Origin: Lysobacter helvus
GTDB lineage: Bacteria > Pseudomonadota > Gammaproteobacteria > Xanthomonadales > Xanthomonadaceae
Reading direction: 5' to 3'
NCBI RefSeq assembly: GCF_018406645.1
Contig: NZ_AP024546.1
Coordinates: forward strand, 1,240,001 to 1,304,000
DNA: 64,000 nucleotides
Part shown: positions 1 to 64,000 of the stretch, piece after piece
How positions within the stretch are numbered: the first letter of the stretch is position 1
How the letters are laid out: the number at the start of each line of letters is the position of its first letter
Notes under the pieces: generated by a model
The model's database searches: none
Told to the model about the DNA's origin: nothing
What the model saw: the letters and a program-made list of their open reading frames with translations, nothing else
Program-made: the position numbers and the translations under genes

Positions 1-444
1 ATCGCGCTGGGCCACCATCGCGACGATCTGGTGGCCACGTTCTTCCTGAACATGTTCTTCCACGCCAGGCTGGGCGGCATGCCGCCGAAGCTGCGCTCGG
101 ACGACGGCAAGCACGTTGTGATCCGTCCGCTCGCGTACGTGCGCGAGGCCGACATCACCGCTTACGCGGCGGCGCGCAATTTCCCCATCATCCCGTGCAC
201 GCTGTGCGGCTCGCAGGAAAACCTGCAGCGCAAGCAGGTGCAGAAAATGATGGCCACGTGGGAGCGCGAATCGCCGGGTCGCATCGAAAACATCGCGCGC
301 GCCCTCGGCGATGTGCGACCCTCGCAGTTGACCGATCCGACGTTGTTCGATTTCCTGTCGCTCGGTGCGCGCAGCGATGCGCCGATGCCGGACGCGCACG
401 CGTGGCTGGCGGGCGACCCGCACGGCGACGACGCCGCCGATTGA
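1..444 (+). CDS. ttcA: tRNA 2-thiocytidine(32) synthetase TtcA, C-terminal part
   Basis: TtcA puts sulfur on cytidine 32 of certain tRNAs in the cytoplasm, using ATP and an iron-sulfur cluster. The reading frame is open from the first base of the window, so the N-terminus, including the PP-loop ATP site and the first CxxC, lies outside. The visible part holds the family motifs ALGHHRDD, the [17 protein letters not shown] stretch, and the second cysteine pair CTLCG. The length after that motif fits the family. The product ends with a Pro/Asp-rich tail. A hairpin repeat follows 13 bp after the stop and may end transcription. Identity is near certain; only the 5' end is missing. Confidence 0.93.
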
Positions 445-457
445 TCCAAACCTCGTC

Positions 458-489
458 CCATGGATTCCCGCGTTCGCGGGGATGACGGA
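458..489. repeat. REP-like palindromic element (TTCCCGCG-type)
   Basis: The sequence TGGATTCCCGCGTTCGCGGG followed by GATGACGGA forms a hairpin with a 6-bp stem (CCCGCG/CGCGGG, 467-480). This motif with GATGAC next to it resembles the short palindromic repeats scattered between genes in many proteobacteria. It sits between ttcA and rdgC. It could stabilise or end the ttcA mRNA. Only one copy was recognised in this window. Confidence 0.5.
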
Positions 490-506
490 CTTTCACTGGA
501 ATTTCG

Positions 507-1412
507 ATGTTCTTTCGCAACCTGACGCTGTTCCGCTTCCCCACCTCGCTCGACCTCAACGAACTCGAACCCCGCCTCGCCGAATGCGCGCTCAAGCCCG
601 TCGGCGCGCTGGAATTGTCCTCGCGCGGTTTCATCTCGCCCTTCGGCCGCGACGGCGAAGCGCTGTCGCACCGCATCGGCGACGCGATCTGGCTCAGCAT
701 GGGCAGTGAAGAAAAGCTCCTGCCGGGCGCGATCGTGAACGACCTGCTCGCGCGCAAGCTCGAAGAGATCGAGCGCAAGGAAGGCCGCAAGCCCGGCGGG
801 CGCGCGCGCAAGCGGCTGAAGGAAGACCTGGTGCACGAGCTGCTGCCGCGCGCGTTCGTGCGCCCGGGCCGCACCGATGCCTTGCTCGACCTGGGCCACG
901 GCCTGTGCATCGTCGATTCGTCCTCGCGCAAGTCCGCGGAGAACGTCGTCAGCGAGATCCGCCATGCGCTGGGCTCCTTCCCCGCGCTGCCGATCAACGC
1001 CGAAGTCGCGCCGCGCAGCATCCTCACGGGCTGGATCGCCGGCGAACCGCTGCCCGAAGGCCTGACGATCGGCGACGAATGCGAGCTCAAGGACGCCGCC
1101 GACAAGGGCGCCGTCGTGAAGTGCCAGCGCCAGGAACTGCAGTCCGACGAGATCGCCAAGCACCTGGAAGCCGGCAAGCAGGTCACCAAGCTCGCGCTGA
1201 CGCTGGACGACCACGTGTCGTTCGTCCTCGGCGAGGACCTGATCGTGCGCAAGTTCAAGCTGCTCGATGGTGCGGTGGATGCGCTGGAATCCACCGAACG
1301 CGACGACGTGCGCGCCGAACTGGACGCGCGCTTCGCGCTGATGGCGGCGGAAGCCAAGCGGCTGTTCAGCGTGCTGGAGCCGGCGTTGAAGATTTCGCGC
1401 GCCGACGACTGA
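507..1412 (+). CDS. rdgC: Recombination-associated protein RdgC
   Basis: RdgC forms a ring around double-stranded DNA and limits RecA activity; it is known from gamma- and betaproteobacteria. The 301-residue product has the usual length and opening (MFFRNLTLFRFP), and the typical block around SRGFISPFGRDGEALSHRIGD near residues 36-56. It then continues with the KLLPGAIVNDLL segment. The ATG at 507 gives the conserved N-terminus and lies 62 bp past ttcA, just after the REP-like hairpin. It is probably transcribed alone or by readthrough from ttcA. Function is by family. Confidence 0.95.
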   Translation: MFFRNLTLFRFPTSLDLNELEPRLAECALKPVGALELSSRGFISPFGRDGEALSHRIGDAIWLSMGSEEKLLPGAIVNDLLARKLEEIERKEGRKPGGRARKRLKEDLVHELLPRAFVRPGRTDALLDLGHGLCIVDSSSRKSAENVVSEIRHALGSFPALPINAEVAPRSILTGWIAGEPLPEGLTIGDECELKDAADKGAVVKCQRQELQSDEIAKHLEAGKQVTKLALTLDDHVSFVLGEDLIVRKFKLLDGAVDALESTERDDVRAELDARFALMAAEAKRLFSVLEPALKISRADD

Positions 1413-1479
1413 CCGCACGCGGGCGCACCACGCGCCTACAATCAGCGCGCCCTTCGCCCGAACGCCCCTCGCACGACGA

Positions 1480-2268
1480 ATGTCGAAACTGCTCCGTCGC
1501 CTGCTGGCGCCGCGCGCGCCCATCCTCGAACGCGACGTCACGTCGCTCGAGCTCGGCGACGGTCGCCGCGTGGAAATCCAGCGCGTGCGCAATCCCCGCG
1601 CGCGTCGGCTGCGCCTCTCCGTCGATGAGCGCGGCGCGCGGCTGACGCTGCCCACGCGCGCAAGCCTGGTGTCGGGCGAACGCTTCCTCGCCGAACACCG
1701 CGACTGGCTCGCCGACCAACTGGCGCGCTACACGCTGGACGGGTTGCCGACGCTGCAGCGCGACATCACGACCACGTTGCCGCTGCGCGGGGCGCAGGTC
1801 CCGTTGCGCTGGTCCGAAGGGCGTTTCACGTGCGTGGATTTCGACGCGCTGGCCGGCGAAATCATCGTCCGTGCGCCCGCGCGCGCCGGCGATGCCGCGT
1901 TGCGCCGCGCGCTGCGCGATTTCTACGAGGGCCAGGCGCGTGCCGACGTGGGCCGCTGGCTGCCGAAATACCTGCCGTCGCTGCCGCGCCCGCCGCGCCG
2001 TGTCGCGTTCAAGGTGATGTCGTCGCAGTGGGGTTCGCTGGCGCCCAATGACGTGGTGGCGCTCGACCTGGCGCTGGTGCTCGCGCGCCCGTCGGCGTTC
2101 GAATACGTGCTGGTCCACGAACTGTGCCATTTGCTGCGTGCGGACCATTCGCGTGCGTTCTGGCGCGAAGTGGAACTGCGGTTCCCGTCGTGGCGCGACG
2201 AGCGCGACTATTTCCACGCCGAAGGACGACGCGTCAAGGCGACGCTGCGCACGCTGCTGTCCGGTTGA
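1480..2268 (+). CDS. YgjP-like (SprT/M48-related) zinc metallopeptidase
   Basis: This 262-residue cytosolic protein belongs to the YgjP/DUF45 family, predicted zinc metallopeptidases whose substrates are mostly unknown. The zinc site HELCH is at residues 213-217 and a third histidine, His223, lies in LLRADHSRAFW. The SSQWGSL segment before it is typical of the family. A good -10 hexamer, TACAAT at 1437-1442, lies about 38 bp upstream of the ATG, suggesting its own promoter; no clear -35 was seen. The frame is separated from rdgC by 67 bp. Catalytic residues are intact, so an active enzyme is likely. Confidence 0.85.
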   Translation: MSKLLRRLLAPRAPILERDVTSLELGDGRRVEIQRVRNPRARRLRLSVDERGARLTLPTRASLVSGERFLAEHRDWLADQLARYTLDGLPTLQRDITTTLPLRGAQVPLRWSEGRFTCVDFDALAGEIIVRAPARAGDAALRRALRDFYEGQARADVGRWLPKYLPSLPRPPRRVAFKVMSSQWGSLAPNDVVALDLALVLARPSAFEYVLVHELCHLLRADHSRAFWREVELRFPSWRDERDYFHAEGRRVKATLRTLLSG

Positions 2269-2317
2269 AACCGCTCCGCACGTTTCCTGCCGAGTGCTTC
2301 ACTCGAGGACTCGCCCC

Positions 2318-2824
2318 ATGCGCACCTTCATCCACATCTCCGGCGCCGTGTGCGTCGCAATCGTGCTTGCCGCGTGCGGCAAGTCGCCCGGCGAGAAAAT
2401 GGCCGAGGCGGCCATCGAAGCAGGCACCGGCCAGAAGGCCGAGGTCGACGCCGACAAGGGCGCGGTCACGTTCAAGACCGACAAGGGCGACATGAAGGTC
2501 ACCTCGGGCGACCAGGCGACGTTGCCCGCGAATTTCCCGAAGGACGTGTACCTGCCGGCCGGCTACAAGGTGGGCAGCGCGATGGAGATGCCGGGCGCGA
2601 TGGTGGTCGACGTCGAAGCGCCGGGCACCGTGACCGACACGTTCGCCGCCGCGGTGACGAAGATGAAGAGCGAAGGCTGGACGCAACGCGTTGCGATGCA
2701 GCAGACGCCGCAGTCGCAGGTCGTCGTCTACGAGAAGGCGAATCGCGACGCCACGTTGTCGATCTCCGAGAACCCCGGCAAGGGCGGCGTGCGGATCGGC
2801 GTGCAGGTCACGACCAGGCAGTGA
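2318..2824 (+). CDS. Small predicted lipoprotein, function unknown
   Basis: This 168-residue protein starts with a lipoprotein signal peptide ending in the lipobox LAAC (Cys20), so it should be exported and lipid-anchored. Residue +2 after Cys is Gly, which does not favour inner-membrane retention. The mature part is hydrophilic, Lys/Asp-rich at first (GEKMAEAAIEAGTGQKAEVD), and contains an LPANFPKDVYLPAGYKV block. No catalytic motif was recognised. The ATG at 2318 was chosen because it begins the signal peptide; the frame is open much further upstream but overlaps the peptidase gene. Its 3' end overlaps the convergent hydrolase gene by 17 bp. Confidence 0.8.
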   Translation: MRTFIHISGAVCVAIVLAACGKSPGEKMAEAAIEAGTGQKAEVDADKGAVTFKTDKGDMKVTSGDQATLPANFPKDVYLPAGYKVGSAMEMPGAMVVDVEAPGTVTDTFAAAVTKMKSEGWTQRVAMQQTPQSQVVVYEKANRDATLSISENPGKGGVRIGVQVTTRQ

Positions 2825-3662
2825 GGAAATCACCGATCGCTGCGGCGATGGTGGCGGGATCTTCCATGTGCAAGTGGTGGCCGCCCGCGATCACCTGCAC
2901 CTGCCCGTGCGGCAGCCGCGCGGCGCGCTCGCGGCGCAGGGCTTCGGGGAAATATGACGGGGCGGGATCGGCATAGAGCACGCGCGTGGGGCAATCGATG
3001 TGGGCCAGCAGGTCCTGCACCTGGCCTTCGGTCATGCGCACGGCGGTGGTGATCGTCAGGCGCGGATCGCTGCTCCACACGAAACCGCCGGGCACCGCGC
3101 GCATGCCGCGTTCCACCAGCAGGCGCGCGACGGGTTCGCTCAATCCGTTGGCCTGCATGCGGGCGCGGATCGCGGTGTCGAGGTCGGGGAACACGCGCAG
3201 CGACTTGCCGGCGAGCGCGCGCCGCGCGGTCACGGCTTCGCGCAAGCGCGCGGCGGTGCGGTCTTCGCGATCGGCCAGCGCACCGAGGGCTTCGATGGCG
3301 AGGAAGCGCGCAACGCGATCGGGCGCTGCGGCGCTGAGGATGCTGCCGATCGCCGCGCCCATCGAATGGCCCAGCACGGCGAAGCGTTCCCAACCGAGCG
3401 CATCGGCCGCATCGAGCACGGTGTGCACGGTGCCGGCGAGCGAATACTCGGCGCCGGGGGCGAGGTGCGCGCTGCGGCCGTGGCCCGGCAGATCGAGGGC
3501 GACGAGATCGATGCCCTGCAGGTGTGCGGACAGCGGCACCCAGGTCGCGGCGTTGTCGAGCCAGCCATGCAAGGCGAGGACGGGCACGCCCGTGCCACCG
3601 CGCAAGCCGGTGAGCGGGCCGAAGGGCGTGTCGAGGGTGATCTCGTGCAAGTCGGTGCTCAC
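2808..3662 (-). CDS. Alpha/beta-fold hydrolase coupled to hemH
   Basis: This 284-residue alpha/beta hydrolase has the oxyanion block [11 protein letters not shown] (residues 31-41), the nucleophile elbow GHSMG with Ser100, and a C-terminal catalytic His in GGHHLHMED (262-263). It resembles MhpC-like esterases; the substrate cannot be told. The GTG start at 3662 overlaps the hemH stop by 4 bp (GTGA), so translation is probably coupled to ferrochelatase. The gene has no signal peptide and should be cytosolic. The stop overlaps a convergent lipoprotein gene, with no terminator in between. An in-frame N-terminal extension exists but lies inside hemH. Confidence 0.88.
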
Positions 3663-4642
3663 GAAGTCATCGCCCGCCTCGCGATGGCCGCGAGTGCGTC
3701 CGCATGCGCCGGCGCGTCGTTCAGGCACGGGATGTAGCGCAGCGCTTCGCCCCCCGCATCGCGGAAGATCTTCGCGTTCTCGATCGCGATTTCTTCCAGC
3801 GTCTCCAGGCAATCCACCGCGAAGCCGGGGCACACGATGTCGATCGTGCGCACGCCATCGCGCGCGAGGACGGGCAGGGTGAGCGCGGTCGCAGGTTCCA
3901 GCCACCGCTCCTTGCCGAAGCGCGACTGGTACGTGAGCAGGAAGTCTTCCGCGCGCAGGCCCAGCTCCGCCGCGATCGCCGCCACGCTCGCCTCGCATTG
4001 CGCGGCGTAGGGGTCGCCTTGGTCCACCAGGCGTTGCGGCAGGCCGTGGAAGGAGAAGACGAGCTTGTCGCCGCGGCCCTGCGCCGCCCAGTGGGCGCGG
4101 ATCGAATCGGCGACGGCGCGCACCCAGCCCGGATCGCGGTGGTAGTCCTCGATCACGCGCGGCGCAAGGCCGGGAACGCGGCGCACCACATCGTCGACCG
4201 AGGCCGTCGTGGTCGTGGAGTACTGCGGATACAGCGGCAGCACGACGACGCGGCCCGCTCCGCCGCGACGCAATTCCTCCAGCACCTGCTGCACGGACGG
4301 CTGCCCGTAGCGCATCGCATGCACCACGCGTACCTGCGGCATCCGCTGCTGCACGGCGGCGGCGAGGCGGCGCGTGTGCACCGCGAGCGGCGAACCCCCG
4401 TCCATCCACACCGCCGCGTACTTCTTCGCCACGCGCGTGCTGCGCAGCGGCAGGATCACGCAGAACAGCAGCGGCGCCCACAACCAGCGCGGCAGCGCGA
4501 CGACGCGCCGGTCCATCAGGAATTCGGCCAGATAGCGGCGCACCGCACCCGGCGTGGGCGCGTCGGGCGTGCCCAGGTTGACGAGGACGATGGCCGTATC
4601 AGCGGCCACGGTGTCGGAAGAAGGGATGCCTGCTGCGCTCAT
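3659..4642 (-). CDS. hemH: Ferrochelatase
   Basis: HemH inserts Fe2+ into protoporphyrin IX, the last step of protoheme synthesis. The 327-residue protein shows the family's N-terminal VNLGTPDAP block, the catalytic histidine (about His199) in FSFHGLP, and the later [14 protein letters not shown] motif with the conserved Glu. Length is typical. A hydrophobic stretch near residues 52-66 may help membrane association. The ATG at 4642 is divergent from the SYLF gene, with a 142-bp shared promoter region. The downstream hydrolase overlaps by 4 bp. Confidence 0.96.
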
Positions 4643-4784
4643 GGGGCATAGGATGTCACGCAGGAAGAAAACCGGCTCCGGTTGGTGCGCGATTCATCGC
4701 ATCGCGCCTAGCCTGCGTCCAAGTTGCCTTTTGCGTTGCCTTTGCTGTCGTTGCGTTGCCCGCCCCCCCGATCGGAGTTCCGCC

Positions 4785-5678
4785 ATGTCCCGTCCGTCGC
4801 GCCGCGTGTTGTCCATCGCCCTGTCCTCCGTCCTCCTCGCCGCCAGCGTGTCCACCGCCTTCGCGGGCACGCACGAAGACGAACGCGCCCGCAACGCGGT
4901 GCGCGTGCTCACCGACATCCAGGCCATCCCCGAGAACGCGATCCCCGACAAGCTGCTCGACGAGGCCCGCGCGGTCGTCATCGTGCCGGACACCATCAAG
5001 GCCGGCCTGGTCATCGGCGGGCGCCGCGGCCACGGGATGATGTCGGTGAAGAATCCCGACGGCACCTGGTCCAACCCGGCGTTCGTCAGCCTCACCGGGG
5101 GCAGCATCGGCTTCCAGGCCGGCGTGCAGTCGGCCGACGTGGTGCTGGTGTTCCGCAGCGACCGCGGCCTGGACTCCATCGTCAACGGCAAGTTCACCCT
5201 CGGCGCCGATGCGGGCGTCGCGGCCGGCCCGCTGGGGCGCAATGCGTCCACGGCGACGGATGGCGAATTCAAGGCGGAGATCTGGTCGTGGTCGCGCGCG
5301 CGCGGCCTGTTCGCGGGCGTCGCCCTCGACGGCGCGGTGCTCTCCATCGACGACGCGGCCAACCAGGCCGTGTACGGCGAAGGCACGACGCCCCGCATGA
5401 TCTTCGAAGGGCGCGCACCGGTCCGTCCGTCGGAGGCCGTCGTCGCGTTCCGCGACCGCCTCGAGGAAGCCAGCCTCATCGCGCGCACCAACCGCGGCAC
5501 CGGCACGCCGGTCGCCACGGCGCAGACCTCGACCACGGTGACGGCGTCCGCCGCGGCCGTGCCGGCAACGCCTGCACCGGTCGCCACCGACGGCACCGGC
5601 AGCACCACCGCCGCGCAACCGGTGCTGCCCGGCGACGAGGCGCCCGCGCGCACGGAGTCGTTGCCGCCCACGCCCTGA
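4785..5678 (+). CDS. Exported SYLF-domain (Ysc84 family) lipid-binding protein
   Basis: SYLF/Ysc84 domains bind phosphoinositides in eukaryotes; the bacterial versions are exported proteins of unclear role. The 297-residue product has a signal peptide (cleavage near AFA-GTHEDE, residue 27), then the SYLF domain at about 55-205 with [20 protein letters not shown], the [18 protein letters not shown] strand block and the [16 protein letters not shown] motif. The last ~90 residues are a Thr/Ala/Pro-rich, low-complexity tail. The ATG at 4785 follows GGAGTTCC, a usable ribosome site, and gives the signal peptide. The leader at 4720-4760 repeats TTGCCTTTTGC-like units. It is transcribed divergently from hemH. 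Confidence 0.88.
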
Positions 5679-5760
5679 GGCCGCCACCCGCATTCACTTA
5701 CGGCGGCTCTCACATCCGCTGCGCTATCCTTTCGCTCCCCTCAAGACCGGACATGCGCAC

Positions 5761-6015
5761 ATGGGTGGTTTCAGCATCTGGCATTGGCTGATCGTGCTGG
5801 TCATCGTGGTGCTGGTGTTCGGCACCAAGCGCCTCGGCAGCGTCGGCAAGGATCTCGGCGAAGCGGTGAAAGGCTTCAAGAAGGGCATGGACGACAGCGA
5901 CAGCAAGCCGTCCGCGCGCCTGCCCGACGCCAACAACACGCGCGACGAGATCGACCAGCGCGAGCGCGAGCGCCGCGAGCAGGAACAACGCGACCGCAAC
6001 GAGCCGCCGCGCTAA
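5761..6015 (+). CDS. tatA: Sec-independent translocase subunit TatA
   Basis: TatA makes the protein-conducting element of the twin-arginine pathway, which exports folded proteins. At 84 residues it has the classic build: one N-terminal membrane helix ([19 protein letters not shown]), the FGTKRLG hinge, an amphipathic helix ([14 protein letters not shown]) and a charged tail. A -10-like TATCCT at 5725-5730 lies 31 bp before the ATG. It heads a tatABC operon, with 39 bp to tatB. Confidence 0.96.
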
Positions 6016-6054
6016 GCGCGCCGGCTCCCTCGCGCCTCCCGGGAGCGACGGTCG

Positions 6055-6570
6055 ATGTTCGACATCGGTTTCAGCGAACTGCTGGTCATCGCGGTGGTGG
6101 CCTTGCTGGTGCTCGGTCCCGAGCGCCTGCCCAAGGCCGCGCACTTCGTGGGCCTGTGGGTGCGCCGCGCGCGCTCGCAATGGAATTCGGTGAAGTCGGA
6201 ATTCGAACGCGACCTGGCCTCCGAAGAATTGAAGCGCAGCCTCCGCGAAACCCGCGAATCGCTGCGCCACGCCGAAGACCAGATCCGTAGCGGCGTCACC
6301 GGGTTCAAGACGCAGATCGAATCGGGCTTCGACGATGCGGCCGCCGCGCTGCCGGCCGCGCCGCGCCCGGACCACGCGCACGTGGCCGCCGAACAGGCGG
6401 AAGCCGAAGGCGCCGAGCCGCACACGCCCTCGCTGTTCCCCGACGACCACGGCGAATATCCGCTGGAATCCTCGCGCGAACCGCTCTACGAACCGCCGCC
6501 GCCCGACGACCTGGACGACGACGACGCCCCGCCGCCGCACCCCGCCGACGATGCCCATGCAGGACGCTGA
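6055..6570 (+). CDS. tatB: Sec-independent translocase subunit TatB
   Basis: TatB works with TatC as the receptor for twin-arginine signal peptides. The 171-residue protein has the membrane helix FSELLVIAVVALLVLGPERL with the conserved Glu and the GPERLP hinge. A long amphipathic region follows (to about residue 100), and then an acidic, Pro-rich C-terminus (PPPPDDLDDDDAPPP). It is longer than TatA, as expected. Its end overlaps the tatC start, so the two are likely translationally coupled. Confidence 0.95.
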   Translation: MFDIGFSELLVIAVVALLVLGPERLPKAAHFVGLWVRRARSQWNSVKSEFERDLASEELKRSLRETRESLRHAEDQIRSGVTGFKTQIESGFDDAAAALPAAPRPDHAHVAAEQAEAEGAEPHTPSLFPDDHGEYPLESSREPLYEPPPPDDLDDDDAPPPHPADDAHAGR

Positions 6571-7312
6571 CACCACGCAGCCGAGCCGGCTGATCGACCA
6601 CCTGATCGAACTGCGCTCGCGCCTGCTGCGTGCCGTCGCGGGACTGATGGTCGTGTTGCTCGGGTTGTTGCCGTTCGCGGAGAAGCTCTACAACCAACTC
6701 GCGGCCCCGTTGATCAAGAAGCTCCCGGCCGGCGGGCATTTCATCGCGACCGAAGTGGCGGGCGGGTTCTTCGTGCCCGTCAAGGTGGCGTTCTTCGCGG
6801 CGTTGTTCGTCAGCGCGCCGTGGCTGCTGTACCAGGCGTGGGCGTTCGTGGCGCCGGGCTTGTACCAGCGCGAGAAGCGCCTGGCGATGCCGCTGCTCGC
6901 CTCGGCCGTCGTGCTGTTCTACGCAGGGTGTGCGTTCGCGTACTTCCTGGTGCTGCCGTCGGTGTTCGGCTTCCTGACGCGGTTCACGCCCGAAGTCGTG
7001 CAGATGACGCCCGACCTCGGCAAGTACGTGGACTTCGTGCTCGTGATCTTCCTGGCGTTCGGTGCGAGCTTCGAATTGCCCGTCGCGCTCGTGATCCTGG
7101 TGCTGCTCGGCTGGGTGTCGCCGAAGCAGCTGTCCGAATGGCGCGGCTATGCCGTGGTCGCCATCTTCGTGGTGGCCGCGATCATCACGCCGCCGGATGT
7201 CGTGTCGCAGCTGATGCTGGCGTTGCCGATGATGGCGCTGTACGAGGCCGGCATCATCGCGTCGCGCTTCGTCGCGCCGAAGCCGGCGGCCGTGGAGCCA
7301 CCGGCGGAATAA
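6557..7312 (+). CDS. tatC: Sec-independent translocase subunit TatC
   Basis: TatC is the six-helix membrane core that recognises twin-arginine signal peptides. The 251-residue product opens with the conserved LIDHLIELRSRLL, and carries the first-loop PLIKKLPAG and TEVAGGFFVPVKV segments. FGASFELPVALVILV holds the conserved Glu of the later helices. An alternative ATG at 6551 would add two residues; both overlap tatB by 14-20 bp. Only 7 bp separate the stop from a convergent gene and no terminator is visible. Confidence 0.95.
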   Translation: MQDADTTQPSRLIDHLIELRSRLLRAVAGLMVVLLGLLPFAEKLYNQLAAPLIKKLPAGGHFIATEVAGGFFVPVKVAFFAALFVSAPWLLYQAWAFVAPGLYQREKRLAMPLLASAVVLFYAGCAFAYFLVLPSVFGFLTRFTPEVVQMTPDLGKYVDFVLVIFLAFGASFELPVALVILVLLGWVSPKQLSEWRGYAVVAIFVVAAIITPPDVVSQLMLALPMMALYEAGIIASRFVAPKPAAVEPPAE

Positions 7313-7319
7313 GCGTTCG

Positions 7320-8222
7320 TCAGGCTTCGATGCCGCGGAACGGCGGCGGCGGCATGCCCTCGCCTTCGAACGTATCGCGCCACGCGAAGTACGAACCGCC
7401 CGCCAGCACGACCAGCAGCGCCGTGCCGAATGCGAGCAGCACCGCCGACGACAGCACGCCGCCCACGATCGGATGCACCAGCGCGCCCAGCGCGCCGAGC
7501 AACACCGCCACCAGCACCACCACGACCACCGCGACGACGGTGCCGAGCACGAACAGCACCGCGGCCAGCAGGTTGGGCGCGACGTTGCTCACCGAAGCGC
7601 GCAGCGCGCCCCGCACCGCATCCATCACCGACACGCGCGAGAACAGCACCAGCGGCACCGCCAGCAGCATCGCCACGTAGGTGAAGTAGTTGTAGCCCAC
7701 CTGCAGGACGAACAGCAGGATCGGATGGCGCGGTTCCGGCATCGTCATCAGCGTGCTGATGTCGCGCATCGCGGCCATGTATTCCTTCACGTAGTCGGTG
7801 CCCGTGATCGACACCAGCAGCAGGCCGAACACGATCGCCACCACCACCTGCAGCACGCCCAGCGTCGCCAGCTGCGGCAGGCGCCCTGACTTGAACGGGG
7901 CGAACAGATCGGTGGCGCGCGCGGGGCGGCCGGCCTCGACTTCGCGGATCACGTGCATCAGGCCGCCGAGCAGGATGGGCATCAGCATCATCAGCGCGAG
8001 CGTCATCACCGCGGCCACGCCCATGAGCGCGCCCGACGCCGCCGCGCCCTGGCCGCGGCCGAACAACGTCGCCGCCAGCCCGAGCACCACCACGAACAGG
8101 TACATCGCGCCGATCAGCAACAACGCCGCGCCGAACACCGCCTTCGGATTGCGCGACCCCAGGTTGATGGCATCGCGGAACCAGGCCAGGCCCTGGCGGG
8201 CGGGAACGTGGCGAACTTGCAT
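7320..8222 (-). CDS. BPSS1780-like integral membrane protein
   Basis: This 300-residue polytopic membrane protein has the N-terminal VRHVPARQGLAWFRDAINLG segment typical of the BPSS1780 family of uncharacterised proteins. About six hydrophobic stretches follow, for example AALLLIGAMYLFVVVLGLAA and VVVALLGALGALVHP. No transport or catalytic motif was recognised. The ATG at 8222 lies 52 bp downstream of the amidotransferase stop on the same strand, so the two may form an operon. Function unknown. Confidence 0.8.
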   Translation of the reverse strand: MQVRHVPARQGLAWFRDAINLGSRNPKAVFGAALLLIGAMYLFVVVLGLAATLFGRGQGAAASGALMGVAAVMTLALMMLMPILLGGLMHVIREVEAGRPARATDLFAPFKSGRLPQLATLGVLQVVVAIVFGLLLVSITGTDYVKEYMAAMRDISTLMTMPEPRHPILLFVLQVGYNYFTYVAMLLAVPLVLFSRVSVMDAVRGALRASVSNVAPNLLAAVLFVLGTVVAVVVVVLVAVLLGALGALVHPIVGGVLSSAVLLAFGTALLVVLAGGSYFAWRDTFEGEGMPPPPFRGIEA

Positions 8223-8274
8223 GGCAACTCCGGTGCGTGGCGCAGGCGCCACGTGGATGGGGGGACGACCGTGA

Positions 8275-9030
8275 TCAGGCGTGCGGCGCGCGCCGCGACT
8301 GCAGGTGGCGCGCGTGGCGGATGAAGCGGCGCAGCACGCGCCGTGCATGCGGCGCCGCGGTGATGCTGCGCGAAAGCTGCTTCGAACAACGCCCTTCGCG
8401 CGCCAGCGCATCATGCCGCGCCTGCACGTAGCCGCGCATGTGCGTGCCGCTGAATTCGGGATGGAACTGCACACCCCACACGTGGTCGCGCCAGCGGAAG
8501 GCGTGGCAATCGTCCTGCGGCGAACGCGCGAGCACCGTGGCGCCTTCCGGCGTGCGCAACACGCTTTGCAGGTGCGTGGCCTGCGCGGGGAATTGCAGCG
8601 GCAGGCCCGCGAACAGCGGATCGGCCTCCGCGGGCGGATGCAGCTCCAGGCCGATCGTGCCCATCTCGCGGCCGGTCGGGTTGTAGCCGACCTCGCCACC
8701 GAGCGCGTGCGCGATCAGCTGGTGCCCGTAGCAGATGCCGAACAGCGGCAGGCCTTCGTGCGCGGCTTCGCGCAACCACTGCGCGCTGCGCTCGCTCCAG
8801 GCGTGGCGGTCGGTGACCATCGCGCCGGAGCCCGTGACGATGACGCCGGCGAAGCCCGCGCGCGGGGGCAGCGGATCGCCGCGTTCGACGTTGGCCACGA
8901 TGGCCTCGTCGCGCTCCAGGCCGGCGGCGACGCGGATCCAGTGCGGGAACGTGCCGTGGCGGCGCATGGACGCCACCGGCTGGCCGGTCTCGAGGATCAG
9001 GAAGGGAAGTTTGGCGTGCGGCGCGTTCAA
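8275..9030 (-). CDS. Class I glutamine amidotransferase
   Basis: The product is a stand-alone GATase1-type glutamine amidotransferase, as used to release ammonia or cleave gamma-glutamyl compounds. The nucleophile Cys100 lies in LFGICYGHQLIAHALGG, and the His190/Glu192 pair in GVQFHPEFS. The preceding block PFLILETGQPV and MRRHGTFPHWI is typical of the family related to GMP synthase N-domains. I chose the TTG at 9030, which gives a natural N-terminus of 251 residues. The frame also reaches an ATG at 9108, but that would run through the glyQ promoter and start codon. The partner or substrate is unknown. Confidence 0.82.
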   Translation of the reverse strand: MNAPHAKLPFLILETGQPVASMRRHGTFPHWIRVAAGLERDEAIVANVERGDPLPPRAGFAGVIVTGSGAMVTDRHAWSERSAQWLREAAHEGLPLFGICYGHQLIAHALGGEVGYNPTGREMGTIGLELHPPAEADPLFAGLPLQFPAQATHLQSVLRTPEGATVLARSPQDDCHAFRWRDHVWGVQFHPEFSGTHMRGYVQARHDALAREGRCSKQLSRSITAAPHARRVLRRFIRHARHLQSRRAPHA

Positions 9031-9069
9031 GGCCGGGGGAAAAGCGCGTGGCGTGGCGGCGACGGCACC

Positions 9070-9075
9070 TATACT
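9070..9075 (+). promoter_or_regulatory. Probable -10 element of glyQS
   Basis: TATACT lies 32 bp upstream of the glyQ ATG. No good -35 hexamer is seen 16-18 bp upstream, which is common in this GC-rich genome. The call rests on the hexamer and its position only. Confidence 0.45.
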
Positions 9076-9107
9076 AGCCCGCTTTTCCGCGCCCGAAAGC
9101 CGACGCA

Positions 9108-10016
9108 ATGTCCGGAACCATCACTTTCCAGGCCCTGATCCAACGCCTCAATGCGTATTGGGCGGAACAAGGCTGCGTGCTGATCCAGCCGCTCGACCTC
9201 GAAGTCGGCGCCGGCACCTTCCATCCGGCCACGTTCCTGCGCGCGCTCGGCCCCGAGCCGTGGAATGCCGCCTACGTGCAGCCCTGCCGCCGTCCCGCGG
9301 ACGGGCGCTACGGCGAGAACCCCAACCGCCTGCAGCGTTACTACCAGTACCAGGTGGTGATGAAGCCCAATCCCGACAACATCCAGGAGCTCTACCTCGG
9401 CTCGCTGGTGGCGCTGGGCCTTGACCCGCTGGTGCACGACCTGCGCTTCGTCGAGGACAACTGGGAATCCCCCACCCTCGGCGCATGGGGCCTGGGCTGG
9501 GAGGTCTGGCTCAACGGCATGGAAGTCACGCAGTTCACCTACTTCCAGCAGGCCGGCGGCCTGGAATGCCGCCCGGTGCTCGGCGAGATCACCTACGGCC
9601 TCGAGCGCCTGGCGATGTACCTGCAGAACGTCGACAACGTGTTCGACCTGGTGTGGACCGTCGGCCCGCAGGGCCCGGTGTACTACCGCGACGTGTACCA
9701 CCAGAACGAAGTCGAGCAGTCGGCCTACAACTTCGAGCACGCGGACGTGGCGGAACTGTTCCATCGCTTCGACGCCTGCGAAGCCGAGGCGATGAAGCTC
9801 GTCGAACTCGGCCTGCCGCTGCCGGCCTACGACCAGGTCTGCAAGGCCTCGCACAGCTTCAACCTGCTCGATGCGCGCCGCGCGATCTCCGTGACCGAAC
9901 GCCAGCGCTACATCCTGCGCGTGCGCAAGCTGTCGCAGTCGGTGGCCGAGGCGTATTACGCGCAGCGCGAGAAGCTCGGCTTCCCGGGCCTGAAGACCGC
10001 GGAGGCCGTGCGATGA
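9108..10016 (+). CDS. glyQ: Glycyl-tRNA synthetase alpha subunit
   Basis: GlyQ is the catalytic alpha subunit of the bacterial alpha2beta2 glycyl-tRNA synthetase, which activates glycine and charges tRNA-Gly. The 302-residue sequence is strongly typical: [17 protein letters not shown], the motif 2 region [20 protein letters not shown], and [20 protein letters not shown]. The ATG at 9108 follows a -10 box by about 32 bp. The stop overlaps the glyS start by 4 bp (ATGA), coupling the two subunits. Confidence 0.98.
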
Positions 10017-12109
10017 GCGCCGTGCACCTTCCGCTGCTGATCGAGCTGGGCACCGAAGAACTGCCCGTCAACGCGTTGCCGGGCCTGGCGCAGGCCTTGT
10101 TCGACAACGTCATCGACGGGTTGTCGAAGCGTGGCATCGCATTCGATCGCGGCGACGCCAAGCCGCTGTATTCGCCGCGCCGCCTCGCCGTGCTGTTGCC
10201 GGGCGTGGCCGTGGGCCAGGACGAACAGCGCAGCGAAGTGCTGGGCCCGTACCTCAACGTCGCGCTCGATGCCGACGGCCAGCCCACGCGCGCGCTGCAA
10301 GGTTTCGCGCAGAAGGCCGGCGTGGAATGGACCGCGCTGGAACGCACCAGCGACGCGAAGGGCGAGCGTTTCGTCCATCGCGCGGTGAAGCCGGGCGCGC
10401 AGACCGCCACGCTGCTGCCGGAAGTCGTGCGCGAAGCCATTGCCGCGATGCCGATCCCCAAGCCGATGCGCTGGGGCGCGCACACGCATGCGTTCGCGCG
10501 GCCGGTGCACTGGCTGGTGCTGCTGCTGGGTGCGGACGTCATCGAAGGCGAAGTCCTCGGCGTGAATGCCGGGCGCAATTCCCGCGGCCATCGCTTCCTG
10601 CACGACAAGCCCGTGTGGATCGGCGCGCCCGGCGATTACGTGGATGCGCTGCGCGGTGCGAAGGTGCTGGTGGATCCGGACGAGCGCCGTTCGCAGATCG
10701 TGCGCGAAGTCGAACACGCCGCCGCGCAGGCGGGCGGAACCGCGCGCATCGACGACACCAACCTGGCGCAGGTCAATTGCCTGGTGGAATGGCCCAGCGC
10801 GGTGCTGTGCGACTTCGAAGCGGAATTCCTCGCCGTGCCGCAGGAAGCGTTGGTCGCGACGATGGAAGCCAACCAGAAGTTCTTCCCGGTGCTCGACGGC
10901 GACGGCAAGCTCACGCCGCACTTCATCGGCATCGCCAACATCGTGTCGAAGGACGTCGCGCAGGTCCGCAAGGGCTACGAACGCGTGATCCGCCCGCGCT
11001 TCGCCGATGCCAAGTTCTTCTTCGCCGAAGACATGAAGCAGGGCCTGGCGTCGATGCACGACGGCCTGCGCACGGTGACGTACCAGGCCAGGCTCGGTTC
11101 GGTCGCGGACAAGGTCGCGCGCGTCGCGGCGCTGGCCGAAGGCATCGCGCGCGATGCGGGCGCCGATGCTACGCAGGCGCGCCGCGCCGCCGAACTGTCG
11201 AAGGCCGACCTGCAGTCGCGCCTCGTGAATGAATTCCCGGAATTGCAGGGCATCGCCGGCCGTTATTACGCCGCGGTGGAAGGCGAACCGGTCGCTGTCG
11301 CCAATGCGATCGACGAGGCCTACATGCCGCGCTTCGCGGGCGATGCGGTGGCGCCGTCGATGCTGGGCCGCGTGCTCGCGATCGCCGAGCGACTGGACAC
11401 GCTGGCCGGCGGTTTCGCCGCGGGGCTCAAGCCCACCGGCAACAAGGATGCGTTCGCGCTGCGGCGCAATGCGCTGGGCCTGGCGCGCACGTTGATCGAA
11501 GGGGGGCTGGACCTGGACCTCGTGCGCCTGCTCGAACGCGCGCGCGATGGCGTCGGCGCCGTGCCCGGCGAAAAGGGCGCGACCACGACGGCCGACGTCA
11601 ACGAGCTGATGGAGTTCATCGTCGACCGCCTGCGCGCGTACTACGCCGACCAGGGCGTGCCGCCGCAGCAGTTCGAAGCGGTCGCCGCGCTGCGGCCGGT
11701 GTCGCTGCTCGACTTCGACCGCCGCCTGCGCGCGATCGCGGAATTCGCGACCTTGCCGGAAGCCGGCGCGCTCGCCGCCGCCAACAAGCGCATCCGCAAC
11801 ATCCTGCGCAAGGTGGAAGGCGACGTGCCCTCGCGCGTGGATGCGGCGCTGTATTCCGAAGCGGCCGAGCGCGATCTCGGCCAGGCCGTCGATGCGGCGA
11901 TCACCGACACCGACGCGTCGCTCCAGTCGCGCGATTACGTCTCGGTGCTCGGCCGCCTGGCGCGCCTGCGTCCGCAGGTGGATGCGTTCTTCGACGGCGT
12001 GATGGTGAACGTCGACGACGTGGCCGTGCGCAACAACCGGCTGGCGTTGCTGCAGCGCCTGTCGGATCGCCTGGGCAGCGTGGCGGCGATCGAGCACCTC
12101 TCGACGTAA
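10013..12109 (+). CDS. glyS: Glycyl-tRNA synthetase beta subunit
   Basis: GlyS is the tRNA-binding beta subunit of the alpha2beta2 glycyl-tRNA synthetase. The 698-residue protein begins [16 protein letters not shown] and contains [37 protein letters not shown], and the HD-like [15 protein letters not shown] region. A DALR-type anticodon-binding end is seen around [13 protein letters not shown]. Length matches the family. The start at 10013 overlaps the glyQ stop. No terminator is evident before tamA 56 bp downstream. Confidence 0.98.
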
Positions 12110-12165
12110 GCCCCCGGGGGCGTGTGATCGCGGCAAGGACAAGCCCACCGGGTATCCTGCCGCCA

Positions 12166-13953
12166 ATGCCCCCGGTCCCCCGCCCGGTTTTCGCACGCCT
12201 TTGCCTCGCCGCGCTCCTCGCGAGCGTGGTGCTGCCCGCGTGGGCGGCCAAGGTCGCGCAGGTGCAGGTGAAAGGCCTGGATCCGGCGATGACCGAGAAC
12301 GTGCGCGGCTCGCTGTCGCTGGTGGATGCCATCGGCAAGGACGTCTCGGGCCGCCGCCTCGCCTATCTCGTGCGCGAGGCAGAAGCCGAAACGCGCGAAG
12401 CCCTCGAACCCTTCGGTTACTACTCGCCGGTCATCGACGTGCAGCGCACGCGCGGCGCGGACGATGCGCCGGTCACCGTCACGATCACCGTGCAGCCCGG
12501 CACGCCGGTGCGCGTGCGCAACAGCGACGTGGGCATCTCGGGCGACGGCGCCAGCGACCATTACCTCAGCGCAGAGATCGCAGCGTTCAAGCCGAAGCAC
12601 GGCGATGTGTTCGAACACGTCGTGTACGAGGACTCCAAGGCGCGCATCACGCGGCGCCTGGCCGAACGCGGGTACTTCGACGCGGACTTCGCCACGCGCA
12701 AGGTGGAGGTCACGCGCGCCGACCACGCGGCCGACATCTCGCTGCGCTGGACCAGCGGCCGCCGCTACGACATGGGCGTGATCGGCTTCGACCAGAAACC
12801 GAAGCGCGTGGTGCGCGACAGCCTGCTGCAGAAACTCGTGTACTGGAAACCCGGCGAGTACTACCACCAGGGCCGACTGGATCGCCTGCGCAAGTCGCTC
12901 ACGTCGCTGGATTACTTCTCGCGCATCGAGATCCAGCCGCGGCCCGAAGATGCCGTGGACGGCCAGGTGCCGGTGGACGTGCACCTCACGCCGGCCAAGC
13001 GCGACATCTACACCGCCGGCGTGAGCTACGGCACCGACAGCGGCGGCGGCGTGCGCCTGGGCCTGGAGCGCCGTTACGTCAACGATCGCGGCCACAAGCT
13101 GCTCGCGCAGATCGACTACGCGACGCGCCGCAAGACCGCGACGGTGCAGTACCGCGTGCCCGCGTTCCTGTGGCTCGACGGTTGGTACACCGCCAGCCTG
13201 CAGGCGGCGGACGAACAGACCGACGACTCGGACACGCGCCGCCTCGAACTCGTGGGCAGCCGCAGCGGCGAGGTCAACAAGTACCTGACCGCGGTCGTCG
13301 CGTTGCACGTGCTGCGCGAGCGCTGGCGATTCCTGTCTTCGGACCCGCTGGCGCCGATCGAGGACTACAAGTACGCATCGATGCTGTTCCCGTCGGTGAG
13401 CGCGGAATACATCGACGCCGACGATCGCCTGTATCCGCGCCGCGCGCTCGGCGGCACGGTGCTGCTGCGCGGCGCGGTGGAAGGCGTCGCGTCGGACGCG
13501 ACGTTCGTGCAGATCCACACGACGGCGCGCTGGTTCCATGGCCTGGGGCCCACCGATCGCCTGCTCGTGCGCGGCGAACTCGGGCACACCTTCACCAACG
13601 CGCTCGTCGAGATGCCGTTGAGCCTGCGCTTCTTCGCCGGCGGCGATCGCAGCGTGCGCGGCTACGGCTGGCGCGAGATCGGCCCGCGCAACGGCGACCT
13701 GGCCACCGGCGCGAAGAACGTCATCACCGGCAGCATCGAATACGAACGCTACTTCACGAAGGAATGGGGCGGCGCGGTGTTCGTCGATACCGGTGATGCG
13801 TTCGACAGCGAGAAGCCGGACTTCCACACCGGCGTCGGCATCGGCGTGCGCTGGCGCTCGCCGGTGGGCCCGGTGCGCGTGGACGTCGCGCGCGGATTGA
13901 ACGGACCCGATGCGGGCTTCACGCTGCACTTCAACATCGGGGCGGACCTGTGA
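12166..13953 (+). CDS. tamA: Outer-membrane assembly protein TamA (Omp85 family)
   Basis: TamA is an Omp85-family outer-membrane barrel which, with TamB, helps assemble some outer-membrane and autotransporter proteins and may affect lipid homeostasis. The 595-residue product has a signal peptide (cleavage near AWA-AKVAQV, residue 25), three POTRA-like repeats to about residue 265, and a C-terminal 16-strand-type barrel. The barrel carries the Omp85 hallmark FFAGGDRSVRGYGWREIGP at about 487-505. The ATG at 12166 starts the signal peptide; the frame is open 14 codons upstream. The stop overlaps tamB by 4 bp (GTGA). Confidence 0.92.
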   Translation: MPPVPRPVFARLCLAALLASVVLPAWAAKVAQVQVKGLDPAMTENVRGSLSLVDAIGKDVSGRRLAYLVREAEAETREALEPFGYYSPVIDVQRTRGADDAPVTVTITVQPGTPVRVRNSDVGISGDGASDHYLSAEIAAFKPKHGDVFEHVVYEDSKARITRRLAERGYFDADFATRKVEVTRADHAADISLRWTSGRRYDMGVIGFDQKPKRVVRDSLLQKLVYWKPGEYYHQGRLDRLRKSLTSLDYFSRIEIQPRPEDAVDGQVPVDVHLTPAKRDIYTAGVSYGTDSGGGVRLGLERRYVNDRGHKLLAQIDYATRRKTATVQYRVPAFLWLDGWYTASLQAADEQTDDSDTRRLELVGSRSGEVNKYLTAVVALHVLRERWRFLSSDPLAPIEDYKYASMLFPSVSAEYIDADDRLYPRRALGGTVLLRGAVEGVASDATFVQIHTTARWFHGLGPTDRLLVRGELGHTFTNALVEMPLSLRFFAGGDRSVRGYGWREIGPRNGDLATGAKNVITGSIEYERYFTKEWGGAVFVDTGDAFDSEKPDFHTGVGIGVRWRSPVGPVRVDVARGLNGPDAGFTLHFNIGADL

Positions 13954-16900
13954 GGGGCGTGCCGCTCACGCCGGAACAGCGCGCGCAGCGCACGGCGGCG
14001 CGCAAGGCGCTGGCGCGGCGGGTGGCGATCCGCTCGTCGATCCTGGCGCTCGCGCTCGGCGTCGTGGTGGTCGCCTTGCTGTACTGGTTGCTCACGACGA
14101 TCGGCGGGCGCGATGTGTTGCTGTCGCAGATCGTGTCGCGGTTGCCGCCGGGGGCGACGCTGACGTGGACGAGCGCGGAGGGGCCGGCGTCCGGGCCGCT
14201 GACGTTGCACGGCGTGCGTTTTGCTTACGCATCCGATCCGAAGCAGCCCGCGAAGCGCATGGTGTTCACCGCGCAGACGCTGGTGCTCGATCCCGCATTG
14301 CGTCCGCTGCTGGGGCGCACGCTGCGGCTCGACGCACTCGACGTGCGCGGTGCGACGCTCGACCTGCCGGTGAGTGACGAACCGTTCCAGTTCCCGCGCT
14401 GGCCCGAATCCCTGCCGCACATCGCGCCGCCGATGGCGCTGATCGCCGACACGATCCGCATCGATGGCTTCCGCGTGTCGCAGGAAGGCGCGCCCCTGAT
14501 CGACATCCGCAGCGCGCGCGCCGGCCTGCAGGCATCGCAAGGACGCCTGCATGTCGAACACCTGACGGTGGACAGCGACCGCGGCCACTTCACGCTGCAC
14601 GGCGATTACGTGCCGCGCCAGCGCTACCGCACCGACCTCCTCGCCACCGCGGTGTTGCCTGCACCGGCGGGTTCGACGGCGCCGCGCCTTGCGATGGTCG
14701 CGCGCGGGGATGTCGCGCGCCTGGACGTCGCGATCGCAGGCCGCGCCCCGGCGCCGCTGCGCGCCACGCTGGTGCTGCGCGGCGAACCCGATCCGCGCTG
14801 GCATGTCCGCGCGGTCGCGTCGGCGTTCGATCCCGCGGTGTTCACCGGCGCGCCGCCCGCGGCGGAACCGTATGCGTTCGACCTGATCGCCGACGGCACC
14901 GGCGGACGCGCGCGCGTGCAGGGACACGTCGTGCAAGGCGACATGCGCATCGATGTGCAACCGTCGAACGTGCGCCTGGAAGATCGCGTGCTCACCGTCG
15001 AACCGCTGGTGATCGATGCGCTGCAAGGCCGCGCGACGTTGCGCGGTTACGCGGACCTGCGCGATGCGGCGCGGCGCGTGCTGCGCTTCTCGGTGAATGC
15101 GCGCGGCTTCCGCTGGGGCGGCACGCCGACGGCGCCGGCGGTGATCGGCGATGCGGACTTCGGTGTTGCCGGCCGGCTGGAATCCTGGGCCGCGATCGGC
15201 AATGCAAGGTTGCTGCGCGAGGATCGTCGCGCGACGGTGCAGTTCGATGCGCGCGGCGACACGACGCACGCGTTGCTGCGCAAGCTCGACGCGCAGATGC
15301 CGGAGGGCACGCTGGAGGCGAATGGCGACGTGCATTGGTCGCCGGCGCTGGCGTGGCAATTCGACGCGCAGCTGGCGGGCTTCGATCCGGGCTATTTCGT
15401 GCCGGACTTCCCGGGCCGCATCGAGGGCACGCTGGAGACGCGGGGCCGCGCACGCAAGGGCGGCGGTTTCGATGCCACGCTCGATGCACCGCAACTGCGC
15501 GGCACCTTGCGCGGGCGCGCGCTGGATGCGCATGCCAACGTCGCGATGCACGGCGACGAGTTCGAAGGCGACGTGGTGCTCTCGCTCGGCGGCAGCCATG
15601 CGAGCGCGAAGGGCACGTACGGCCGCACGCTGTCGCTGGATGCGAAGTTCGATCCGTTGCGCCTCGACGACCTGTTGCCTGGCGCCGGCGGCGCACTGCG
15701 CGGCACCGCCACGCTGCGCGGCGCGCGCGATGCGCCCGACATCGCCGCCGACCTCGACGGCACCGGCCTGCACTGGGGCGACTGGCGCGCCGGCACGTTG
15801 CGCGCACATGGTCGCCTGCCGTGGCGCAACGGCGCCGGCACGCTGCACGTGGAAGCGGCGGACGTGCAGGCGGGCCTTGCGATCGACCGCGCGGTGATCG
15901 ATGCGCGCGGTGCGTTCGAACGGCTCTCGCTGGATGCGAGCATCGCCGCGCCGATGGTGCAGGCCACGCTCTCCGGTGATGCGGTCAAGCGCGGCGCGCA
16001 ATGGAGCGGCACGCTCGCATCCCTGCGGCTCGCGCCGGCAAAGGGCGGTCCATGGACGCTCGACCACGCGGCGCAATGGCGCTGGGATGGTCGCAACGGC
16101 GCGTTGTCGAATGCGTGCCTCAACGCGGCCGGCGGCGGCAGCCTGTGCGCGAACGCGGACTGGCCGCGCCATGGCCTCGACGTCCGCGCCGATCGCTTGC
16201 CGCTCACGCTCGCGACCCCATGGCTGCCCGAACGCACCGACGGCCGCCCGTGGCTGCTGCATGGCGAGATCGCGCTCGTCGGCCAGGTGCGACCCGTCGG
16301 CAACGCATGGCGCGGCACCGCGCGCGTCACGTCCGTCGACGGCGGCATGAAGAACAGCGAGCGTTCGCGTCGCGACCTGCTCTCGTACCAGGACCTGTCG
16401 CTCGACGCGCAATTCGATCCGCAACGCATCTCCGTCGTCGTCGGCGCGCGCGTCAACGAAGACGGCCGCCTCGACGCGCGCATCGCCACCGGCTGGGACG
16501 ATTACGCACCGCTCGATGGCGACATCGCGATCCGCACCGACGCACTGACGTGGATGGAGCTGCTTTCCCCCGACATCGTCGAGCCCACCGGCCTGCTGGA
16601 AGGCCACGTCGCATTGGGCGGCACCCGCGCGCAACCCTCGCTCGGCGGGCAGGCGCACCTGTCGAACTTCGCGACCGAGTTGCCTGCGCTCGCGATCGCG
16701 TTGTCGGATGGCGACGTGCGCCTGGATGCGCAACCCGACGGCACCGCGCGCATCAATGGCAGCCTGCATTCGGGCGAAGGCACGCTGCGGCTCGACGGCA
16801 CGCTGGGCTGGCGCGGCGAAGACACGCCGCTGGTGCTCAACGTCACCGGGCAGAACGTGCTCGCCGCCGATACGCGCGACCTGCGTGCGGTGATCGATCC

Positions 16901-17768
16901 GAACGTCGTGGTGCGTTATGCAGCGGGCAAGCCGCTCGAAGTGACGGGCACGGTGCGCGTGCCGTCGGCGCGGCTCGACCTGGAACGCCTCGACAGCGGC
17001 ACGGCGAGTTCACCCGATGTCGTCGTGCTGGATCCCGCCGATCCCGAACGACAGGTCGCAACCCCGGTCGCGCTCGATCTCACGCTGGTGCTGCCGGAGG
17101 ACGCGGTCGCGTTGTCGGGCTTCGGGCTCACGGGCGCGCTCGATGGCCAGCTGCACGTGCGCCAGCGCCCGGGCACCGAGATGATCGCCAGCGGCACGCT
17201 CGATGTGTCGGGGCGCTACAAGGCGTACGGCCAGGAGCTCGAGATCTCGCGCGGTGAACTCACCTGGTCGAATTCCGCGATCGCCAACCCGCTGCTCGAC
17301 ATCCGCGCCGAACGCCAGGTCGGCGACATCACCGCCGGCATCCAGGTGCGCGGGCGCGCGACGGCGCCGCAGGCGGAGGTGTGGTCGGATCCGGCGATGG
17401 ACGAATCCGAAGCGCTGTCGTATCTCGCCCTCGGCCGCCCCATCAGCACGGCGAGCAACGAGGAAGGCAAGCAGTTGAATGCCGCGTCCGCGGCGTTGTC
17501 CGCCGGCGGCAGCCTGCTGGCGTCGCAACTCGGTGCGCGCATCGGCCTGGACGATGCCGGGGTGATGGATTCGCGCACCTTGGGCGGCAGTGTGTTCGGC
17601 GTGGGCAAGTACCTCTCGCCGAAGTTGTACGTCGGCTACGGCGTGTCGCTGCTCGGCACCGGCCAGGTGCTCACGCTGAAGTACCTGCTGCGCAAGGGCT
17701 TCGACATCCAGATCGAGTCGAGCACGGTCGAGAACCGCGGCTCGGTGAACTGGCGGAAGGAGAAGTAA
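13950..17768 (+). CDS. tamB: Translocation and assembly module protein TamB
   Basis: TamB is an inner-membrane-anchored AsmA-like protein whose long beta-groove spans the periplasm to TamA. The 1272-residue product has one N-terminal membrane helix (SILALALGVVVVALLYWLL, residues 30-48), then a very long, beta-rich repeat region. The conserved DUF490 C-terminus includes DVSGRYKAYGQELEISRGEL and, at the end, VGKYLSPKLYVGYGVSLLG. Start is GTG at 13950, inside the tamA stop. A double hairpin after the stop probably ends the transcript. A 1006-codon antisense frame here is only a codon-bias shadow. Confidence 0.94.
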   Translation: MRGVPLTPEQRAQRTAARKALARRVAIRSSILALALGVVVVALLYWLLTTIGGRDVLLSQIVSRLPPGATLTWTSAEGPASGPLTLHGVRFAYASDPKQPAKRMVFTAQTLVLDPALRPLLGRTLRLDALDVRGATLDLPVSDEPFQFPRWPESLPHIAPPMALIADTIRIDGFRVSQEGAPLIDIRSARAGLQASQGRLHVEHLTVDSDRGHFTLHGDYVPRQRYRTDLLATAVLPAPAGSTAPRLAMVARGDVARLDVAIAGRAPAPLRATLVLRGEPDPRWHVRAVASAFDPAVFTGAPPAAEPYAFDLIADGTGGRARVQGHVVQGDMRIDVQPSNVRLEDRVLTVEPLVIDALQGRATLRGYADLRDAARRVLRFSVNARGFRWGGTPTAPAVIGDADFGVAGRLESWAAIGNARLLREDRRATVQFDARGDTTHALLRKLDAQMPEGTLEANGDVHWSPALAWQFDAQLAGFDPGYFVPDFPGRIEGTLETRGRARKGGGFDATLDAPQLRGTLRGRALDAHANVAMHGDEFEGDVVLSLGGSHASAKGTYGRTLSLDAKFDPLRLDDLLPGAGGALRGTATLRGARDAPDIAADLDGTGLHWGDWRAGTLRAHGRLPWRNGAGTLHVEAADVQAGLAIDRAVIDARGAFERLSLDASIAAPMVQATLSGDAVKRGAQWSGTLASLRLAPAKGGPWTLDHAAQWRWDGRNGALSNACLNAAGGGSLCANADWPRHGLDVRADRLPLTLATPWLPERTDGRPWLLHGEIALVGQVRPVGNAWRGTARVTSVDGGMKNSERSRRDLLSYQDLSLDAQFDPQRISVVVGARVNEDGRLDARIATGWDDYAPLDGDIAIRTDALTWMELLSPDIVEPTGLLEGHVALGGTRAQPSLGGQAHLSNFATELPALAIALSDGDVRLDAQPDGTARINGSLHSGEGTLRLDGTLGWRGEDTPLVLNVTGQNVLAADTRDLRAVIDPNVVVRYAAGKPLEVTGTVRVPSARLDLERLDSGTASSPDVVVLDPADPERQVATPVALDLTLVLPEDAVALSGFGLTGALDGQLHVRQRPGTEMIASGTLDVSGRYKAYGQELEISRGELTWSNSAIANPLLDIRAERQVGDITAGIQVRGRATAPQAEVWSDPAMDESEALSYLALGRPISTASNEEGKQLNAASAALSAGGSLLASQLGARIGLDDAGVMDSRTLGGSVFGVGKYLSPKLYVGYGVSLLGTGQVLTLKYLLRKGFDIQIESSTVENRGSVNWRKEK

Positions 17769-17781
17769 CCGCGCAAAGAAA

Positions 17782-17829
17782 GACCCCGGACCTTGCGGCC
17801 CGGGGTCGAAGCGGATCCTTGGGATCCGC
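17782..17829. terminator. Tandem hairpins between tamB and the M4 protease gene
   Basis: Two perfect inverted repeats lie between convergent genes: GACCCCGG...CCGGGGTC (17782-17807, 8-bp stem) and GCGGATCC...GGATCCGC (17811-17829, 8-bp stem). Neither has a long T run, but the position 14 bp after the tamB stop and 28 bp after the protease stop suits a bidirectional transcription end. Confidence 0.65.
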
Positions 17830-17856
17830 AGGAGTTGCGTTGGATTTGTTATCCGA

Positions 17857-20115
17857 TCAGAACGTCACCGACCACGAGTTGATGTAACCGGTGTCGCCCG
17901 CGGCGTTGTCGTTCACGCGAAGGTTCCACGTGCCGTTCAGCGCTTCGGTGGACAGGTTCACCGTGTAGGTGGTGTTGATGTTGTCCGTGCTGCCGCCAGC
18001 ACGGTTGCTCAGCACGTAGACCGAACCGTCCGGCGCGACCAGGTCGACCTTCAGGTCGCCGATGTACGTGTGGACGATGTTGACCGCGACCTGCGCGTTG
18101 CTCGGCGCGTTGCCCGTGCGACCGGACACCGTGATCGGGCTGCTGACCGTGGTGTTGTCGCCGATCGCCACGTCGGTGCCGTTGGTGTAGGTCTGCGTCG
18201 AACCGCCGCCGCCACCAGTGGTGTAGTCGCCCGTCAGGCTGACGCCCGAGAAGGTCGAGTACGCCTTGAGGTTGACGTAGTACGTGCCCGCCGAAGCGGT
18301 CGCGAACGTGCAGGACTCGGCATTGCCGGTCTTGTACGGACGGCAGTCGTACACGGTGTCGGTCGGCGCGCTGCCGAACTTCACGTACATGTCCGCATCG
18401 CCCGTGCCGCCCGACATGGTGAACGTCAGGTTGGTCGCGCCCGCCGGGACCACCAGCGAGTACTTGGCATACGCGCCGGTCGCAGCGCCGATGCCGGTGA
18501 CCGTGACGCCCTTGGTCAGCGCCGTCGTGCCGCCACCACCGCCACCGCCGCCCGCGCAAGAGACGCCGACCGCAGCGAACGCCGCCGTGACGTCGGCCTT
18601 GGTGTAACCCAGGTCGGTCGCCGCGGTTTCGACGCCGCACGCGCCGGAGTTGAACGTGCTGCTCGGGGTCCAGTACAGGGCGTTGGCGCGCGCCATCACC
18701 TTGAACGCCTTCGGCGTATCCCAGCCGGCCGTCTTGGCCAGGAGGCAGAACGCCTTGTTGTAGACGCCCGAGGAGTAGTGCACGTCGAGGCTGCTCGTGT
18801 ACTGCGACGCGTTGTCGATCGAGCCACCGTCCTGCGGCGGGTTGCACATGTAGCGCAGCGCACCGGTCGGCGACTTGAAGATTTCACGGCCGACGTCGAA
18901 GTCGTTCGTGCCCTTCCAGTAGAACTCGGTCGCTTCGCCGCCCATGTCGGAGAAGGCTTCATTCATGCCGCCGGACTGGCCGGAGTAGGTCAGGTTGGAG
19001 TGCTGCTCGGTGTAACCGTGCGAGACCTCGTGGCCCGACACGTCGGCGTTGACCAGCGGATAGAACGTGCTGGCGCCGTCGCCGAAGGACATGTACGAGC
19101 CGTTCCAGAACGCGTTCTCGTAGCTGCTGCCGTAGTGCACGCGCATGATCAGCTGGAAGGACAGCGCATTGCCGCCGGTGTAGGCGTTGTACATGTTCTG
19201 GATCACGCCGCCGAAGAAGTGGGCGTCGTTGATCGGCGAGTACGCGCCGTTGATGGTCTTGTAGGTGTTGCGCGGGCAGGTGTACGTGAACGCGGTGACC
19301 TTGGTGCCGGTGGTGCCGGCCAGGTCGACCGACTTCACCTGCGCGTTGTTCATCGTGCAGGTCGTGCCCGACTGCGAGACGTCCAGGTACGGGTGCAGGC
19401 CGGTCGCGCCGGTGTACTCGTACTGGCCGGTCTTGGCGTTGCCGCCGGGGCCGGTGCCGATGAGTGCGTGCGTCAGGCCGTCCCACTGCTTGAGGATGCG
19501 GCCGCTGTTGGCGTCGATGATCACGAACGGACGCGTCGGCGAACCACCGCCGGCGGTGTCGGCATAGAACGACACGACGTACGCGACGTGCGCGCGGTCG
19601 TTGTCGTCGATGAAGATCATCTGCTCGGACTTCTCGTTCTCCGTGTGCATGAAGCCGACACGGTTGCCGAGGCCGGCGCTCTTGCCGAGCGCGAGGGCGT
19701 TGGCGGCGGTCATCTTCGGCGCGATCGCCGGGAGTTCGCCGGCCAGGCCGTTGACCATGCGGCCGAACATGTTGCGGACGTTGCCGTCCTTGCCTTCGGT
19801 GACCACCACGTGCTCACCGAACACCGGCAGGCCGCGGAAGGTCTGCTGGTAGCGGAAATGCTTGGTGCCGTCGCGGTCGGTGCTGGAGTTCAGCTCGCGC
19901 AGCGTGGAGTTGGAATCCATGCCGAGGAATTCGGCGTGGCGATCGCGCGCGGTGGCGGCGACGCCCATGCGGGCCGAGGCGGCCTTGTACTGCTGGTTGA
20001 GCTGGCCTGCATTGAGCTTCTGCAGGTCCACGCGCTGTGCCGCGGCGGCATTGCCGACGGTGAGCGCGAGGGAAACGGCAGCAGCCAACGCTGCCAGGCG
20101 ATGGTGGTGATTCAC
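17857..20115 (-). CDS. Secreted M4 (thermolysin-type) metalloprotease with PPC and P domains
   Basis: This 752-residue secreted zinc protease has a signal peptide (residues 1-26), an FTP/PepSY propeptide to about 215, and the M4 catalytic domain at about 220-520. HEVSH (362-366) with Glu386 in GGMNEAFSD supplies the zinc site, and His446 in DVHYSSG is the typical catalytic histidine. A Gly-rich linker (523-530) leads to a PPC domain (about 535-632). A second Gly linker leads to a C-terminal P (proprotein convertase) domain (about 640-752). PPC and P domains are usually removed or aid secretion and folding. The start is GTG at 20115, which begins the signal peptide; the longer frame adds 76 unlikely residues. 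Such proteases are common in lytic, predatory Lysobacter relatives. Confidence 0.93.
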   Translation of the reverse strand: MNHHHRLAALAAAVSLALTVGNAAAAQRVDLQKLNAGQLNQQYKAASARMGVAATARDRHAEFLGMDSNSTLRELNSSTDRDGTKHFRYQQTFRGLPVFGEHVVVTEGKDGNVRNMFGRMVNGLAGELPAIAPKMTAANALALGKSAGLGNRVGFMHTENEKSEQMIFIDDNDRAHVAYVVSFYADTAGGGSPTRPFVIIDANSGRILKQWDGLTHALIGTGPGGNAKTGQYEYTGATGLHPYLDVSQSGTTCTMNNAQVKSVDLAGTTGTKVTAFTYTCPRNTYKTINGAYSPINDAHFFGGVIQNMYNAYTGGNALSFQLIMRVHYGSSYENAFWNGSYMSFGDGASTFYPLVNADVSGHEVSHGYTEQHSNLTYSGQSGGMNEAFSDMGGEATEFYWKGTNDFDVGREIFKSPTGALRYMCNPPQDGGSIDNASQYTSSLDVHYSSGVYNKAFCLLAKTAGWDTPKAFKVMARANALYWTPSSTFNSGACGVETAATDLGYTKADVTAAFAAVGVSCAGGGGGGGGTTALTKGVTVTGIGAATGAYAKYSLVVPAGATNLTFTMSGGTGDADMYVKFGSAPTDTVYDCRPYKTGNAESCTFATASAGTYYVNLKAYSTFSGVSLTGDYTTGGGGGSTQTYTNGTDVAIGDNTTVSSPITVSGRTGNAPSNAQVAVNIVHTYIGDLKVDLVAPDGSVYVLSNRAGGSTDNINTTYTVNLSTEALNGTWNLRVNDNAAGDTGYINSWSVTF

Positions 20116-20569
20116 TAGGTGGTACCCCCGAATGGTGTTTTGAAGTGAACCGCGGAAAAGTCCGCGGCTTGCGTTCCTTGCGGTCCTGCCTCCGGCCCCT
20201 GTCGTCGGTCCACCCCTGCAGCGGACCTGCGTCGCTCGGATCCCGCTCGCTTCTAATTCGAAATGTCGCGATCGGTCGGCGGACGCTAGGAGACGTTTGC
20301 GCGAATCGTCAACGCGGGCGCGCTCGCCGGCTGTCGCGTTCATCCAACCGCTTGTCGCGACGCAACAGGATGTTGCTCGGGAAACCGTTTTTTCTGCAGG
20401 AATAACGGGCGCTGCACTGCAATAGCAGCCGCTTGCGTTTCACGTGGTGCTAACGGGGGCGTTGTTGCACCGCAGCAGGCCGTTGCGCGAAACGCAACGT
20501 CACAGTGCCACCGGTCATGGGTCGGTGGCTCGCAGTCAGGTTCTGGGAGACGCGTCTCGCTTTTCGCGC
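20116..20569. other. 454-bp gap: protease leader and structured intergenic DNA
   Basis: There is no convincing gene here. On the reverse strand the protease leader contains a stable hairpin, CCGCGGA/TCCGCGG with a 4-base loop (20150-20167), 35 bp before the GTG. A weak promoter candidate reads TTGACG (20307-20312) with an 18-bp spacer to TAGCGT (20283-20288). Further up are hairpins at 20362-20376 (GCAAC stem) and 20481-20499 (CGTTGCG, 7-bp perfect stem), a GNRA-loop mini-hairpin followed by six T (20378-20393, forward strand), and a 12-bp palindrome GAGACGCGTCTC (20547-20558) just past the sialidase-like stop. Confidence 0.5.
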
Positions 20570-21922
20570 TCAGGGCGCCAGGCCGACCTTGGCGCCGGCC
20601 AGCCGCGTGCGGCCTTCGACGATGTCGGTCCACGCCACGAAGGCGACGCCGCGACGCACGGCGAGCTTGGGGAATCCGGTGCCGCGGCCGCGACCCTGCA
20701 GGCGCGCGACTTCGATCTGCTGCGGCTTGCTTCCCTTGGCGTCGAAGCGCGCGAGCTGGAGCGACTGGCCGCGGGCGTCTTCGCGCAGCCACACGAGCCA
20801 GGTGGCGCTGTCGTCCATCGCGACGTCGACGCGGCCCTGCACCATCGGGCCGGCATCCACGTCGAGCGGGGCGTCGAAGTGGTCGCCCGCATCCGCGCTG
20901 CGCGCCAGGCGCACGATCGGGTGTTCTCCCGGCGCCGTATACCAGGCGACCGCGACGTTGTTGCCATTGGCCGCGACCGCGGGGCCGTTGAGCGGGCACG
21001 CGGGCATCTTCCAGCCATCGGCATGCACGACGACGGGCGTGCCCCAGGCCTTCGCGCCGCGACGGACGGCGACGATGTCGCGGATTTCGTCCGCGGTGCG
21101 ATCGCGGTACACGAGCAAGGCGCCGCGCGGCGTGGCGGCGACGTCGGTGCCGCAGCAGTCGCAGGTGGAGGCGTCGATCTCGACGTCGTCGCTGCGCTTC
21201 ATCGCGGCGTCGAACATCGCGCCGCGGACGGTCATTTCGCCGGCGTGCTCGTCGTGTTCGTCGTGGCCGGCGTGTGCGGTGGACATCGCAACCTTCGTCG
21301 CTTCGCCGCCGTGCATGTGCCCGGCGCCCGCGGTGTTGCGGCCATCGAGCCACGCGATGCCGAGGGTGTCCTGGCCCGCGGGCCACAACGCGACGAAGCC
21401 GTGTTCGGTGCCGGTGGCATCGTCGTTGACGGCGACGGGCGCGGACCAGTGCACGCCGTTGTCGGGCGAACGCGTGAGCAGCACGTCGGAGGCGTGCGGC
21501 GAGGCGGCGTTGGCCGGCGCCTGCAACCAGTGCGCCCACAGGCCGCCGTCTTCGGTCATCAGGATGTGCGGCGTGTTCGCCCAGTTGGCGCTGAGCGTGC
21601 GGCCGACGACGATGGTCTTTGGCGCCGATTCCCACGTGTCGTCGCCGAGGTAGGTGGCATAGACGAGCGCGTTGCGATCGCCGAGTTTCCGGATCCAGCT
21701 GAGGAGCAGGCGGCCATCGGGGCCGACGGCGAGATCCGGCTGCGCGGCGCCGTCGACGGTGGGCAGCGCCCATTCGTTGACGACCAGCGTGCCGGGTTTC
21801 GCAGCGGTGGCCGGCGTGACCGCGGCGGCGGGTGCGGTGCCCGCGTCGCGCTGGCAGGCGGCGAGGAGCAGCGCGCAGGCGAGCGTGCTTGCGGCGATCG
21901 AAACGGGGGCCGGTCGGTTCAT
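20570..21922 (-). CDS. Sialidase-like beta-propeller lipoprotein with His/Cys-rich insert
   Basis: This 450-residue predicted lipoprotein (lipobox LLAAC, Cys23) has a repeating beta-propeller fold. Asp-box motifs SPDNGVHW (152-159) and SADAGDHF are typical of sialidase/BNR-like proteins. Between them lies an insert rich in metal-binding residues: histidines 202, 204, 217, 220, 223 and 226 (AHAGHDEHDEHAGEM), then CDCC at 254-257. The usual sialidase arginine triad was not identified, so enzymatic sialidase activity should not be assumed. The ATG at 21922 begins the signal peptide. mnmG lies just upstream on the same strand, 41 bp away, so readthrough is possible. Confidence 0.75.
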   Translation of the reverse strand: MNRPAPVSIAASTLACALLLAACQRDAGTAPAAAVTPATAAKPGTLVVNEWALPTVDGAAQPDLAVGPDGRLLLSWIRKLGDRNALVYATYLGDDTWESAPKTIVVGRTLSANWANTPHILMTEDGGLWAHWLQAPANAASPHASDVLLTRSPDNGVHWSAPVAVNDDATGTEHGFVALWPAGQDTLGIAWLDGRNTAGAGHMHGGEATKVAMSTAHAGHDEHDEHAGEMTVRGAMFDAAMKRSDDVEIDASTCDCCGTDVAATPRGALLVYRDRTADEIRDIVAVRRGAKAWGTPVVVHADGWKMPACPLNGPAVAANGNNVAVAWYTAPGEHPIVRLARSADAGDHFDAPLDVDAGPMVQGRVDVAMDDSATWLVWLREDARGQSLQLARFDAKGSKPQQIEVARLQGRGRGTGFPKLAVRRGVAFVAWTDIVEGRTRLAGAKVGLAP

Positions 21923-21963
21923 GGCGCGAGCGTACTCCGGCCGCGGCGCAGGCGGCGTCAGGA

Positions 21964-23853
21964 TCAGGCGACGCGCGTGGCGCGTGCGCGGGACAGGTGC
22001 ACGAGCAGCAAGGAGATCGCCGCGGGCGTCATGCCGGGGATGCGTTGCGCCTGGCCGATCGTCTGCGGCCGCACGCGCGCGAGCTTCTGCTGCACTTCGG
22101 CGGACAGGCCGCGCACGCCGGCGTAATCGAACGCGTCGGGGATCGGCGTGGTTTCGTGTTTCTGCTGGCGCGCGATTTCGTCGCGCTGGCGATCCAGGTA
22201 ACCGGCGTACTTCACGCCGATTTCGACCTGCTCGGCGACCTTGGCGTCGTCGACGCCGGGGGCGAGCGCGGGCACGGTCATCAGCTTCGCGTAGTCGAGC
22301 TCGGGCCGCTTCATCAGGTCGAGCGCGTTGGCTTCGCGCGTGAGCGTGATGCCGAGGGTGGCCTCGAGTTCGCGGCCGAGCGCGTTGGTCGGCGTGGCCC
22401 AGGTGCTGCGCAGGCGATTCGATTCGCGTTCGATCGCCTCGCGCTTGGCTTCGAAGCGCGACCAGCGTGCGTCGTCGACGAGGCCGAGGTCGCGGCCGGT
22501 CGGCGTGAGGCGCAGGTCGGCGTTGTCTTCGCGCAATTGCAGGCGGTATTCGGCGCGCGAGGTGAACATGCGGTACGGCTCGTTGGTGCCGTGGGTGACG
22601 AGGTCGTCGACCAGCACGCCCAGGTACGCCTCGTCGCGGCGCGGCGACCACGCGTCGCGCTGCTGCACGTGGCGCGCGGCGTTGAGGCCGGCGAGCAATC
22701 CCTGCGCGGCGGCTTCTTCGTAACCGGTGGTGCCGTTGATCTGGCCGGCGAAGAACAGGCCGGACACGGTCTTGGTTTCCAGCGAGGCCTTCAGCCCGCG
22801 CGGATCGAAGAAGTCGTATTCGATCGCGTAGCCGGCGCGCGTGACGTGCGCGCGCTCGAAGCCGCGGATCGACTGCACGAGCGCGAGCTGCACGTCGAAC
22901 GGCAACGACGTGGAGATGCCGTTGGGATAGATCTCGGCGACGTCGAGGCCTTCGGGCTCGACGAAGATCTGGTGCGAGGCCTTTTCGGCGAAGCGCACCA
23001 CCTTGTCTTCGATCGAGGGGCAGTAGCGCGGGCCGATGCCTTCGATCTGGCCGGTGTACAGCGGCGAGCGATCGAGCGCGCCACGGATGATGTCGTGCGT
23101 GCGTTCGCTGGTGTGCGTGATCCAGCACGAGACCTGGCGCGGGTGGTCGTCGTGCGAACCGACGAAGGACATCACCGGGCGCGGATCGTCGCCGGGTTGT
23201 TCTTCCATCACCGCGTAATCGAGCGTGCGGCCGTCGATGCGCGGCGGCGTGCCGGTCTTCAACCGGTCGACGACGAAGGGACGCTCGCGCAGGCGCGCGG
23301 CCAGCGTGGTGGCGGGCGGATCGCCGGCGCGGCCGGCGGCGTACTGCGTTTCGCCGACGTGGATCTTGCCGGCGAGGAAGGTGCCGGCGGTCAGCACGAC
23401 GGCGGGCGCTTCGAAGCGCAGGCCGGTTTGCGTGATCGCGCCGCGGACGGTGTCGCCGTCGATCAACAGGTCGTCGACGGCCGCCTGGAAGACGGTGAGG
23501 TTGGGCTGCGTTTCGACGATGCGGCGGATCGCGGCGCGATACAGCGAACGATCGGCCTGGCACCGCGTGGCGCGCACGGCGGGACCCTTCGACGCATTCA
23601 GCGTGCGCCACTGGATGCCGGCGGCATCGGCGGCGCGCGCCATCGCGCCACCGAGTGCGTCGATTTCCTTGACCAGGTGTCCCTTGCCGATGCCGCCGAC
23701 CGCGGGGTTGCAGCTCATCGCGCCGACCGTCTCGACGTTGTGCGTGAGCAACAGCGTGCGTGCGCCGGCGCGGGCGGCCGCGAGCGCGGCTTCGGTGCCG
23801 GCGTGGCCGCCGCCGATCACGATCACGTCATGGCGGAAGAAAGGGGACGTCAT
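21964..23853 (-). CDS. mnmG: tRNA uridine-5-carboxymethylaminomethyl modification enzyme MnmG (GidA)
   Basis: MnmG is a FAD enzyme that with MnmE modifies the wobble uridine of several tRNAs. The 629-residue protein has the FAD-binding [22 protein letters not shown]-terminus and [23 protein letters not shown]. The [12 protein letters not shown] and [14 protein letters not shown]-like blocks follow, here [17 protein letters not shown]. The C-terminal helical domain with [21 protein letters not shown] is also present. Length is typical. A -10-like TAGAAT (23883-23888, reverse) lies 30 bp before the ATG. Its promoter faces away from a sigma-54-type promoter upstream. MnmE is encoded 24 kb away in this window. 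Confidence 0.97.
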
Positions 23854-23934
23854 GGCGAAAACGAAAGGCTCCGGGCGCGCGCATTCTAGTCCCGCGCGTG
23901 TGCGTCAAGGTTGCTGAACGTGCTTGCGAAAAAG

Positions 23935-23950
23935 TTGGCACGCTTCCTGC
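23935..23950 (+). promoter_or_regulatory. Candidate sigma-54 (-24/-12) promoter
   Basis: TTGGCACGCTTCCTGC matches the RpoN consensus YTGGCACG-N4-TTGC at all positions but one (CTGC for TTGC). The invariant GG (23937-23938) and GC (23949-23950) have the exact spacing. Transcription should start near 23961. It points away from mnmG and towards a structured stretch that ends in a strong terminator. No enhancer site was identified. Confidence 0.7.
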
Positions 23951-23960
23951 GACATATCCC

Positions 23961-24076
23961 ATGCACCCGACATGACAAGGCGCCCAGTGCGCCGCCGGAT
24001 TGGAACAGGGGCCGGCAGCGTTACATGTAGGGGAAGCGCGGGGCCGAATGTCGGGGGACGTTCGGCCCCTTTTTTT
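23961..24076 (+). ncRNA. Candidate sigma-54-dependent small RNA
   Basis: About 116 nt lie between the -24/-12 promoter and the intrinsic terminator. The stretch has no plausible coding frame: an ATG at 23961 is followed by a stop after four codons. It folds locally into GGCGC/GCGCC (23979-23993), then GCCGG/CCGGC (23994-24017) enclosing ATTGGAAC, then the terminator stem. Several GGA or GGGG motifs are exposed in loops or linkers (TTGGAAC, AGGGGAAG, CGGGGG), which would suit binding by an RsmA/CsrA-type protein or pairing with C-rich RNA. The family is not recognised. The evidence is architecture only. Confidence 0.6.
24037..24076 (+). terminator. Strong intrinsic terminator of the candidate sRNA
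   Basis: GGGGCCGAATGT (24040-24051) pairs with ACGTTCGGCCCC (24058-24069), one G-T wobble included, with loop CGGGGG. Seven T follow at once (24070-24076). This is the most canonical intrinsic terminator in the window, and no annotated forward gene lies upstream of it. Confidence 0.88.
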
Positions 24077-24290
24077 GTCTGCGATTTGCCTGGCACCAGG
24101 CGCGATGCGCGCAGGGCCGCCTTGCGCGTTGGGTGGCCGACGCCCCGCGAGGTGCGGAACAGGGGGGATCCGTGGGTCCCCGAGGGGCGTCGACATGGGC
24201 GGCCTGCCGCGGCTTGCGTCGCAAAGCGACGTAGCCGGTCACTCGGGGCCTACTGTGCGACTGTCTTCCCCCGGGTGCAACCCTCCTGCG
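24077..24290. other. Intergenic stretch after the candidate sRNA
   Basis: No gene is supported here. It holds two small inverted repeats, GCCTGG/CCAGGC (24089-24102) and CGTCGC/GCGACG (24214-24228). The second lies downstream of the reverse-strand lipoprotein stop and could help end that transcript, though no T run follows. Confidence 0.4.
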
Positions 24291-24869
24291 TCACTCTTCC
24301 TTGCCTTCGGTCCGGATCTTTGCGCGTTCGGTGCGACCTTCGGCCGCATTGCCCTGGCTGCGCGGCGTCGGGAACGACTGCGGGGTCGGGAACGACTGCG
24401 GCGCCGGGAAGGACGGCGGCGGGGGCGGCGGGGAGACACCGATGTTCGGCCCGGTCACGCCCGGCGGGCGATATGGGCGATAGCCGTGGTTCGGGCGCGG
24501 CTGGCGCGGGACGTAGCGTTGCTGCGGGTAGTAGTGGTTCGGACCCGTGTATCCGGAGGGGTAGCCATAAGGCCCGTACACGTAGGGCCCGTGGTAGTAG
24601 CGCGGACCGACGTAGTGGCGCGAATGACGATAGGGATCCCAGGCGCCGTAGTACCCGCCGTAGCCGTAGCCATAGGCGCCGTAACCGTAGCCGTAGCCAT
24701 ACGGGCTGTAGCTGCCGTAGACGCCGCTGGGCGTGTGGTAGCGGTATTCCACGCGCGGGTCGCCGTAGTAGTAGTCGCCGCTGCCGTTGCCGGACTGGTA
24801 GGTGTAGGCCCCCGCGCAGCCGCCGAGGAATAGGGCGGCCGCGAGCGGCAGGATTCTCTGGATGGTCAT
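24291..24869 (-). CDS. Tyr/Gly/Pro-rich low-complexity lipoprotein
   Basis: This 192-residue predicted lipoprotein has lipobox LGGC (Cys18). The mature chain is extraordinarily rich in Tyr and Gly (YGYGYGYGAYGYGYGGYYG near residues 57-75). A Tyr/His/Pro block follows (HYVGPRYYHGPYVYGPYGYP), then a Pro-rich part. Near the C-terminus SFP(A/T)PQ repeats three times in tandem, encoded by an 18-bp direct repeat at about 24366-24410. It ends in a charged tail. No enzymatic motif. The ATG at 24869 starts the signal peptide. Function unknown; a surface-exposed, structural or adhesive role is only a guess. Confidence 0.8.
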   Translation of the reverse strand: MTIQRILPLAAALFLGGCAGAYTYQSGNGSGDYYYGDPRVEYRYHTPSGVYGSYSPYGYGYGYGAYGYGYGGYYGAWDPYRHSRHYVGPRYYHGPYVYGPYGYPSGYTGPNHYYPQQRYVPRQPRPNHGYRPYRPPGVTGPNIGVSPPPPPPSFPAPQSFPTPQSFPTPRSQGNAAEGRTERAKIRTEGKEE

Positions 24870-24987
24870 GTCGATCCCCTGTTCGTGGACGGAGGTTCCG
24901 CCCGGGGCGTTGAATCCGTGCTTAATTTTTCCCGGCAACGCCGTTGTACTCCCTGCTTCGTGTGATCAGCGTTTAGCATTCGGAGCC

Positions 24988-25968
24988 ATGAACCCCCCAG
25001 CCCAGACCTTGCCGGCGTTCGGCGACGTCCTCGCCGCCGCGGCGCGGATCGTGCCGTTCGCCAGTGTCACCCCGGTGCTGCGTTCGCGCACCCTGGACAC
25101 GCTGATCGGCGCGGAAGTCCACTGGAAGGCCGAACACCTGCAACGTGGCGGCGCCTTCAAGTTCCGCGGCGCGTGCAATGCGGTGTGGTCGCTGACCGAC
25201 GAACAGGCCGCGCGCGGCGTGGTCACGCATTCCTCCGGCAACCATGGCGCGGCACTCGCGCTGGCCGCGCGTTCGCGCGGGATCGCGTGCCACGTGGTCG
25301 TGCCCGAGGGCGCGGTGCTGTCGAAATTGGTCGCGATCGAAGCCTACGGCGCCACGTTGCACCACTGCGCCGCGACGATCGCCGCGCGCGAAGCCGCCTG
25401 CGCCGCCGTGCAGCGCGACACCGGCGCGGTCCTCGTGCATCCGTACACCGATCCGCGCGTGATCGCCGGCCAGGGCACCGCCGCGCTCGAACTGCTCAAC
25501 CAGTGCGACGGCGCGCTCGACGCGGTGATCGTGCCCGTCGGTGGCGGCGGTCTTGCGTCCGGCACCGCGCTCGCCTTGCGCGCGATGGCGCCGCAGTCGA
25601 TGTTGTTCCTCGCCGAGCCCGCGGGCGCGGCGGAAACCGCGGCGTCGCTTGCCGCGGGACATCGCGTCGTCGATTTCACCCCGGACACCATCTGCGATGG
25701 CCTGCGCGGCACGCTCGGCGAACCGAACTTCGCGTTGCTGCAGGCGCATGCACCGCAGGTGCTGGTCGTCGACGACGCCGCGACGATCGACGCGATGCGC
25801 CTGTTGTGGACGCGGTTGAAGCAAGTCGTCGAACCTTCGTCGGCCACCGTGCTCGCTGCGCTGCTGCAACATCGGCAACGGCTGCAGGGCCTGCGCGTCG
25901 GCGCCATCCTCTCGGGCGGCAACGTCGACCTGGCTGCCGCCGCGACGTGGTTCGCGAGCCGCGCGTGA
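24988..25968 (+). CDS. PLP-dependent threonine/serine dehydratase-like enzyme
   Basis: This 326-residue fold-type II PLP enzyme resembles threonine dehydratase and serine racemase. The PLP lysine lies in FKFRGACNAV (about residue 53), and SSGNHGAALALAARS (about 75-89) binds phosphate. VGGGGLASGTALALR is the Gly-rich PLP phosphate loop, and a late SGGNVD segment closes the site. There is no C-terminal ACT regulatory domain, so it is not the feedback-regulated IlvA form. A catabolic or racemase-like role is possible. The ATG at 24988 follows GGAG. It overlaps the next gene by 4 bp (GTGA). Confidence 0.88.
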   Translation: MNPPAQTLPAFGDVLAAAARIVPFASVTPVLRSRTLDTLIGAEVHWKAEHLQRGGAFKFRGACNAVWSLTDEQAARGVVTHSSGNHGAALALAARSRGIACHVVVPEGAVLSKLVAIEAYGATLHHCAATIAAREAACAAVQRDTGAVLVHPYTDPRVIAGQGTAALELLNQCDGALDAVIVPVGGGGLASGTALALRAMAPQSMLFLAEPAGAAETAASLAAGHRVVDFTPDTICDGLRGTLGEPNFALLQAHAPQVLVVDDAATIDAMRLLWTRLKQVVEPSSATVLAALLQHRQRLQGLRVGAILSGGNVDLAAAATWFASRA

Positions 25969-26399
25969 ACGACGCCGGCCACCCGGATCCGCACGCGCGC
26001 GCGCTCACCACGCTGCGCGCGTATTACGAAGCGCTCAACCGGCACGACCCCGCCGGTGCGGTGGCGATGCTTGCCGAAGACGTGGTGCACGAGCTCAACC
26101 AGGGCCCGCGCGAAGTCGGCAAGGCCGCGTTCCGCGAATTCCTGCAGCGCATGGAGTACTGCTACCTCGAGCAGCTGGTGGACATCCGCCTGCTCGCCTC
26201 GGCCGACGGCACGCACGCGGCCGCCGAATACACGGTCGTCGGCGAATACATCGCGGACGACATCGGCATGCCACCCGCGAACAGCCAGCGTTATCGGATG
26301 CCGGGCGCCGCGTTCTTCGCACTGCGCGACGGACGCATCCAGCGGGTCAGCGACCACTACAACCTGCAAGAATGGTTCTCCCAGATCGCGCAGGGTTGA
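25965..26399 (+). CDS. NTF2-like (SnoaL/ketosteroid isomerase-type) protein
   Basis: The 144-residue product has the compact NTF2-like pattern: helix LTTLRAYYEALNRHDPAGAVAMLAEDVVHEL, a GKAAFREFLQRM segment, and strands ending in AAFFALRDGRIQRVSDHYNL. Such cone-shaped domains form dimers with a pocket and include isomerases and lyases; no specific active site can be assigned. GTG start at 25965 overlaps the dehydratase stop, so the two are probably translated together. The glycosyltransferase gene begins 5 bp after its stop. Confidence 0.8.
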   Translation: MNDAGHPDPHARALTTLRAYYEALNRHDPAGAVAMLAEDVVHELNQGPREVGKAAFREFLQRMEYCYLEQLVDIRLLASADGTHAAAEYTVVGEYIADDIGMPPANSQRYRMPGAAFFALRDGRIQRVSDHYNLQEWFSQIAQG

Positions 26400-26404
26400 A
26401 CCGG

Positions 26405-27898
26405 GTGACCGATATTCGCAACGCCGTGCTGGGCAGGCCCGCCATCTGGATCGCGGCCATCGCGCTCGTGCTCGGGTTGTTGTTCCTCGGCCAGCGCGGC
26501 ATCTGGGATCCGGACGAAGGCCGCTACACCAACGTCGCGCTCAACATGCTCGACAGCGGCGACTGGCTCAATCCACGTCGCAACGAAGAAGTCGGGCACT
26601 GGACCAAGCCACCGCTCACGTACTGGGCGATCGCATCCAGCGTTGCGGTGTTCGGTCCGAACCCCTGGGCCGCGCGCCTGCCGTCGGCGGTGTCGTTCCT
26701 GTTGTGCGCGTGGCTGGTGTGGCGCATGGGACGCCGCATCGCACCCGGCAGCGAAGCGCCGGCCGCGCTCGCGTACGCGACGATGTTGCTGCCGATCGGT
26801 GCAGCGGGGCTGATCACCACCGATTTCATCCTCGCGGCGTGTTCGACGCTGGCGATCCATGGGTTCGTGCAGGCGCGCTTCGGCAGCGCGCATCCACGCT
26901 GGTGGCTGGCGACGATGTGGGCGGGCTTCGCGCTCGCGTTCCTCACGAAGGGCCCGCCTGCGCTGCTGCCGATGCTCGCGTTGCTGGCGTACGACCTGGT
27001 GATGCCGGGGCGGCAGATGCATCGCCTGTTCCAGTGGTCGGGCCTGCTGGTGTTCGCGTTGCTGGCGCTGCCCTGGTATGTCGCGGTGGTGCTCAACAAT
27101 CCGGGGTTGTTCCATTACTTCATCGGCGATGAAGTGGTGAATCGCGTCACCACCAACGAATTCGCGCGCCACGGCGAATGGTACGGATGGGCCGCGATCT
27201 ACGTGCCGACGCTGCTGGTGGGCACGCTGCCGTGGACGATGACGTTGCTGCGCTGGGCGCGCACGCTGCCCGCGAGCGTGCGGCGCTGGTGGCGCGAGCC
27301 GCAAGCGCGCGCCACCGATGCGCCGTGGTTGCTGCTGGCGTTGTGGGTGCTGGTGCCGCTGCTCGTGTTCTGCATCGCGCGTTCGCGCATGCCGCTGTAC
27401 ATCCTGCCGCTGTTCGCGCCGCTGGCGTTGCTGGTCGGGATGCAGCGCACGCGCGAAGGCCGGCCGCTGCCGCGCCTGCGCTGGATCGGGGCGTGGGTGG
27501 TGCTGTTGCTGGGCGTGCAGTTCGCCGCCGGGCTGTGGCCCACGCACAAGGATGCGGCGAAGTGGGCCGATGCCATCCGCGAACGCAACGGCGGGCCGGT
27601 GCACGAAGTGGTGTTCGTCGAAGACATGGCGCGCTACGGGATGCACCTGCACCTGGGCACGGGCACGCACATCGAGAAGATCGCGCTCGCGCCGCTGCCG
27701 CAGTCGCCGTTCAACCGCGTCTACGACGAACTGCTGGAGCAGGAACTGGCCGAGCACGAGGCGGGCTCGGTCTGGATCTGCAAGCTTGCCACGTGGCCGG
27801 CCATCCGCGCCCGCATCGAAGCGGCCGGGTACGTGGTGGACCCGCTGCCGCCGTACCGGGACCGCGCGGTGTTCCGCGTGCACCCGCCGGCCGGCTGA
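26405..27898 (+). CDS. ArnT-like GT39 family glycosyltransferase, membrane
   Basis: This 497-residue multi-span inner-membrane protein belongs to the PMT/ArnT (GT39, GT-C fold) superfamily. Such enzymes use polyprenyl-phosphate sugars and act on the periplasmic side, for example on lipid A. The first loop has the hallmark acidic motif WDPDEGRYTNVA (about 34-45), followed by WTKPPLTYW, typical of ArnT-like proteins. About 10-12 hydrophobic segments follow and a soluble C-terminal domain from about residue 380. Start: GTG at 26405, 5 bp after the NTF2-like stop; an upstream start at 26372 would overlap that gene. No partner arn genes are in view, so the substrate is open. Confidence 0.85.
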   Translation: MTDIRNAVLGRPAIWIAAIALVLGLLFLGQRGIWDPDEGRYTNVALNMLDSGDWLNPRRNEEVGHWTKPPLTYWAIASSVAVFGPNPWAARLPSAVSFLLCAWLVWRMGRRIAPGSEAPAALAYATMLLPIGAAGLITTDFILAACSTLAIHGFVQARFGSAHPRWWLATMWAGFALAFLTKGPPALLPMLALLAYDLVMPGRQMHRLFQWSGLLVFALLALPWYVAVVLNNPGLFHYFIGDEVVNRVTTNEFARHGEWYGWAAIYVPTLLVGTLPWTMTLLRWARTLPASVRRWWREPQARATDAPWLLLALWVLVPLLVFCIARSRMPLYILPLFAPLALLVGMQRTREGRPLPRLRWIGAWVVLLLGVQFAAGLWPTHKDAAKWADAIRERNGGPVHEVVFVEDMARYGMHLHLGTGTHIEKIALAPLPQSPFNRVYDELLEQELAEHEAGSVWICKLATWPAIRARIEAAGYVVDPLPPYRDRAVFRVHPPAG

Positions 27899-27976
27899 GG
27901 ATCACGGCGACGCGAGGCACCGGGGCCGCGGGCTGGGCGACAATAGGCGTCCCACGCCGCCCCCGAGACCACGCCG

Positions 27977-29026
27977 ATGGTTGATACGCCCCGCTCCGTT
28001 CCTTCCATCTCGCTGACCCGCCACCTCATCGAGGAAGAGCGCGCCGGCCACATCCAGGCCGACCTGCGCCTGCTGATCGAAGTCGTCGCGCGTGCGTGCA
28101 AGTCGATCTCGGTATCCGTCGCCAAGGGCGCGCTCGGTGGCGTGCTCGGCGAAGCCGGCAGCGGCAACATCCAGGGCGAGGCGCAGAAGAAGCTCGACGT
28201 CATCGCCAACGACGTGCTGCTCGAAGCCAATGCATGGGGCGGCCATCTCGCCGCGTGTGCGTCGGAAGAGATGGACCACTGCCAGCCGATCCCGGACGTC
28301 TATCCGCGCGGCGCGTACCTGTTGCTGTTCGATCCCCTCGACGGCAGCAGCAACATCGACGTCAACGTGTCGGTGGGCACCATCTTCTCGGTGCTGCGTT
28401 GCCCGGACGGCGTGACGCAGCCGGAAGACGTGCACTTCCTGCAGCCCGGCACCGCGCAGGTCGCGGCCGGCTACTGCATCTACGGGCCGAGCACGATGCT
28501 CGTGCTGACGATCGGCCACGGCACGCATGCGTTCACGCTGGATCGCGAGCAGGGGTCGTTCGTGCTCACCACGCGCGACATGCGCGTGCCGGCGGCGACG
28601 AAGGAATTCGCGATCAACATGTCGAACCAGCGCCACTGGGAAGCGCCGATGCAGGACTACGTGCGCGACCTGCTCGCGGGCGAGACCGGCCCGCGCGGCA
28701 AGAACTTCAACATGCGCTGGATCGCCAGCATGGTCGCCGACGTCCATCGCATCCTCACGCGCGGCGGCATCTTCATCTATCCGTGGGATCGCAAGGATCC
28801 GTCGAAGGCCGGCAAGCTGCGGCTGATGTACGAAGCCAACCCGATGAGCCTCCTGATCGAACAGGCCGGAGGCGCCGCCACCGACGGCCGCACGCGTTTG
28901 CTGGATGTCGCGCCCACGCACCTGCACCAGCGCGTGCCGGTGTTCCTGGGCTCGCGCGAGGAAGTGGAAGCGGCGACGCAGTACCATCGCGCGCACGACG
29001 CCAAGGGCGCGCCCGCGGTCGCGTGA
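27977..29026 (+). CDS. fbp: Fructose-1,6-bisphosphatase, class I
   Basis: Fbp hydrolyses fructose-1,6-bisphosphate in gluconeogenesis in the cytosol. The 349-residue protein carries the class I metal-binding motif [11 protein letters not shown], the preceding EEMDHC region, and C-terminal [21 protein letters not shown] with GRTRLLDV. Length is normal. A -10-like GACAAT (27939-27944) lies 32 bp upstream of the ATG, suggesting its own promoter. It is convergent with the response-regulator gene, whose stop is 9 bp away. Confidence 0.97.
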
Positions 29027-29035
29027 CCTCGGCGG

Positions 29036-29455
29036 CTAGTCTTCCAGCCACTGCCCCTTGAGGCGCCGCATGTCTTCGACGAAGCGTGCGAAGTCCACGG
29101 GTTTCTGCAGGTAACTGTCGACGCCGGACGCGAAGCTGGTGTCGATGTCGAAGGGTTCGCCGCTGCTGCTCAGCGCGACCACCGGAAGGTCGCGGAAGGC
29201 GTCTTCCGCGCGGATGGCCTGCATCACGTCGCGGCCGTCCAGCTTGGGCAGGTTGAGGTCCAGCAACACGAGCGCGGGCTTCAGTGTGCGATCGCGGCCG
29301 GCATGCACGCCGCGCGCGAACAGCCAGTCGAGCGCCAGCGCGCCGTCGTGCACGACCACCAGCGGATGCACGATGCCGGCTTCGTCGAACGCCAGGCGCG
29401 TGAGTTCGATGTCGTCGAGGTTGTCTTCGACGAGCAGCACGGGTGCGAGCGTCAC
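29036..29455 (-). CDS. Single-domain response regulator (Rcp1-like)
   Basis: This 139-residue protein is one REC domain with no output domain. The acidic pair Glu10/Asp11, phospho-acceptor Asp66 in LVLLDLNLPKLDG and Lys118 in YLQKPV are all present. The insertion between helix 2 and strand 3 (ARGVHAGRDRTLKP) is typical of phytochrome-partner regulators such as Rcp1. It should pass phosphate on, or act by protein contact. GTG start at 29455 overlaps the kinase stop by 4 bp (GTGA), so the kinase is the likely partner. Confidence 0.9.
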   Translation of the reverse strand: MTLAPVLLVEDNLDDIELTRLAFDEAGIVHPLVVVHDGALALDWLFARGVHAGRDRTLKPALVLLDLNLPKLDGRDVMQAIRAEDAFRDLPVVALSSSGEPFDIDTSFASGVDSYLQKPVDFARFVEDMRRLKGQWLED

Positions 29456-30225
29456 GACGCGTCTCCATCGGGCAGCCACGCCTGCACGTGCACGCCACCG
29501 TTCGGCACGCCTTCGAGCGCGAGCGTGCCGCCGTGCCGCGCGAGGATGCGGCGCGCGATGGCGAGGCCGAGGCCGGCGCCGTTCGGAAAATCGGCGGCGT
29601 GCAAGCGCTGGAACGGCTCGCCGAGCTTCCCCGCGTGCTGCATGTCGAAGCCGATGCCCGCGTCGCGGATGTGCAGGCGCATGCCGTCCGGCGTGCGTTC
29701 GCCGTCGATGCGCAAGGCGACGGGGGCGTCTGGGCGCGCGTAGGTCCACGCGTTGTGGAGCAGTTCGTGCAGCGCGGTCTTCAGCAGGCGTTCGTCGCCG
29801 ATCGCCTGCAGGCCGGGGGCGATCGCGATGTCGGCGTCGCGCGCGGGCCTGGCGTCGCGCAGTTCGGCGACGCACCAGTCGGCGAGCAATGTCAGGTCGA
29901 CGGGCGCACGTTGCATCGGGGCGCTGCCGGCATTGAGGTAGGCCTGCAGGCGCGCGGTGAGCCGCGCGATGCGCGCGCCGGCGTCGCGCACGCGGCGCAG
30001 GTGGTCGCGCGCGGTGTCGTCCAATGCGTCGCCGCTGCGTTGTTCGACCAGGTACGCGAAGCTGTCGATGGTGCGCAGCGGTGCACGCAGGTCGTGCGAC
30101 AGGCCCAGCGCGAGCGTGGCGTGTTCGGCGCGCAGGGCGGCGCATTCGGCTTCGAGCGCGCGCACGCGGTCGGCGAGCGCGGCGTCGGTGAAGGCATCGG
30201 TTTGCGGCGGAAGGTGCGAAGTCAC
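29452..30225 (-). CDS. Soluble sensor-less histidine kinase
   Basis: This 257-residue cytosolic kinase has a short coiled-coil N-terminus (LADRVRALEAECAALRAEH), a HisKA domain with His44 in LGLSHDLRAPLRTIDSFAYL, and an HATPase domain with N box LHELLHNAWTYA, DAGIGFD and a GAGLGLAIARRI G2 box. There is no PAS, GAF, phytochrome or membrane segment, although the HisKA and its partner regulator are of the phytochrome type. GTG at 30225 was chosen. The frame is open another 82 codons, but that part overlaps the radical SAM gene region and looks non-coding. The input may come from another protein. Confidence 0.85.
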   Translation of the reverse strand: MTSHLPPQTDAFTDAALADRVRALEAECAALRAEHATLALGLSHDLRAPLRTIDSFAYLVEQRSGDALDDTARDHLRRVRDAGARIARLTARLQAYLNAGSAPMQRAPVDLTLLADWCVAELRDARPARDADIAIAPGLQAIGDERLLKTALHELLHNAWTYARPDAPVALRIDGERTPDGMRLHIRDAGIGFDMQHAGKLGEPFQRLHAADFPNGAGLGLAIARRILARHGGTLALEGVPNGGVHVQAWLPDGDAS

Positions 30226-30286
30226 GGTGGGGGCCGGCGACGACGAAGGCCCGAGTGTACGCAACCGGCGCGCGGCCGGGGTGGCC

Positions 30287-31390
30287 TCAGAACAATTCGG
30301 CCTGCGGCGACGGCTTGCGCGGCGGGACGAAGTGGCTGGCATCCAGGGGCGGCAGGCGCCCGAACCCGAGCCGCGCATGCGCCTTGCGGAAACGCTGCTG
30401 GAGCAGCTGGGCGAACGGACCTTCGCCGCGCATGCGCGTGCCGAACCGACTGTCGTAGTCCTTGCCGCCACGCATCTGGCGGATCAGGCTCATCACGTGC
30501 GCGGCGCGCTCGGGATAGTGCAGCTCGAGCCATTCGCGCCACACGTCCTTGAGCTCGTGCGGCAGGCGCAGCAGCGTGTAGCCCGCGGCGCCGGCGCCGT
30601 GATCCTTCGCGGCTTCGAGGATGTGTTCGAGTTCGTGGTCCGTGATCATCGGAATGACGGGCGCCACCATGACGCCGACCGGCACGCCGGCCTCGTGCAG
30701 CGCACGCATCGCGCGCAGCTTGCCGTGCGGTGCGGTGGCGCGCGGTTCCATCTTCGATGCCAGGTGGTTGTCGAGCGTTGTGATCGAGAAGTACACGCTG
30801 ACGAGGCGGTCCTTCGCCATGCGGGCGAGCAGGTCGACGTCGCGTTCGATCAGGCCGCTCTTGGTGACGAAGCTGACGGGGTGTTTCGTTTCGGCGAGCA
30901 CTTCCAGGACATCGCGCGTGATGTGGTAGCGGCGCTCGATGGGCTGGTAGGCATCGGTGTTGATGCCGAGGGCCATCGGTTCGGCGACGTAACCGGGTTT
31001 GGCGAGTTCCGCGCGCAGGCGTTCGACGGCGTTGGTCTTCGCGTAGAGCTTCGTTTCGAAATCGAGGCCGGGCGAGAGATCCAGGTACGCATGCGAGGGA
31101 CGCGCGAAGCAGTACACGCATCCGTGCTCGCAGCCGCGATAGGGATTGAGCGAGACGTTGAAGCCGACGTCAGGCGAGTCGTTGCGCGTGACGATGGAGC
31201 GCGCGCGTTCTTCGGTGACGTGCGTGGCGGGGTGCGGCGGCAGCGCATCGCTGCCGTCGATCGATTCGTCGTACACCGATCCCCAGCCATCGTCCTCGCC
31301 GGTACGGGTCGTTTTCTCGAACCGTCCCGCCACCCGCGAGGCCGCACCCCGGCCCTTGATCGGCGCGGTTGCCTTGCGCGCGTCGTCCAC
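30287..31390 (-). CDS. PA0069-family radical SAM protein
   Basis: This 367-residue protein belongs to the PA0069/Rv2578c-type radical SAM family, related to spore photoproduct lyase (SplB-like). The [4Fe-4S] cysteines are Cys87, Cys91 and Cys94 in YRGCEHGCVYCFARPSH. LGINTDAYQPIER and SFVTKSGLIERDVDLL are family signatures. The reaction is not known; a DNA- or RNA-related role is only suggested by SplB likeness. GTG at 31390 gives the usual VDDARKATAPIKGRGAAS-type start. It is divergent from cls, with 54 bp between the starts. Confidence 0.88.
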   Translation of the reverse strand: MDDARKATAPIKGRGAASRVAGRFEKTTRTGEDDGWGSVYDESIDGSDALPPHPATHVTEERARSIVTRNDSPDVGFNVSLNPYRGCEHGCVYCFARPSHAYLDLSPGLDFETKLYAKTNAVERLRAELAKPGYVAEPMALGINTDAYQPIERRYHITRDVLEVLAETKHPVSFVTKSGLIERDVDLLARMAKDRLVSVYFSITTLDNHLASKMEPRATAPHGKLRAMRALHEAGVPVGVMVAPVIPMITDHELEHILEAAKDHGAGAAGYTLLRLPHELKDVWREWLELHYPERAAHVMSLIRQMRGGKDYDSRFGTRMRGEGPFAQLLQQRFRKAHARLGFGRLPPLDASHFVPPRKPSPQAELF

Positions 31391-31444
31391 GGCGCTAGGG
31401 TACGCTCGCGCGGTCGCAACGCGTGCGACACGCCTGAACCTTTC

Positions 31445-32875
31445 ATGCTCGCCACCCTCGTCGCTGCCTGGCACTGGCTGCTCGCGATCCCGAACCTCGG
31501 CGTCTACCTGACGGTGGGCTGGGCGGCGTACCTCGTGGGCCTGGGCAGCTGGATCGTGCTGCAGAAACGCGAGCCGGCGGCGACGATGAGCTGGCTGCTG
31601 GGCCTGGCGCTGCTGCCGTACGTGGGCTTCATCATCTACCACTACCTCGGGCCGCAGCGGATCACGCGGCACCGGATCCGGCGCGCGCGCAGCCGTGCGC
31701 CGAAGCTGTCGGCGACGACGCCGGGCGACCTCATCGCGCGCGAGTTGTCGCGCCTGGGCGTGTCGACCACCAGCCTGCCGCCGACCACCGCGACCGACGT
31801 GCGCCTGCTGCTCGATGGTGGTGCGAAGTACACCGCGCTGCTGGAGGACGTCGCGAAGGCGCAGCATTCGATCGATGTCGAGTACTACATTTTCCTGGCC
31901 GATCGCACCGGCACGGCGCTGCGCGATGCCTTGATCGAACGCGCTGCTGCAGGCGTGCAGGTGCGCTTGCTGCTGGATGCGGTGGGCTCGGCGAAGACGA
32001 AGTCGCGCTTCTTCGACCCGCTGCTCGAAGCGGGCGGGCAGTTCTCGTGGTTCCATCCGATGCGGCTCGGGCGGTTCTGGCGCCGGCCGTGGCTCAACAT
32101 GCGCACGCATCGCAAGATCGTCGTGATCGACGGATGCATCGGCTACACGGGTGGCATCAACGTCACCGACGAAGAGGACGAGCGCCTGCGCAGCGATGCG
32201 TATCGCGACGTGCACGTGCGCGTCGAAGGCGAAGTGACGCGCGCGCTGCAGGCGGTGTTCGTAGAAGACTGGGCGTATGCCACCGGGCATCCGCCGGTGA
32301 TGCCGCCGGCGCCGGCGTTCGCGACGGGCGACTATCCGGTGCAGGTGGTGGCCTCGGGCCCGGATTCGCCGTGGGAGGCGATCCACCGGTTGCACGTGGG
32401 CGCGATCCATTCCGCGCAGCGCCGCGTGTGGCTGACCACGCCGTATTTCGTGCCGGGCGAGGCAGCGATGATGGCGCTGACCTCCGCGGCGCTGGGCGGT
32501 CTGGACGTGCGCTTGCTCGTGCCGAAGATGAGCGATTCGAAGCTGGTGACCTACGCGGCGCGGTCGTATTTCGACGACCTGCTGGCCGCGGGCGTGCGCG
32601 TGTACGAATACGGCCCGCGCCTGCTCCACAGCAAGACGCTGCTGGTCGACGACACGCTGGCCATCATCGGCAGCGCCAATTTCGACCACCGCAGTTTCCG
32701 GCTCAACTTCGAGGTGTCGCTGCTGTTCCACGACGCGCGGGTGGCCTCGGAACTGGAACGGGTGATCGAACTGGATTTCGCCCTGGCGCCCCGCGTGCGC
32801 GACGACCGGGCGCGTCCGTTATGGCGGTCACGATTGCCGGAAGCGCTCGCCCGGCTGGTGTCGCCCCTGCTGTGA
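31445..32875 (+). CDS. cls: Cardiolipin synthase
   Basis: Cls joins two phosphatidylglycerol molecules into cardiolipin at the inner membrane. The 476-residue protein has two N-terminal membrane helices (about 13-35 and 48-66) and two phospholipase-D HKD motifs: His222-Lys224-Asp229 in THRKIVVIDG, and His395-Lys397-Asp402 in HSKTLLVDD, each followed by a Gly/Asn motif (GGIN, GSANFD). Length is typical of ClsA-type enzymes. The ATG at 31445 lies 54 bp from the divergent radical SAM start. Confidence 0.95.
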   Translation: MLATLVAAWHWLLAIPNLGVYLTVGWAAYLVGLGSWIVLQKREPAATMSWLLGLALLPYVGFIIYHYLGPQRITRHRIRRARSRAPKLSATTPGDLIARELSRLGVSTTSLPPTTATDVRLLLDGGAKYTALLEDVAKAQHSIDVEYYIFLADRTGTALRDALIERAAAGVQVRLLLDAVGSAKTKSRFFDPLLEAGGQFSWFHPMRLGRFWRRPWLNMRTHRKIVVIDGCIGYTGGINVTDEEDERLRSDAYRDVHVRVEGEVTRALQAVFVEDWAYATGHPPVMPPAPAFATGDYPVQVVASGPDSPWEAIHRLHVGAIHSAQRRVWLTTPYFVPGEAAMMALTSAALGGLDVRLLVPKMSDSKLVTYAARSYFDDLLAAGVRVYEYGPRLLHSKTLLVDDTLAIIGSANFDHRSFRLNFEVSLLFHDARVASELERVIELDFALAPRVRDDRARPLWRSRLPEALARLVSPLL

Positions 32876-32915
32876 GCGGCGTAAACTCCGACCCGTCCAG
32901 ACGAGGGGTCACCAC

Positions 32916-33176
32916 ATGCATTGGCTGATGTTGGCGTTGGCGATCGGGGCCATGGCGGTCGCTGCCACGACGAGCTCCGGCGTGCTGATGGGCGTGTGCC
33001 TGCTGGCCGCGCTGCTGCTGATGGTCGCGTGGGTGCTGGGCCTGTACGCGGCGCGCGCCGGCGCCCGCAGCCGCGACGACATCGCGATGATCGATCCGGT
33101 CGAACTGCGCCGACTGCGCGAGCAGGCCGAAGCGCGCAAGGCCGCCGCCTCGCAGGCCGAGCCGCCCGCGTCGTGA
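32916..33176 (+). CDS. Small two-helix membrane protein
   Basis: This 86-residue protein has two hydrophobic helices (about 2-19 and 23-47) followed by a charged, helical C-terminal tail (PVELRRLREQAEARKAAASQ). It lies 40 bp after cls and 27 bp before pdxJ. A TAAACT -10-like hexamer (32883-32888) lies 28 bp upstream. No family recognised. The coding call rests on the clear membrane pattern and tight fit between known genes. Confidence 0.65.
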   Translation: MHWLMLALAIGAMAVAATTSSGVLMGVCLLAALLLMVAWVLGLYAARAGARSRDDIAMIDPVELRRLREQAEARKAAASQAEPPAS

Positions 33177-33203
33177 GTTCCGCGGCGCGGTAAGCTCCGC
33201 GCC

Positions 33204-33959
33204 ATGCCGACCCAGCTGAGCGTCAACGTCAACAAGATTGCGGTGCTGCGCAATTCGCGCGGCGGCGACGAGCCGGATGTCGTGCGTGCGGCCAGCACGT
33301 GCCTGGATGCGGGCGCACACGGGATCACGGTGCATCCGCGGCCCGATGCGCGGCACATCCGCGCAGAAGACGTCTACGCGCTCGCGGTGCTCACGCAATC
33401 GCGCGGCGTGGAATTCAATCTCGAAGGCAATCCGTTCGCGCCGCCGCGCGTGGGATATCCGGGGTTCGCGGCCTTGTGCGGCGATGTCCGCCCGGCGCAG
33501 GCGACGTTGGTGCCGGATTCGGACGGGCAGATCACGTCGGACCACGGGTTCGATTTTTCAGGCGACCTGGGCGCGTTGCGCGAACGCGTCGCGGAGCTGC
33601 GTGCGTTGGGATGTCGCGTGAGTTTGTTCGTCGATGCGGGATGCCCGGACGTGGAGCGCGCCGCTGAAGTCGGCGCGCAGCGCATCGAGTTGTATACGGG
33701 GCCGTTCGCGGCGGCGCATGCGGGCGGCGATGCGCGCGCGGCGATCGCGTTGTGCGCGGAAACGGCGCGGCGTGCGCAGGCCGTGGGGCTTGGCGTCAAT
33801 GCCGGGCATGACTTGAGCCAAGGGAATCTCGCGGCGTTCCTGCAGGGCGTGCCGGACGTGCTCGAGGTGTCGATCGGGCACGCGCTGATCGGCGATGCCT
33901 TGTATGCCGGGCTGGATGCGACAGTGCGACGTTACCTGGAAGCGATCGCGCACGGGTGA
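33204..33959 (+). CDS. pdxJ: Pyridoxine 5'-phosphate synthase
   Basis: PdxJ condenses aminoacetone phosphate with deoxyxylulose phosphate to make pyridoxine phosphate (vitamin B6). The 251-residue protein shows [39 protein letters not shown] at the active site, [11 protein letters not shown] and the late [13 protein letters not shown] and [13 protein letters not shown] motifs. It lies next to the exb genes, as reported for Xanthomonas. Supply of PLP would serve the dehydratase-like enzyme in this window among many others. Confidence 0.96.
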
Positions 33960-34000
33960 GGCGCGTGCGCTTGTGCGACACGGGATTCCGTCGCGCGCAC

Positions 34001-34029
34001 AAAAAAAGACGCCGCCTTGCGGCGGCGTC
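34001..34029 (-). terminator. Intrinsic terminator of the tonB-exb operon
   Basis: GACGCCGCC/GGCGGCGTC (34008-34029), a 9-bp perfect stem with a 4-base loop, is followed on the reverse strand by seven T (34001-34007). It lies 42 bp after the exbD2 stop. On the forward strand it has no T run, so it serves mainly the exb side. Confidence 0.88.
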
Positions 34030-34070
34030 GAAACCAGATAGGTAAAGCGTATGCGTCTGTGTTTGGTGCG

Positions 34071-34487
34071 TCAGCCCTTCTGCACGAAACCGATCTTGAT
34101 CATGCCCGCGTTCTTCGCGGAGGCCAGGACCTTGGCCAGCACGCCGTAATCGGCGTCCGGGCTCGTATCGATTTCAAGCTGCGGCTGGTTGGTGGGGTCG
34201 CGATTCACTTCGACCTCCATCAGGTTTTCGAGCGCCGAGATCGGCTGCGCCGCTTCGTTCCAGAACACCTGGCCCGAAGCGTCGATGCGCAGGGCGATCG
34301 GCGGCGGCGGTTCCTTGGTCTGCGGCGGCGGGTTGGTCGACTTCTGCGGGAGGTCGATGTCGATCGGGTACGACAACGTGGGCGCCGTCACCATGAAGAT
34401 GATCAGCAGCACCAGCATCACGTCGACGAGCGGCGTGACGTTGATATCGGCCATCGGGCCACCGCCGCCACCGGAACTAAATGCCAT
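34071..34487 (-). CDS. exbD2: Biopolymer transport protein ExbD (second copy)
   Basis: ExbD works with ExbB to turn the proton gradient into TonB motion. The 138-residue copy has a short Gly-rich N-tail, one membrane helix with the essential Asp ([20 protein letters not shown]), and a periplasmic domain. Compared with the upstream copy it has a Pro-rich segment ([12 protein letters not shown]) and a different C-terminus. In Xanthomonas campestris a second exbD in this position was reported to be dispensable for iron uptake but needed for plant responses. It lies 17 bp after exbD1. Confidence 0.92.
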
Positions 34488-34504
34488 GTCTTATTCCTCC
34501 CGGC

Positions 34505-34927
34505 TCACTGCCGTTCTTTCTCGGCGACGAAGCCGACCTTGCGCATGCCCTGGTTCTGGGCGATCTGCACGATTTCCTGCACCACGCGGTACTTCGTGGT
34601 CCGGTCGCCGCGCACGTTGATGGGCGGCTGCGGGGTCTTCTGGGCCTCGACCGAGAGCTTGCTCTCGACCTGGTCCTTCGTGGTCGGCTGATCGTTCCAG
34701 TACAGGTTGCCGGCCTCCGTCACCGTGATGGTGATCGGCTGCACGACAATCGGCTTGGTCTCGATGTTGTTGAGCGTCGCCTTGGGCAACTCCACCTTGA
34801 CCTTATGCGACATCAAGGGCGCGGTGATCATGAAGATGATCAGCAGCACCAACATGACGTCCACGAGGGGCGTCACATTGATTTCGGCCATGGGGCCGCC
34901 GCTTTCGTTGCCAGAACTGAAGGCCAT
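34505..34927 (-). CDS. exbD1: Biopolymer transport protein ExbD (first copy)
   Basis: This 140-residue ExbD has the single helix with the proton-carrying Asp ([20 protein letters not shown]) and a periplasmic part with PITITVTEAGNLYWNDQP. With ExbB it forms the inner-membrane motor that drives TonB. It is co-directional with exbB (29 bp upstream) and exbD2. The N-terminal 33 residues are nearly the same in both ExbD copies, whereas the periplasmic parts differ. Confidence 0.94.
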   Translation of the reverse strand: MAFSSGNESGGPMAEINVTPLVDVMLVLLIIFMITAPLMSHKVKVELPKATLNNIETKPIVVQPITITVTEAGNLYWNDQPTTKDQVESKLSVEAQKTPQPPINVRGDRTTKYRVVQEIVQIAQNQGMRKVGFVAEKERQ

Positions 34928-34956
34928 GGGCGTACTCCGTCAGGTTGCTCGACTGC

Positions 34957-35727
34957 TCAGCGCTTGACCGGGATTTCGCCGACGCGCGCGCCGGTGGCGA
35001 AGAAGTCGTGCAGGTCATGCGCGAACGTGTCGAACTTGCTGTTCGTGACGCGGTTGAGGCGCACGAAGAAGTTGTACGCGAGCACCGCCGGGATGGCGAC
35101 GAACAGACCGACGGCGGTCATGATCAGCGCTTCACCCACGGGGCCGGCGACCGCGTCGATCGACGCCTGGCCGGTGGCACCGATCTTGATCAGCGCGCCG
35201 TAGATGCCCCACACGGTACCGAGCAGGCCGACGAACGGCGCGGTCGAACCGACGGTGGCGAGCACGGTCAGGCCGTTCTCGAGGCGCGAGGATTCGCGGG
35301 TCACGCCCTGGCGCAGCGCGCGGTCAACGAACTCCGAGCGGTTCAGCGACTCGACGAGGCGCGAACCTTCGTGACGCTGGTGGTGCGCGGCGGCCTGGGC
35401 AGCGTCGAGCGCGATCTTCGAGAACGGTTCGCTCTTGTTCTGCTCTTCCATGAAGCGGATCGCGTCCTGCGCGTTCGGGGTTTCCCAGAACGTGGTGACG
35501 ACACGATCGGCGCTGCCACGCAGGCGGACGTTCTTGATGAGGTTGATCACGATCCAGTACCACGACATCGCGGACATGATCACGAGGGTGGTGGCCACGA
35601 CCAGCTGGACGACGTAGTCACCCGGATGCGCAAGCATCTCGCGGGCCAGATGGTCGACGCCCATCTGCTTGAGCGCGTCGGCGTTGCTTCCGGTCGCAGC
35701 AACGGCGTTGGTGGTTTCCTGCAGCAT
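34957..35727 (-). CDS. exbB: Biopolymer transport protein ExbB (MotA/TolQ/ExbB channel)
   Basis: ExbB is the pentameric channel part of the TonB motor. The 256-residue product has an N-terminal periplasmic segment, a first membrane helix (VVQLVVATTLVIMSAMSWYW), and the MotA/TolQ/ExbB signature GLTVLATVGSTAPFVGLLGTVWGI. A third helix (ALIMTAVGLFVAIPAVLAYNFF) follows. The gene lies 48 bp after the tonB stop, on the same strand. Length is in the normal range. Confidence 0.95.
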   Translation of the reverse strand: MLQETTNAVAATGSNADALKQMGVDHLAREMLAHPGDYVVQLVVATTLVIMSAMSWYWIVINLIKNVRLRGSADRVVTTFWETPNAQDAIRFMEEQNKSEPFSKIALDAAQAAAHHQRHEGSRLVESLNRSEFVDRALRQGVTRESSRLENGLTVLATVGSTAPFVGLLGTVWGIYGALIKIGATGQASIDAVAGPVGEALIMTAVGLFVAIPAVLAYNFFVRLNRVTNSKFDTFAHDLHDFFATGARVGEIPVKR

Positions 35728-35775
35728 GACGCTTACCTTCTGTCTGGAAAGAATGGAATTACGAGGGGAGCAAAG

Positions 35776-36426
35776 TTACTTGAGGTCCAGCGGCAACACA
35801 CCCGAGCCAGGAGCGCCCGGGCACAACTTGATACGGCGGGCCCAGCTCTGTGCGGCACGGTCCACGTTGCGGTCGCGACTGCTCTGCTGGACTTCGGCGC
35901 TGGTGACGGTGCCGTCGGCCTGGAAGGCCAGCAGCAGCTTCATCGAACCCTGGATCCGCGCACGGCCGACTGCGGCCTGCAACGGTGCCAGCGGGGGCAT
36001 CACGCAGATGCTCGCACGCAAGTCGCTCGAATCGCGTGCAGGACCTGCGGGCGCGGCCGGCGGCGCGGGCGGCGCCGGCGGCGGGGCCTGCACGTCGACC
36101 GGCGAGGGCTCGTCGAACACGACCGGCGGCTCTTCCGGCGGCGGCGGCAACGGGCTCGGCTTCGGCACGGTCTGCGGCTTGAGCTGGATCGTCTTGGGCG
36201 GTTCCGGCGGCGGCGGCGGCGGCGGCGGGGGCGGCGGCGGCGGCTTGATGAAGTTGACCAGGGTCACTTCCTCCTCCTCCACCTGGGCGCCCGGGGGGGC
36301 CACCGGCATGAGCAGCAGCATCAGCGCCGCCACATGCAGTGCGATCACGAAAGAGATGCCGGCAATGCGAGGCCAGTTGAGGGACTGGCGGTCGCTCTTG
36401 TCGGTATGCGGCGAGTGTTCCGTCAT
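35776..36426 (-). CDS. tonB: TonB energy-transducing protein
   Basis: TonB carries energy from ExbBD to outer-membrane receptors. The 216-residue protein has one N-terminal membrane helix (about 21-42, with His31), an acidic patch (VEEEEVTL), then a run of 13 prolines (62-74) and further Pro-rich parts (PPPAPPAPPAAP). The C-terminal TonB domain (about 150-216) contains GSMKLLLAFQADGTVTSAEV. The ATG at 36426 gives a normal cytoplasmic N-tail; the frame is open 17 codons further. It heads the tonB-exbB-exbD1-exbD2 cluster. Confidence 0.93.
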   Translation of the reverse strand: MTEHSPHTDKSDRQSLNWPRIAGISFVIALHVAALMLLLMPVAPPGAQVEEEEVTLVNFIKPPPPPPPPPPPPPEPPKTIQLKPQTVPKPSPLPPPPEEPPVVFDEPSPVDVQAPPPAPPAPPAAPAGPARDSSDLRASICVMPPLAPLQAAVGRARIQGSMKLLLAFQADGTVTSAEVQQSSRDRNVDRAAQSWARRIKLCPGAPGSGVLPLDLK

Positions 36427-36571
36427 GCGCGAGGCTCGGGGGTGAGGGCCCGACGCCATGGTCGCGCCGGATTGCAATGCAGGCCGTCACGTAGGCGGCC
36501 GCGGGAATTTCCAAGGATATACCAACTCCGCGGGCTGACACCAATGCCAAACCCGCGGTCTGTGATGGTGC

Positions 36572-37705
36572 TCATCCGCCGAGGATTTCCTTGGCTTCCT
36601 GCGGTTTCTGGACACCCTTGGAGAGCGCAGCCTGAGCAGCAGCCTTCGCTTCGGCCGTCTTGCCCTGGTCGCGGAGGATCTTCGCCATGTTGAGATCGGC
36701 CTCGCCATCCTTCGCCATCGACGCGGCTTTCTTGTAGAAACCGATCGCGTCGCTGTCGCTGCCTTTGTAATAAGCGTTCTGGCCCAGGACCATGTAATCC
36801 TTCGCCAATTCCGGGCCCGGCGTGAGGATGCCCTTGGCCTGGCCTTCTTCCATCACGGCCTGCGCATCCTTGAAGCGCTCGGCGTTCAAGTAGCCCACGT
36901 ACAGCGCGCGGATTTCCTTCGCGTCGGTGAGCATGCCCTTCTTGTACGCGCCTTCGAGCAACGCGTTCGCCTTGTCGAACTGGTTCGCCTGCTGGTACGT
37001 GGCGACGGCGTTCATCAGCGCCTTCTTGTCGTTCGGATTCTTCGCCAACTGGTCTTCGTACGCCTTCACCGCGTCATCGGTACGGCCGAGGTTGGCGAGG
37101 ATGCCGGCGCGCATCTGCTGCAGTTCCGGCTTGTCCGACTTGGTTTCCGCCGAGAAGCGATCGAGCGTGGCGAGCGCGGCGTCGTACTGCTTGAGCTGGT
37201 ACTGCTCGACCGCCAGGTTGTACATCACCTGGTAGTGGCTGTTGTTCTCGAGGCCGTTGGCGTCGAGCGACTTCTTGAAGTAGTCGGCGGCCTTCGCGTC
37301 GTCGTGCATGTCGGCGGCGGTGGCGGCGGCGAGCTGCCACGAGAAGGACTTCTCGTACGCATTGGCGTCGGCCGCGTTGGCGATCTGGTCGGCCTTCGCG
37401 AGCACGGCGGCGTGGTCTTCCTTCGCGTAAAGGTCCTGCAATTCCTGCAGGGCCTTGAGGTTCTTGCCCTTCGCCTTCGCTTCCGGCGACTGGCGCGTGG
37501 CGTTGGGATACATCTGGGCTTCGGCTGCAGCTTCCTTCTTCGATTCCTTGGCCTTGCCCAGTTCCTGCATGCGCTTTTCGCGCTGCTCGCGCATGGTCGG
37601 CGCGGCGGCGCCGCTGTTCTGCGCAAACACGGGGGCGACGAAGGAAGCGGCGAGGAAAACACCAGCCGCGATGACGAGCGGACGATGGCGGAAGGATCGG
37701 GTCAT
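36572..37705 (-). CDS. Exported TPR-repeat protein upstream of tonB
   Basis: This 377-residue protein has a signal peptide (cleavage after VFA, residue 28), a Lys/Glu-rich segment, and then at least six tetratricopeptide-like helix pairs from about residue 80 (for example MYNLAVEQYQLKQYDAALATL and YMVLGQNAYYKGSDSDAIGFY). It should sit in the periplasm and act by protein contact. It lies 145 bp upstream of tonB on the same strand, so it may work with the TonB machine; this is inference. No catalytic motif. Confidence 0.85.
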   Translation of the reverse strand: MTRSFRHRPLVIAAGVFLAASFVAPVFAQNSGAAAPTMREQREKRMQELGKAKESKKEAAAEAQMYPNATRQSPEAKAKGKNLKALQELQDLYAKEDHAAVLAKADQIANAADANAYEKSFSWQLAAATAADMHDDAKAADYFKKSLDANGLENNSHYQVMYNLAVEQYQLKQYDAALATLDRFSAETKSDKPELQQMRAGILANLGRTDDAVKAYEDQLAKNPNDKKALMNAVATYQQANQFDKANALLEGAYKKGMLTDAKEIRALYVGYLNAERFKDAQAVMEEGQAKGILTPGPELAKDYMVLGQNAYYKGSDSDAIGFYKKAASMAKDGEADLNMAKILRDQGKTAEAKAAAQAALSKGVQKPQEAKEILGG

Positions 37706-37824
37706 GGCGAAAACCTCATGCGGCAGCGACGCTGCTGGTGGGGGCGCAAGGCCGGGGGGGCGTCACGCTAGCAGAAAGCCGTCGCGGAGTTACAGCACCA
37801 TGCCCGCGACGGGGGTGGAAAGAT

Positions 37825-38643
37825 TCACCCGCAGGCGGGACGACGTCCTGCCGCGCGGGCTTGTTCGAACACGGGCATCAACGACGCAGCGCGTTGCTGC
37901 AACTCGCGGATGCGGCTTTCGGGGTTCGGGTGCGTCGACAGCCACTGCGGCGGTCGTTGGCCATTGGTGGCCGCAATCATGTTCTGCCACAGCGCGATGG
38001 CGCCGCGAGGATCGAAGCCCGCCTGCGCCATGAGTTGCTGGCCGACGATGTCGGCTTCCGATTCCTGTTCGCGCGAACCCGGCAACAGGAAGCCCGTCTG
38101 CGCGAGCACGCTGCCGCCCTGCATCGCGGCGTTGCCTGCGCCTTCGCCGTAACGGGAACCTAACAATGCGCCGACGAGTTGCACCGCACCTTGCGCGCCC
38201 ATCTGGCGCGTGATGCGTTCGTCGTGGTGGCGCGAGACGACGTGGCCGATCTCGTGCGCGATGACGGCCGACAACTGATCCTGGTCGCGCGCGACGGTGA
38301 AGATGCCGGTGTACACGCCCACCTTGCCGCCGGGCAGCGCGAAGGCATTGGGTTCCGGATCGACGAACACCGCGCTTTCCCAACCGCCCTGCCAGTTCGG
38401 CGGAAGCTGGCGCGTGATCGTGGAAACGACGCACTGCACGTAGCGCACCTGGCGTGCGTCGGTGCTCTGCCGTTTCTGCTGTTTCACCTCATTGAAGGCC
38501 TGCGCGCCGAGCTCGTTGAGCTGCTCCTGCGAGACGCCGCCGACGTACTGGGTGCGCCCGGTGGGCGAGGTCGTGGTGGCGCAGGCGACGACGGAGATCG
38601 CGATGGCACCGGCGAGGACGGCAAGCTTCAGGCGCTGCGGCAT
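37825..38643 (-). CDS. M48-family metalloprotease lipoprotein (LoiP/YcaL-like)
   Basis: This 272-residue predicted lipoprotein (lipobox VVAC, Cys21) has an M48 zinc protease domain. HEIGH at 130-134 and ESEAD at 194-198 give the ligands and active Glu. The NAFALPGGKVGVYTGIF block is typical of the LoiP/BepA-related group, which clears faulty outer-membrane proteins. No TPR tail follows, so it is the short LoiP-like form. It lies between gyrB and the TPR gene. A TTGACA hexamer at 38709-38714 (reverse) may be its -35. Confidence 0.9.
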   Translation of the reverse strand: MPQRLKLAVLAGAIAISVVACATTTSPTGRTQYVGGVSQEQLNELGAQAFNEVKQQKRQSTDARQVRYVQCVVSTITRQLPPNWQGGWESAVFVDPEPNAFALPGGKVGVYTGIFTVARDQDQLSAVIAHEIGHVVSRHHDERITRQMGAQGAVQLVGALLGSRYGEGAGNAAMQGGSVLAQTGFLLPGSREQESEADIVGQQLMAQAGFDPRGAIALWQNMIAATNGQRPPQWLSTHPNPESRIRELQQRAASLMPVFEQARAAGRRPACG

Positions 38644-38730
38644 GGGCGTCGGGGACTCCGTTCCAGTGTGGGATGCGGAGCTTAATAGGCCAACGGGCCT
38701 GAAGTCGGTGTCAAACCGCCGCTTCGACAG

Positions 38731-38776
38731 CGGCCCCGTTGGGGGGCCGGTCAGGTCGGGGCCACTTGCGGGCCCC
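38731..38776 (-). terminator. Paired GC hairpins downstream of gyrB
   Basis: CGGCCCC/GGGGCCG (38731-38749) and GGGGCC/GGCCCC (38758-38776) lie 12-57 bp after the gyrB stop. There is no T run, so a role in ending transcription is only likely by position. Confidence 0.4.
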
Positions 38777-38787
38777 GGTTCGAGCGA

Positions 38788-41304
<2,517 letters not shown>

Positions 41305-41364
41305 TTAGCTATGGATGGCGTGCAGTCTACCAAACGCAGGCCGCCAAGGCCGTCCCGCTGCGCC

Positions 41365-42471
41365 TCAGCGCGCGTCGCCTTCAGCGCGCAGCCGGCCCTG
41401 TTCGACATGGAAGCGCGCGATCGGATGGCCGCCGGCTTCGGTGAGGTGTTCGAAGGCCGCGGGCGCTTCGGTGCCGGTGACGAAGACCTGCGCGCCGGTG
41501 TCGATGAGGCCCTGCACGACGCGGGCCTGGTGGTGGCGATCGAGTTCGGAGGCCAGGTCGTCGAGCGCGATCACGGGCCACTCGCCGGCGAGCTCGGCGT
41601 GCAGGCGGGCTTGCGACAACAGGAGCGCCAGCGCGGTGAGCTTCGCCTGTCCGCGCGAGAGCGCTTCGCGACCTGGCAGCGCGGAAAGCCCGATCTTCCA
41701 GTCCGCGCGATGCGGGCCGACGCTCGTGAAGCCCGCCAGCTGGTCGCGGCCGCGGGCCAGCAGCAGCGCATCCGCCAGGCGCATCTCTTCGTGGCGCCAC
41801 CCGGGCTGGAGGGTCAGTGAGGTCGTGCCCAGTGCCGGCGCCAGCGAAGCAGCCTCCGTGGCGAACAACGGCTGCCATTGCTGGAGGTAGGCCTCGCGGC
41901 TGCGGGTGATGGTTTCACCGCTGTCGGCGAGTTCCGCCTCCCAACCGTCGAGTTCAGCGGGCCTTGCGCCGGCCTTTAGCAAAGCGTTCCGCTGCTTCAG
42001 GGCCCGTGCATACCGCCGCCAGACCCGGAGGAAATCAAGTTCCACGTGGAACAGGCCCCAATCGAGCAAGCGGCGGCGGGTTTCGGCCGGGCCCGTCACC
42101 AGGCCGTGGCTGCCGGGTTCGAAGGTCACGACGGCCAAGGCCGCGCAGAGTTCGCCCAGATGCCCCACGGAGGCGCCATCCAGGCGGCCTTCCCACGACT
42201 GGCCGGAATGCCGGAGCCCGGCGCGGCGGATCCGCCCGGCCGCTTCGATCCATTCCACGAAGATTTCGACGGCAGGCGCGCCTTCGCGAATCAGCCCATC
42301 CCGCACCCTGCCCCGGAAGCTGCGCCCGTAGGCCATCAGGTGCATGGCTTCCAGGATCGAGGTCTTCCCGGCGCCGTTATCGCCCGTGATGAGGTTTAGC
42401 GTGGGGCCCGGGGCCAGCGTGACCTGGCCGAACCGGCGCAATCCACCGATGTCGAGCCGGGTCACGCGCAC
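41365..42471 (-). CDS. recF: DNA replication and repair protein RecF
   Basis: RecF is an SMC-like ATPase that helps load RecA at gaps. The 368-residue product has Walker A GDNGAGKTSILEAMHLMAYG near residues 30-49, the RSFRGRVRDGLI block, the ABC-type signature LSRGQAKLTALALLLSQA and Walker B WPVIALDDLASELD. The start is GTG at 42471, with another GTG two codons later. It carries an internal parS-like site at 42038-42053. dnaN lies upstream across a hairpin and a second parS site. Confidence 0.95.
   Translation of the reverse strand: MRVTRLDIGGLRRFGQVTLAPGPTLNLITGDNGAGKTSILEAMHLMAYGRSFRGRVRDGLIREGAPAVEIFVEWIEAAGRIRRAGLRHSGQSWEGRLDGASVGHLGELCAALAVVTFEPGSHGLVTGPAETRRRLLDWGLFHVELDFLRVWRRYARALKQRNALLKAGARPAELDGWEAELADSGETITRSREAYLQQWQPLFATEAASLAPALGTTSLTLQPGWRHEEMRLADALLLARGRDQLAGFTSVGPHRADWKIGLSALPGREALSRGQAKLTALALLLSQARLHAELAGEWPVIALDDLASELDRHHQARVVQGLIDTGAQVFVTGTEAPAAFEHLTEAGGHPIARFHVEQGRLRAEGDAR
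42038..42053. promoter_or_regulatory. parS centromere-like site inside recF
   Basis: AGTTCCACGTGGAACA matches the ParB-binding parS palindrome (TGTTCCACGTGGAACA in Pseudomonas) at 15 of 16 bases and is a perfect 14-bp palindrome. It is placed about 3 kb from dnaA, as parS sites usually are near the origin. Confidence 0.82.
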
Positions 42472-42491
42472 ACATCACCCCGCGCAAAGCA

Positions 42492-42517
42492 GAACGCCCG
42501 GACCAGGCCGGGCGTTC
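42492..42517. terminator. Hairpin between dnaN and recF
   Basis: GAACGCCCGG/CCGGGCGTTC is a perfect 10-bp inverted repeat with a 6-base loop. It lies between the dnaN stop and the recF start, 5 bp from a parS site. On the reverse strand it is followed by CTGCTTTGC, a poor U tract, so it may attenuate rather than end transcription into recF. Confidence 0.55.
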
Positions 42518-42522
42518 GCATC

Positions 42523-42538
42523 CGTTCCACGTGGAACA
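42523..42538. promoter_or_regulatory. parS centromere-like site in the dnaN-recF gap
   Basis: CGTTCCACGTGGAACA matches the parS consensus at 15 of 16 bases, with a perfect 14-bp core palindrome. It is 485 bp from the copy within recF. ParA and ParB genes are not in this window. Confidence 0.85.
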
Positions 42539-42550
42539 CAACCGTCCGCA

Positions 42551-43651
42551 TCAGAGCCGGAGCGGCATCACCACGTGGCGGCACTTCTCGTTGCCCGCCT
42601 CGCGGACGAGGGCGGAAGAGTTGGCGTCGCGCAGCTGGAGGACGACCTGCTCGTCGCGCAATGCCGACAGCGCATCCAGCAGGTAATTGACGTTGAAACC
42701 GATCGCCAGGCCGTCGACGCGCGTATCGGCTTCGATCTCTTCCTGCGCTTCTTCCTGCTCCGGGTTGTGCGCGTTGATGCGCAGCTGGCCCGGGGATACC
42801 TCGACGCGGACGCCGCGGTACTTCTCGTTCGACAGGATGGCTGCGCGCTGCAGGGCCGCACGCAGGACTTCGCGATCGACCTTGACCTCGCGGTCCGCAC
42901 CGATCGGGATCACCGCTTCGTAATCCGGGAAACGGCCGTCGATCAGCTTGCTGGTGAACGTCACATCGTCGCGCTTGACGCGGATGTGGCTGCGGCCGAC
43001 TTCGAGTTCGAGCTCGCGGTCGCCGCCTTCCAGCAGGCGCTGCAATTCCTGCACGCCCTTGCGCGGCACGATGATCTGGCGCTTGGACTGCGCACCGCCC
43101 TCGAGCGGCAACTCGCACAACGCCAGGCGATGGCCATCGGTGGCCACGCAGCGCAGCGACTTGTCGCGCAGGTCGAACAGCAAGCCGTTGAGGTAATAGC
43201 GCACGTCCTGCTGGGCCATCGCGAACGCGGTGCGTTCGATCAGTTCCTTCAGCCCGGCCTCCGGCACGCGCACGCGCTCGGTGGCTTCGACTTCATCGAC
43301 CGACGGGAAATCGTTGGCCGGCAGGCTGGCCAGCGTGAACCGGCTGCGACCCGCCGACACTGTGATCTTGTCGCCGGACTGCGAGACCGTGACCTTGCTG
43401 CCATCGGGCAGGGCACGGACGATCTCGAACAATTTGCGTGCCGGGATGGTGGTTTCCCCATCCTGCGCATCGTCGACGGCGTGGCGCGCCACCATTTCCA
43501 CTTCCAGGTCGGTGCCGGTCAGCGAGAGCTGGCCCTGCTTGACCTGCACCAGCAGGTTGGCAAGGACCGGCAAGGTCTGGCGACGTTCGACGACATTGAC
43601 GACTTGCGCCAACGGCTTCAGGAAGACTTCGCGTTGCAGGCTGAAACGCAT
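42551..43651 (-). CDS. dnaN: DNA polymerase III beta subunit (sliding clamp)
   Basis: DnaN forms the dimeric ring clamp that tethers DNA polymerase III. The 366-residue protein has the clamp's three-domain repeat, beginning MRFSLQREVFLKPLAQVVNVVERR, with FTLASLPANDFPSVDE, YYLNGLLFDLRDKSLRCVATDGHRLA, and the closing RHVVMPLRL that lines the partner-binding pocket. Length matches the family. It is 225 bp downstream of dnaA, across the putative origin. Confidence 0.98.
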   Translation of the reverse strand: MRFSLQREVFLKPLAQVVNVVERRQTLPVLANLLVQVKQGQLSLTGTDLEVEMVARHAVDDAQDGETTIPARKLFEIVRALPDGSKVTVSQSGDKITVSAGRSRFTLASLPANDFPSVDEVEATERVRVPEAGLKELIERTAFAMAQQDVRYYLNGLLFDLRDKSLRCVATDGHRLALCELPLEGGAQSKRQIIVPRKGVQELQRLLEGGDRELELEVGRSHIRVKRDDVTFTSKLIDGRFPDYEAVIPIGADREVKVDREVLRAALQRAAILSNEKYRGVRVEVSPGQLRINAHNPEQEEAQEEIEADTRVDGLAIGFNVNYLLDALSALRDEQVVLQLRDANSSALVREAGNEKCRHVVMPLRL

Positions 43652-43876
43652 GCGGTCTGGTTCCCCGGATCCAAGCTCTGGAAGGATGGATAAATCAAAA
43701 ACTGGTGGTGCTTGGTGTTTCGAAAATCTGGGTGGAACTCGCTTAACTCGTTGATCCTGTTGCGTTTATCGACGTGAGCAAAGCGTGTACAACTGATCCT
43801 GCGGTTCCGGGACAAGCTGTGGATAAAGTTTCAGGCCCTGGGTCGCACCCTGCCTTATCCACAGCTTCCCCCGCAC
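43652..43876. other. Putative replication origin (oriC), dnaN-dnaA intergenic region
   Basis: The 225-bp gap holds two perfect 9-mer DnaA boxes in opposite orientation: TGTGGATAA (43818-43826) and TTATCCACA (43855-43863). Beside them is a stretch at 43685-43790 that is clearly richer in A and T than the rest of the window, with runs such as ATAAATCAAAAACT. Less good box-like sequences occur at about 43683-43691 and 43767-43775. The dnaA-dnaN gap was shown to be the origin in Xanthomonas, which supports the same here. Only two strong boxes are seen. Confidence 0.7.
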
Positions 43877-45205
43877 TCATTCACTGAGTTTGCGGATCAG
43901 CTTGTCCCAGTCTTCCCGCAGCTTGCCGTCGGTCTCCATCAGCCCCTTGATCTGCCGGCAGGCGTGCAGGACGGTCGTGTGGTCGCGACCGGCGAACGCG
44001 TCGCCAATCTCCGGAAGACTGTGTTCGGTCAGCTCTTTCGTCAGCGCCATGGCCACCTGGCGCGGACGAGCCAGCGAACGCGTCCTCCGCTTCGACAACA
44101 GATCCTTCAGTTGCAAGCCGTAGTAGTCTGCCACGGTCTTCTGGATGTTGGGGATGCCGATCGCCTGCTGCTGCGCACGCAGCAGGTCGCGCAGCGTCTC
44201 CTGCGCGAATTCCGGCGTGATCGCGCGGCCCGTGAAGTTGGCGCGCGCCGACAGCGTGTTGAGCGCACCCTCGAGGTCGCGCACGTTCGACCGCATCTTC
44301 TTGGCGATCAAAAACGCCACGTCTTCCGGCAGGTTGGCGCCGCGCTCGCGCGCCTTCGACAGCACGATCTGCGCGCGCGTCTCGAAGTCCGGCGGTTCGA
44401 TGGCGACCGACAGGCCCCACGCCAGGCGCGACTTCAACCGCGGCTCCAGGCCTTCCACTTCGCGCGGATACCGATCGCACGTCAGGATGATCTGCTGCTT
44501 GCCGTCGAACAGCGCGTTGAACGTGTGGAAGAACTCTTCCTGCGTGCGGTCTTTCCCCGCGAAAAACTGGATGTCGTCGATCAGCAGCGCATCCACTTGC
44601 TGGAATTGCCGCTTGAATCCGTCCATGGCCTTGTCCTGCAGCGCTTTCATCATCGCGCTGAAGAACTGCTCGCTGCGCAAATACATCACGCGCACCTGCG
44701 GATTGTTCTCGCGCATCAAATTGCCGGCGGCGAACATCAGGTGCGTCTTGCCGAGGCCCGTGCCGCCGTACAGCAGCAACGGGTTGTGGGCGCGGTCGCC
44801 GGGCTTGTTGGCGGCCTGCAACGCGGCCGCGCGGCCCAGCTGGTTGCTGCGGCCCTCGACGAAGTTGTCGAACGTGTAATGCGAATCCAGATTGCCCTGG
44901 AAGGCCTCGGCCATCGGCGTGCGCATCGTCGGCGCCGTACCCATCGAAATGGCGCCGGCGGTGGGCGCGCGCTTGATCGCACCGATTTCCAGGCTCACCC
45001 CGGCGTCGCCGGCGAAATGGGCCACCAGCTCGCGGATGCGGGGCAGGTAACGCTCCCGCACTTCCTCCATCACGAAGGCGTTGGGCGCGTAGAGCACCAG
45101 CCCCTCGTCATTGAGCCGGGCCTGCAGGGGCTTGAGCCAGGTGTGCACGTCCTCGGCCGGGAATTCGGCTTCGAGACGCTCGAGACAACGTGGCCAGGCT
45201 TCCAT
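43877..45205 (-). CDS. dnaA: Chromosomal replication initiator protein DnaA
   Basis: DnaA binds the 9-mer boxes at oriC and opens the origin. The 442-residue protein has domain I (about 1-80), a short variable linker, and the AAA+ domain with Walker [17 protein letters not shown] and Walker [19 protein letters not shown]. The C-terminal box-binding domain contains [19 protein letters not shown] and the signature [16 protein letters not shown]. Length is normal. One DnaA box lies in its own leader, suggesting autoregulation. Confidence 0.98.
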
Positions 45206-45256
45206 AAAGCAGCGGATCTCGTCGACGACCCAGCGGCGCGACCACGGGGATCGCGC

Positions 45257-45265
45257 TGTGGATAA
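45257..45265 (-). promoter_or_regulatory. DnaA box in the dnaA leader
   Basis: TGTGGATAA (reverse complement of the consensus TTATCCACA) lies 52 bp upstream of the dnaA start and just downstream of its predicted promoter, about +9 to +17. A DnaA molecule bound here could block dnaA transcription. Confidence 0.8.
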
Positions 45266-45280
45266 GTTGGGGGGCGAGGC

Positions 45281-45308
45281 AGACTACCACCGCCCCGAGG
45301 CATGGCAA
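45281..45308 (-). promoter_or_regulatory. Predicted dnaA promoter
   Basis: On the reverse strand TTGCCA (45303-45308), a 16-bp spacer and TAGTCT (45281-45286) form a sigma-70-type promoter. Transcription would start near 45274, upstream of the leader DnaA box. Confidence 0.55.
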
Positions 45309-45357
45309 GTGCGATCGTCGGCAGCCCGCGCATCACGCACGCAATCGTTCGCCGAGG

Positions 45358-45386
45358 TTGACCGACCCCGCGCAACCCCATAGACT
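45358..45386 (+). promoter_or_regulatory. rpmH-rnpA promoter
   Basis: TTGACC (45358-45363), a 17-bp spacer and TAGACT (45381-45386) make the best sigma-70 promoter in the window, as fits a ribosomal protein gene. A short hairpin with a TTCG loop (ACTCG/CGAGT, 45408-45421) lies just before the start codon. Confidence 0.75.
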
Positions 45387-45427
45387 CCCGCCTCTTTTCT
45401 GCCGAAAACTCGTTCGCGAGTCGAATC

Positions 45428-45568
45428 ATGGCCACCAAGCGCACCTACCAGCCCAGCAACCTCAAGCGCAAGCGCGACCACGGCTTCCGTGCGCGCATGA
45501 AGACCGCCGACGGCCGCAAGGTCCTCGCGCGTCGTCGCGCGAAGGGTCGCCGTCGCCTGACTGTCTGA
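45428..45568 (+). CDS. rpmH: 50S ribosomal protein L34
   Basis: L34 is a tiny basic protein of the large ribosomal subunit. The 46-residue product is unmistakable: [20 protein letters not shown], then [20 protein letters not shown] and RRRLTV. It is the first gene on the forward side of the dnaA/rpmH divergence and is followed by rnpA 37 bp on. The ribosome-binding site is weak; a TTCG-loop hairpin precedes the ATG. Confidence 0.98.
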
Positions 45569-45605
45569 CGCGTCGGCCTTCGCGGCCGCCCGTGTTCGCT
45601 TCAGC

Positions 45606-46025
45606 GTGACAACTCCCGTGGACGCCGGCCTGCCGCGCAGCGCACGCGTCCGCATCGGGAAGGACTTCGACCGGGTCTTCGCCGACGGTCTTCGCAACGC
45701 AGATCCCCTCATGAGCCTCCATTGGCTTCGCAGCGAATCGCCTGCGAGGCTCGGGCTTGCCGTGTCGCGCAAGGTCGATCCGCGCGCCGTCGGCCGCAAC
45801 CGCATCAAGCGCTTGCTCCGCAGCGAATTCCGTCATTGCCGCCTGCTGCTGCCGGGCGGCGATTACGTGCTCGTCGCGCGCCCGTCCGCGCGCAATGCGA
45901 ACGCGGAAGCGCTGCGCACCGCGTTTTCCTCGCTGCTGCGCCGCGCAGGCGCGTTGCCGCCCGCCGGCCCCACCGGCACAATGCCCGCCGCTTGCCCACC
46001 GGGCGCTCCGCCCCCATCCCCTTGA
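45606..46025 (+). CDS. rnpA: Ribonuclease P protein component
   Basis: RnpA binds the catalytic RNA of RNase P, which trims tRNA 5' ends. The 139-residue protein has the conserved RIGKDFDRVFADG start, RLGLAVSRKV and the RNR motif AVGRNRIKRLLRSEFR. A Pro/Ala-rich tail of about 25 residues extends past the normal end. GTG at 45606 was taken as the start. The usual yidD gene is not found between rnpA and yidC, where only 55 bp remain. Confidence 0.95.
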   Translation: MTTPVDAGLPRSARVRIGKDFDRVFADGLRNADPLMSLHWLRSESPARLGLAVSRKVDPRAVGRNRIKRLLRSEFRHCRLLLPGGDYVLVARPSARNANAEALRTAFSSLLRRAGALPPAGPTGTMPAACPPGAPPPSP

Positions 46026-46080
46026 ACTTCGCGCGCTGCGCCTGGCGCCGCGCCGTTCCGATTGCTGCCCGAGTGCCTGC

Positions 46081-47778
46081 ATGAACCAGACCCGCATGTT
46101 CCTCCTCTTCGCCTGGATCGCCGTGGCGACGCTGCTCTACATGGAGTGGACGAAGGAACACGCCCCGAGCGTGGTGCCGACCACCACGACCGCCTCGGCC
46201 GCCACCGCCGCACCCGCGATTCCCGTCGCGCCGAGCGCGTCGACCGCCCTCTCGTCGGCCACGCCGACCGCACCGGGCGCCGTGACCACCGCGACGCCTT
46301 CCGCCGCGCCGATCGTCACCGTCAACACCGACCTGCTGCGCCTCACGCTCGATGGCGGCAGCGTGCACACCGCGCAGCTCCTGCGTTATCCGACCGAAGC
46401 GAAGGCCGGCAGCGAGAGCGTGCAGTTGCTCGACGCGCGCCCGGAGAATTTCTTCGAAGCGCAGAGCGGTTGGGTCGCCACCGGCAACAGCCCCGCGCCG
46501 AGCCACGTCGACGGATTCGTGCCCGCCGAAGCCGCGCGCAGCTACACGATGCAGCCCGGCGCGAACACGCTCAGCGTGCCGTTCACCTGGACCGGTGCGA
46601 ACGGCGTGACCATCCGCCGCACGTACACGTTCACCCGCGGCAACTACGCCATCCAGGTGCGCGACGACGTCACCAACAACGGCAGCGCGCCGTGGCAGGG
46701 CTACGTGTACCGCCAGCTCGAGCGCAACCCGCCGCCGCAGAAGTCCGGCTACACCAATCCCGAAGCGCTCGCCTTCCACGGCGCCGCCTGGTACAGCCCG
46801 ACCGACAAGTACGAGAAGCGCAAGTACGACAAGTTCGTCGACGACGGCACGCTCGACAAGAAAGTCACCGGCGGCTGGATCGCGCTGCTGCAGCACTACT
46901 TCTTCACCGCGTGGATCCCGGGCGACAAGGACGAAGCGACGTTCTCGCTGTCCACGCGCCAGGTCCCCGGCGCCACCAACTACCTCGTGCGCGCGCTCGG
47001 CCCCGGCGTCAACGTTGCGCCGGGTGCGCATGCCGAAACCACCGCGCGTTTGTGGGTCGGCCCCAAGCTCGTCGAAGGCATCGAAGCGCAGCACGTGCCG
47101 GGCCTGACGCGCGCCGTCGATTTCAGCAGCTTCAGCTTCATGGCCACGCTCGCCGGCTGGCTGTTCGCCATCATCACGATGATCCATGGCGTGCTCGGCA
47201 ACTGGGGCTGGTCGATCATCGGCCTGGTCGTGCTGATCCGCCTGGCGATGTATCCCATCGCCGCCAAGCAGTTCCAGTCGATGGCGAAGATGCGCAAGCT
47301 CGCGCCGCGCATGCAGCAGCTGAAGGAACGCTACGGCGACGATCGCCAGAAGCTGCAGATGGCGACGATGGAGCTGTACAAGAAAGAGAAGGTCAACCCG
47401 GCCGGCGGTTGCTTGCCGATGCTGATCCAGATGCCGATCTTCCTCGCGCTGTACTGGATGCTGTCGGAGTCGGTCGAGCTGCGCCACGCGCCGTGGATCG
47501 GCTGGATCACCAACCTCTCCGCGCGCGATCCGTACTTCATCCTGCCCATCCTCAACATGCTGATCATGTACACCACGCAGCGGCTCACGCCGATGCAGGG
47601 CATGGATCCCACGCAGCAGAAGATGATGCAGTTCATGCCGCTGGTCATCGGCGTCACGATGGTGTTCTTCCCGGCCGGCCTGGTGCTGTACTGGGTTACC
47701 AACGGTGCGCTCGGCCTGCTGCAACAGTGGTTCATGCTGCGCCGCTACGGCGACAAGCCCGAACTCGCGAAGGCGTGA
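46081..47778 (+). CDS. yidC: Membrane protein insertase YidC
   Basis: YidC inserts and folds inner-membrane proteins. The 565-residue protein has the N-terminal helix [20 protein letters not shown], a Thr/Ala-rich linker, a large periplasmic beta domain (about 75-330), and the conserved five-helix core. The core includes [43 protein letters not shown] and [18 protein letters not shown]. The ATG at 46081 is typical. Its stop overlaps the mnmE start by 4 bp (GTGA). Confidence 0.97.
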
Positions 47779-49118
47779 CCGCCACGGACACCGACACCAT
47801 CGTCGCCATCGCCACCGCGCCAGGCGCCGGTGGCGTCGGCGTGGTGCGGTTGTCCGGCCCGCGCAGCCGCGCGATCGCGGAAGCCCTGTGCGGCTGCGCC
47901 CTCGTCCCGCGCCACGCGCATTACGTGCGGTTGCGCGCCGGCGAGGAAACCATCGACGACGGTCTCGCGCTGTATTTCGCCGCGCCCGCCAGCTTCACCG
48001 GCGAACACGTGGTGGAACTGCAGGCGCACGGCAGCCCCGTCGTGCTGCAACGCCTGGTCGCCGAGTGCTGCACGCGCGGGGCACGCCACGCGCGGCCCGG
48101 TGAATTCAGCGAACGCGCCTTCCTCAACGGCAAGCTCGACCTCGCGCAGGCCGAAGCCGTCGCCGACCTCATCGCCGCCGGCGACACGCGCGCTGCACGC
48201 GCCGCCCGTCGCGCACTCGATGGCGTGTTCTCGCAACGCGTCGACGCGCTGGCCACCGAACTGCTGCACCTGCGTATCCACGTCGAGGCTGCGATCGATT
48301 TCGCCGACGAGTCCCTCGACACCCTCGGCGGCCGCGAACTGCGCGAAGGCCTCGCCCGCGCGACCTCCACCGTGGCCACGCTCCTCGCCGAAGCCGAACG
48401 CGGCCGCAAGCTGCGCGATGGCTTGCACGCCGTGATCGTGGGCCCGCCGAATGCCGGCAAGAGTTCGCTGCTCAACGCGCTCGCCGGCAGCGAACGCGCG
48501 ATCGTCACCGACATCGCCGGCACCACGCGCGACCTGCTGCACGAAACCGTTCGCCTCGACGGCGCCGAACTCACGCTCGTCGACACCGCCGGCCTGCGCG
48601 AAGGCGGCGATGCGATCGAACGCGAAGGCATGCGCCGCGCGCGCGACGAACTGCAGGGCGCCGACCTGGCGATCGTGGTGCTCGATGCGCGCGATCCAGA
48701 ATCCGGACGCACCGCCGTCGCCGACGCGATCGCCGACGTCCCGCGTCGCCTGTGGATCCACAACAAGTCCGACCTGCTCCCGCACGCGCCGCACGACACG
48801 GACCCCGATACTGTCCACGTCTCCGCGCGCACCGGTGCCGGCCTCGACGCATTGCACGCGCGCCTGCGCACGTTGTCGGGCGCCGAAGCCGCCGACGCCG
48901 GCGAGGGCACCTTCACCGCGCGCGCCCGCCACGTCGACGCGCTGGCCCGCACCGCCGCGCACCTGCACGACGCCGCAGCGCAACTGGACGCCGACGCGCT
49001 CGAACTCGCAGCCGAATCCCTCCGCGCCGGCCACGACGCCCTCGGCGAAATCACCGGCCGCGTCGTCCCCGACGCCCTCCTCGGGCATATCTTCGGCAGC
49101 TTCTGCATCGGCAAGTAA
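47775..49118 (+). CDS. mnmE: tRNA modification GTPase MnmE (TrmE)
   Basis: MnmE is a dimeric GTPase that works with MnmG on wobble uridines. The 447-residue protein has the N-terminal [22 protein letters not shown] fold-binding 5-formyl-THF, a helical domain, and a GTPase domain with G1 [17 protein letters not shown]2 IAGTTRD, G3 DTAGLRE and G4 NKSD. The C-terminal FCIGK holds the essential Cys. GTG start at 47775 overlaps yidC. MnmG is in the same window, 24 kb away. Confidence 0.97.
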
Positions 49119-49226
49119 GGCAACGCCGCGGCCCGCGCCCGCCGCCTGAATAGCCCCCCGGCACGATCCGTGCATGGGCCGCCATGCGGAATGTCCGAAA
49201 TTTGCCCCGGGTTTCGTCACGCACGC

Positions 49227-49256
49227 TTGACAAACGCCCGCCGCTGTCGCGTCCTA
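49227..49256 (+). promoter_or_regulatory. Possible promoter of the TonB-like lipoprotein gene
   Basis: A perfect TTGACA (49227-49232) is followed after 18 bp by GTCCTA (49251-49256), a weak -10. It lies 48 bp before the ATG. The -35 is convincing, the -10 is not. Confidence 0.4.
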
Positions 49257-49303
49257 CGCGCACGTGCCCGCAACTGGCGCACAGACAGGGGAGTGGTTCC
49301 GTT

Positions 49304-50341
49304 ATGCACGCAATGTCCAAGTCGTCGCGCCCGCGCGTGGCGCGCCTGAATCTCTACGTCCTGGTCGCGCTGGGGTGCGCGACGCTCGCCGCTTGCGGCG
49401 GCAAACAGGAAGCCGCCACCGATGCCGGCGTGGCCACCAGCGCCACCGCCGCCGCGGTCGCGGCACCGCCGCCGGCCGTGTCCGAAGCCGTCGCCGCGAT
49501 GAGCGCCGACCAGCTCCGCGAGGCCGCCAGCGGCGCGCTCCGCGAGCAGCGCCTGTACGCCCCGGCGGGCAACAACGCCATGGAGTACTACCTCGCCCTG
49601 CGCGACAAGGCGCCGAGCGACCCCGCCGTGGCCAGCGCCCTGACCGACCTGATGCCGTACGCCCTCATCGCGACCGAGCAGAGCATCCAGCGCGAGGACT
49701 TCACCGAAGCCCAGCGCCTGTACGCCCTGATGGAGAAGACCGACGCCTCGGCGCCGGCGCTCCCGCGCCTGAAGACGACGATCGCCCAGTCCCAGCAGGC
49801 CGTCGCCGCACGCGCCGAACAGGACAAGGTGAAGTCCGAGGAAGACCTGAAGAAGCAGGCCGACCTCGAAAAGCAGCGCCTCGCCCAGCAGGCCACCGCC
49901 CAGCAGCAGGCCGCCGCGCAGCTCGCGCAGCAGCAGGCCGCCCAAGCCGAAGCCGACAAGAAGGCCGCCGCCCAGCGCGAAGCCGACCAGAAGGAAGCCG
50001 CCCAGCGCGCCGCCGCTGCCCAGCAGCCCGCCGCCAGCGCCCCGGCGCAGCAGCAGGCCTCGGCGCCGGCATCGTCCGGTGGTGGTGGCAGCCTGCGCGC
50101 CGTCTCCACGCCGGCCCCGCGCTATCCGCCCGAAGCCGCGCGTCGCCAGCAGAGCGGCGAGGTCCAGGTGGAAATCACCGTGGGCACCGATGGGTCGGTC
50201 ACCAGCGCCCGCGTCGTCGACGCCAACCCGGCGCGCATCTTCGACCGCGAAGCCCTCGCGGCGGTGAAGCGCTGGAAGTTCGCGCCGATCGATGCACCGG
50301 TCACCACGCGCCGCACGATCAACTTCCGTCCCGGCGGCTGA
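49304..50341 (+). CDS. TonB-C-terminal-domain protein with lipoprotein signal
   Basis: This 345-residue protein begins with a signal of the lipoprotein type, ending in TLAAC (Cys31). A helical region follows at about 75-155 that resembles a tetratricopeptide pair (EDFTEAQRLYALMEK). A long Gln/Ala/Lys coiled coil occupies about 160-240, and after a Ser/Gly hinge comes a TonB C-terminal domain (about 268-345, RYPPEAARRQQSGEVQVEI to RWKFAPID). Classical TonB has an uncleaved helix that contacts ExbB; here a lipid anchor is predicted instead. The ATG at 49304 has a good AGGGGAG site upstream; ATG at 49313 is an alternative. A terminator follows. Confidence 0.85.
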   Translation: MHAMSKSSRPRVARLNLYVLVALGCATLAACGGKQEAATDAGVATSATAAAVAAPPPAVSEAVAAMSADQLREAASGALREQRLYAPAGNNAMEYYLALRDKAPSDPAVASALTDLMPYALIATEQSIQREDFTEAQRLYALMEKTDASAPALPRLKTTIAQSQQAVAARAEQDKVKSEEDLKKQADLEKQRLAQQATAQQQAAAQLAQQQAAQAEADKKAAAQREADQKEAAQRAAAAQQPAASAPAQQQASAPASSGGGGSLRAVSTPAPRYPPEAARRQQSGEVQVEITVGTDGSVTSARVVDANPARIFDREALAAVKRWKFAPIDAPVTTRRTINFRPGG

Positions 50342-50362
50342 TCTCGCGCAACACGTGGAACG

Positions 50363-50392
50363 AAAAAAGCCCGGCAATCGCCGGGCTTTTTT
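50363..50392. terminator. Bidirectional intrinsic terminator
   Basis: AAAAAAGCCCGGC, loop AATC, GCCGGGCTTTTTT: a 7-bp GC stem extended by six A-T pairs, so it has a T run on either strand. It lies between the convergent TonB-like gene and the NatB-like permease. Confidence 0.92.
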
Positions 50393-50416
50393 CTTGCGCG
50401 CAATCCGGCCGGAACG

Positions 50417-51601
50417 TCAGGCCGAGATCGCCAGCTTCTCCTGGTGGTAACGCCGCGTCGCCGCGAACCACAACGCGATCGCCACCCCGAAGCCCGCCGC
50501 CATGTACACGCCCCAGAACGCCATCGGGATGTCTTCGCCGCGCACCACCTTCAGCAGCATCTGGTTCTGCGCCAGGAACGGCACCGCGAACATCCACAGC
50601 TGGTTCTTCACCGGGCTCACCATCAGCGCGATGGTCGGGATCATCGGCAGCAGCATCAGCATGCTCATGTAGCTCTGCGCTTCCTTCACCGACTTCGCAC
50701 CGGCGGCGATGAACGTCAGCAGCGAGGTGCCGATGAACAGCATCGGCAGCAGGATCACGAGCATCTTGCCGATCGCCGGCATGCTCACGTCCATCTGGCG
50801 CCCGATGCCCGGCGAGAACTGCGAGCCCACCTTGAACGCGAGCAGCGTCAGCAGCAGCGACGTCAGGCCGACCACGCACGCCGCCGAGATCTTGCCGGTC
50901 ACCACCGCGCCGCGATGCGTGGGCGTGGCGAGCAAGGGTTCGAGCGACTGGCGTTCGCGTTCGCCCGCGGTCGTGTCGATGATCAGGTACGCACCACCGA
51001 GGAACGCACCGAGGATCAGCAGGTACGGCAGGATCGACATCACCATGCCGCGCCGCGCTTCCGGCGTCGACAGATCCTTGTGCGAGACGACGACCGGCGA
51101 TGCGACGCCCGGGTTCATCCCGCGCGCAAGCAAGCGCAACGCACCCACCTGCTGCCCGTAACGCGACAACGCATCCTCGATGCGCTTCACCGGGATGTCC
51201 GAATCCTGGCGCGTGCTGTCGTGCACGATCTCCACCAGCGCCGGCTGGCCTTCGCGCCAGTCCTTGTCGAAGTCGTCGCCGATCTTCAGGTACACGTCCT
51301 CGGCCTGGTTGCGCACCGCAGCGTCCAGGTCGCCGGTGACCTTGCGCTGGCGGATGCCCTGGCCAGCGAGCCACTTCACCATGTTGGGCGCGTGTTCGAC
51401 GCCGACCATCGGGATGTCGAGCGGTTTTTCGATCTGGCTCTTCGCGCGCGACTCGGCCAGCGTGAGGATGCCGAGCATGATCGCGGGCGTGAGCAGCGGG
51501 CCCAGCACCAGCGCCAGCATCAGCGTGCGCTTGTCGCGGACGAACTCGCGCAGTTCCTTCATCAGGATCGTGCGGATGGAAGACATCATGCCGGCCTTCA
51601 T
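50417..51601 (-). CDS. NatB-like ABC-2 exporter permease
   Basis: This 394-residue ABC-2 type permease has a first membrane helix right after the amphipathic start (KELREFVRDKRTLMLALVLGPLL). A large extracytoplasmic domain follows at about 50-180, then five further helices, with the ERERQSLEPLLATPTHRGAVVTGK coupling segment typical of NatB. NatB-type permeases export sodium in Bacillus, but many relatives have other cargo. ATG at 51601 overlaps the ATPase stop by 4 bp (ATGA). A terminator lies just after its stop. Confidence 0.88.
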   Translation of the reverse strand: MKAGMMSSIRTILMKELREFVRDKRTLMLALVLGPLLTPAIMLGILTLAESRAKSQIEKPLDIPMVGVEHAPNMVKWLAGQGIRQRKVTGDLDAAVRNQAEDVYLKIGDDFDKDWREGQPALVEIVHDSTRQDSDIPVKRIEDALSRYGQQVGALRLLARGMNPGVASPVVVSHKDLSTPEARRGMVMSILPYLLILGAFLGGAYLIIDTTAGERERQSLEPLLATPTHRGAVVTGKISAACVVGLTSLLLTLLAFKVGSQFSPGIGRQMDVSMPAIGKMLVILLPMLFIGTSLLTFIAAGAKSVKEAQSYMSMLMLLPMIPTIALMVSPVKNQLWMFAVPFLAQNQMLLKVVRGEDIPMAFWGVYMAAGFGVAIALWFAATRRYHQEKLAISA

Positions 51602-52353
51602 GCGTGCAACCCCTCTTCCGAACCGATCAACCGAACGAACGCATCCTCGAGGTTCTCCTCGCCCGTCTGCTTCCGCAATTCATCCGACGTGCCGTGCGCG
51701 ACGACGCGCCCGTGCGCGATCACCACGATGCGATCGCAGAGCGCGGCGACCTCCTGCATGATGTGGCTGGAGAAGATCACGCAACGGCCTTCGCCGCGCA
51801 GCTGGCGCAGGAATTCGCGCAGCCCGCGGGTGGTCATCACGTCGAGCCCGTTGGTGGGTTCGTCCAGGATCACGTTGCGCGGGTCGTGCACCAATGCGCG
51901 CGCGATGGCGGTCTTGGTGCGCTGGCCCTGCGAGAAGCCTTCGGTCTGGCGATCCAGGAAATCGTCCATCTGCAGCGCCGCCGACAACGCCTTGGTGCGC
52001 GCCGCGATGGTTGCCGCATCCAGCCCGTGCAGCTCGCCGAAGTAGCGGATGTTCTCGCGCGCAGTCAGGCGCTTGTACACGCCGCGCGCATCCGGCAACA
52101 CGCCGAGCGCGCGTCGCGCTGCTTCCGGATCGCTCGCCACGTCCTTGCCATCGACGAGCACGCGCCCGCTTTCCGGGCGCATCAGCGTGTAGAGCATGCG
52201 CAGCGTCGTCGTCTTGCCCGCGCCGTTCGGCCCGAGCAACCCGGTGATTTCGCCATCGCGCGCTTCGAAGCCCACGTCGTCGACGGCAACGACCGGCCCC
52301 TTGCCTTTCCCCGTGCCGGGGAAGGTCTTGCGCAGGTGTTCGGCAACGATCAT
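51598..52353 (-). CDS. NatA-like ABC exporter ATP-binding protein
   Basis: This 251-residue ATPase has Walker A LLGPNGAGKTTTLRMLYTL, an atypical signature GFSQGQRTKTAIARALV (SQGQ rather than SGGQ), Walker B VILDEPTNGLD and the H-loop SSHIMQE. It drives the NatB-like permease, with which it overlaps by 4 bp. Its start follows directly on the stop of the upstream S33-type peptidase, so all three should be one operon. Substrate not determinable. Confidence 0.92.
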   Translation of the reverse strand: MIVAEHLRKTFPGTGKGKGPVVAVDDVGFEARDGEITGLLGPNGAGKTTTLRMLYTLMRPESGRVLVDGKDVASDPEAARRALGVLPDARGVYKRLTARENIRYFGELHGLDAATIAARTKALSAALQMDDFLDRQTEGFSQGQRTKTAIARALVHDPRNVILDEPTNGLDVMTTRGLREFLRQLRGEGRCVIFSSHIMQEVAALCDRIVVIAHGRVVAHGTSDELRKQTGEENLEDAFVRLIGSEEGLHA

Positions 52354-53916
52354 TTACGGCTCCCATCCATTGAACGAGGTGAACGGCGGCGTGTAGGCGA
52401 GCGTGTCGAGGCATTTCGCATCGAGCGCCTTCGCATCGGCCGTGTCGAGGAATTGCGCGAACAGCTTCGGCATGCAGCCGGCGCCGATCACGTTGTGGCC
52501 CTGGCCGCGCAGCACGAGCGCGCGGCCCTTCGGCAACGTCTTGACCACGCTTTCGGCGTAGGCCGGCGGCGTCACCGGATCCAGTTCGCCGGACAGCAGC
52601 AACGCCGGCACGTTGGTGGCGAGCGGCGCGTGGAAATCCTTCGGCGCCACGCCCTTCGGCCACACCGCGCACTGCTGCTGCAGCGTTTCGACGAGCTGGT
52701 TGCCGAGCAGCGACTGCGACATCGCATCGTCGCCGTGGATGCCCGCGCTGTCCTCGGTGCAGATCACCGACAACTGCATGCCGTACATCATCTGGTCCGC
52801 CAGCGAACCGCCGAGCATCTTCGACAGCGCCATCAGGCCTTCGTAACGGCCCTGGTCGGCTTCGTTGAGCAGCAGCGGCAGGATGGACGCCGCGACCGGC
52901 ACGTACGCATACATGCGCGTCAGGCCCGCGACGTGGTCCGGCGTGAGGCGTTCTTCCTTCATCTGCCCGGTGCTGGCGTCGCGGTATTTCACCATCGGCG
53001 GGTCGGCGCGCAGCTTCGTCATCAACGCGTTCAAGCGCTGGCGCGGATCGCCGAGCGACTTCGCGCAACCCGGCGTCTTCGTGCAGCGACCGAACTGCAG
53101 GTCGAGTGCGGACTCCAGGTTGCGCGCGAAATCGTTGCCGAGGTAGATCGCATTCGGCGCGACCGAATCCAGCGTGATGGTGCGCGTGTGCTGCGGATAG
53201 CGCATCGCGTACTGCTGCGCGACGCGCGTGCCGTAGCTCACGCCCATCAGGTTGATCTTGTCGGCGCCGATGGCGGCGCGCACGGCGTCGAGGTCGCGGA
53301 TCGCGTCGGTGGTGGAATAGAAGCGGACGTCGGCGTGCTTGGCCAGCGCATCGCGGCACTTCTCGGCGGCGGCGCGCATGGCGGCGGGCGATTCGTCGAC
53401 CGCGTCGGCCTGCACGCTCGCGTCGTCCGCCTTGTCCTCGGCGCCCTCGTCCTTGCACTTCAGCGGATTGGACTTGCCGGTGCCGCGCTGGTCCACGAGG
53501 ACCACGTCGCGATGCTTGAGCACCTCGCGGAACGCGGGGGCGACCTGCGGATAGGTTTCCGCCGCCGCCTGGCCCGGGCCGCCGGCGAGCATGAAGACCG
53601 GATCGGGCATGTGGTCGCCCGATTCGTTGGCCGGCACCCACGCGATGTTGAGCGCGATCTTGCGGCCGTTCGGCAGCGCGGGATTTTCCGCGACCGTGAA
53701 CGTGCCGCACTCGGCCTCGACGCTGGCGGCGCCCAGCGCGGGCGCGAGCGTGCACGGCTTGAAGGCGATGCGCCCCAGCTTGCGTTCGGGCGCGGCTTCG
53801 GCGGCGTAGGCGGTGGCCTTGGGCGCGGATTTCGGTGCGCGGCTTTGCCAGGCGCGCCAGCCCAGCACGGCCGCGACCAGCGCCAGTGCGAGCAGGAATC
53901 GGGTCTTGCGGTTCAT
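52354..53916 (-). CDS. Exported S33-type alpha/beta-hydrolase peptidase (TAP-like)
   Basis: This 520-residue protein has an N-terminal signal or anchor helix (FLLALALVAAVLGW), then an alpha/beta-hydrolase fold. It carries the oxyanion loop MLAGGPGQAAAE, DQRGTGKSNPL, nucleophile Ser227 in MGVSYGT, acid Asp in LSGELDPVTPP and His in RGQGHNVIG. The TAP-like C-terminal domain is typical of tripeptidyl aminopeptidases of this group; a proline iminopeptidase-like role is also possible. It should act in the periplasm. It is the first gene of an operon with the NatAB-like exporter, with no bases between. Confidence 0.88.
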   Translation of the reverse strand: MNRKTRFLLALALVAAVLGWRAWQSRAPKSAPKATAYAAEAAPERKLGRIAFKPCTLAPALGAASVEAECGTFTVAENPALPNGRKIALNIAWVPANESGDHMPDPVFMLAGGPGQAAAETYPQVAPAFREVLKHRDVVLVDQRGTGKSNPLKCKDEGAEDKADDASVQADAVDESPAAMRAAAEKCRDALAKHADVRFYSTTDAIRDLDAVRAAIGADKINLMGVSYGTRVAQQYAMRYPQHTRTITLDSVAPNAIYLGNDFARNLESALDLQFGRCTKTPGCAKSLGDPRQRLNALMTKLRADPPMVKYRDASTGQMKEERLTPDHVAGLTRMYAYVPVAASILPLLLNEADQGRYEGLMALSKMLGGSLADQMMYGMQLSVICTEDSAGIHGDDAMSQSLLGNQLVETLQQQCAVWPKGVAPKDFHAPLATNVPALLLSGELDPVTPPAYAESVVKTLPKGRALVLRGQGHNVIGAGCMPKLFAQFLDTADAKALDAKCLDTLAYTPPFTSFNGWEP

Positions 53917-53992
53917 CGTGGTGCGTCCCCTCCGAGCGATGGCGTCAGCATGACAGGACGCTGCGCGGCGCGGAACGTGACCGACGAGGGAG

Positions 53993-54760
53993 CTACTTGC
54001 TGCTGACGTACTTCTCGCGGCGCACCTGCGGCACCGGCAGGCCGAAGCCCTTCAGCGTCTCGAAGCAGGCATCCACCATGTTGGGGTTGCCGCACAGGTA
54101 GGCGATGTCGGTGTCGGCGTGCGGTGCGAATTCCTCCAGGAACTGCTGCACGTACCCATGGCGCACGTCGGCATGCGCCTGCGCCGAACCCGGCGCCGGC
54201 AGTTCGCGCGAGAAACACGGCACGAAGCGGAAGTGCTCGCCGTGCTTGTCGGCGAAGGCGCGGAATTCGTCGCCGTACAACAGCTCCACCGGCGTGCGCG
54301 CACCGAACAGCAACACCACCTTGATGCCGCGCTCCACGATCAGCCGCTCCAGCTGCGGCAGCATCGCGCGGTACGGCGTGACGCCGGTGCCCGTGCCGAT
54401 CAGGAGGTAACGCTGGTTGGTGTCGGCCGGCATCAGGCAGAAGCGCCCGTAGGGGCCGCTCGCGTCGATCAGGCCGTGCTCGGGCAGGCCTTCGAACAGG
54501 GCCGTGGCCGCGCCGCCCGCCACGTAGCTGACCGCGATCTCCACCGCCTCGCCCGGGCCCAGCGCGTGGTCGTGGATGGTGGCCAGCGAGTAGCTGCGCT
54601 TGGTGGCCGTGCCGTCGGCGTAATGGAAGTGCACCTGCACGAACTGGCCGGGGATGAAATCCAGGGGCTGCCCGTCGTCGCGCTGGAAGGTCAGGTGCGC
54701 AACCGTCGGCGCCAGCATGCGGCGCGCGACGAGCTTGAGCGGAAAGTGCGTGATGGCCAA
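53993..54760 (-). CDS. fpr: Ferredoxin/flavodoxin-NADP reductase-like FAD protein
   Basis: This 255-residue FAD oxidoreductase moves electrons between NADPH and ferredoxin or flavodoxin. It has the FAD motif RSYSLAT (about residue 55-61), the GPYGRFCL block, the NAD(P) phosphate loop LIGTGTGVTPYRAML, and CGNPNMVDACFETLKGFG near the end. No iron-sulfur domain. The start is TTG at 54760; other starts within the conserved part are unlikely. The flanking genes do not tell its partner. It is divergent from an ABC transporter operon. Confidence 0.82.
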   Translation of the reverse strand: MAITHFPLKLVARRMLAPTVAHLTFQRDDGQPLDFIPGQFVQVHFHYADGTATKRSYSLATIHDHALGPGEAVEIAVSYVAGGAATALFEGLPEHGLIDASGPYGRFCLMPADTNQRYLLIGTGTGVTPYRAMLPQLERLIVERGIKVVLLFGARTPVELLYGDEFRAFADKHGEHFRFVPCFSRELPAPGSAQAHADVRHGYVQQFLEEFAPHADTDIAYLCGNPNMVDACFETLKGFGLPVPQVRREKYVSSK

Positions 54761-54863
54761 GGTGTCGGGGGTCGTCAGTGCAACGGAGCGTTGGCGCCGG
54801 GGCCGCCGCGGGGCCGCCTATACTACCGGCTTCGCCGCGCAGGCTGCGGCCGAAGGCCTTTCC

Positions 54864-55829
54864 ATGCCCCCCGACGCAAACGCCAAGACCCATGCGCTCG
54901 ACAGCGCGCCCGCACTGCGCGTGTCCGACCTCCGCAAGACCTACGACAACGGCGTGCAGGCCCTGAAGGGCGTGTCGCTGGACGTGCGTCCCGGCGACTT
55001 CTTCGCCCTGCTCGGCCCCAATGGCGCCGGCAAGAGCACCCTGATCGGCATCGTCAGCTCGCTCGTGAACAAGAGCGCCGGGCAGGTCGAGGTGTTCGGC
55101 ACGGACATCGCCCGCCACCGGTCGGAGGCCATGCGCCTGCTCGGCCTGGTGCCGCAGGAAATCAACTTCAACCTGTTCGAGAAGCCCTTCGACATCCTCG
55201 TCAACTACGCGGGCTTCTACGGCATCCCGCGCGAGGAAGCGATGGCGCGCGCCGAAGTGGAACTCAAGCGCGGGCACCTCTGGGAAAAGGCGCAGGTGAT
55301 GTCGCGCACGCTGTCGGGCGGCATGAAGCGCCGGCTGATGATCGCGCGCGCCATGATGACCGCGCCGCGCCTGCTCATCCTCGACGAGCCCACCGCCGGC
55401 GTGGACATCGAAATCCGCCGCGGCATGTGGCGCACGCTGCGCGAGATCAACGCGGCCGGCACCACGATCATCCTCACCACGCATTACCTGGAGGAAGCCG
55501 AGAGCCTCTGCAAGAACCTGGCGATCATCGACAAGGGCACCATCGTGGCGCAGGGCACGATGAAGGCGCTGCTGGCCAAGCTCGACATCGAAGGCTTCCT
55601 GTTCGACATCGACGGCCAGCTGCCGGCAGCGTTGCCGGAAATCCCCGGCGCCACGCTGTCCGCCGCGGACGACCACACGCTCGACCTCGAAATGCCGCGC
55701 GCCATGGACCTCAACGGCGTGTTCACCCGACTGGATGCCGCCGGCATCCGCGTGCGTTCGATGCGCACCAAGTCCAACCGTCTCGAAGAATTGTTCGTCC
55801 GCCTCACGGGGCAGGAGCAGGCCCAGTGA
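54864..55829 (+). CDS. ABC-2 exporter ATP-binding protein (YadG-like)
   Basis: The 321-residue ATPase has Walker A LLGPNGAGKSTLIGIVSSL, the LVPQEINFNLFE Q-loop, signature TLSGGMKRRLMIARAMM, Walker B LILDEPTAGVD and H-loop TTHYLEEAE. A C-terminal domain of about 90 residues follows, as in YadG. The ATG at 54864 lies 40 bp after a TATACT hexamer (54819-54824). The permease overlaps by 4 bp (GTGA). Cargo unknown. Confidence 0.93.
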   Translation: MPPDANAKTHALDSAPALRVSDLRKTYDNGVQALKGVSLDVRPGDFFALLGPNGAGKSTLIGIVSSLVNKSAGQVEVFGTDIARHRSEAMRLLGLVPQEINFNLFEKPFDILVNYAGFYGIPREEAMARAEVELKRGHLWEKAQVMSRTLSGGMKRRLMIARAMMTAPRLLILDEPTAGVDIEIRRGMWRTLREINAAGTTIILTTHYLEEAESLCKNLAIIDKGTIVAQGTMKALLAKLDIEGFLFDIDGQLPAALPEIPGATLSAADDHTLDLEMPRAMDLNGVFTRLDAAGIRVRSMRTKSNRLEELFVRLTGQEQAQ

Positions 55830-56659
55830 ACGACATCCCCTCGAAGGACGTGCAAGCCAAGGGCATGATCGCGCCCGTCCCCGCCACGCCCGCGCGCCGC
55901 AACTGGGTGGCGCTGGGCACCATCGTGCGCCGCGAAGTCACGCGCATCCTGCGCATCTGGGCGCAGACGCTGGTGCCGCCCGCGATCACGATGACGCTGT
56001 ACTTCCTGATCTTCGGCGGGCTGATCGGCTCGCGCGTGGGACAGATGGACGGCATCAGCTACATGGCCTTCATCGTGCCGGGCCTGGTGATGATGAGCGT
56101 CATCCAGAACAGCTACGGCAACATTTCCTCGTCGTTCTTCGGCGCCAAGTTCGGCCGGCACGTGGAGGAACTGCTCGTCAGCCCGATGCCCAACCACGTG
56201 ATCCTCGGCGGCTACGTCGCCGGCGCCGTGCTGCGCGGGTTGATGGTCGGCGTGATCGTGCTGCTGATCTCGATGTTCTTCACGCCGGTGCGCATGCCGC
56301 ATCCGCTCGTCACGCTGACCACCGTGATCCTGGGCGCCACGATCTTTTCGCTCGCCGGGTTCGTCAACGCGGTGTACGCGAAGAAGTTCGACGACATCGC
56401 CATCGTCCCCACCTTCATCCTCACCCCGCTCACGTACCTGGGCGGCGTGTTCTATTCGGTGAAGCTGCTGCCGGGCTGGGCGGAAACGCTTACCCACCTC
56501 AACCCGATCTTCTACATGGTCAATGCGTTCCGCTACGGCCTGCTCGGCGTGAGCGACGTGCCGTTGTGGGTCGCGTATTCGTTGATGCTGGGCTTCGTGG
56601 CCGCGTTGTCCGCGATCGGCCTGTGGCTGCTGAAGCGCGGCGTCGGGCTGCGCAGCTAA
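55826..56659 (+). CDS. ABC-2 exporter permease (YadH-like)
   Basis: This 277-residue permease has six hydrophobic segments, the first in LVPPAITMTLYFLIFGGLIGSR-like sequence. The conserved ABC-2 motif is FFGAKFGRHVEELLVSPMP, and LTYLGGVFYSVKLLPGWAETL and HLNPIFYMVNAFRYGLLG are YadH signatures. GTG start at 55826. It ends in a 4-bp convergent overlap with tatD. It pairs with the ATPase upstream; the pair is widely conserved and its cargo is not known. Confidence 0.92.
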   Translation: MNDIPSKDVQAKGMIAPVPATPARRNWVALGTIVRREVTRILRIWAQTLVPPAITMTLYFLIFGGLIGSRVGQMDGISYMAFIVPGLVMMSVIQNSYGNISSSFFGAKFGRHVEELLVSPMPNHVILGGYVAGAVLRGLMVGVIVLLISMFFTPVRMPHPLVTLTTVILGATIFSLAGFVNAVYAKKFDDIAIVPTFILTPLTYLGGVFYSVKLLPGWAETLTHLNPIFYMVNAFRYGLLGVSDVPLWVAYSLMLGFVAALSAIGLWLLKRGVGLRS

Positions 56660-57444
56660 CCGGGCAAGCGGAAGAACGCCGTCGCGGCCGCGCTCGTCGC
56701 CGCCGCCACGGTCTCGACGGGCTCGCCGCGATCGCGCGCGAGCTCCTCCACGATGTGCGCCAGGTACATCGGTTCGTTGCGGCGATGCGACGGCTGCGGT
56801 CGCACGGTGCGCGGCAGCAGGTAGGGCGCATCGGTTTCGATCATCAGGCGGTTGGCCGGGATGTGCTTCACCAGTTCGCGCAGGTGCAGGCCGCGGCGTT
56901 CGTCGCACAGCCACCCGGTGATGCCCACGTACCAGTCCTGGTCGAGGTAATCGAACAGTTCCTTGCGCGTCCCCGTGAAGCAATGCACGACGGCCGGCCC
57001 GAGGCGCCCGTCGAAGTTGCGCATCGCGGCCATGAAGTCGTCGTGCGCATCGCGCTGGTGCAGGAAGAGCGGCTTGCCGGTGTCCGCGCCGATCTGCAAT
57101 TGCATCTCGAATGCGCGACGTTGCGCCGGCCGCGGCGAGAAATCGCGGAAGTAATCCAGCCCGCACTCGCCGACGGCGACCACTTCCGGCAACGCCTGCA
57201 ACGCGCGCATCTCCGCGTCGCATTCGGCGGTGTACTCGGTGGCGTGGTGCGGATGCACGCCGGCGGTGGCGAACAATTCGCCGGGGTGCTGGCGCGCCAG
57301 GTTCGCGGCCTGCGGCGAGTGCGCGCGGCTGGCGCCGGTCACGATCATCCGCCGCACGCCCGCATCGCGCGCGCGTTGCAGCACGGCGTCGCGGTCGTGG
57401 TCGAAGCTGTCGTGGGTGAGGTTGGCGCCGATGTCGATGAGCAT
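56656..57444 (-). CDS. tatD: TatD family metal-dependent deoxyribonuclease
   Basis: TatD is a two-metal hydrolase with DNase and 3'-5' exonuclease activity; it is not needed for Tat export despite its name. The 262-residue TIM barrel has all metal ligand blocks: GANLTHDSFD, GVHPHHA, GECGLDYFRD, FLHQRDAH, VHCFTG and ETDAPYLLP. Here it is away from tatABC. ATG at 57444 is 39 bp from the divergent hrpB start. It could also act on RNA. Confidence 0.95.
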   Translation of the reverse strand: MLIDIGANLTHDSFDHDRDAVLQRARDAGVRRMIVTGASRAHSPQAANLARQHPGELFATAGVHPHHATEYTAECDAEMRALQALPEVVAVGECGLDYFRDFSPRPAQRRAFEMQLQIGADTGKPLFLHQRDAHDDFMAAMRNFDGRLGPAVVHCFTGTRKELFDYLDQDWYVGITGWLCDERRGLHLRELVKHIPANRLMIETDAPYLLPRTVRPQPSHRRNEPMYLAHIVEELARDRGEPVETVAAATSAAATAFFRLPG

Positions 57445-57483
57445 GGGGCGCAAGTCTACCGGCCACCCCCGTAGACTTCGCGC

Positions 57484-59988
57484 GTGCGCAGCCCCGACTT
57501 CCCCATCGCCGCCCTGTTGCCGGAGCTCCGCGCGAGCCTGGCCGCACATCCGCGCCTGGTCCTGGAAGCGCCGCCCGGCGCCGGCAAGACCACGCAGGTG
57601 CCGCTGGCGCTGCTGGATGCGCCGTGGCTCGCCGGCCGCAAGATCGTGATGCTGGAACCGCGCCGCGTCGCCGCGCGCGCCGCCGCCGGGTTCATGGCGA
57701 AGCAACTCGGCGAAGCGCCCGGCGACACGGTGGGGTATCGCATCCGGTTCGAAAGCCGCATCTCTGCGCGCACGCGCGTCGAAGTGGTCACCGAAGGCAT
57801 CCTCACGCGCATGCTGCAGGACGACCCGATGCTCGACGGCGTCGGCGCCCTGCTCTTCGACGAATTCCACGAACGCCATCTCGCCGGCGACCTCGGCCTC
57901 GCGCTCGCGCTCGACGTGCAGGCCGGCCTGCGCGAAGACCTGCGCATCGTCGTGATGTCGGCGACGCTGGATGGCGAACGCCTCGCGCGGTTCCTCGACG
58001 CGCCGCGCTTGTCGAGTGCAGGGCGCAGCTATCCGGTGGAGGTCGCCCACTTCCCCGCGCGGCGCGACGAAGCGCTGGTGCCGCAGGCGCGCCGCGCCGT
58101 CGAACAGGCGGTGGCGACGCATCCCGGCGATGTCCTCGTGTTCCTGCCGGGCCAACGCGAGATCGCGCAGGTCGACGCCGCGCTCGCCGGCAGCGACGCA
58201 TTGCGAGACATCGATGTGCTCGCGCTGCACGGCGAACTCCCCGTCGAACAGCAATCGCGCGTGCTGCAACCCGCCACCGACGGCAAGCGCCGCGTGGTAC
58301 TCGCGACCAATGTCGCCGAGAGCAGCGTGACCTTGCCGGGCGTGCGCGTGGTGATCGACAGCGGCCTGGCGCGTGAGCCGCGCTACGACCCGAATTCCGG
58401 ATTCGCACGCCTGGACATCGTGACGATCGCGCAAGCCTCCGCGGACCAGCGCGCAGGTCGCGCGGGTCGCGTCGCCGACGGCTGGGCGCTGCGGCTGTGG
58501 CCGCAATCGCAACGTCTCGAACCGCAGCGTCGTCCCGAAATCGCGCAGGTCGAACTCGCGTCGCTCGCGCTCGAACTCGCGGCGTGGGGCAGCGCCGACC
58601 TGCGCTTCGTCGATGCGCCGCCGCCCGGCGCCCTCGCCGCCGCCCGCGACCTGCTGCGTCGCCTCGGCGCACTCGATGGCGAATCGATCACGCCGCTCGG
58701 CCGCCGCATGCTCGCGCTCGGCACGCACCCGCGCTTGTCCGCGATGCTGCTCGCACCGCGCGATGCACAGGAACGCGCCCTCGCCTGCGACCTCGCCGCG
58801 CTCGTCGAAGCGCGCGATCCCTTGCGTTCGCGCAGCGACGCGATCGCCGAACGCTGGCGCGCCCTCGCCGCCTTCCGCGCCGGCCACGCCACCGACGGCA
58901 ACCGCGGCGCGCTCGCTGCGATCGATGCCGCCGCGAAACAATGGCGGCGTCGCCTGCACGTCGATGCAACGCCACCGCGCGAAGTCGATGCGCACCGCCT
59001 CGGCGATCTGCTGGCGCACGCCTTCCCCGATCGCATTGCGCACCAGCACGCCACGCAGCCGCGTCGCTACCAGCTCGCGAACGGCCGCATGGCCACGTTG
59101 TTCGACGACAGCGCGCTCTTCGGCGAACCCTGGCTCGTTGCGAGCGAATTGCGCTTCGACGCGAAGGACGCCTTGCTGCTGCGCGGCGCGCCGGTGGACG
59201 AAACGCGCCTGCAACGCGATTTCCCCGAACGCTTCGTCGAACGCGGCACCGTGCGCTGGGACGCCGATCGCCGCGCCCTCGTCGCGCAACGCGAACGCCG
59301 CTTCGACAACATCGTCCTCGATGCGCGCCCGGCCGGCCGCGTGGATCCCGCGCAAGCCGCGCGCGCCCTGACCGATGCCGTGCGCGAACTCGGCCTCGAC
59401 GCACTCCCCTGGAGCGAATCCCTCGAACAATGGCGTGCCCGCGTGCGCTGCCTGCGCGCATGGCTGCCGGACGATGCGGACGCATTCCCCGATCTGTCGG
59501 ACGATGCATTGCTCGCCACGCTCGACGACTGGCTGCTGCCCGCCTTCGCCGGCAAGACGCGCCTCGACGCGCTCGACGAATCCGCGCTCGCCGACGCGCT
59601 GCATTCGAAAGCCGACTGGAACCTCCGCCGCCGCATCGAAGCGCTCGCGCCGACGCGCATCGTCGTTCCGTCCGGCATGGAACGCCGCATCGAGTACGCC
59701 TTCGATGCGCACGAAGGCGCGCGTCCGCCGGTGCTCGCCGTGAAACTGCAGGAACTGTTCGGCCTGGCCGACACGCCGCGCATCGTCGATGGCCGCGTAC
59801 CGCTCACCTTGCACCTGCTCTCGCCGGGCGGCCGTCCGTTGCAGGTCACGCAGGACCTGCGCGGGTTCTGGGACCGCACGTATCCCGACGTGCGCAAGGA
59901 AATGAAAGGCCGCTACCCGCGCCATCCCTGGCCGGACGATCCGTGGTCGGCCACCGCGACGCACCGCGCCAAACCGCGCGGCACCTGA
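57484..59988 (+). CDS. hrpB: ATP-dependent helicase HrpB
   Basis: HrpB is a DExH (DEAH-like) helicase of unclear cellular role. The 834-residue protein has Walker A LEAPPGAGKTTQVPLALL at about residue 28, the DEFH box in LLFDEFHERHL, motif III VMSATLDGE and motif VI DQRAGRAGRV. The helicase-associated domain follows, and the C-terminal HrpB-type part ends in GGRPLQVTQDLRGFW and RYPRHPWPDDPW. GTG start at 57484. A long reverse frame of 1102 codons across this gene is a shadow. Confidence 0.95.
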   Translation: MRSPDFPIAALLPELRASLAAHPRLVLEAPPGAGKTTQVPLALLDAPWLAGRKIVMLEPRRVAARAAAGFMAKQLGEAPGDTVGYRIRFESRISARTRVEVVTEGILTRMLQDDPMLDGVGALLFDEFHERHLAGDLGLALALDVQAGLREDLRIVVMSATLDGERLARFLDAPRLSSAGRSYPVEVAHFPARRDEALVPQARRAVEQAVATHPGDVLVFLPGQREIAQVDAALAGSDALRDIDVLALHGELPVEQQSRVLQPATDGKRRVVLATNVAESSVTLPGVRVVIDSGLAREPRYDPNSGFARLDIVTIAQASADQRAGRAGRVADGWALRLWPQSQRLEPQRRPEIAQVELASLALELAAWGSADLRFVDAPPPGALAAARDLLRRLGALDGESITPLGRRMLALGTHPRLSAMLLAPRDAQERALACDLAALVEARDPLRSRSDAIAERWRALAAFRAGHATDGNRGALAAIDAAAKQWRRRLHVDATPPREVDAHRLGDLLAHAFPDRIAHQHATQPRRYQLANGRMATLFDDSALFGEPWLVASELRFDAKDALLLRGAPVDETRLQRDFPERFVERGTVRWDADRRALVAQRERRFDNIVLDARPAGRVDPAQAARALTDAVRELGLDALPWSESLEQWRARVRCLRAWLPDDADAFPDLSDDALLATLDDWLLPAFAGKTRLDALDESALADALHSKADWNLRRRIEALAPTRIVVPSGMERRIEYAFDAHEGARPPVLAVKLQELFGLADTPRIVDGRVPLTLHLLSPGGRPLQVTQDLRGFWDRTYPDVRKEMKGRYPRHPWPDDPWSATATHRAKPRGT

Positions 59989-60080
59989 ATGCGAAAACGC
60001 GGTCGGCCGCGCCGATCACATGCGCTCAACGCCGCCTTGCCGAGACTGCGGCCCAATCGCCAGGCACCAGGAGTTCCGCC

Positions 60081-60485
60081 ATGAACAAGCAGCTGATCGC
60101 ATTGCCCGAACGCGCCGTCGAAATGGCCGGCAAGTGGGGCGGCGAATTGCTCGACCTGGGTTCGCAGATCAGTTCGCGCGGCGAGAAGTGGCTCGAAACC
60201 GGCGCCAAGCTCGGCGCCCTGCGCGCGGGCACCAAGGCTGCGACGAAGGTCGTGCGGCGCTATCCCATCGTCACCGTGGCCACCGTCGCCGGCGCCGGAC
60301 TGCTGTGGTATCTCGCGCGCCGCAAGGCGAAGCAGGCCGAGAACGGCGATGGCCGCGCGGCGATCGAAGGCAGCTCGCGTCGCGTGGATGCGCGTCGCAG
60401 CAATGGCGCCAAGCGCGCCACGCGCACGACGACCGCACGCAAGACCACGCGCGCGCGCAGCACGCCGGCCACCGACGAAAGCTGA
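60081..60485 (+). CDS. Membrane protein with histone-H1-like basic tail
   Basis: This 134-residue protein has an amphipathic N-terminal part (ALPERAVEMAGKWGGELLDLG), one membrane helix at about 62-79, and then a long basic tail rich in Arg, Thr, Ser and Ala (99-128, with repeats of KRATRTTTARKTTRARS). The tail resembles the H1-like tails of AlgP-type proteins and would carry strong positive charge. The ATG at 60081 follows AGGAG. It is convergent with the hybrid kinase gene, with 8 bp in between. No family name can be given. Confidence 0.7.
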   Translation: MNKQLIALPERAVEMAGKWGGELLDLGSQISSRGEKWLETGAKLGALRAGTKAATKVVRRYPIVTVATVAGAGLLWYLARRKAKQAENGDGRAAIEGSSRRVDARRSNGAKRATRTTTARKTTRARSTPATDES

Positions 60486-60493
60486 TTCGTTCT

Positions 60494-61597
60494 TTAGGTG
60501 GCGATCGCGGGCAGTTCGATCACGAACGCCGCGCCGCCACCTTCGCGATCCTCGTACCAGAGGTCGCCGCCCGCATTGACGATGATCTGCCGCGCGAGCG
60601 ACAGGCCCAGTCCGCTGGACAGGCCGTCCTCGCGCCCGCTCAGGCGCATGAACGGCTTGAACAGGTCGGAGCGTTTTTCGCCCGGCACGCCGTTGCCGCG
60701 GTCGAGCACGCGCAACTGCCAGTAGGCGCCGTTGCCGGAACGCACTTCGAGCGTGAGTTCGCCGCCATCGGCCGCGTACTTCATCGCATTGGTGATCAGG
60801 TTTTCCGACACCTGGCGCAGCACGCGCCGGTCGATCGCCACGGTGCCGCACGCCTCGGGCACCTGCGCATGCAGGCGCATGCCGCGGCTTTCGAGCTGCA
60901 GTTCGTAACGATGCGACAACCACTCCAGCGTTTCGCGCAGGTCGGCCGGATGCGATTGCGCTTCGCCGCTTTCGGCTTGCGCGATGCGTTCCTGGCCTTC
61001 GAGGTAACGGCGGATGTAACCGATCGCGTCGTGCGCGCTGTCGTGGATCATCTGCAGGTAGCGCGGGATGCGCTCGGGCTTGCAGCCGTTCTGCATCAGG
61101 ATGTCGCTGGCGAACAACACGCTGCTCAACGGATTCTTGAGGTCGTGCGCGACCAGGTTCACCAGCTCCTGGCGTTCGCGCGCCACGCGTTCGAGGCGAT
61201 CGCGCGCCTGCTTCAGCGCGACGTGCGTGCCGACGCGCGCCAGCAGTTCTTCCGGGATGAAGGGCTTGGTGACGTAATCCACCGCGCCGCTGTCGAAGGC
61301 ACGCAGCAGCAGCTCGCGATCCTGCGCGGCGGTGAGGAAGATCACCGGCATGTCCTGGAATTGCGGCAGGCGGCGCAGCTCGCGCAGCAGTTCGAAACCG
61401 TCCATGCCGGGCATCAGCATGTCGAGCAGGACGAGGTCGGGGGTATGCGCGATCGCGAGTTCGAGCGCTTCGGGGCCCGTCAGCGCAGGCACGACGTCGT
61501 GCCCGTTGCGCGAGAGCAACGTGCTGACGACGCGCAGGTTCGCTGGTTGGTCGTCGACCACCAGGATCCTGCCCGAACCTTGTAGCGACTCAGCCAT
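60494..61597 (-). CDS. Response regulator-histidine kinase hybrid, soluble
   Basis: This 367-residue protein has an N-terminal REC domain (Asp59 in LVLLDMLMPGMDG, Lys111), a coiled linker, a HisKA domain (His151 in LVAHDLKNPLSSV) and an HATPase domain (N box SENLITNAMKYA, DRGNGVP, SGLGLSLARQI). There is no membrane segment. The kinase output may thus be controlled by phosphorylation of its own receiver. The target is unknown and no separate regulator lies next to it. ATG at 61597. Confidence 0.92.
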   Translation of the reverse strand: MAESLQGSGRILVVDDQPANLRVVSTLLSRNGHDVVPALTGPEALELAIAHTPDLVLLDMLMPGMDGFELLRELRRLPQFQDMPVIFLTAAQDRELLLRAFDSGAVDYVTKPFIPEELLARVGTHVALKQARDRLERVARERQELVNLVAHDLKNPLSSVLFASDILMQNGCKPERIPRYLQMIHDSAHDAIGYIRRYLEGQERIAQAESGEAQSHPADLRETLEWLSHRYELQLESRGMRLHAQVPEACGTVAIDRRVLRQVSENLITNAMKYAADGGELTLEVRSGNGAYWQLRVLDRGNGVPGEKRSDLFKPFMRLSGREDGLSSGLGLSLARQIIVNAGGDLWYEDREGGGAAFVIELPAIAT

Positions 61598-61703
61598 TCG
61601 TTTCCTGTGTATCAGGCAACGAGATCCATCTCGTTGCAAAACCTGAACGGGCCGCGCAAGTTATCAGAAACCTCCCACAGCCGCCCCCGGGCGGCTGAAC
61701 CAT

Positions 61704-62240
61704 TCAGACGATCTCGCGCCAAAAGCCGGGCCCGATCCCCTCGAGCCGATGCGGGCCGACGGCGACCCGTACCAGACGCAACGTGGGAAGACCCACGGCA
61801 GCGGTCATCCGCCGCACCTGCCGGTTGCGGCCCTCGGTGATCGTGATCGACAGCCAGGCGTCGGGCACCGATTTGCGGAACCGCACCGGCGGGTCGCGCG
61901 GCCACAGGTCGGGCGCATCGATCGCTTCCACCAGGGCCGGACGCGTGGGCCCATCGTTGAGCAGCACGCCCGCGCGCAACCGCTCGACCTGCGCGTCAGA
62001 TGGCACGCCTTCCACCTGCACCCAATAGGTCTTCGGCTGTTTGTGGCGCGGATCGCTGAGCCGGTGTGCGAGCGGACCGTCGTCGGTCAGCAGCAGCAAG
62101 CCCTCCGAATCCGCATCGAGCCGGCCCGCGGCATAGACGCCCGCGGGCAGGCCGAACCCCGCGAGCGTCGGCCGTGGCGGGCGGCTGCGGTCGGTGAACT
62201 GCGACAGCACCCCGTACGGCTTGTTGAACGCCACGAGCAT
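61704..62240 (-). CDS. rluE: 23S rRNA pseudouridine synthase, RluE-like
   Basis: RluE makes pseudouridine 2457 in 23S rRNA of E. coli. The 178-residue RsuA/RluB/E/F-type enzyme has the catalytic Asp42 in AAGRLDADSEGLLLLT, the start FNKPYGVLSQF, and the GRNRQVRRMTAAVGLPTLRLVR motif. There is no S4 domain, which agrees with RluE. The ATG at 62240 lies 19 bp past the stop of the exported methyltransferase-like gene on the same strand. Confidence 0.92.
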   Translation of the reverse strand: MLVAFNKPYGVLSQFTDRSRPPRPTLAGFGLPAGVYAAGRLDADSEGLLLLTDDGPLAHRLSDPRHKQPKTYWVQVEGVPSDAQVERLRAGVLLNDGPTRPALVEAIDAPDLWPRDPPVRFRKSVPDAWLSITITEGRNRQVRRMTAAVGLPTLRLVRVAVGPHRLEGIGPGFWREIV

Positions 62241-62259
62241 CGACGCGGGGCGTCTCGCC

Positions 62260-63174
62260 TCAGGCGGCGGGCTTGCGGAAGCGCAGCGTCATGCGATCGC
62301 TTTCGCCGATCGCCTTGTACTTCGCGTCGTCCGCCTTGTCGTGCTGGTTGGTCGGCGGCAAGGTCCACACCCCGTTCGGGTGATCCTTGGTGTCCTTCGC
62401 GTTGGCGTTCACTTCGCTCTGGTCTTCGAGCACGAAGCCCGCGGCCTTGGCGTAACCGGTCACCAACTCCTCGGTGAGGTAGCCGGTCTTGATCTGCGTG
62501 GCCAGGTCCGTGCCCGCCTTCGCGCGATGGTCGACGAAGCCCAGCGTGCCGCCCGGCTTGAGCACGGCGAAGAACGCATTGAAGTAATCCTGCGCGTTGC
62601 CGTCCTCCACCCAGTTGTGCGCGTTGCGGAACGTCAGCACGACGTCGGCCGAGCCCGCCGGCCCGAAGTTCGGGTGCTTCGCATCGAACTTGCGCAGCTC
62701 CGCCTTGCCGTACAACGCCCCGTTGCCCGCGACCTTCTCGCGCAACTGCTTGTTGAGGTTGTAGCGGTACTGCGGCTGCCCGGTGATCGCGTCGTCCCAC
62801 ACCGCGGCAACGTAGTGGCCGTTGTCGCGGAGGTAGGGCGCGAGGATCTCCGTGTACCAGCCGCCGCCGGGCGTGATCTCGATGACGGTCTGGTTCGCGT
62901 TGACCATGAAGAACGACAGCGTTTCCTTCGGATGGCGATACACGTCGCGCGCGGCCCACGCCGGCGTGCGCCAGCTGCCCGCGATCGATTCGTCGAGCGC
63001 TGCGCCCGTGGCGTTGGTGACCATCGAAGAGGACGCGCTCGACGATGCGGCGCCGCCGTCCGCCGATGCGCTCGCCGAAGCGGAAGCACCGTCGTGCGTG
63101 GACGCGCACGCGGCCAGCAGGGATGCGACGAAGCAGGACAGCAGGGGACGTGCGGACAACGTCGGGCGTGCCAT
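62260..63174 (-). CDS. Exported methyltransferase-fold lipoprotein
   Basis: This 304-residue protein has a lipoprotein signal (LLAAC, Cys23), a Ser/Ala-rich linker (about 25-52) and a class I methyltransferase-like domain. The Gly-rich loop is VIEITPGGGWYTEIL (97-111) and a later ADVVLTFRNAHNW block matches motif post-II, with LKPGGTLGFVDHR as motif post-III. It resembles the COG4798 group of predicted exported methyltransferases. S-adenosylmethionine is not expected outside the cytosol, so its real cofactor and reaction are unclear. Between the LysR and rluE genes. Confidence 0.85.
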   Translation of the reverse strand: MARPTLSARPLLSCFVASLLAACASTHDGASASASASADGGAASSSASSSMVTNATGAALDESIAGSWRTPAWAARDVYRHPKETLSFFMVNANQTVIEITPGGGWYTEILAPYLRDNGHYVAAVWDDAITGQPQYRYNLNKQLREKVAGNGALYGKAELRKFDAKHPNFGPAGSADVVLTFRNAHNWVEDGNAQDYFNAFFAVLKPGGTLGFVDHRAKAGTDLATQIKTGYLTEELVTGYAKAAGFVLEDQSEVNANAKDTKDHPNGVWTLPPTNQHDKADDAKYKAIGESDRMTLRFRKPAA

Positions 63175-63212
63175 GGGGTCGGCTCCTCGGAAAGGAGCGA
63201 CAGGGTAGCGCG

Positions 63213-64000
63213 TCAGCTTTGGGCGTCCGTGTAGACCCGCGCCTGTTCCAGCAACCAGGCGCGGAACGCGGCCAGGCCGGCGTGCCCGCGCGAGCGGGGC
63301 GGGGCGACCAGGTAATGCGCGAAGTCGGCTTTGAGCTTCTCGTCGAACAGCAGGCACAGGCGGTTCGAATCGATCAGCGGCCAGGCCAGCGTGAGCCGGC
63401 CCAGCACGATGCCCATGCCTTCCACCGCCGCGCGGTGCAGCGTTTCGGAATCGTCGAAGTTGGCCACGTAGCGCTTGGGTGCCTTGCCGCCGAAGCGCGT
63501 GAACCAATCGCTCCAGCGCCCGCCGGGTGCGCCGAGCAGCGGGAAGTCGCCGAGCGTTTCCAGCGTGGGCCGGCCCAGGCGTTCGATCAGCGCGGGGCTC
63601 GCGATCGGCGTGAGCCAGTCGTCGAACAGGTGCACGGCTTCCAGTCCGGGCCAATGCCCGGGGCCGTAGCGCAGGCCCGCGTCCACGTCGGTGTCGCGTT
63701 CGAAGTCGACGACGTTGATCGTCGACTGCAGGTGGATCTCCAACTGCGGATGCGCGGCGAGGAAGGTCGGCAATCGCGGCACGAGCCAGCTCGTCGCGAA
63801 CGAGGGCATCAGCGTCACCGTCAGCACGTCGTCGCGACGCATGCCGAAGGGACGCAGCGCGTGTTCGATCGCATCGAGGTGATCGGCGACGCGGTCGAAC
63901 AGGCGCTGCCCGTCGGCGGTGAGTTCCACCCCGCGCGGCTGCCGCACGAACAGGCGTTGGCCGAGGCGTTCCTCGAGCCCTTTGATCTGGTGGCTGAGCG
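63213..64000 (-). CDS. LysR-type transcriptional regulator (GcvA-like), N-terminus cut off
   Basis: The window ends within this gene, so only the recognition helix onward is seen: SHQIKGLEERLGQRLFVR is the end of the LysR helix-turn-helix. A substrate-binding domain of about 200 residues follows (LPTFLAAHPQLEIHL, VDAGLRYGPGHWPGLEAVHLF, GMGIVLGRLTL). The pattern fits the GcvA/AmpR-like group. The visible C-terminus is complete. The neighbouring lipoprotein gene is on the same strand; whether it is the target is unknown. Confidence 0.9.
   Translation of the reverse strand, partial: LSHQIKGLEERLGQRLFVRQPRGVELTADGQRLFDRVADHLDAIEHALRPFGMRRDDVLTVTLMPSFATSWLVPRLPTFLAAHPQLEIHLQSTINVVDFERDTDVDAGLRYGPGHWPGLEAVHLFDDWLTPIASPALIERLGRPTLETLGDFPLLGAPGGRWSDWFTRFGGKAPKRYVANFDDSETLHRAAVEGMGIVLGRLTLAWPLIDSNRLCLLFDEKLKADFAHYLVAPPRSRGHAGLAAFRAWLLEQARVYTDAQS

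Follow-up and report, generated by a model that had tools for sequence, protein, structure and literature searches.

The window, the whole stretch of 64,000 nucleotides analysed here, encodes the small RNA asX1 behind a -24/-12 promoter element of the sigma-54 type and, facing it, a second structured RNA on the opposite strand upstream of mnmG. Sequence comparison gives the identity of asX1, the conservation of its promoter, the fold and strand of both RNAs and, within the window's family, the complementarity of their loops. asX1 itself was already catalogued. A sigma-54 promoter kept in front of it across much of the order seems to be new, and the conserved convergent RNA, which has no Rfam family, also looks new. 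We propose, with a probability of roughly 0.45, that asX1 is a sigma-54-switched antagonist of RNAs that expose a C-rich loop.

asX1 and its predicted fold

In a search with the Rfam models (Rfam 15), positions 23964-24075 of the plus strand matched RF02235 (asX1), scoring 76 bits where the gathering score is 70. The match covers the full length of the model (1-115 of 115, not truncated) and was the only one in the source genome, G000. Since it lies above the gathering score, the RNA, which extends to the end of its T-run at 24076, is an already known one, and the first-pass annotation was wrong to propose a new small RNA. Detection of asX1 has been reported for X. campestris (PMC4652430) and for cells of Xylella fastidiosa (PMC12189769). 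The passages on asX1 in these two papers name no regulator, target or role and mention neither sigma-54 nor a convergent RNA. A literature search that did not extend to the 2012 discovery paper found nothing joining asX1 with RpoN.

Of the 299 genomes searched in the order, 75 gave RF02235 under stricter filters. All 75 belong to the window's family, which has 79 genomes in the set; the 220 order genomes outside the family gave no copy with this model. The four family genomes without a match were read at mnmG. Three of them (G091, G245 and G278) hold a diverged asX1 with its promoter, for which the Rfam scores were 31-33 bits, below the cut-off, in two cases and unlisted in the third. Absence of both RNAs from these three genomes, as the model searches had suggested, was rejected because diverged forms of both lie upstream of mnmG. 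In G247 no asX1 was found on reading the mnmG region, and the convergent RNA is kept. Loss of asX1 through loss of rpoN was rejected as well, rpoN being present in all 79 family genomes.

The predicted fold of asX1 is branched, with CAGGGG and the GGGG of its terminator in exposed loops. Inside the family, the strand test on this fold gave 137 G-U against 27 A-C cells (59 of 72 distinct rows, 13 rows of four genera being left out); outside the family the counts were 60 and 6. The loop sequence GGAACAGGGG lies at 24002-24011 (+) with the core CAGGGG at 24006-24011, for which the mean unpaired probability in the window RNA is 0.72, and GAACAGGG is present in 74 of the 75 family copies. The intrinsic terminator at 24040-24076 (+) consists of 13 pairs (9 G-C), a GGGG loop of four and seven T. 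The first-pass annotation had thus rightly called it strong, with seven T, and had misread it as a 12-bp stem with the loop CGGGGG. A terminator-like end is found in 73/75 family copies. As claimed before, the ORF list holds no forward gene between the promoter element and the terminator. The two forward ORFs of 80 aa or longer that overlap 23935-24076 start with TTG and read through the terminator. An earlier remark on exposed G-rich or GGA motifs holds for the CAGGGG core, which is kept, and fails for GGA, which, among 62 distinct RNAs of other families, directly precedes the core in just 13 (only the site directly before CAGGGG was counted). A CsrA/RsmA sponge acting through GGA in the main loop was rejected on this ground.

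The sigma-54 promoter element

The -24/-12 element, TTGGCACG-N4-CTGC, lies at 23935-23950 (+). Its sequence, TTGGCACGCTTCCTGC, carries GG at 23937-23938 and GC at 23949-23950, ten bases apart, the correct spacing that the first-pass annotation had described. Both dinucleotides belong to a TTGGCAC/TGC context, and the predicted start follows about 12 nt later. Transcription had been placed at 23961; by our own count the -12 element predicts a start at about 23962, and the Rfam match begins at 23964.

The motif alone is not significant, because the window holds 11 matches to the -24/-12 consensus with at most two mismatches against 14.6 expected, and TTGGCA-N7-TGC occurs 18 times genome-wide against 13 for the reversed control. 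Its conservation, on the other hand, strongly supports sigma-54 control of asX1, as the earlier annotation had supposed. In all 75 Rfam-detected family copies the RNA is preceded, at 12-15 nt, by GG-N10-GC, and 66 of these promoters have at least 10 of the 12 consensus letters. TGGCA-N7-TGC lies ahead of 75/75 family copies, compared to 0.27% of shuffled 60-nt upstream stretches. The first-pass annotation had held that it would be refuted if close relatives did not keep the -24/-12 element and the terminator; both are kept. The promoter also accompanies the RNA when asX1 is inverted (L022) and when mnmG has been replaced as the upstream neighbour (L023). In L022, asX1 and its promoter are inverted together relative to mnmG and the lipoprotein gene.

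A scan of named genomes, a set that overlaps the family set, gave at least 119 stretches, 80 of which were examined. GG-N10-GC is kept in 71 of these 80; L097 has a promoter outside the search pattern with GG and GC intact. The titles of the 71 are Xanthomonas, Stenotrophomonas, Pseudoxanthomonas, Lysobacter, Thermomonas or less exact. The convergent element is present in 69 of them as well, the exceptions being L081 (Lysobacter profundi), where asX1 is inverted, and L138, which is truncated by the end of its stretch. The other nine loci have neither promoter nor convergent element, carry titles of other groups or simply 'bacterium', and are taken as unrelated chance hits. One contig, titled Bacillus subtilis SK7B5 (L108), carries a Xanthomonadaceae asX1 locus and is probably mislabelled or contaminated.

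Sigma-54 is encoded in G000 (one PF04552 match) and would drive asX1 in the cell. Inspection by eye of the 170 nt upstream, part of which is mnmG coding sequence, revealed no enhancer site common to the loci. In the Xanthomonas-type loci L002-L008 and L015, the asX1 start is preceded at a distance of about 53-68 nt by a CRP/Clp-like palindrome, TGTGA-N6-TCACA, from which L006 and L007 each differ at a single letter. The palindrome could act on either asX1 or the divergently oriented mnmG promoter.

A convergent structured RNA upstream of mnmG

asX1 had been described as free-standing. This is half right: asX1 is antisense and has mnmG on one side and a convergent structured RNA on the other. 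The ORF at 21964-23853 (-), by its protein sequence mnmG (gidA), is transcribed away from asX1 and is its usual neighbour: mnmG lies opposite asX1 within 700 nt in 72/75 family loci by motif, and in L069 by reading. On the other side, 154 nt beyond the asX1 loop, a second copy of GGAACAGGGG occurs within a long hairpin at 24136-24194 (-). Its loop on that strand, CCCCUGUUCC at 24156-24165, is the complement of asX1 24002-24011. The hairpin stands beside asX1 in 74 of the 75 family loci, the exception, L075, being at a contig end.

In an ungapped register we gathered 143 sequences (74 unnamed and 69 named, overlapping), of which 35 were set aside by a filter; 48 distinct rows resulted. For the model and the pair counts 30 of the 48 rows were chosen, a choice that leans towards structure. 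In the stem, 11 of 22 pairs are changed on both sides and 97.1% of the cells are paired; 0/500 shuffles were as high in these values, and slid versions paired 29-51%. The number of further pair types, the exception among five measures, was not above the shuffles (107 of 500 reached the observed value). Across all 48 rows, out-of-register ones included, there are 726 standard pairs, 152 G-U, 25 A-C and 153 other cells. The excess of G-U over A-C points to the minus strand and thus to an RNA that converges on asX1. In single-sequence folding the minus strand was more stable in 50 of 60 distinct sequences, with a G-U share little higher than on the plus strand (160/1301 vs 120/1283). A plain alignment (MAFFT and RNAalifold) gave little on either strand, slightly more on plus (-5.5 vs -3.3 kcal/mol), and on minus it recovered the inner stem alone.

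The covariance model of the convergent RNA found it in 148 of the 299 order genomes, 75 of the 79 family genomes among them, and the four remaining family copies were found by reading. Outside the family the matches listed score weakly, at 28-34 bits. In the other families, the convergent RNA has mnmG downstream of it, in the same orientation and no more than 700 nt away, in 72/72 loci, and in G247 the RNA ends 22 nt before the mnmG start. The convergent RNA is presumably made in the cell. In 40/74 family loci a promoter-like CTTG-N19..23-GCANNCT precedes it, a pattern present in 0.2% of mononucleotide shuffles, and 48/73 have a terminator-like hairpin behind it; by these patterns the window has neither. 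No Rfam model matched the convergent RNA, that of sX13 (RF02232) included. All 30 rows share the C-rich apical loop UCCCCCCUGU, the gathering pattern having included the loop, and CCCCUG has a mean unpaired probability of 0.85 (74 copies).

A coding reading of the hairpin (about 21 aa, MS..EIWIPPVPALSDIGA) was rejected because one-base length changes shift the frame (L028, L045, L051), the start codon is missing in some and the stem covaries. Beyond the convergent RNA lies a gene for a small Gly/Tyr-rich lipoprotein with the lipobox LGGC (24291-24870, minus). Regulation of this neighbour by the convergent RNA, by way of ribosome-binding sites with a G-run, is suggestive in many genomes, but such sites are absent in Xanthomonas-type leaders. 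GAACAGGGG stands just before the start codon of two lipoproteins, at G000:C1:2903002-2903020 (L201) and at 24867-24884 (-) of the window. Places of this type number six in the genome against one in a reversed control, and two of the six lead into no real ORF. We take the L201 TPR lipoprotein to resemble PilF/PilW; the second is the neighbouring lipoprotein. Between the likely promoter and the hairpin, many loci carry TGACC...GCGTCGC...TGACG-like repeats on the minus strand, for example L019, L030 and the window at about 24200-24240.

asX1-like RNAs in other families

Outside the family, 72 of the 73 loci with a match to the convergent RNA were fetched and read on the strand opposite mnmG. A -24/-12 element before an asX1-like RNA was found in 71 of the 72. 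In 67 it was found by pattern at the right distance from the CAGGGG core (shuffled rate 2.5%), and in four by eye: L213, L261 and L263 (TGGCCCG) and L228 (changed core). L214 has no such element on the strand read. Three of these loci (L213, L261, L263) carry a shortened form that has promoter, CAGGGGG core and terminator and lacks the branched 5' part.

The other-family RNAs have an asX1-like predicted fold; in the 27 of 62 distinct RNAs that were compared, both sides have changed in 15 of its 25 pairs. A covariance model built on those 27 was searched against 34 loci, including 28 from the family. It returned 33 matches up to E 10, and the top eight all lie at the asX1 place. Within the family it hit the right place and strand in 14/28 loci, six of them with E below 0.05 (best 0.003), the window's own copy not among them; the remaining, weaker matches lie elsewhere. 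Homology of these RNAs to asX1 is accordingly likely, not proven. The Rfam model matched none of the six other-family loci tested (L206, L207, L208, L213, L215, L216). On these comparisons, asX1 is probably older than its Rfam family would imply.

Complementarity of the two loops

In the 64 kb of the window, GGAACAGGGG occurs twice against 0.07 expected, both times in one of the facing loops. Within the family, CCCCUGUUCC and GGAACAGGGG share 9-11 contiguous complementary nucleotides in 74/74 pairs, which come from related genomes and are not independent trials. In family shuffles the mean match was 7.0 nt, and 3.5% reached the observed length. Where the asX1 loop has drifted (L070), 9 nt are kept through a shifted register. 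Outside the family (71 loci) the longest match averages 7.2 nt compared to 6.7 nt in shuffles, 51% of which were as good. CAGGG falls within the longest match in 52 of the 71 and outside it in 19. Two loci of another family have the match CAGGGGGAATC, which is lengthened on the opposite side and reaches 11. The other-family asX1 was taken as 115 nt, which can run into the hairpin, and one 16-nt match is probably an artefact. No compensatory loop change between asX1 and the convergent RNA was seen. With 9-11 nt in the family and chance level elsewhere, the sequences support loop pairing within the family and merely permit it outside.

Proposed mechanism and alternatives

In the reading that we prefer, sigma-54 RNA polymerase would start asX1 from the -24/-12 promoter. 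Given this type of promoter, asX1 would be made only when an enhancer-binding activator fires, and its transcription would end at the intrinsic terminator. The RNA would expose its CAGGGG loop and the GGGG terminator loop and pair loop-to-loop with RNAs that expose CCCCUG. The first partner would be the structured C-loop RNA lying head-on beside it upstream of mnmG, perhaps joined by sX13. asX1 would thus be a sponge or antisense RNA against C-loop RNAs. We read it as a sigma-54-switched antagonist because of the exposed complementary loops and the CCCCUG of sX13, and it may affect mnmG or other genes. A wider version of this reading is doubtful, namely a two-RNA switch across several families, in which asX1 and the C-loop hairpin kiss via CAGGGG/CCCCUG upstream of mnmG and antagonise each other, linking a signal sensed at the enhancer to C-loop riboregulation and perhaps to tRNA modification.

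The main rival is action in cis on mnmG, which we consider unlikely. Here antisense transcription and full-length pairing with an mnmG leader read through from the distal promoter would lower or reshape MnmG and so tie sigma-54 signals to tRNA modification. asX1 is antisense upstream of mnmG in 73/75 family loci, and the constant position of mnmG after the convergent RNA in the other families (72/72), like the 22-nt distance in G247, fits such action. By our own search, 25 of 73 family loci, the window included, have no terminator between the convergent RNA and asX1; the other 48, however, have a terminator-like hairpin on the mnmG strand before asX1. In many loci a separate -10-like element is also seen by eye between asX1 and mnmG, and the multi-branch fold and conserved loop of asX1 exceed the needs of a plain antisense RNA.

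Quite unlikely, in our judgement, is that asX1 has other targets, mRNAs or a protein, the match to the convergent RNA being an accident of two G/C-rich conserved loops. The chance-length complementarity outside the family would agree with this, but the placing of both window copies of GGAACAGGGG in facing loops (0.07 expected) and the retention of GAACAGGG in all family copies except one of 75 speak against an accident.

Distinctly improbable is sX13 as the main partner, asX1 then being a G-loop sponge through which active sigma-54 would release the targets of sX13. According to PMC3771888, sX13 uses C-rich loops to repress mRNAs that carry G-rich motifs. RF02232 is found (E 0.001 or better) in 146/299 order genomes and in 79/79 of the family, and at least one CCCCUG, the complement of the asX1 core, occurs in 35 of 40 sX13 stretches, flanks included. 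CCCCUG is, however, a short match in a C-rich RNA, counted without a shuffle control, and five of the 40 stretches lack it. That the -24/-12 match is no sigma-54 promoter at all but part of, for example, the mnmG promoter is highly improbable: the motif is not rare in a GC-rich genome and no enhancer site was found by eye in the 170 nt upstream, but the spacing is constant between the element and the RNA, not between the element and mnmG, and the element is still there with asX1 inverted or mnmG displaced.

A sigma-54 promoter kept in several families would give asX1 a testable regulator. The convergent covarying RNA, a neighbour of a tRNA-modification gene, adds a conserved element without Rfam match. 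A concrete target hypothesis for asX1 comes from the complementary loops that face each other.

Comparison with known systems

The RNA of the window is a full-length member of RF02235 above the gathering score. The passages on asX1 in PMC4652430 and PMC12189769 differ from our description in that sigma-54 and the convergent RNA do not appear in them. sX13 (RF02232) is described in part of PMC3771888 as a structured C-loop sRNA acting on G-rich motifs. The convergent RNA likewise has a C-rich loop, but it is a single long hairpin without RF02232 match, and asX1 represents the G-rich side. CrcZ and CrcY of Pseudomonas are, in a passage of PMC8657755, sRNAs from RpoN-dependent promoters that act as antagonists. 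They antagonise Hfq-Crc, whereas asX1 is proposed to pair with RNAs, and the likeness drawn here is one of promoter type and proposed mode of action. In Campylobacter jejuni, the RpoN-dependent sRNA CJnc230 has its effect counteracted by another sRNA, CJnc170; in contrast to asX1, CJnc230 is processed from a flagellar mRNA, and the abstract of PMC11187230 does not describe mutual pairing between them.
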